From: a virus
DNA length: 20,896 bases
Strand: one strand, 5' to 3'
IMG/VR virus record: IMGVR_UViG_3300000956_000137
Span: 1-20,896 of that record
Of this stretch, positions 1 through 20,896 are shown piece by piece. How positions within the stretch are numbered: the first letter of the stretch is position 1; the number at the start of each line of letters is the position of its first letter. The notes beneath the pieces were generated by a model. The model was not told the DNA's origin, ran no database searches, and saw only the letters and a program-made list of their open reading frames with translations. A program made the position numbers and the translations under genes.

Positions 1-650
1 TACCAGAAGTAGCGGGCCGGATCGGCGGACAGGTCGCCGCCCGGACCGTAGATAGAAAACGTAGCATCGGGCCCGAGTGTGAGTAGTGGCGTCTGGCCCG
101 TCTTTATGTCTTCGAGGTCGATGTTGTACGACCCTTGGCCGATACCCAAGAGCATTTCTGTACGGGGCTCTCGCGGGCCCGCAAAGTATGAACGCGGTGG
201 GGTCAGGTAGTCCGGGTAGCGCTGCGGGTTATAGCCGAACAGCTCCGGACGCACATCGTTGATCTTGACTTTGTTGCCCTTGCTGCTGCCTTGGTCCAGC
301 GGTTCGCCGCTGCTACCTGACTTGTCACGCATACCGGGAAGCTTTGGCATCAACGCGGCCAGTACTGCCTTAGCAGCGAATACCGCCAGGAACGACGTAC
401 CGAGTACTTCGAACCCGCTTTTAGGCTCTCGGTAAATCTCTACGCGGTCGGTTGCGCTGATCTCGGTCGTGCGCCATTGCCACGGAAGGACCAGGTCACC
501 GTTGAGATAGAGGCTCAAGGCGAGTTGGGTAAGGTCTGTTTTACGATCAATGCCGTGGCGGTACAGCCACTCGGCTACGGTTACGCGCTTACGAATTCTG
601 TAGGTTTCTTTCCCTTCGTCCGACAGACGACTAGCGTAGATCTCGATCAT
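1..650 (-). CDS. J-like central tail hub / host specificity protein (partial, 3' end beyond window)
   Basis: My own translation of the minus strand from the ATG at 650 stays open to the window edge (216 codons). The N-terminal ~80 residues look like a beta-grasp (ThiS/lambda gpI-like) domain, ending near the motif DRVEIYREPKSG. A hydrophobic alanine-rich segment (about residues 88-104) and a Gly/Ser-rich linker follow. Then comes VRPELFGYNPQRYPDYLTPP, typical of phage tail proteins occupying the position of lambda J, which forms the tail-tip hub and contacts the host receptor. The start codon overlaps the stop of the NlpC/P60 gene (ATGA), as in the lambda K-I-J order. The assignment rests on these motifs and on gene order. 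The receptor-contacting C-terminus is not visible, so specificity cannot be judged. Confidence 0.8.
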   Translation of the reverse strand, partial: MIEIYASRLSDEGKETYRIRKRVTVAEWLYRHGIDRKTDLTQLALSLYLNGDLVLPWQWRTTEISATDRVEIYREPKSGFEVLGTSFLAVFAAKAVLAALMPKLPGMRDKSGSSGEPLDQGSSKGNKVKINDVRPELFGYNPQRYPDYLTPPRSYFAGPREPRTEMLLGIGQGSYNIDLEDIKTGQTPLLTLGPDATFSIYGPGGDLSADPARYFW

Positions 651-1042
651 GGTCGGTCTCGATAAAAAACCACATTGGGGTAGTCCCGCAGCCACCGGCG
701 CAGCGCTACGAACTGAGGGCCGCGCTTCGCACTGGTTTCCAGTATGCGTAGCCCGGTCGGGGAATCCAAGACGATAGCGACGTGAGAGCAGATACGCCCC
801 GTCAACACGCAGGCGATAGTGCCGTGCTCCGCTTCGCATGGCTCTAGGCCGGACACTTCCGCCGTGTATACCTCGGCTGCTTCCCTAGGCTTTTTGGGTC
901 GCAGACTGCCGTAAGAAGGTAGCAGTCGGTAGCCCAGTTCGAAGTGGAACACCTGTCTTACAAGGCCCCAGCAATCGAACTTATCCGGACCTCTCGCCCC
1001 ATCTTCGTAAGAGCTGTAGAGATATTTGTTAACCCAATCCAT
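647..1042 (-). CDS. NlpC/P60-family tail-tip peptidase (lambda K-like)
   Basis: Predicted cysteine peptidase of the NlpC/P60 fold, which in siphoviruses sits at the tail tip and cleaves peptidoglycan cross-links during DNA entry. From the ATG at 1042 the protein is 131 aa. The catalytic Cys lies in FDCWGLVRQ (Cys24) and the His in CSHVAIVLD (His87); the third polar residue is not certain, with Glu102 in ILETS a candidate. Length fits the single-domain family. A TTG one codon upstream would add one residue, but the ATG forms a TGATG overlap with the DUF1833 stop, so I prefer it. Neighbours are DUF1833 upstream and the J-like hub downstream, the expected tail-tip order. Confidence 0.9.
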   Translation of the reverse strand: MDWVNKYLYSSYEDGARGPDKFDCWGLVRQVFHFELGYRLLPSYGSLRPKKPREAAEVYTAEVSGLEPCEAEHGTIACVLTGRICSHVAIVLDSPTGLRILETSAKRGPQFVALRRWLRDYPNVVFYRDRP

Positions 1043-1536
1043 CAAAGATACCTGAGAGCCGGTGCGAAGTTGACAGTGTACAGCTCTCGCGGCCAGGCGA
1101 CACCGATCAGATTGTAGTAGCCGGTTTGAAGCTGCGCCACTTGGCCCTGAACCGAGCCGGAGAGCAGCGTCAGCACGTACGGTTTTTCGGCGGGCGCCGT
1201 CAGGTCTCCGCTAAGGTAGGTACGATAGATCGCCGTCACGCGGGCATTCGCTTCAATCGCTTCGTCGATCAGCCGTGACGCTTCACCGGTGGTGTTGTCG
1301 ACGGCGAAGGCCAGGGTCTGATTCCCCTTGTTGTTCTTGGCGGCCAGTGCGATATCAATGTTCGCACCGATGAACGTCACTGTGCGGTAGTCCTCGGTGG
1401 TCGCGGTAACGTCTTCGAAGCCCGTGCAAATAAACACCGGGGCTGGCCACGGGGGGCACGTCAGCTCAAGCGTCCGGATAATGACGTCAAGGGCCGCGTT
1501 GGCCCCGGCGTTCACTTCAGCTAGGATTAGGCTCAT
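1042..1536 (-). CDS. DUF1833-family phage tail-tip protein
   Basis: A 164-aa protein with the typical layout of DUF1833 phage proteins: an N-terminal LDVIIRTLELT segment, a TGFEDVTATTEDYRTVTF stretch, an LAFAVDNTTGEASRLIDEAI helix, then VTAIYRTYLSGD and a C-terminal YTVNFAPALRYL. The family occurs next to NlpC/P60 genes in siphoviruses. It is thought to take the place of lambda L-type distal tail proteins, but I know of no enzymatic activity. The start ATG overlaps the tailspike stop (ATGA), and its stop overlaps the peptidase ATG, so the three genes are probably translationally coupled. Confidence 0.8.
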   Translation of the reverse strand: MSLILAEVNAGANAALDVIIRTLELTCPPWPAPVFICTGFEDVTATTEDYRTVTFIGANIDIALAAKNNKGNQTLAFAVDNTTGEASRLIDEAIEANARVTAIYRTYLSGDLTAPAEKPYVLTLLSGSVQGQVAQLQTGYYNLIGVAWPRELYTVNFAPALRYL

Positions 1537-3476
1537 GTGCCGACCGCGACGACCGTTACACTAACAGTTCCCGCCGCGCTCCACGCGCCGCCTGCTACCG
1601 CTTGCTGCATTACTTCAAAAGTGGATGATACCGAGGACGCTGATGTGCGGCGCGCTGAGTAGACTACGCCGCCAGTGCCGTCCGTGACACACACCGAAAC
1701 TGAAGGTGTTGAACTAAACCCCGAAGTGGACACTGTTAAGATGCCGCTAGCGTTTGTTGTTCCGGAGTACGATTCTACCCTGGAACTCAGCGACGCCGGG
1801 TAGGAGAGTACGGCGCCTGCGACCGGGGTAGAGTTAGCGGCGTTGTAGTAGTTTTCGTTAGCGTATATTTTCCGCGCGCCCGCGCCCGCGCCAGTGACGT
1901 TGATGTACTTTTGCCCGGTTGTCGGCGCGAACCCGGAAAGCTCTGAGAAGTTGCAGCCGTCCACGTGGCCGGTAATCGCAGTTGCGGATAAGTGTTCGAT
2001 TTTTACCCGGTCAGTAACAATTGCCGAGCCGCCGCACGCAAACGAGCAATCGACAATCGAGAAAGACAGGTTTTCGAATGCGTTGTTGTGCGAGATATAG
2101 ACGTCGTAAAGCCCGTTGTTGAACTCGAAGTAAGTGCCGTTGAACACGCAGCCAATCGGGGTGCCGGAAGAAGTCGCAGACGCGTGGTCGATAATGGCGC
2201 CGAAACCAGAAGCATTGCCGGCCCCGTTGTTCTCAATCGAGCCACCATAAAACCGTATGCCGCCCGGGTTCTTCGCATACAACCCGCCAACCGTGTTCGC
2301 AGTGATAACGCACTGGAAGAACGAAAGCTGATTCGGGTAAGAGAACCCAGGCAATGCGTAGAAGCCGTAGCGACCGTATGCGAATTTGCAGTTGACGAAC
2401 GAACTCGAAAGGCAGCCTTCGGAAGAAAACGTACGATTACCGCCGCTGAAATAGCAGTTATCGAACTTCATATAAGCGCAGTTAACGGCCTTGAACGTGT
2501 TACCCGTTACGCTGCCGACCTCGAAGCCCATGTTCGAAAAGCTGGTCCCGAAGATCAAGGAGTTTACAGCGGTAGCCGTGTCGGCAGTAACGGATACCAG
2601 GCTTGCGTCCGTCGCGACTGTAGCGGCTTTGATCACCGACAGCGAAGGACCCTCCCCGCGCATTCCGATGCGGTTGGCGTAGAAGCTTGAGGTTGCGATA
2701 GTCCAGTTAACCCCAGTAGCGATATAGACACCCTTGGGGAAGAACAGCACGCCGCCAGTGGTCGCTAGCGAAGCTACAGCGGCGTTAATAGCTGCGTTGT
2801 CGTTCGTTACCCCGTCACCCTTGGCGCCGAAAATCTTAACATTCAACTCTCCTGCAAAAGACAGCTTGGCGCGCCCGGTGCCTGTGCCAAAGATCGTCCC
2901 GCCGTTCGCGGGCTCAGTGCTAATGCTGTCCCAGTAGAATGGGCCTGCGCCGCCGCCGTCGCCGGGTGCGTAATACCCGAGCGTGAAGACCGGGAGAACC
3001 CACGGCTGTGGAAGTGCCAGTAGGTCAGCAACGCTGTTTACGGTGCGCGATGCGCCCGCAACAAGGGACACGCCGAGCGCGCCATCTGTGCTAGCCAGGT
3101 CGCTACGAATGACGTTGTCGCCGGCCAGTGTGAACTTAGGCTCGTCGATTACCCAGTTGTTGACTGTCGTGTACGGTAGCACTAGGGCCGGGCCCGCACG
3201 GAAGTAGTTACCGTCCTTGGTGAACACCTCATTCGGCTGCGTGATCGTCAGTGGACCGTCTGCATCGTAGTCGCCGAGAAAAATAGGGCCGCTCGCGATA
3301 AGGAAATCATCGAAAGCCTTCTCCATGCCCGCCCATGTTTCCCGCCGCTTGTTGAAGCGATCGTAGAAGGATGGGGATGGACTGTTCATCGCGTCGTCAA
3401 AATTAGACGCGTTATCGAACAGGTCTTTCGGAGCGGTAGAGCCTAAGGCGTTCCCTGTGGAATAAGTGTTGGTCAT
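1533..3476 (-). CDS. Tailspike with pectate-lyase-like beta-helix
   Basis: A 647-aa receptor-binding protein. Residues 1-60 form an N-terminal virion-anchor domain (DLFDNASNFDD, RRETWAGME) that is clearly related to the start of the adjacent fibre. Residues about 212-230 carry NVKIFGAKGDGVTNDNAAI, the entry motif of Pectate_lyase_3 beta-helices, followed by GGVLFFPKGVY and a long Gly/Asn/Phe-rich repeat region to about residue 545. The last ~85 residues are Ser/Thr/Val-rich and probably form a trimerising or receptor-binding beta-sandwich. Such spikes bind and often depolymerise surface polysaccharide (capsule or O-antigen). Catalytic residues cannot be assigned by eye. The ATG has an AAGGA Shine-Dalgarno about 7 nt upstream. 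Its location between distal-tail genes is unusual. Confidence 0.88.
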   Translation of the reverse strand: MTNTYSTGNALGSTAPKDLFDNASNFDDAMNSPSPSFYDRFNKRRETWAGMEKAFDDFLIASGPIFLGDYDADGPLTITQPNEVFTKDGNYFRAGPALVLPYTTVNNWVIDEPKFTLAGDNVIRSDLASTDGALGVSLVAGASRTVNSVADLLALPQPWVLPVFTLGYYAPGDGGGAGPFYWDSISTEPANGGTIFGTGTGRAKLSFAGELNVKIFGAKGDGVTNDNAAINAAVASLATTGGVLFFPKGVYIATGVNWTIATSSFYANRIGMRGEGPSLSVIKAATVATDASLVSVTADTATAVNSLIFGTSFSNMGFEVGSVTGNTFKAVNCAYMKFDNCYFSGGNRTFSSEGCLSSSFVNCKFAYGRYGFYALPGFSYPNQLSFFQCVITANTVGGLYAKNPGGIRFYGGSIENNGAGNASGFGAIIDHASATSSGTPIGCVFNGTYFEFNNGLYDVYISHNNAFENLSFSIVDCSFACGGSAIVTDRVKIEHLSATAITGHVDGCNFSELSGFAPTTGQKYINVTGAGAGARKIYANENYYNAANSTPVAGAVLSYPASLSSRVESYSGTTNASGILTVSTSGFSSTPSVSVCVTDGTGGVVYSARRTSASSVSSTFEVMQQAVAGGAWSAAGTVSVTVVAVGT

Positions 3477-3485
3477 GGTACGTCC

Positions 3486-4451
3486 TTAGACTAATGGGAT
3501 GAGCGCGACAAAGAAGATGCCTGTAACCGAACTACAGTTCGCGCAGGTGATTTGTCCGTCAGTTGCGATATTCACCCTCGGCCCGTTCACGGTACTTGAT
3601 GGCGTGGCGTTAGGGCCGCTAATAACCGGAATGCTAACGAGCGACGCGGGTCTAAAACCAACGGGTAGTGTTGCTAGAAGCGTGCCATCTGTCGCAGTGC
3701 CGTTAATGATCTGCATTTCAATCTGCACGTTATCCATAACTTTTCTGTACGCCGCTCGCCGCGAAGAAACAACGGTCCAACTGTTCTGCAAGCTGAAGTT
3801 AGCGAACGACTGAGCAGCGAGACCGGTGCCACCCTCAGCAATACTGAGAGGTGCTCCGCCGAGGATAGCGGTTAACGCCGCCGCCTGAGTGGTCTGTCCG
3901 GTGCCGCCATTAGCAATTGATGTTGCAACAACGCCGGCAGTAACTCGACCTTTTGCATCTGTAGTTACGCTACCGTACGTGCCAGCTGACCCAACGTTAG
4001 CTAGGGTAATCGCCGCCGTGACGTTGGCAGAACCGTTGAAGTTTACGGTCCATGCCGCATCGCCTGTGGCGCTAATGCTTCGAGCAGTAGCCAGTGCGCT
4101 AGCTGTCGGAGCCGTGCCAATTGCGGCGTGGAAGGCGGCACCATCAACTGCCGCACCCAACGATCGACTAAACGAAGTCAGCGTGTATGTGCCCATGCCG
4201 ACTGGCGTAACCGCATTGAAGAACACGCCCTTATCGACGGCCGGAGTAACAGCGGCAAGCGCGGATACGTTCGGACTTACCAAGGCCGCCGCGTCGATTT
4301 CCATCTGGCTCCAAGTTTTACGCTGGACGCCAAGACGATCAGGCACGCTTGCGTCTGTCGACTGCAAAAGCAGGTCAAACACGGTGGCGTTATCGTCAAG
4401 GTCGCGAGGGTCAATCGACGGGACCGGGTTCATCGTATTGTAGTTACTCAT
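3486..4451 (-). CDS. Short tail fibre protein sharing the tailspike anchor
   Basis: A 321-aa protein. Residues 1-55 (YNTMNPVPS, DPRDLDDNATVFD, DRLGVQRKTWSQME) form the same anchor domain as the neighbouring tailspike. The middle is low-complexity and fibre-like, with VTTDAKGRVTAG and the two repeats ANGGTGQTT and AEGGTGLAA, common in the shafts of phage tail fibres. The C-terminal ~100 residues (NSWTVVSSRRAAYRKVMDNVQIEMQ onward in outline) look like a beta-rich knob. It probably attaches to the distal tail beside or beneath the spike and contributes to adsorption. The start overlaps the stop of the upstream minor tail gene (ATGA). No chaperone gene is visible next to it. Confidence 0.82.
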   Translation of the reverse strand: MSNYNTMNPVPSIDPRDLDDNATVFDLLLQSTDASVPDRLGVQRKTWSQMEIDAAALVSPNVSALAAVTPAVDKGVFFNAVTPVGMGTYTLTSFSRSLGAAVDGAAFHAAIGTAPTASALATARSISATGDAAWTVNFNGSANVTAAITLANVGSAGTYGSVTTDAKGRVTAGVVATSIANGGTGQTTQAAALTAILGGAPLSIAEGGTGLAAQSFANFSLQNSWTVVSSRRAAYRKVMDNVQIEMQIINGTATDGTLLATLPVGFRPASLVSIPVISGPNATPSSTVNGPRVNIATDGQITCANCSSVTGIFFVALIPLV

Positions 4452-4963
4452 GGCTGCGGCCAGTCCTCGTTAATTGCGGTGTCCATGGCTTCAATATAAG
4501 TCTGCCATGGGTTTAAAGGCCATTCCTGATTCATTGCAAAATCGAAGATGTCCGCGAACAAAATGTAATCCGACAGTATTTCAGCCCATCCCGGTGGTAG
4601 CAAAGGTCGGTTCCTTACTTCGCAGTTTACTTGGTACTTCCACAGGAATTTCCCCGTTAGCTCTCCGCCGACCGGTGTCTCTGTAAACCGCACCTCTTGA
4701 TCTTCGAAACCCAAAGGCGTCAGGACATTAAGGGTAAACCATCCAGCGCCAACAACCTGTGCAGCCCAAGCTTCAAACAGTGACGCCTGTGGCGAAGTCA
4801 TTATCCAGCGTAGCGAAACCATGGTCGGCACGTTGCGGAATTCAATGCGCTGACGAGCCCGCCCGCTGTCCATCGCTGTGCGCCGGATATTGTTTACGGG
4901 CGTGAACGCGTAGTTCTCCCGTAAGGGGCACGGCAGCCCTTCCGGGTAGACTGGAATCGGCAT
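4448..4963 (-). CDS. Distal minor tail protein (lambda M-like position)
   Basis: A 171-aa protein directly downstream of the tape measure. It starts with PEGLPCPLRENYAFTPV and contains MDSGRARQRIEFRNVPT, SLFEAWAAQVVGAGWFTLNVLTP and CEVRNRPLLPPGW. I recognise these as a recurrent siphovirus family found immediately after tape measure genes, but I do not have a safe family name. By position it would be a tail-tip component joining tube and tip, like lambda M. The last ~40 residues are Trp/Asp/Asn-rich (MNQEWPLNPWQTY, AINEDWPQP), a short repeated-looking tail. The ATG at 4963 shares one base with the tape measure stop (TGATG), indicating coupled translation. Confidence 0.7.
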   Translation of the reverse strand: MPIPVYPEGLPCPLRENYAFTPVNNIRRTAMDSGRARQRIEFRNVPTMVSLRWIMTSPQASLFEAWAAQVVGAGWFTLNVLTPLGFEDQEVRFTETPVGGELTGKFLWKYQVNCEVRNRPLLPPGWAEILSDYILFADIFDFAMNQEWPLNPWQTYIEAMDTAINEDWPQP

Positions 4964-7839
4964 CAGCGGCCCGCCGTCTGCAAACCGAACTTACGGTTCA
5001 TCGCGTCTGCGGTGCGACCGTCGCCAAGCAAATCCGCTACGAAAACATCAAGCATTCGTTCCCCCTGATCGCCTGTGCGCTCTTCGGATTGTCCGGCGCG
5101 CGATGCGTCCTCGATCAAGTTTACCGTAGTGCTGCCGGTTCCGGTTGGCGATTTTATATCGTTCAATGTTCTATCCAGCTTGGCACTGGTTTGTGCGGTG
5201 GTGACGCGCTCGCCTTTCTGGAGCAGCCAGGTACCGGTCTGCGGTACGGAATCGATACCGTCGTGTGCCATGCCGGCCAGGGCTACGCCTTCAGCGATAG
5301 CCGTGGTCGACAGGATCGCGGCGGCGGCCGGTATCGAGTTCGAGCCGAAGGATGCCAAGGATGCCAATGCTGCTGCGGGGGCGTATGCGGCTGCGATAGC
5401 GGTCCCCGTGATGCCGGCCTGCGCAATGGACGCAGCGGAGGACGTGGAGCCTACGAGGAGCTGTACAGCCTGATATACGAGCCACTGGGCCGCCATCTTG
5501 ACCAAGGCGCCTACCACGGCCTGAACCATGGTCCTGCCGAGATCCGAGAACGCTTCCCCGACCGACTTGGTGCCGTCGAGAATCGACATGAAACTCTCGG
5601 CTAGACCGTCGCTCAGGGTGTCGAGTGTGCCGGTAACCATTTCAGCGGCTTGCGCGCTGAAGTTCGTAGCCTCATCCGCCCAGTTGGCCCATGCTTCGGA
5701 CGCGCCGAGAAAGAACGAACCTTGCGCTTCATCCAGTTGGTTGTAGTAGTCCTGCTGCATCACCAGGCGAGACGCCAGGTTCTCTTCGAGGATTGCTGTC
5801 TCTTGGGTGTAGAGGTCTTCGCTAATCTGTCCTTTGTTCAACTGGCTGTTCAGCTTGTCGACTTCGGACTGGTATTCCTTTCGGATCGCCAAGTCTTCTT
5901 TCAACCGCTCGCGAAGCTTCTCACCCGAGCCGAGCCCGGCCAGTTGCGAGTCTAGGCCTTCCTGCGCGGTGCCGAGCTTCGACGCTTGGTTCTCTTGGAA
6001 CGCGGCAAGCTTTTGCGCTTCGTCCGCTGCCTGCTTACGTGCAGTGACTTCCTGCTCAAGTGCGACGTTACGTTTCAGCTGTGCGGTGATCAGCGCTTCA
6101 CTGGCGAGCAGGGACTTCTGATCAGCGGTCTGAATCTGTTTCGTCTTGATGTCGGCAATTTCTTGCTGGAACTTCGCCAGCGCTTGCGCCTGAACGCCGA
6201 GCTTCTCGTTCGTTTCCGATTGGAGCTGAAGTGCGGCGGCCTGTTGACGCAAGCTGTCGAGCATCTTCTGGCCGGCATCTTCACGAACAGCTTTCGGCGC
6301 CGCGACTTTATCCGCTTTGAATTGTTCTTCAGCGGCTTTGCGCAACTGGGCGACTTGGGCTTCGCTGTACTGCACACCGCGTTTAGCCGCTGCTGCGACC
6401 TGCTTATCGATCTCCGCGAAACGCTTGGCGAGCTTGTCAGTCTTCGGCGCGGTATCGTCCAGGGCTTTGTTCAGGGCTTCGACAGCAGCGATACCACGTT
6501 TATCTTGCGCGACGATGTTTGCCTGTACGGCGGCGCGCTTGCGGCTTTCCTCCTGTTGCACGAGGAGCTGCGTAATTTCCTTTTCGGTCTGCTCACGGCG
6601 CAAATCGTCGCTTGGCGCAAGGAAACCGCCGCTGCCTCGGCTGTTGTTGATAGCGTCAGCATTAGCAATTTCTTGAAGAGTATTGTTGAGTTGCTTTAGC
6701 TTTTGATCGAGCGTCGATTCGCGCCCGATGTCGAGCATTGCGTCCCAAGCGTCCTTGGCGAAGTTCTTCACCGAAAGCCAAGCTGACTCGACGTAGCCCA
6801 AGTCGTTACGGATGTTCGTCGCACGTGTCGTCAACGCTTCCGCGTATGCCTGTTCGGCCAGGTTGGCGGCGCCCTGCGCATCGCCTTGGCGCTGTAGCGC
6901 TTCGATCTGTGCGTAGGTCGAAGTGGTCAGATAGTTCAGCGAATCGTTCAGTTCCTTCGAGAACTTGACCGGATCTTTCGCCAGCTTCTCGAAATCCTTG
7001 ACCGTTTCCTCCGCCGCTTTGCCGGTCGCTTCCTGCATCTTCAGAGCGGCGATAGCGATGCTGTCGAACGAGGACGCAGGTATCTTGCCGGAAGCAGCGA
7101 GTTGCGCTAGGACAGCCGCAGCGGCGCCGACAGTGCCTACCGACTTGCTAACACTCTGTGCTTGGCTGGCGAGCTGATCAGCATTCGTACCGGCGGCGTT
7201 TCCGTTCAGGATCAGCGCGTTGGTGAACGCGGTTGTCTCATCGCTGCCCTGCTTATAGGCGAGCGCGAGAACGGCCGCAGCCGCAGCCGCAGCGGTAAAG
7301 GGGTTGATCAATCCGAGGACGTAACCGCCGAGTGCTTTCGCTGCGGGACCGATGCCTCCGAACATATCCTTGACCTGGCCGCCCTGCTGCAGAAGCACTG
7401 TCAGGGGGTTCTGCCCGGCAGCTATGGATGTAGCGATGTCAGTGAACTGAGCCGGCACGCCGCGCAGGTTAGCGGCCAGTTGCTTGGCGGTTAAACCGTT
7501 GGCGTCGAACTGTTTGGTGCTTTTGTGCAGGGCATTGCCGGTCTGCTCAACAGCTTTACGGGTCTCGTTCAGCTTGGCGAGGTAGACGTTGTAGTCTTCG
7601 GTTGGCAACCGGCCGGCGTCGCGATGTGCCTTAAGCTGCTGCTCCATTTTGTCGAGGCGGGAATACGCGGCGATGGCCGGATCGATCTGTCCTACCAAGC
7701 GATCCAAGGAGTCGCCTTGCTTCTTGGCTTCTCGCGTGGCCGACGCCAAAGCGCGTTCGGCCTGATTCATACCGCGCTCAAAGCCCGCGGTATTCGCAAC
7801 GAGATCCACCGTCAAGGCGCCCAACGATTGTACGGCTAT
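4963..7839 (-). CDS. Tail tape measure protein (lambda H-like), probable ATA start
   Basis: About 958 aa from the proposed start (953 aa from a TTG at 7824). It sets tail length and forms part of the DNA-entry channel. The N-terminal third has the prophage tail-length motif LRGVPAQFTDIATSIAAGQN and QGGQVKDMFGG (TMP_2-like), with an Ala-rich hydrophobic stretch around residues 170-195. The centre is a long, Gln/Glu/Lys-rich coiled coil. The C-terminus has GTKSVGEAFSDLGRTMVQ and hydrophobic segments, as in lambda-type C-terminal domains. The ORF extends upstream of the TTG to an ATA at 7839, preceded by AGGAG at 9-nt spacing. From there it reads (M/I)AVQSLGALTVDLVA, the expected N-terminus of this family. 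No ATG, GTG or TTG start has a Shine-Dalgarno in range. Confidence 0.93.
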   Translation of the reverse strand: MAVQSLGALTVDLVANTAGFERGMNQAERALASATREAKKQGDSLDRLVGQIDPAIAAYSRLDKMEQQLKAHRDAGRLPTEDYNVYLAKLNETRKAVEQTGNALHKSTKQFDANGLTAKQLAANLRGVPAQFTDIATSIAAGQNPLTVLLQQGGQVKDMFGGIGPAAKALGGYVLGLINPFTAAAAAAAVLALAYKQGSDETTAFTNALILNGNAAGTNADQLASQAQSVSKSVGTVGAAAAVLAQLAASGKIPASSFDSIAIAALKMQEATGKAAEETVKDFEKLAKDPVKFSKELNDSLNYLTTSTYAQIEALQRQGDAQGAANLAEQAYAEALTTRATNIRNDLGYVESAWLSVKNFAKDAWDAMLDIGRESTLDQKLKQLNNTLQEIANADAINNSRGSGGFLAPSDDLRREQTEKEITQLLVQQEESRKRAAVQANIVAQDKRGIAAVEALNKALDDTAPKTDKLAKRFAEIDKQVAAAAKRGVQYSEAQVAQLRKAAEEQFKADKVAAPKAVREDAGQKMLDSLRQQAAALQLQSETNEKLGVQAQALAKFQQEIADIKTKQIQTADQKSLLASEALITAQLKRNVALEQEVTARKQAADEAQKLAAFQENQASKLGTAQEGLDSQLAGLGSGEKLRERLKEDLAIRKEYQSEVDKLNSQLNKGQISEDLYTQETAILEENLASRLVMQQDYYNQLDEAQGSFFLGASEAWANWADEATNFSAQAAEMVTGTLDTLSDGLAESFMSILDGTKSVGEAFSDLGRTMVQAVVGALVKMAAQWLVYQAVQLLVGSTSSAASIAQAGITGTAIAAAYAPAAALASLASFGSNSIPAAAAILSTTAIAEGVALAGMAHDGIDSVPQTGTWLLQKGERVTTAQTSAKLDRTLNDIKSPTGTGSTTVNLIEDASRAGQSEERTGDQGERMLDVFVADLLGDGRTADAMNRKFGLQTAGR

Positions 7840-8503
7840 GGCGGCGGTCTCCTAGAGGCTTGCAGCACTTTTAAGAAGTCTTGCGGGGTAGCATAACGCA
7901 GTTCATCGTCAGATTCCCTGTTCGGGATGAAGTCGGCGACCTTTATATTCTTGTTACCCATCAGTTGCGCGCCGGTGCTACAAATCAACGCGGCGGCTTG
8001 CTCAACACGTTCAGCTATGTTCAGGCCCCCGTGACGCTTGATGTACTGAGCCCATTGTCGCGCTTCGACCATTGACACGTTCTGCTGGGCTTCGGCGATC
8101 GTGCGACCGCCTACGCCGTTAAGAACTAGTTCGAACCAGAGGTCTTCGGGGGCTTCATCTTTGCCGATTGCGCTTCGTTAACCGCGGTGATCAGCGCGAG
8201 GAACAGCGTGTCGCACATAGCGCCGCGACCTTCGATACCGGTCGTTCCGAGGATGTCAGCCGTCGAGAAGATCGGGCCCCCTTCTTCGTCACAGACCATG
8301 GTCGCAATCCGTGCGGCCAGGTGCTCTTGGTTCCCTTCTGCCGCTTTCCACGTATTGGTGATCGTGTGATAGGAGGCGAGGCGCACACAGATGTCGGCGG
8401 TCAGCTCTTCGCCTTCGGTGTTGTGCCAAGTGATTTGGCGCTTCACAAAAGGCTCTTTGACGAACGCGCCTTGGGCCACAAGGTCTTTAAGGTTCAGGGC
8501 CAT
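7836..8503 (-). CDS. Tail assembly chaperone GT, -1 frameshift product
   Basis: The second frame downstream of gene G reads openly from before the G stop to a TAG at 7836. Reading through a -1 shift at the C-run at 8147-8153 would give about 222 aa: the first 119 residues of G plus 103 of T. The T part begins EDLWFELVLNGVGGRTIAEA and continues with EARQWAQYIKRHGGLN, LICSTGAQLMGNKN and VADFIP. This resembles minor tail protein T domains, which bind the tape measure and recruit tail tube subunits. The only internal start for T alone is a GTG at 8078 with no evident Shine-Dalgarno, so production by frameshift is more likely. The shift itself is inferred, not shown. Confidence 0.7.
8126..8503 (-). 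CDS. Tail assembly chaperone G
   Basis: A 125-aa protein between the tail tube and tape measure genes. The N-terminus (MALNLKDLVAQGAFVKEPF, VKRQITWH) and the middle (ELTADICVRLASYH) resemble siphovirus tail assembly chaperones. Lambda G does the equivalent job: it coats the tape measure before tube polymerisation and is absent from virions. The C-terminal KMKPPKTSGSN overlaps the open T frame, and the slippage candidate lies seven codons before the stop. The ATG is 3 nt after the tube protein stop, with no strong Shine-Dalgarno, suggesting translational coupling. Confidence 0.8.
   Translation of the reverse strand: MALNLKDLVAQGAFVKEPFVKRQITWHNTEGEELTADICVRLASYHTITNTWKAAEGNQEHLAARIATMVCDEEGGPIFSTADILGTTGIEGRGAMCDTLFLALITAVNEAQSAKMKPPKTSGSN
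8147..8153 (-). promoter_or_regulatory. Candidate -1 ribosomal slippage site (GCCCCCG)
   Basis: In the G frame the codons read AAG CCC CCG AAG. The T frame starts at the last base of CCG. A ribosome slipping back one base on the C-run would continue as GAA GAC CTC TGG into the open T frame. It is not a perfect XXXYYYZ heptamer, because the P-site tRNA would mispair at the first base after slipping. It is the only homopolymeric run in the overlap of the two frames. Confidence 0.5.
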
Positions 8504-8506
8504 GGG

Positions 8507-8989
8507 TTAGCTCGACGACTTAGGAATGAGAACCGGTTCACCCGACACTTGAATGCCGACGGTCGAGGTGACCATGGTGTTCAGCGCGAAGGTGAACGGG
8601 TAGCTGTTCATATAGCCCTCGAAGGTCAACCAACTGCGAGTAGGCGGCAAAACGAACTCGTCATCGCCATTGCTGTCGGTGCCCGTAGTGGGATTCGCGG
8701 TGCCGTCAGAGAAGCCGATCGCCCATTGCAGGGTGACGCCGGCGGTCTTCAGTTGGTGCAGACGGATGTGGTTCACGTCAGCTGGATCGAATTGCAGGCC
8801 GAAGGTCGCGGCGCCAGGAGTGGCCAGGCCAGCTTCGTAGGTGCGGGACAGATCGTTCAGACAGGTCGTCTCGATTTGATCGATCGCAGTGTCGATACCG
8901 TCGATAGAGGTGATGCAGCCCACGTCAAGCAGGGCGCCGGTGTCGGGGTCGATCGTAAAAAGATCCGTGCCCTGGCTTTTGATGGTCAT
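8507..8989 (-). CDS. Major tail tube protein
   Basis: A 160-aa protein in the tube-protein position, just before the G/GT chaperones. It starts with KSQGTDLFTIDPDTGAL and continues with an IETTCLNDLSRTYEAGLATP segment, a pattern shared by siphovirus tail tube proteins: a beta-sandwich that stacks as rings round the tape measure. PADVNHIRLHQLK and SWLTFEGYMNSYPFTFALNT are further typical segments. The C-terminus ends in SGEPVLIPKSSS without an Ig-like extension. The ATG has GAGG about 7 nt upstream. A 65-nt gap before it holds a candidate promoter, which would fit the need for many copies. Confidence 0.85.
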   Translation of the reverse strand: MTIKSQGTDLFTIDPDTGALLDVGCITSIDGIDTAIDQIETTCLNDLSRTYEAGLATPGAATFGLQFDPADVNHIRLHQLKTAGVTLQWAIGFSDGTANPTTGTDSNGDDEFVLPPTRSWLTFEGYMNSYPFTFALNTMVTSTVGIQVSGEPVLIPKSSS

Positions 8990-9025
8990 GGTGTAGCCTC
9001 ATGAGAGTTATGAACGTTCGGCGGA

Positions 9026-9053
9026 AGCATATCACGCGCTGATGGATTCGCAA
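9026..9053 (-). promoter_or_regulatory. Candidate sigma70 promoter for tail tube gene
   Basis: On the minus strand, TTGCGA (9053-9048) and TATGCT (9031-9026) are separated by 16 bp. A TG one base before the -10 makes it an extended -10 element. It lies in the only gap of this tail block, about 40 nt upstream of the tail tube start codon. Confidence 0.4.
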
Positions 9054-9054
9054 A

Positions 9055-9420
9055 TTAGCGATTGACTATCCAGTCGACGTCGAAGCTGGTGCGGTAAAGG
9101 AGCGTTTCTTCGTCACGCATATCGCCTCTGTAAGAGGTGATATAGCTATCGAGTTCGATGGCGTACCGGATCGCTTTTGCGACGGCGGTAGTCGATTGCG
9201 TCGTCAGACCGTATACATCGACTTGCAGGCTAGCCTGATCTGCGTCAGGGCGGCAATTGAGCATGTTGAACGGGGAGCCGCCGATCCACTGGTACACGAC
9301 GTAGGGCTTGGCGACGGTCTGAGGCGCCTGGCCGAAAGGGTAGATGCGCGGCGCTGTGCCTCCGAGCAACGCTTGCACCGTTGGGTCGGCCTTGCACACC
9401 GTGTAGAAAGGTACGTCCAT
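9055..9420 (-). CDS. Tail terminator / completion protein (DUF3168-like)
   Basis: A 121-aa protein with DUF3168-like features: an N-terminal FYTVCKADPTVQALLG, then PRIYPFGQAPQTVAKPYVVYQ, LQVDVYGLTTQSTTAVA and a closing TSFDVDWIVNR. This family includes lambda U-type and related proteins, which cap the growing tail tube and dock it to the head. It sits directly before the tail tube gene, as expected. The ATG shares one base with the stop of the upstream gp10-like gene (TGATG), indicating coupled translation. Confidence 0.8.
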   Translation of the reverse strand: MDVPFYTVCKADPTVQALLGGTAPRIYPFGQAPQTVAKPYVVYQWIGGSPFNMLNCRPDADQASLQVDVYGLTTQSTTAVAKAIRYAIELDSYITSYRGDMRDEETLLYRTSFDVDWIVNR

Positions 9421-9863
9421 CAGTTGAGCCCCAATTTAACGAGCTGAAATTTAGCGGAGGAAAGGAATTCTTGGAACACGGCTTGTTGGTTCTGCCCGAG
9501 CGCATTACGCATGAAAGGTTGCGCGCGGTTCTTCGAGGTGCCTAGTTCTACCCACCACCAGTAAAAAGTATTTCCGCCGCGCTGCCCGCGTTTGGTCTTG
9601 CGCACTCCAACAGAGATCTTGGTGCTGCCGGTTTCCTCGAAGTACTTTTTGTCTTCTACGAGAGCGATGTTTTTCGAGATGTCGGGAATGGTTCTCGGGT
9701 CATCGATTGCGCTGGCGCGCTGGATAGCGTCCTTAAGCACGAGGTCCATAGCGTCTTTGGCCGCCGGGATAACTACTTGGCGCTGAAGTTCCTGTGGCAG
9801 AGTCTTAAAGATCCTGCTCAGTTCGTCAGCGCCTTTTAGCTTATAGGTGATCCAGTCTGCCAT
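9420..9863 (-). CDS. HK97 gp10-like tail completion protein
   Basis: A 147-aa protein from the ATG at 9863 (MADWITYKLKGADEL). It shows the HK97 gp10 pattern: an N-terminal KGADELSRIFKTLP, a helix with AAKDAMDLVLKDAI, SVGVRKTKRGQ, and the highly typical FYWWWVELGTSKNRAQPFMRNAL. The family connects the head-tail interface with the tail terminator. The frame is open to a TTG at 9902, but the ATG has GAGGG about 8 nt upstream and matches the usual N-terminus, so I take the ATG. It follows a terminator and begins the tail transcription segment. Confidence 0.88.
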   Translation of the reverse strand: MADWITYKLKGADELSRIFKTLPQELQRQVVIPAAKDAMDLVLKDAIQRASAIDDPRTIPDISKNIALVEDKKYFEETGSTKISVGVRKTKRGQRGGNTFYWWWVELGTSKNRAQPFMRNALGQNQQAVFQEFLSSAKFQLVKLGLN

Positions 9864-9900
9864 GTTGTCGCCCTCGGTTTGGGCTGAGTTTATCACAGGC

Positions 9901-9929
9901 AAGAAAAAGCCGCCCTAGGGAGGCGGCTT
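9901..9929 (-). terminator. Rho-independent terminator after the methyltransferase gene
   Basis: On the minus strand, AAGCCGCC (9929-9922) and GGCGGCTT (9914-9907) form a perfect 8-bp stem with a 7-nt loop. The T-run TTTTTCTT follows (9908-9901). It separates the cargo block from the tail genes. A weak extended -10 (TGTGATAAA, about 9897-9889) just downstream could restart transcription, but there is no good -35. Confidence 0.8.
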
Positions 9930-10018
9930 AGTACAGCACCGAAAGATTTGGGCTTCTACGAGAGGCCTATCGGTTATCCACTAGATACAGTCACGGATTA
10001 AAGATTATCAGGATAACC
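9930..10018. repeat. Spacer with inverted repeat GGTTATCC / GGATAACC
   Basis: The 78-nt gap after the methyltransferase stop holds no gene. A perfect 8-bp inverted repeat lies at 9972-9979 and 10011-10018, with 31 nt between the arms; the second arm overlaps the last codons and stop of the methyltransferase gene. It could be an operator, a weak stem or chance. I see no convincing promoter in it. Confidence 0.4.
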
Positions 10019-10625
10019 TTTTAAACGCAAAGGACGTGATGCCTTCTCGGCCGAGTTCGGTTTCGGCATGATTGACTTCCATAACCTGGAAACCCTGATC
10101 TTCGCACCACCGGATCAAGCCCGGGATGCTGAAATACCAGAGGTGTTCCGCCGGCTTGAAATGCTTAGACTGCAAAGCCTCTTCTGCGCTTTCGAAGGTC
10201 GGCAACGAAACGAAGAACCAGTCGTCGACCTGGGCGAGAAGCTTCTCGGGCTCCGGGATGTGCTCCAAGCTATCCCAGCAGGTGACGTGCGAAACCCTTT
10301 CGGTGTAGGGGTCTTTGTAGGAGCCGGTTTGCTTTAGCCACTCCACCGCTTCGCTACTCACGTCGTAGCCATCGCCCCACGATTCTTTGACGTAGCGCCC
10401 GCCGCCGATACCGATGTCCACGCCTAGCGAAGCTTTCGTGTACTTCTCTACCAGTTCAAGTCGGGCTTTGGTCAACAGGCCTCCCATGGGCGTTTCGTCG
10501 AGCTTCTGGTAGTGGGCGAAGTACTCGCCGCTGTAAGTCATCGGCGGCGAGCTGTGCCATCCGTAGCCCTTCTCGCTACACCACAGGAAGGAATCGGTCA
10601 GCCCACTGGGCAAGCTTTGAGTCAT
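10008..10625 (-). CDS. Class I SAM-dependent methyltransferase
   Basis: A 205-aa protein from the ATG at 10625, which has AGAGG about 10 nt upstream. The frame runs further up to a TTG at 10694, but that lies deep inside the glycosyltransferase gene. Motif I is VDIGIGGGRY (residues 69-78), an acidic residue follows in GYDVS (Asp88), and CWDSLEHIPEP (116-126) is the post-II/III motif of methyltransferase type 11/12 enzymes. It ends with WYFSIPGLIRWCEDQGF, common in small phage or glycan-cluster methyltransferases. The substrate is not visible. Overlap with the GT9-like gene (about 50 nt) and the terminator behind it make these two a unit, so a sugar or glycoprotein acceptor is the simplest inference. 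It is not a recognisable DNA methyltransferase: no DPPY/NPPY or PC motif. Confidence 0.82.
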   Translation of the reverse strand: MTQSLPSGLTDSFLWCSEKGYGWHSSPPMTYSGEYFAHYQKLDETPMGGLLTKARLELVEKYTKASLGVDIGIGGGRYVKESWGDGYDVSSEAVEWLKQTGSYKDPYTERVSHVTCWDSLEHIPEPEKLLAQVDDWFFVSLPTFESAEEALQSKHFKPAEHLWYFSIPGLIRWCEDQGFQVMEVNHAETELGREGITSFAFKRLS

Positions 10626-11403
10626 AATCGGAAATCCTCTTATCGCAGCTATGCTGCTTAAGTTTGCACCGGCAGAAATTGTCCGGCACCGCAAAGGTAA
10701 TTGTACTACCGGACGGACAGATTAGCTCCGGCGCGTTGAAGCCGCCTTGGCCGCCGCAGATAATCCATGTAGGAACTTTAGCTGCGAGCGCTGCCGGCAC
10801 CAGCCAACCGGTACCGCCGATCACCGCCGAGGCATTGGCGACGAGCGACAGGAGTTGCTCGACCGGGAGTTCACCTTTGTGGTAGCGCACGTCGGCCGGG
10901 GGCAAAGGTTCGACAGCCCATTCGGCGTTGTCTACGAGGTCCGCTACGCTGATCACCTTATAGCCGCGGCGCATAGCTTCAGCAGCGGCCCAAGCAATGT
11001 ATTCAGGGTTCGGGTTACGGGTATCGGCTCGCCACTCGCTACGCACTGTAGCTGGCCGCACGACGACGTATTTACCCTGCTCGGGCGATGGGGGAAGCGG
11101 TGGCAGGTCGAACGCACCGGGCGCGACGCCAAAGCAAGCCGTCATGCCGGGGATAATCCCCTCGGCGCCGTAGCGGATCTGCCTGGTAGGTTGGCGCGTC
11201 GGCGGCATTACCCAATCGGCATGGCGCGCGATGTTCTTCGCCTGGGTGCGCAGCGTGGTTTGCGGACGGATGAAATGGACGCCGGGGATATCGGAATAGA
11301 TTTCCGGCCAGGGGGTGTCAAGGTAGACAGGTTTTGGTAGCGCCTTGATGAACGCTCGTTGATAAACGTTATCTCCGAGTCCTTTCATAGAATGAATAAT
11401 CAT
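10576..11403 (-). CDS. GT9-like (heptosyltransferase-type) glycosyltransferase
   Basis: A 275-aa protein that begins IIHSMKGLGDNVYQRAFIKAL, the N-terminal Gly-rich loop of GT-B family 9 enzymes and their relatives. The C-terminal half contains ASAVIGGTGWLVPAALAAKVPTWIICGG (residues 191-218), the nucleotide-sugar site pattern in which a conserved GDTG-like motif appears here as GGTG. The C-terminus has a small cysteine cluster (FCRCKLKQHSC). GT9 enzymes normally add heptose to lipopolysaccharide core. Phage copies are rare and could decorate virion proteins or alter host surface glycans. The ATG at 11403 has GAGG about 5 nt upstream, immediately behind a terminator. The altered GDTG motif leaves activity open. 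Confidence 0.68.
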   Translation of the reverse strand: MIIHSMKGLGDNVYQRAFIKALPKPVYLDTPWPEIYSDIPGVHFIRPQTTLRTQAKNIARHADWVMPPTRQPTRQIRYGAEGIIPGMTACFGVAPGAFDLPPLPPSPEQGKYVVVRPATVRSEWRADTRNPNPEYIAWAAAEAMRRGYKVISVADLVDNAEWAVEPLPPADVRYHKGELPVEQLLSLVANASAVIGGTGWLVPAALAAKVPTWIICGGQGGFNAPELICPSGSTITFAVPDNFCRCKLKQHSCDKRISDYDSKLAQWADRFLPVV

Positions 11404-11415
11404 AAAGCCTCGTTC

Positions 11416-11438
11416 AAAAAGAACCCGCCGAAGCGGGT
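11416..11438 (-). terminator. UUCG-loop Rho-independent terminator before the GT9-like gene
   Basis: On the minus strand, ACCCGC-TTCG-GCGGGT (11438-11423) is followed by TCTTTTT (11422-11416). It lies only 12 nt before the GT9-like start codon, leaving no space for a promoter between. It would therefore end transcripts from the head genes and the tRNA, or act as an attenuator letting a fraction through. Confidence 0.82.
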
Positions 11439-11461
11439 CAAGGAGGGCACGACGGGAATAG

Positions 11462-11489
11462 GCCTCGGAATTTTTAATGAGGCTCCGAG
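11462..11489 (-). repeat. Inverted repeats able to form alternative stems
   Basis: Minus-strand CTCGGA (11489-11484) pairs with TCCGAG (11469-11464). GCCTC (11483-11479) can pair instead with GAGGC (11466-11462). The two stems exclude each other. They lie between tRNA-Trp and the terminator in front of the GT9-like gene. This could be a tRNA 3' processing structure or part of an attenuator; neither is shown. Confidence 0.45.
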
Positions 11490-11512
11490 TCCTCTTTGCG
11501 GCGTTGGTTGAC

Positions 11513-11588
11513 TGGCGACGAGGCTAGGACTCGAACCTAGAACGCACGGCTTTGGAGGCCGGCATGTTGCCAATTACACTACCTGGTC
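11513..11588 (-). tRNA. tRNA-Trp (anticodon CCA)
   Basis: The 76 nt fold by standard numbering. The D stem is GTGT/ACAT with G18G19. The anticodon loop is CTCCAAA, with CCA at 34-36. The variable loop is GCGTT, and the T arm is CTAGG-TTCGAGT-CCTAG. G73 and an encoded CCA end are present. G73 fits bacterial tRNA-Trp. There are two mismatches: C4-C69 in the acceptor stem and C27-T43 at the outer anticodon-stem pair, so it may be less efficient or partly decayed. It sits between the DUF115-like gene and a terminator. Confidence 0.88.
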
Positions 11589-11736
11589 AAATTCAAGTGG
11601 GCGCATTTTTATCGAGTTGGCCCACAGTCTGCTCTCGTTGTCGCGGTGCGTCTCTCCGCACTGTCACGCCACTTCGACGCGTTAGCGACGGCTCCTGCGA
11701 TTTGCTGCAGCTTCCGCTTCAGCCGTGATTCGAACT
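11589..11736 (-). other. Non-coding spacer with stem-loops between DUF115-like gene and tRNA
   Basis: I see no gene here. On the minus strand there are several perfect stems. GTGCG/CGCAC with a GAGAGA loop lies at 11646-11661. GTGGGC/GCCCAC lies at 11597-11625, directly 5' of the tRNA. ACGGCT/AGCCGT encloses CTGC/GCAG just after the gene stop. A GTTCGAATC string near 11727 resembles a tRNA T-loop, but its flanks do not pair. The structures may serve tRNA 5' processing or be remnants of other tRNAs. Confidence 0.45.
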
Positions 11737-12297
11737 TTAGACACTCGCATCACAAGTGTCAACAACCTTTTGCAACTCTTTTTCCAACATGCCTAAACGG
11801 TACGCTGTCAGCGCGGTGTCACGAGAGCAGTTCACCACCTGATCGCGCTGCGCCAACCTGCAGTGCTGCTTGTTCCACTTCCTGCACAACGCCTCGTCAG
11901 GGTTCTTCGTGTCGCTATGGTCTCCGTGCCAGTGCGTACCGCCTTGCACCGTGCAGTCGTACCCAAGAAGCAGGACGCGTTCTGCGCCTAGCTGAAAGGC
12001 CAGTTCAATCGCCCTTAAGCCGCTGTTGTATTCACCGTAAGCGGTGTGCAGGTTCAGAGCGTGCTTTGCGGACGCCTGGCGGGTACACGTCCATCGCGTA
12101 GGACCATTCGGCACTTTGGAGACGTTCGCATCCCACCACGCAAGATCACCTGCGTAAAGGTGATCGCACCACGGGGCTAGCTGCCAGGAGTTGTTTACAG
12201 CGATTGTGGGAAGGCCGGCGGCGCGTACCAGTTCACAGTCGTGCGCGTTGAGGCTTGGGCCTGAGGCGATGCAGACGAAGGTTTTAGAGGGATGCAC
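11737..12297 (-). CDS. DUF115/MptE-like 'norphogenetic' phage protein
   Basis: About 186 aa from a GTG at 12297 (AGGA lies 11 nt upstream); the frame is open to a TTG at 12333 with a weaker site. The protein begins KTFVCIASGPSLN and continues with TIAVNNSWQLAPWCDHLYAGDLAWWD, NSGLRAIELAFQLGA, RVLLLGYD, HWHGDH and NCSRDTAL. This set is typical of a phage family often labelled norphogenetic protein, related to MptE-like/DUF115 Rossmann proteins near glycan genes. The G-SGPSL loop suggests nucleotide or nucleotide-sugar binding. The real substrate is unknown. Company with a glycosyltransferase and a methyltransferase supports a glycan role, but that is inference. Confidence 0.72.
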   Translation of the reverse strand: MHPSKTFVCIASGPSLNAHDCELVRAAGLPTIAVNNSWQLAPWCDHLYAGDLAWWDANVSKVPNGPTRWTCTRQASAKHALNLHTAYGEYNSGLRAIELAFQLGAERVLLLGYDCTVQGGTHWHGDHSDTKNPDEALCRKWNKQHCRLAQRDQVVNCSRDTALTAYRLGMLEKELQKVVDTCDASV

Positions 12298-12640
12298 GTG
12301 GCTGGTGTTCCTATTCTGGCAGCGCGCCCGCAAACGTTGTTCTTGCCTTTCGGCTGACCCTACCGCTTACGTATCGACTTACGTGTAGGACTTGTCCTGG
12401 AACTCAAATCCAGACTCCAGTGATGCGAAACGGTGGCCGCTGTCCGAAGAGACGCATCATTAAGCCATTCGCCGCACGTGCTTCTAGTTACGATTGGTAG
12501 CGGCATCTTAACCGGCTACCCAACGGGCACTTTCCGAAGCGTGGTCAAGCTTCCGCCCATCCTAGTCAGTAAGTCTCTATGGCCGCGGGTTCCCGCAACA
12601 GCAACAATTCCATGTTGGCTCAACAGCACTTGCCGCGAGT
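12298..12640 (-). other. Non-coding, densely structured leader region (candidate structured RNA)
   Basis: About 340 nt without a convincing gene on either strand. On the minus strand at least six stem-loops are visible. They are GCGG/CCGC (12585-12596), GAAGC/GCTTC (12536-12553) and TTGG(G)TAGC/GCTACCAA (12494-12524, one bulge). The others are TGATGCG/CGCATCA (12421-12459), CTGGA/TCCAG with a 7-nt loop (12397-12413) and GCC-GAAA-GGC (12345-12354). CTTACGT occurs twice, 12 bp apart (12366-12372, 12378-12384). None has a U-tract, so they are not terminators. No clear sigma70 promoter was found. It may be a structured leader, decayed tRNAs, or a regulatory RNA. Confidence 0.5.
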
Positions 12641-12979
12641 TTACCCTTCATTCACTCCAAGCGAAACAGGAGCCGACACGTAATCGCGTCCGCTTTCCTG
12701 ATCTGGCAGCCACGCGTGTACGTTGTATATGTCGCCGTTGTGCAAAATGCGTTGCTTGGCATTCAGGCCGGGGCGCTGGCGAATGACGATGCGCGCGATG
12801 ATCTCGGACTGAATAGCCGCCGCGGCCAAGAATTCCCGACCGCTGGCCGGAGCAATGCGCGCCGGGACGTTCTCAAAGACGGTTACCCAAGCTTCGGTAA
12901 AGCCGCCCGTGTCAGGATCTCGGATCTCGGTCCAATCTTGGATATCCACCCGATGGCGGTACTGGCCGGCGCGGCTCAT
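12641..12979 (-). CDS. Head closure / head-tail adaptor protein (SPP1 gp16-like)
   Basis: A 112-aa protein from the ATG at 12979, with GGGAGGA about 8 nt upstream; the frame extends to a GTG at 13003. It shows the head-tail adaptor pattern: SRAGQYRHRVDIQDWTEIRD, GGFTEAWVTVFENVPARI, ASGREFLAAAAIQSE, then RILHNGDIYNVHAWLPDQ. Proteins of this family form the ring that closes the capsid after packaging and receives the tail. The start overlaps the upstream stop (ATGA). In related phages the next gene is the gp10-like tail completion gene. Here that neighbour is 2.8 kb away, on the far side of the cargo block. Confidence 0.87.
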   Translation of the reverse strand: MSRAGQYRHRVDIQDWTEIRDPDTGGFTEAWVTVFENVPARIAPASGREFLAAAAIQSEIIARIVIRQRPGLNAKQRILHNGDIYNVHAWLPDQESGRDYVSAPVSLGVNEG

Positions 12980-13611
12980 GGACGCTCCTCCCAAATGAAC
13001 CACAGCGTTCCGGTGGCTGCGCCGCTGCCGAAGTTCTCATAACGCACGTAATAAGTGCCTGCCGCTACGCCGCGTTCGTCGCCGACGACATTGCCCACGG
13101 TGGATTGCTGCGCCGTGGCCGTAGCGGCGACTATCCGGTGAATGTCGAACACGAAACCGTCGGTGTGAGTGCCTCCTGCCGTAAAACCGATCTGAGGTAC
13201 GTACAGCGGTGTGGGGCGCTCCGTCATGTTGTTCTTGCCGATCACAGGGAGCGTCTCGGAAAAAGTTCCCCCTGGCGTACCCCCGGAGGTATTGGTGATC
13301 CTCAGACTGCCGGAGTCCAATTCAACGGCCTGCTCCGCGAGGATCGCGTTAATCGGCACTACGACCTTGATAACCAGGGTTTGCCCGGCGGCGATGTTGA
13401 ATTCTCGGAAGGTTCTGAACTCCCTTCCTGCGAAGAATCCGGTCTGCCCTACGTCCACGCGTAGGCGGCGATTGGGGCCGTCGCCGCCGTCGGTGTACAG
13501 ATCGAAGGGGGAATGCGCGATAACGCGCTCAGCATGAGTCCCGTCGCCCATGTCCGTTTCTTTGCGGTACGGGCCGCCGAACAGCTTCCGTATGTAGTCT
13601 CCTACTGGCAT
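12976..13611 (-). CDS. Putative virion structural protein between connector and head closure
   Basis: A 211-aa protein beginning VGDYIRKLFGGPYRKETD, with HAERVIAHSPFDLYTDGGDG, RLRVDVGQTGFFAGREFRTF, LVIKVVVPINAIL and a C-terminal WFIWEERP. It is rich in Thr, Gly and Val and probably folds as a beta-sandwich. I have seen closely similar proteins annotated only as hypothetical or structural in proteobacterial siphoviruses at this position. The ATG has GAGGG about 8 nt upstream and overlaps the gp6-like gene by 10 nt. A decoration or neck protein is possible; its exact role is not visible. Confidence 0.6.
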   Translation of the reverse strand: MPVGDYIRKLFGGPYRKETDMGDGTHAERVIAHSPFDLYTDGGDGPNRRLRVDVGQTGFFAGREFRTFREFNIAAGQTLVIKVVVPINAILAEQAVELDSGSLRITNTSGGTPGGTFSETLPVIGKNNMTERPTPLYVPQIGFTAGGTHTDGFVFDIHRIVAATATAQQSTVGNVVGDERGVAAGTYYVRYENFGSGAATGTLWFIWEERP

Positions 13612-13976
13612 GCTGGATCCCTCAAGCTGTACAGAAGTGCCGTCACGGGCTTAGGCAGATAGCCGCGGTCATAGGCTCCGTCTGCGTTCTCGTCCCTGTC
13701 TTTGTACAAGAAACCGATCTGCAGGAGTGTGGCGGCCTGCACAGCGTACTTCACCTGCTTATCTCCCGAGCTGTCGACGACGTATGTCGGGTCGCCCGAG
13801 CTATCAAGAATAGGATCGTCGTTGCTATCACGCTCGACCTCATAGGGGCTCGCGCTCTTGAGGTAGTTCTTCACCGCTTCGGATGCCGCGCCGATGTGAG
13901 CCTCAATCAGCACGTCATCTTGGTCGTGGTCCATGTTCAGGTGCCGCTTAGCGCGGTCAAGGGTGACGTACATCAT
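13602..13976 (-). CDS. gp6-like head-tail connector protein
   Basis: A 124-aa mostly helical protein. It starts YVTLDRAKRHLNMDHDQDDVLIEAHIGAASEAVKNYL, the classic opening of HK97 gp6-like connectors, whose ring sits beneath the portal. The end YAVQAATLLQIGFLYKDRDE and LPKPVTALLYSLRDP is also typical. The middle contains an Asp/Ser-rich insert (RDSNDDPILDSSGDPTYVVD). The start lies in an ATGATG that overlaps the upstream stop (CTATGA), so either ATG may be used. It is followed by a structural protein and then head closure, as expected for the neck module. Confidence 0.88.
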   Translation of the reverse strand: MMYVTLDRAKRHLNMDHDQDDVLIEAHIGAASEAVKNYLKSASPYEVERDSNDDPILDSSGDPTYVVDSSGDKQVKYAVQAATLLQIGFLYKDRDENADGAYDRGYLPKPVTALLYSLRDPACQ

Positions 13977-14890
13977 AGCTTCACGCCTTTAGCCGGGTCG
14001 AAAGTGCTAGCGTTCTCGCGAAGGTCTTTACCATTACGGCCGGCCTTCACACACAACGTCCACGCGCCGCTAGACCCTGGCTTATCGGTGTTCTTCGACT
14101 TAGTCGAAGTCCACTGGCTGCCGGCCCATGTCACGTTGTCGTGGGCGTCGTAGGCTTCGCCGTCCTTATGCACGCCTTTGTAGATCTGGATCGGCAGAGC
14201 GAACTTCTGCGCGACTTCCTGACCGCTGGACTTCATCAGCTTCACAGAGAATTCCCGGTCGCCGTCCTGCGTGATGCTCACGCCGTCGATACCGTCCACA
14301 ATACATTCCCAACCGCGCATGCCGTGAGTCCGCTCGTAGGACTTCCACAGGCCGCCGCGATGCGCAGCGTAGGTGCCGCGCGGATACTGCTTTGCTTCCT
14401 CGATCGCCGGCAGAATCTCTACGTCGATCGCGTCGCGGCCGTCTTCAGCCTGGCGCACTTCAGGAACTACGATCAGGTCGGCAGCGGAACGAGCCAAGGC
14501 TTGAAGGTCCACCGGATCGGCATCTTTGCCGGGGATCGGTTCAGGAACGTCGACAAGCTTCGCGGCTTCGGCAGCGAGCAAAGCGATATCAATTTTAGGC
14601 AACTGGACGAACTCAGCAGCGGCCTTAGCCAAAGCTTCCAAATCAACGGGCTCCGCGTCTTTGCCGTCTCTCACTTCGGGAAGAACAACGAGCTTCGCGA
14701 TAGCTTCGAGGTCTGGCTCTACCGGAGAAGGCAACTCATTAAGACGTTTGATCAGGGTAGCAATGATCATTTCGTTCTGTTCGATAGTCTCCTCGAGAGG
14801 AGCAATAGCTTTTTCCACGGCGTTACTCACCGCTGCGGCAATAACCGGCGCGAGGAATTCGGCTTGCGCTTCAAGTTCACGCAGGTTCAT
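13973..14890 (-). CDS. Repeat-containing head-module protein with carbohydrate-binding-like C-terminus
   Basis: A 305-aa protein between portal and connector genes. Residues 1-55 are helical (LIKRLNEL). Residues about 59-154 contain four related units of 19-30 aa of the form P-x-D-L-E-A-L-A-K-x-A-A-x-x-V-x-L-P-E-x-x-x-G-K-D-A. Residues 165-205 hold YPRGTYAAHRGGLWKSYE and GWECIVDGIDG. Residues 236-290 hold YKGVHKDGEAYDAHDNVTW, AGSQWTSTKS and DKPGSSGAWTLCVKAGR, resembling CBM5/12-type carbohydrate-binding modules seen on phage proteins. A rod with a glycan-binding tip displayed on the capsid or neck is my inference. It overlaps the portal gene by 14 nt. Confidence 0.68.
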   Translation of the reverse strand: MNLRELEAQAEFLAPVIAAAVSNAVEKAIAPLEETIEQNEMIIATLIKRLNELPSPVEPDLEAIAKLVVLPEVRDGKDAEPVDLEALAKAAAEFVQLPKIDIALLAAEAAKLVDVPEPIPGKDADPVDLQALARSAADLIVVPEVRQAEDGRDAIDVEILPAIEEAKQYPRGTYAAHRGGLWKSYERTHGMRGWECIVDGIDGVSITQDGDREFSVKLMKSSGQEVAQKFALPIQIYKGVHKDGEAYDAHDNVTWAGSQWTSTKSKNTDKPGSSGAWTLCVKAGRNGKDLRENASTFDPAKGVKL

Positions 14891-16247
14891 TAGCGAGCCT
14901 CTTTTCGATCAGCAGAGCGAGCATTTTCGCGCTGTCTTGGATTTGTTCGTCGGTTGGTTCTTCCTGTGCGGCCGGGGGCGTAGCTGCGGGCTGCGCGGTG
15001 CCGAATGGGTCTGCTTGCGCGTCACGCTTCGCCAATGCTTCCAGGCTGAAGTTCTGCTGCTGCAGATACACCGTATCGCCGCCGGTAACAGGTGGTTGGT
15101 TCAGCTTCGCCATAGCTGCGTTCGGCGTCATGATACCGCCTTTCACTGCGGCGGCTAGGGTCTCTACGAGTTTGCCCATGTCCATACGCAACAAGCCTTC
15201 GATGTCCAGCTCGACACCGTAGCGGTCTGGCAGCGAAAGGCCGTCATCAAGACACGCTTCGTATTCTTCTGCTAGCACTTGGATGCAGTCGGAGTAGTAC
15301 TTCTGGTTCTCCTGCTCTGCAGTCGTGCCTGTGGCTGCGGTGGTAACGCCTACTTTAGACGGCGGTACGTGGAACGCGGTGCAGACCATTTCGGCAGTCA
15401 ACTTGAACTGTTCGATCAACTGTGAATCGGTGGCCGACATTTTCATCTGCTGGAACTTCAGGTCGTCACCGACGACGGCCACGCGTCCGGCATTTTCGCC
15501 TGTGTAGTTCGTGTCCCAGTGCGCTTTCAATCGCGCCGCCGTCTCATCGCTGATAGCGCCGGGGGCGGACAGGATGCCGCCAGGTCGTGCGCCGTTCGTA
15601 AAGAATGTGGAGCTATCGTGTTGCATCTTCAAAGACTGGCACGCAGCTTGCGCGGCGGCGTACAGCGGCGACACACCGACCAGGGGGTGGAACAGGCAGT
15701 TCATTCGGTCGTGGATAATTTCTGACGCCGGAACAGTGACGCCGTCACCGACTCGGTTCAGATTGTCATTCGAAAGCTGGTAGTAAATCGAACCGTCTTC
15801 TGCGACCAGGGGCAGTACTCGGCACGGATCAAGCAGATAGATAGAGGTCACGACGCCGCGCTGATCGCGCTGCTTCAACCCGTAGGAGTTGCCGCTGATC
15901 AGCTTGGAAGTCTGCCACCACTGCTTAAACTGGATATGGTTCTGGTAGTTATTCGGCTTCTTGAGGACAGGAGAGAACGCAGGACTAGTCGTTTCTTTCC
16001 AAATGCCGTTCGGGTCCAAAAGCATCAAGCGCTGGCGCAACTTGCCGATATCATTCGCGATCAGCGTGATGCAGGCATAGACCGCGTAGTGCGCCAGGAC
16101 CGTTTCGTTGGTCCATGTATCATTCTTTTGCCATGCGCCGGAATACGGCTCTTTGATCATCGGCCGCCAACCGCCCATGCCCGTACCGGGCGGCGACATA
16201 GGCGCACGCTTGAAGCTTAGGGACAGTTCTCGGCCGAATAGACGCAT
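14877..16247 (-). CDS. Portal protein (HK97 family)
   Basis: A 456-aa protein of usual portal length. It forms the dodecameric ring at one capsid vertex through which terminase pumps DNA. Diagnostic segments are AVYACITLIANDIGKL, WWQTSKLISGNSYGL, IIHDRMNCLFHPLVGVSPLYAA, FFTNGARPGGILSAPG, DLKFQQMKMSATDSQLIEQ and FHVPPSKVGVTTAATG, all in the expected order for Phage_portal proteins. The C-terminal ~60 residues are Ala/Pro/Gln-rich and variable. The ATG has AGGTG about 6 nt upstream and follows the E3-binding-like gene by 2 nt. Unlike in HK97 or lambda, it lies downstream of the capsid gene. Confidence 0.95.
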   Translation of the reverse strand: MRLFGRELSLSFKRAPMSPPGTGMGGWRPMIKEPYSGAWQKNDTWTNETVLAHYAVYACITLIANDIGKLRQRLMLLDPNGIWKETTSPAFSPVLKKPNNYQNHIQFKQWWQTSKLISGNSYGLKQRDQRGVVTSIYLLDPCRVLPLVAEDGSIYYQLSNDNLNRVGDGVTVPASEIIHDRMNCLFHPLVGVSPLYAAAQAACQSLKMQHDSSTFFTNGARPGGILSAPGAISDETAARLKAHWDTNYTGENAGRVAVVGDDLKFQQMKMSATDSQLIEQFKLTAEMVCTAFHVPPSKVGVTTAATGTTAEQENQKYYSDCIQVLAEEYEACLDDGLSLPDRYGVELDIEGLLRMDMGKLVETLAAAVKGGIMTPNAAMAKLNQPPVTGGDTVYLQQQNFSLEALAKRDAQADPFGTAQPAATPPAAQEEPTDEQIQDSAKMLALLIEKRLANEPA

Positions 16248-16249
16248 CG

Positions 16250-16552
16250 TTACACCTGCACCGCAATAAAGGCTTCAACATCGGACTTCTTGATCCGACC
16301 GTCCTTGCCGGTGCCAATCACTTTAGAAAGATCCACGTTGTTCTCCGCCGCGAATGCAGCGATAGCTTCCGAAATCAAAGGCTCTTCTGGGGCAGAAAGC
16401 GGTGCAGCGGTGAGCATCCGGGTTTTATAGCCGGCTTCGACAGCCGCGTCAGCGTAAGTCCCGAGCCCCAGTTTGCGCAGAGTCTCGGCGTACCGGTGTG
16501 CCATCATGGTTTTTCTGCCGCCGCGACTGTAAACGAATTCTACTTTGCTCAT
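16250..16552 (-). CDS. Small head-module protein with E3-binding-like (PSBD) C-terminus
   Basis: A 100-aa protein at the head of the second head transcription unit. Residues 1-50 (KVEFVYSRGGRKTMMAHRYA, LRKLGLGTYADA) are unrecognised. Residues 59-96 (LISEAIAAFAAENNVDL, SKVIGTGKDGRIKKSDVEAF) match the peripheral subunit-binding domain of 2-oxo-acid dehydrogenase E2 proteins, including the V-x-G-T-G-x-D-G-R-I-x-x-x-D-V core. In bacteria this domain binds E3 or E1. In a phage it may be a reused small helical docking fold, or resemble Lsr2-type DNA-binding tails. Its function is unknown. The ATG has GAGGG 8 nt upstream and lies about 25 nt after a strong promoter -10. Confidence 0.75.
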   Translation of the reverse strand: MSKVEFVYSRGGRKTMMAHRYAETLRKLGLGTYADAAVEAGYKTRMLTAAPLSAPEEPLISEAIAAFAAENNVDLSKVIGTGKDGRIKKSDVEAFIAVQV

Positions 16553-16576
16553 GACGCAACCCTCAAATTTAAACTG

Positions 16577-16604
16577 AGTATACGGGTTTCCGAAAATTAC
16601 TCAA
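16577..16604 (-). promoter_or_regulatory. Candidate sigma70 promoter for the portal unit
   Basis: On the minus strand, TTGAGT (16604-16599) and TATACT (16582-16577) are separated by 16 bp; the -10 matches consensus in five of six positions. The -35 begins inside the T-run of the preceding terminator. Transcription would start about 20 nt upstream of the 100-aa gene. Confidence 0.65.
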
Positions 16605-16627
16605 AGAAAAGGCCCCGAAGGGCCTTT
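16603..16627 (-). terminator. UUCG-loop Rho-independent terminator after the capsid gene
   Basis: On the minus strand, AAAGGCCC-TTCG-GGGCCTTT (16627-16608) is a perfect 8-bp stem with a UUCG loop. TCTTT follows and completes a T-rich tail. It lies 23 nt after the capsid stop codon and so ends the terminase-capsid transcript. Confidence 0.9.
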
Positions 16628-16649
16628 CCATTTAGTTCAGCTTAATGAA

Positions 16650-18050
16650 TCAGCTGCCCCAGTTCACATTGTCCAGCCATGCTACGGCACTGGCACGGCG
16701 ACGCTGCCAGTTGATGAAGCGCTCAGCCAGGAAGGCCGTGCTGTTGGTTTGGAACATCGACACCATGGTGGTAGGAGTACCGGTGGCGCTGTTGTTGGTT
16801 GGGTTGTCCAGCATCTGCAAGGAAGCTTCGCGAGAAGCGTCGATGGTCACTTGACCGTCATCCGCCAGCCAGATGTCGGAAGCGTTCAACAGGATCACCA
16901 TGCCACCGCCGGAGTCTACCGGCAGATAATCCGAAACGATTACCGGAACACCCATGAACGTACCGCCGTTCATAGTCACGCCTGGGAACTCGGTCTGCCC
17001 CAGTGGGTTCAGCATCATGCTCAGAGCGAGCGCAGTGGTCGAATCCATCAGGTACACGGCGTTGCGCGGAGCGTTACGTGCGGCGATGAACGGAGCCCAC
17101 AGTGCGGCGATGTCGGCGCGGATGTCGTCGGCGGTGTTGCCGCTGGAAGTGATGCCAACGATACCGTTGGTGATCGAAGCAGGCGACACGTTGGCGACCG
17201 CTGCTTTAGCCGGGTCCACGAAATCGATATCCGCACGCTCGATTACCGCTGCGGCCAGGCCGTCACGCACGAGGCGTTCTGCCGAAGGATCGCTGAAGCG
17301 GATCAGTTCGTTGGTCAGAACCGCGATGGTCGCGATTTTGTTCCAACGCAGTTCGGTGTCGTTGAAGTCGAAAGCAGTCAGAGGCTTAGGCGCGCCTTCA
17401 CCTACCCAGTACGCTTGGCCGCCGGATGTCTGGCCCGCGATGCGGACGTTGAACGGAATGCGGTTCAGCGACGGAATACCGTTGGTGCCAAACTGGCCGA
17501 GGATGGTGCGTGGGCGCAGGTACTCGACGAAATCACCGGCGAAGTTTTGGTACTGAACCAGTGGCGCTGCCCAAGTAGTGTCCAGGGTGGTGCCGGCTTC
17601 GACGGTGGCCTTCATCAAGCCTTGCATTTTCTGACCGCGGGCTTCCAGCTCCAGGGTTTTGACCATGCCTTCGTGCTGTGGGTACTGAGACTTCGCGATC
17701 TCAACTGCCATTGCTGGGTTGTTCTGCGAAGCCATTTTGCACATGGCGTAGCGGGCGAACAGGATGCCGGGTTCCAGCTTCTCGGTGTTTTTGGCAACGA
17801 GCGGGGCGCGATCGCGGGATTTGGTCACGTCTTGAACCGGTGCGGCTTTCTCGACGTTCGCCTTTTCCATGACTTCCAGGCGCTTGATATGCACTTCAGC
17901 GGCTTTCAGTTCGTCGGTGATGGTGTCGAACTCTTCCGACTCGGCTTCGTCCAGGGTGCGGCCTTCAGCGGCTTCCATCAGTTCTTTTTGGCGCGCGGAC
18001 TTCTGCACCATGGTGTCCTTGAAGGACTTGATTTGTTCTGCGAAATTCAT
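16650..18050 (-). CDS. Major capsid protein from an internal start within the protease-capsid gene
   Basis: An in-frame ATG at 18050 (residue 196 of the fusion) is preceded by AGGAGGG at 7-nt spacing, the best ribosome-binding site in the window. Translation from here would give 466 aa. It starts NFAEQIKSFKDTMVQKS, a normal N-terminus for an HK97-type capsid precursor, with a charged coiled-coil delta (scaffolding) domain of about 100 residues. The mature shell domain follows: TLDTTWAAPLVQYQNFAGDF, EYLRPRTILGQFG, AYWVGEGAPKPLT, LTNELIRFSDPSAE, and AERFINWQRRRASAVAW at the end. A cleavage site between delta and shell is expected near residues 280-300 of the fusion but not visible by eye. Confidence 0.8.
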   Translation of the reverse strand: MNFAEQIKSFKDTMVQKSARQKELMEAAEGRTLDEAESEEFDTITDELKAAEVHIKRLEVMEKANVEKAAPVQDVTKSRDRAPLVAKNTEKLEPGILFARYAMCKMASQNNPAMAVEIAKSQYPQHEGMVKTLELEARGQKMQGLMKATVEAGTTLDTTWAAPLVQYQNFAGDFVEYLRPRTILGQFGTNGIPSLNRIPFNVRIAGQTSGGQAYWVGEGAPKPLTAFDFNDTELRWNKIATIAVLTNELIRFSDPSAERLVRDGLAAAVIERADIDFVDPAKAAVANVSPASITNGIVGITSSGNTADDIRADIAALWAPFIAARNAPRNAVYLMDSTTALALSMMLNPLGQTEFPGVTMNGGTFMGVPVIVSDYLPVDSGGGMVILLNASDIWLADDGQVTIDASREASLQMLDNPTNNSATGTPTTMVSMFQTNSTAFLAERFINWQRRRASAVAWLDNVNWGS

Positions 18051-18635
18051 GTCTTGGCCCTCCTCGGGCTTCGGAGCGGATTTAGTAACGGTTTTGGTTG
18101 CCGAAGCGCCGGCGGGTTTCGCAAGTTTGACGACAGTGAATTCCTTTTTGCCGGACGCGGCAGGTAATCCAGTATCGAACGACTTGACAGTGTTAATAGT
18201 TGCTGAAGCGTTGGCCGGAATGGTCACGGCCGATAATTCATAGACTTCGGTTTGCATGTACCGCGTGCCCCAAGTGCCGGCGATGTTCTCCGACTCCAAG
18301 GATCTAAACCCGATCGACACTGCACGGACCAGGCCGGCTTTGATCGACTGCCAAGCCTCTTCGATGCGATCCTGTAAGGCGCCAGGCTCTTCGATGCGCG
18401 GCAGCGTTGCCGTAAACGGTACGCCCTTCGCAGTAGGCTTGCCGAATTCGACCAAGCCGATGGGCTTGTCGTGTTCGTGCTGCCACAGGAGCGGCAAAGG
18501 GTTTTTATACTTGACTCCGAGCGGTTCCACGACATCGCCCACGCGATCCACTTCAGGGCTTGTGGCGATCCCGGTAATCGTTCGAGTTTCCTCGCCGACG
18601 GCCTTGACCTCAAGAAAACTGTAGGCTCTGTTCAT
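16650..18635 (-). CDS. Fused prohead protease - major capsid protein (HK97 type)
   Basis: A single 661-aa frame. Residues 1-152 are an HK97-family prohead protease (S78/U35). The start (YSFLEVKAV, RTITGIATSPEVDRVGDVV) is typical, the probable catalytic His is His53 in LLWQHEHDKPIG, and the Ser is Ser107 in RAVSIGF. The family signature YELSAVTIPANASA (132-145) closes the domain. A Lys/Ala/Pro-rich linker (about 153-195) leads into the capsid precursor described separately. In HK97 these are separate genes. Here they could be made as one protein that self-cleaves, with extra capsid from the internal start. The ATG has GGAG about 9 nt upstream. A terminator follows the stop. Confidence 0.93.
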   Translation of the reverse strand: MNRAYSFLEVKAVGEETRTITGIATSPEVDRVGDVVEPLGVKYKNPLPLLWQHEHDKPIGLVEFGKPTAKGVPFTATLPRIEEPGALQDRIEEAWQSIKAGLVRAVSIGFRSLESENIAGTWGTRYMQTEVYELSAVTIPANASATINTVKSFDTGLPAASGKKEFTVVKLAKPAGASATKTVTKSAPKPEEGQDMNFAEQIKSFKDTMVQKSARQKELMEAAEGRTLDEAESEEFDTITDELKAAEVHIKRLEVMEKANVEKAAPVQDVTKSRDRAPLVAKNTEKLEPGILFARYAMCKMASQNNPAMAVEIAKSQYPQHEGMVKTLELEARGQKMQGLMKATVEAGTTLDTTWAAPLVQYQNFAGDFVEYLRPRTILGQFGTNGIPSLNRIPFNVRIAGQTSGGQAYWVGEGAPKPLTAFDFNDTELRWNKIATIAVLTNELIRFSDPSAERLVRDGLAAAVIERADIDFVDPAKAAVANVSPASITNGIVGITSSGNTADDIRADIAALWAPFIAARNAPRNAVYLMDSTTALALSMMLNPLGQTEFPGVTMNGGTFMGVPVIVSDYLPVDSGGGMVILLNASDIWLADDGQVTIDASREASLQMLDNPTNNSATGTPTTMVSMFQTNSTAFLAERFINWQRRRASAVAWLDNVNWGS

Positions 18636-18669
18636 GTATACAGCTCCGGTAAATTACGCGCACTGTAAC

Positions 18670-20340
18670 TCATAAAAACAGCATTTGAAACTTTTTGTGC
18701 GCTGCCGGCGGGTTAAGGGCCATCAGCGACACCGCGTTGAACAGCGCCATCACCGGGTCGATCTTGGCTGAGCCGGATGCCTGCTTCGTGATCAGGATAG
18801 AGTTTGCCCTCGGCTCTACACGGCAGTTGGACACGCACCACGACATAAGCGGTTGCTCGGCGTGCTTGAGTTTCCCTTCGGCCAGGCGGCGTTCAGTGGT
18901 CTTGATAGCACCACCGAGTTTCCAACCCTGACTTATGCCGACGATCTTGTCTTCGGGAATTGATCGGGCGACTAGTTCGTCAAAGATGGCGCCGATACCG
19001 ACCGGGTCAACGCCGATCTTATCGAGCAAGCCCGAGTCGTAAACACGTTCGACGATGTCGCACACCTCGGTTACGTCTTCCCCGATACGTTTGACGATCA
19101 CTAGGTCTCCGTGGCGGGCGAAGTCTTCGAACCTGGCCGCTTCCTGCAGGTTGCGTTTCAACGCAGAAGGGTGCGCCCACGCTTTGATCCACGCCAGCCA
19201 GTCGCCTGTGTCTTTATCGCGCCCGACCAGGGACAGACCCAGCAAGTCGTCCAGGCCGCCGCCGTCGATCCCTACGTCAATCACCTCGGCACGCACAAGG
19301 ATTGATTCCAGTGTCACGAGCATGCAGCTCTGCTCCTGCCAGTAATCCGCGCCAGCCCATCGGTCGGTGCGCAGCGCCAGCCCAATTTCGACGTTCAGGT
19401 ACTTCGCCAGAACGTTCAGTAATTCCGGCTCACCCATTTCCCGTGCCTGCTTGATCTTGCGCAGGATGAACTCAACACTGGTCGAGCGGCCAAGGTTCGG
19501 GTTCGTGATGTAGAAGTTTTCCGGATCAAGGTAAGCCTTCGACTCGATCATCGCTTCCGGGAACTCATACAGCACCGGCAGGAACTGAGGATCGACGATC
19601 TCGCCGTCACGTACTTTACGGGCGTAGAGCAGCTTCGAGCGGAAGACGCCGGCCGGCGGCTCATCTGACTGCGTGGTCAAGTAAAGCACAAAACCTTCCG
19701 GTCGCGATGCAAGTCCGCCGGTTGCCTCAAGCAACATTTTCTCAGCGTTCGGATTCTTGCCGAACAAGTGGATCTCATCGACCAGGACAACCGCAGCCTT
19801 CTTACCGCCGACGGTGTTCGTATCCGCCGCTACGACTTTGAGTGTCGCGCCGGTCGCCAAGTGCGTGATGGTCCGGAGGTGATCCTGAACCTGCATCATG
19901 CTGTCCAATTCCGGATCGTTCTTCACCATGTCTCGGGCGGGGGCGAAAGCGTTGTCGGCCACTTCCTTCGTAGGAGCGAGGATGATGAACTCGGCCGACA
20001 TACGCCAGTTCTGGATCAGGACGGTCATCATGATCGCCGCGGCCAGGGTCGACTTGGAGTTCTTCTTGCTGATTAGCAGAAAGAATTCCTTGATCAACTG
20101 TTCGCCGGTCTCCGAGTTGTACGCGCCGAAGATCGCGTTAACCAAATCGTCCGTCCAGGGTTCGCACGCTTCACCGATCGTAGGGCTGCCTGGAGCGTCG
20201 ACAATTCGCAGGCAATGCAAAACCTGCCTGGCGGCGGCAGCCGAGTCAGGAAAGAGAGGTTCGAACGGAATCAGGCTTTCGCCTTTGATGATCCGGTCTT
20301 CCCAGTCTTTGCACTGTGTGGTCCACGCGGGTAGGCCCAT
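18670..20340 (-). CDS. Terminase large subunit (Terminase_1 type)
   Basis: A 556-aa packaging motor with ATPase and nuclease domains. The Walker A-like segment is LLISKKNSKSTLA (residues 88-100, the KN-x-KST form usual in this family) and the Walker B is VVLVDEIH (184-191). VGGKKAAV precedes it and LYLTTQSDEPP (219-229) is the coupling motif. The C-terminal RNase H-like nuclease has acidic residues Asp359 (VGIDGGG), Asp445 (IGVDPVG) and Asp528 (KIDPVMALFNAV). Length is normal. The start at 20340 abuts the small subunit stop with a one-base overlap. The protein ends 34 nt before the protease-capsid ATG. Confidence 0.95.
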   Translation of the reverse strand: MGLPAWTTQCKDWEDRIIKGESLIPFEPLFPDSAAAARQVLHCLRIVDAPGSPTIGEACEPWTDDLVNAIFGAYNSETGEQLIKEFFLLISKKNSKSTLAAAIMMTVLIQNWRMSAEFIILAPTKEVADNAFAPARDMVKNDPELDSMMQVQDHLRTITHLATGATLKVVAADTNTVGGKKAAVVLVDEIHLFGKNPNAEKMLLEATGGLASRPEGFVLYLTTQSDEPPAGVFRSKLLYARKVRDGEIVDPQFLPVLYEFPEAMIESKAYLDPENFYITNPNLGRSTSVEFILRKIKQAREMGEPELLNVLAKYLNVEIGLALRTDRWAGADYWQEQSCMLVTLESILVRAEVIDVGIDGGGLDDLLGLSLVGRDKDTGDWLAWIKAWAHPSALKRNLQEAARFEDFARHGDLVIVKRIGEDVTEVCDIVERVYDSGLLDKIGVDPVGIGAIFDELVARSIPEDKIVGISQGWKLGGAIKTTERRLAEGKLKHAEQPLMSWCVSNCRVEPRANSILITKQASGSAKIDPVMALFNAVSLMALNPPAAHKKFQMLFL

Positions 20341-20813
20341 TACTTAACGGCCTTCAGCGCTGCAGGCGCTGCCCGGGCACCGAACTTATTGCCCTCTGCG
20401 GCGGCATTCGCTGCGCCTTCCGCTTTCGTCGCTTTCTTCCCCTTCTCGCCGATCTTGGCGTGCTGGAACGGGAGCAAAGTTTTCGCGGCTTCCAGGCGGC
20501 GACCTAGCGGGATGTTCGGGTTAGCGACCACGGCTTCGAGAAATTCCAGGGAATCCTCGGTTTGGGGTAAGCCGATATCCGCGACCTCTTCCGGTTCGGG
20601 ATCTTGTGCCTTTGGGGTAGGGATCGTGATATGTGCGCCAGGGGTTGAGAAGCCGATAGCGGCCAGTGCGTCTACCACTGATTTCTTTTTGCGCAAACGC
20701 GCTCCGGCTGCCTGAGCACTTTTCTCGCTAAGCCCGGCAGCGATGGCCGCTTCGGTCTGGTTCAGGCCGCGGACAATGGCGGCAACGAATTTTTCGTCGG
20801 TCGGGTTAAGCAC
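20340..20813 (-). CDS. Terminase small subunit
   Basis: A DNA-recognition subunit of the packaging terminase, about 157 aa from a GTG at 20813. That codon has GAGG 9 nt upstream and gives the usual N-terminus LNPTDEKFVAAIVRGLNQTEAAIAAG. The frame is open further to a GTG at 20855 (171 aa), which has only a weak site. Residues 3-50 form the helix-turn-helix typical of Terminase_2-type small subunits (NQTEAAIAAGLSEKSAQAAGARLRK in part). A middle segment NPNIPLGRRLEAAKTLLPFQHAKIG is also typical, with a Lys/Ala-rich C-terminus. It overlaps the large subunit by one base. Confidence 0.87.
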   Translation of the reverse strand: MLNPTDEKFVAAIVRGLNQTEAAIAAGLSEKSAQAAGARLRKKKSVVDALAAIGFSTPGAHITIPTPKAQDPEPEEVADIGLPQTEDSLEFLEAVVANPNIPLGRRLEAAKTLLPFQHAKIGEKGKKATKAEGAANAAAEGNKFGARAAPAALKAVK

Positions 20814-20826
20814 GATGTTATGCCTC

Positions 20827-20843
20827 GATGTTTCTGATGTTTC
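20827..20843. repeat. Tandem GATGTTTC repeat near the small terminase start
   Basis: GATGTTTC occurs twice with one base between (20827-20834, 20836-20843), just upstream of the preferred small-terminase GTG. Small terminases bind repeats near their own gene in several phages, so this could be part of a packaging site, but two copies can also be chance. From here to the window edge I see no further gene. Confidence 0.3.
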
Positions 20844-20896
20844 GCAGCATAACACCGCTCACAAAAGGCTGTAGGACTAAAAAATCTCTAAAAGGG

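Follow-up and report, generated by a model that had tools for sequence, protein, structure and literature searches.

A cargo slot between head closure and gp10-like genes holds a putative glycan cassette and a candidate small-RNA locus

In the window analyzed here (the whole 20,896-nt stretch of IMG/VR virus record IMGVR_UViG_3300000956_000137), three enzyme genes, a tRNA gene, and long non-coding stretches lie between the head closure gene Hc1 and an HK97 gp10-like gene, raising the question of what this block contributes and how it came to sit among structural genes. The annotated order on the minus strand is Hc1, GTA, tRNA-Trp, a GT9-fold transferase, the methyltransferase MT, and the gp10-like gene (Table 1). 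An earlier note, made from the sequence alone, had described the block as moron-type cargo with a tRNA-Trp and two terminators; every element was found in its place and on that strand. We assign a probability of roughly 50% to the explanation that the junction is an old slot carrying a late glycan cassette that modifies a virion protein, with a promoter-driven RNA locus nested inside it.

Table 1 Features of the block and its two edges, in window coordinates
Feature	Position	Strand	Evidence
Head closure / Phage_HCP (Hc1), upstream slot edge	12641..13003	-	PF05521 3.8e-22; phrog_25
GTA, PmgO-like (phrog_4603) putative transferase	11737..12297	-	phrog_4603 2.4e-51; AF2 pLDDT 90
Sigma70-type promoter-like element, coding-embedded	11734..11771	-	Promoter scan; conservation
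Untranslated module A	11590..11736	-	Common to L011 (100%) and L033 (79%)
tRNA-Trp (CCA)	11513..11588	-	ARAGORN; Rfam RF00005 54.4 bits; 3' CCA encoded
3' module Z	11404..11512	-	TCAACCAACGCC motif, hairpin, terminator, GT9 ribosome-binding region
GT9-like GT-B transferase (phrog_6804)	10576..11403	-	phrog_6804 6.6e-125; AF2 pLDDT 91.5
SAM-dependent methyltransferase MT (phrog_6564)	10008..10625	-	PF13489 40.6 bits; phrog_6564 1.3e-89
Intrinsic terminator at cassette end	9907..9929	-	Terminator scan; recurs in relatives
HK97 gp10-like, downstream slot edge	9420..9902	-	PF04883 at threshold; phrog_5 2.4e-18

The MT and GT9-like reading frames overlap by 50 nt, and the long non-coding spacers that had been noted are indeed present (Hc1-GTA, ~343 bp; GTA-GT9, ~333 bp; MT-gp10, ~105 bp), with the qualification that the GTA-GT9 spacer appears to be a distinct RNA locus driven by its own promoter. 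Both terminators (11439-11422 and 9929-9907) recur at matching positions in relatives, and the hairpin that follows MT (AAGCCGCC..GGCGGCTTTTTC) is found behind MT in many of them; in the window alone, the 5 terminator-like sites found, as compared to 5.6 expected, represent no excess over chance. No cultured phage matched the window in a megablast search over its full length.

The view that head closure and gp10-like genes are normally neighbors holds for distant relatives only. In 14 of their records (L074, L082, L083, L090, L092, L096, L100, L102, L103, L107, L108, L109, L111, and L112, some near-identical to one another) the two genes abut with a gap of at most 12 nt, and neither GTA nor GT9 was found in the 12 that were searched whole. 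The close clade, by contrast, keeps the block between the two genes, with an identical Hc1-GTA-GT9-MT-gp10 order in ~40 contigs, and PAJU2 and D3 also carry the cassette genes in the corresponding region, among their head-tail connector genes. While the abutting genes would suit a recent moron-type acquisition, as the earlier note had it, this origin is highly improbable and was rejected, because the block is present throughout the close clade and the junction is empty only in distant relatives. Across the close clade, the outcome that the note itself had named as refuting its reading, one gene order in all relatives, is the one observed. The recent, variable parts are confined to the tRNA content and the RNA modules.

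Other distant relatives hold different glycan-type sets at the junction: GTA followed by PmgQ-like transferases (L076), GTA followed by methyltransferases and unassigned or weakly GT4-like proteins, or GTA and GT9 together with a polysaccharide pyruvyl transferase (L101). These comparisons support the Hc1-gp10 junction as a cargo slot, and one that in D3/PAJU2-type siphophages would be old. More widely, the GTA-GT9-MT trio lies among connector or head genes in PAJU2, Psp6, and prophages of Pseudomonas and Burkholderiaceae. Its three genes also adjoin one another in unrelated surroundings: between the Q antiterminator and holin of enterobacterial prophages, behind the major head protein of a Mesorhizobium prophage, where an O-antigen acetylase-like gene is adjacent, and in the jumbo phage Eowyn. 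As a separate observation, the major tail protein carries an extra segment in some of the empty-slot phages only; this had been considered as an alternative to the cassette.

The GT9-like protein gave a confident GT-B model whose best matches among solved structures were the entries for TibC (4rb4 and 4rap; Foldseek E 2.8e-8), followed by a modest margin by WaaF (1.1e-6) and WaaC (2e-5). The GT9 label proposed earlier stands as a relation of fold only, with none of the 29 family members matching PF01075, the Pfam GT9 family. Likewise, no member matched the WaaC or WaaF families of Pfam and NCBIfam, and TIGR04414 (BAHT/TibC) matched 15 of the 29 weakly (best E 0.017), at ~12-13 bits against a cut-off of 200 in the members shown. 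Five residues are invariant across the 29 sequences (D11, C244, C246, H251, and C253), four of which form a C-terminal CxC-x4-HxC cluster of three cysteines and one histidine within 10 residues.

GTA, for which the GTG at 12297 was chosen as the start in a frame open from a TTG at 12333, aligns with positions 1-174 of the 178 in the phrog_4603 profile, which places it in the PmgO family. The DUF115-like label given to it previously was not upheld, as its score against DUF115/MptE-like (PF01973) of 22.6 bits is below the gathering threshold of 34.6. Its model resembles the folds of thiamin pyrophosphokinases and the sialyltransferase CstII only weakly (E of at least 0.01), and a sequence-only search of solved structures with GTA and the GT9-like protein yielded nothing significant. 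MT passes the PF13489 gathering cut-off of 27 bits, in agreement with its earlier assignment as a SAM methyltransferase, and its GIGGG and WDSLEH motifs are invariant. That all three proteins are glycan-type enzymes, as had been suggested, is supported, and the other sets in the slot are also of this type.

We propose that these proteins make up a three-enzyme glycan cassette that is probably expressed late, alongside the structural genes. Most likely, the GT9-like protein would attach a sugar to a cytoplasmic acceptor, which we take to be a virion protein of the phage; the sugar is plausibly heptose, with ADP-heptose supplied by the host. The resulting glycan may then be extended or capped by GTA and MT. 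Counted in favor of the explanation were the fixed gene order of the close clade, the recurrence of the trio in other settings, TibC as the top fold match, and the glycan-type replacements in the slot, as well as the lack of a sugar-nucleotide synthesis gene in the cargo block. Counted against it were the enterobacterial prophages, in which the trio adjoins lysis genes with no virion genes beside it, a TibC sequence score far under the cut-off, the modest lead of TibC over WaaF and WaaC, a differing cysteine cluster, the weak fold match of GTA, the nonessential pmgO of P1, and, for the nested RNA locus, a null result for folding energy. It is rather unlikely that the target of the cassette is instead a host surface glycan (the LPS inner core or O-antigen), altered during lysogeny or late in infection so that superinfection or renewed adsorption to debris is prevented. 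The folds of WaaF and WaaC also match the GT9-like protein significantly, and the moron-type site beside Q and holin, the O-antigen acetylase-like neighbor in the Mesorhizobium prophage, and the pyruvyl transferase accompanying GTA and GT9 in L101 all fit such a role. The top folds, however, belong to a protein glycosyltransferase, Pseudomonas-type phages hold the trio inside their head-tail connector genes, and the known D3 seroconversion genes oac, iap, and wzy-beta lie elsewhere. We give still less credence to a different kind of substrate (nucleic acid, small molecules, or host proteins), with counter-defense as one example. The weak resemblance of GTA to the thiamin pyrophosphokinase fold would agree with this, as would its P1 homologue, which is nonessential by CRISPRi (PMC10695390), so that any PmgO-type role is accessory; against it, the replacements of GT9 and MT in the slot (PmgQ-like transferases and the pyruvyl transferase) are glycan-type. 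The ordered set of phages with an empty slot, differing glycan cassettes, or the present cassette makes a glycosylation role of "hypothetical" connector genes directly testable, PAJU2 and D3 being examples.

The second component of the proposed explanation is the gap between GTA and GT9, at the head of which lies the promoter-like element. It consists of TTGACA (11762-11757), a 17-nt spacer, and TAAAGT (11739-11734), overlaps the GTA stop codon, and has the consensus TTGACA-17-TARAGT with an A-rich part upstream across relatives. Conservation is seen at the DNA level, with codon identity among 39 GTA alleles of 0.94 in the tail as compared to 0.61 in the body. The 22-nt core is present as a single copy in each of 41 viral contigs and was found at the GTA 3' end in all 36 newly fetched loci. 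Downstream, the gap is a mosaic of 0.24-1.8 kb containing short untranslated modules, sometimes tRNAs, and a terminator, with other modules occupying the position of module A in other relatives. Module Z carries a hairpin at ~11462-11491 with a TTAAAAA loop ahead of its terminator; this hairpin exists as two alleles with a compensatory swap, the terminator stems covary, and the second acceptor pair of the tRNA-Trp is A-U, G-C, or U-A among relatives, giving compensatory changes in two hairpins and the tRNA. Rfam recognized only the tRNAs above threshold. Folding energy did not differ between the RNA locus and shuffled or coding controls (mean z -0.14 for gaps and -0.18 for coding), a test of low power because tRNA-bearing gaps likewise gave no signal.

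These features suggest, at a little under even odds, that the gap is a recombining small-RNA array in which a single-copy promoter in the last GTA codons drives a short terminated transcript, whose payload of tRNA-Trp, other tRNAs, or modules without an Rfam match is swapped among relatives through recombination. It is less probable, and on balance improbable, that the GTA 3' end is a recombination homology boundary with no promoter and that the gap, except for the tRNA, is untranscribed filler. Exchange at this site is indeed indicated, since some genomes share modules at 97% identity or more while their flanking genes match at 71-87%, and the fold z-scores are near zero. Counted against this reading, the conserved element is a textbook promoter sequence with an A-rich upstream part, occurs exactly once per matching locus, and has tRNA genes and an intrinsic terminator downstream of it. 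The two roles could also coexist. Here clade phages swap short untranslated modules beneath one conserved promoter-like element; the small-RNA array, if real, would be a point within a structural operon at which phages can plug in small RNAs.

Among known systems, the nearest are the Detreviruses D3 (orf7, orf12, and orf13) and PAJU2 (gp10-gp12), which share all three protein families in the connector region and in which these are publicly annotated as an alpha-2,3-sialyltransferase, a hypothetical protein, and a methyltransferase; no report of virion glycosylation in D3-type phages was found in the open-access literature. PAJU2 has the same gene order as the window, but its genes overlap and leave no RNA locus or tRNA, and in D3 GTA stands apart from the other two genes, ahead of Ad1. 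Virion glycosylation in mycobacteriophages provides a tailed-phage precedent (Freeman et al. 2023, doi 10.1016/j.chom.2023.05.028, as cited in PMC10955285 and PMC10568470). TibC is a protein O-heptosyltransferase that uses ADP-heptose (PMC4358343). The GT9-like protein shares its GT-B fold and an aspartate that agrees in kind and position (D11 and the catalytic Asp110). The cysteine-rich C-terminal motif of the phage protein resembles a metal site but differs in spacing and in one ligand from the iron finger of TibC, whose four cysteines (C339, C342, C358, and C370) are spread over ~31 residues. TibC, a dodecamer, is also longer, with ~406 residues and an N-terminal beta-barrel; the 275-residue GT9-like protein begins at the N-lobe and therefore has no such barrel. 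The fold class is common as well to the LPS heptosyltransferases WaaC and WaaF of GT9. In the pmgO-pmgP-ppp-pmgQ region of P1, PmgO is a GTA homologue with 37% identity, but neither a GT9-like nor an MT partner is present. For the RNA locus, species 1 and 2 of T4 are stable small RNAs other than tRNAs that are co-transcribed with the phage tRNA cluster; here, unlike in T4, a promoter-like element is embedded in coding sequence within a structural-gene operon, and the modules below it are swapped among relatives.

This 20.9 kb IMG/VR virus record carries the genes for the structural proteins of a siphophage resembling D3 and PAJU2, and almost all of these genes lie on the minus strand. The elements listed in the earlier note were all found where it had placed them: head closure (Hc1), the PmgO-like protein GTA, tRNA-Trp, the GT9-like protein, a SAM methyltransferase (MT), two terminators and the gp10-like gene. 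The proposal that this block is a moron-type acquisition did not hold as a recent event, since close relatives keep one order: Hc1-GTA-GT9-MT-gp10 was present in every junction-spanning contig of the close clade (about 40, collected by portal or GT9 similarity) and identically in PAJU2. In D3, GT9-MT lie at the same place and GTA is instead in front of Ad1; the trio precedes Ad1 in contigs L028 and L032, phage Psp6 and one Burkholderiaceae contig. MT and its relatives form separate groups of alleles, which share about 65% and 83-97% identity with the window and do not track GT9 identity, as if recombination had swapped them.

Coordinates of features in the window
Feature	Positions	Strand	Description
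gp10-like	9420-9902	minus	HK97 gp10-like
MT	10008-10625		SAM methyltransferase
GT9-like	10576-11403
tRNA-Trp	11513-11588
GTA	11737-12297		PmgO-like, phrog_4603
Hc1-GTA gap	12283-12640		non-coding or small-ORF
Hc1	12641-13003	minus	head closure
100-aa protein	16250-16552		beside portal; E3-binding (peripheral subunit-binding) domain, PF02817, 2.3e-10

In more distant relatives, whose portals are 54-63% identical, the Hc1-gp10 junction takes three forms. The slot is empty in a first set of records, which includes near-identical ones: L074, L082, L083, L090, L092, L096, L100, L102, L103, L107, L108, L109, L111 and L112. All of this set but L090 and L102 belonged to 20 records that were searched over their whole length, and GT9 and GTA were both absent from those searched, which may be incomplete genomes. 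In L076, L078, L079, L081, L085, L088, L093 and L099 the slot is filled by GTA together with 1.3-4.3 kb of other DNA, and L080 and L101 are of GTA-GT9 type. Where a family match exists, most of the other cargo is of glycan type. L076 has a pair of phrog_1962 PmgQ-like transferases flanking an HNH endonuclease; L079, L081 and L099 have methyltransferases, and L099 also matches Glyco_transf_4 weakly; in L101 a polysaccharide pyruvyl transferase lies next to GT9. Several alternative cargo proteins had no family match.

GTA, GT9 and MT also lie side by side in enterobacterial prophages (between Q antiterminator and holin), in a Mesorhizobium prophage (adjoining the major head protein) and in Klebsiella jumbo phage Eowyn, and almost all cultured phages with GT9 or MT have both; the trio is taken as one functional unit. 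The AF2 model of the GT9-like protein (pLDDT 91.5) retrieved TibC chains as its best 19 PDB matches (E from 2.8e-8). TibC moves heptose from ADP-heptose onto autotransporter proteins, and has a four-Cys iron finger and Asp110 as catalytic base (PMC4358343). Invariant residues of the phage proteins include Asp11, close to the beginning of the N-lobe, along with C244, C246, H251 and C253. Their sequence score against the TibC family is far under threshold; thus the protein may act like TibC without belonging to that family. GTA is PmgO-family with a weak fold match, and MT scores above the Pfam cut-off.

The most likely role of the cassette is late glycosylation of a virion protein, a putative acceptor whose glycan GTA and MT would extend or cap. 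Modification of LPS is a serious rival, and the LPS heptosyltransferases WaaF (1.1e-6) and WaaC (2e-5) are the next PDB matches after TibC. Virion glycosylation is supported by the position among connector genes, the TibC-like fold and the glycan-type alternatives in the slot. A host donor such as ADP-heptose would presumably be used, which fits the absence of any sugar-nucleotide synthesis gene from the block.

At its 3' end, GTA is conserved at the DNA level. Codon agreement for identical residues across 39 alleles is 0.94 in an 11-codon stretch (GAAAAAGAGTTGCAAAAGGTTGTTGACACTTGTGATG) versus 0.61 in the remainder of the gene, the best other 11-codon window reaching 0.84. Here a promoter-like TTGACA-17-TA(A/G)AGT has its end on the stop codon. 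TTGACA-N17-TARAGTTYG occurs exactly once per locus in the 73 loci having the pattern (redundancy included), and its 22-nt core occurs once in each of 41 viral contigs, at the GTA 3' end in 36/36 newly fetched loci.

Downstream lie 237-1816 nt, with no long sense-strand ORF in the window. This GTA-GT9 gap is a mosaic: in 211 of 741 gap pairs a module at least 60 nt long is common to both gaps, and for 24 pairs there is one at 97% or better with both flanking genes below 88%. ARAGORN detected tRNAs in 12 of the 39 distinct gaps, and seven of them are Trp; acceptor pair 2 of tRNA-Trp shows compensatory variation. An intrinsic terminator closes the module that precedes GT9, and in some gaps more sequence follows it; the terminator stem and the hairpin in front of it both vary with compensation, resting on few independent changes. 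Two module cores, searched across all viral contigs, matched in this clade only. Folding energy gave no support for structure in the locus, and therefore, pending the detection of transcripts, "untranslated modules" is the best name for the non-tRNA parts.

One such module (GCGGATAGGGGGCACCCGA..AGCTAGTCACTG..TTCCGCA) recurs in two different cassette gaps, MT-gp10 (L006, L012, L046, L069) and GTA-GT9 (L020, L038). In several relatives the Hc1-GTA gap seems to contain small ORFs (MIYDVEKGDRG.., MSRSEAEIEKE..). Insertions of 670-820 nt separate gp10 from the tail terminator in L008, L023, L031 and L072, nearly the same length (811-817) in three. In the empty-slot contigs L083, L092 and L096, about 180-250 additional nt break up the similarity to D3's major tail protein and may represent an added domain. 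The E3-binding domain protein is odd for a phage structural operon.

A limited search of the open literature returned no description of the slot comparison or the nested RNA locus, and these are the new part; the cassette enzymes were already visible, though unexplained, in D3 and PAJU2. P1 pmgO is nonessential (PMC10695390), and if P1 is a guide, the role of the cassette would be accessory.
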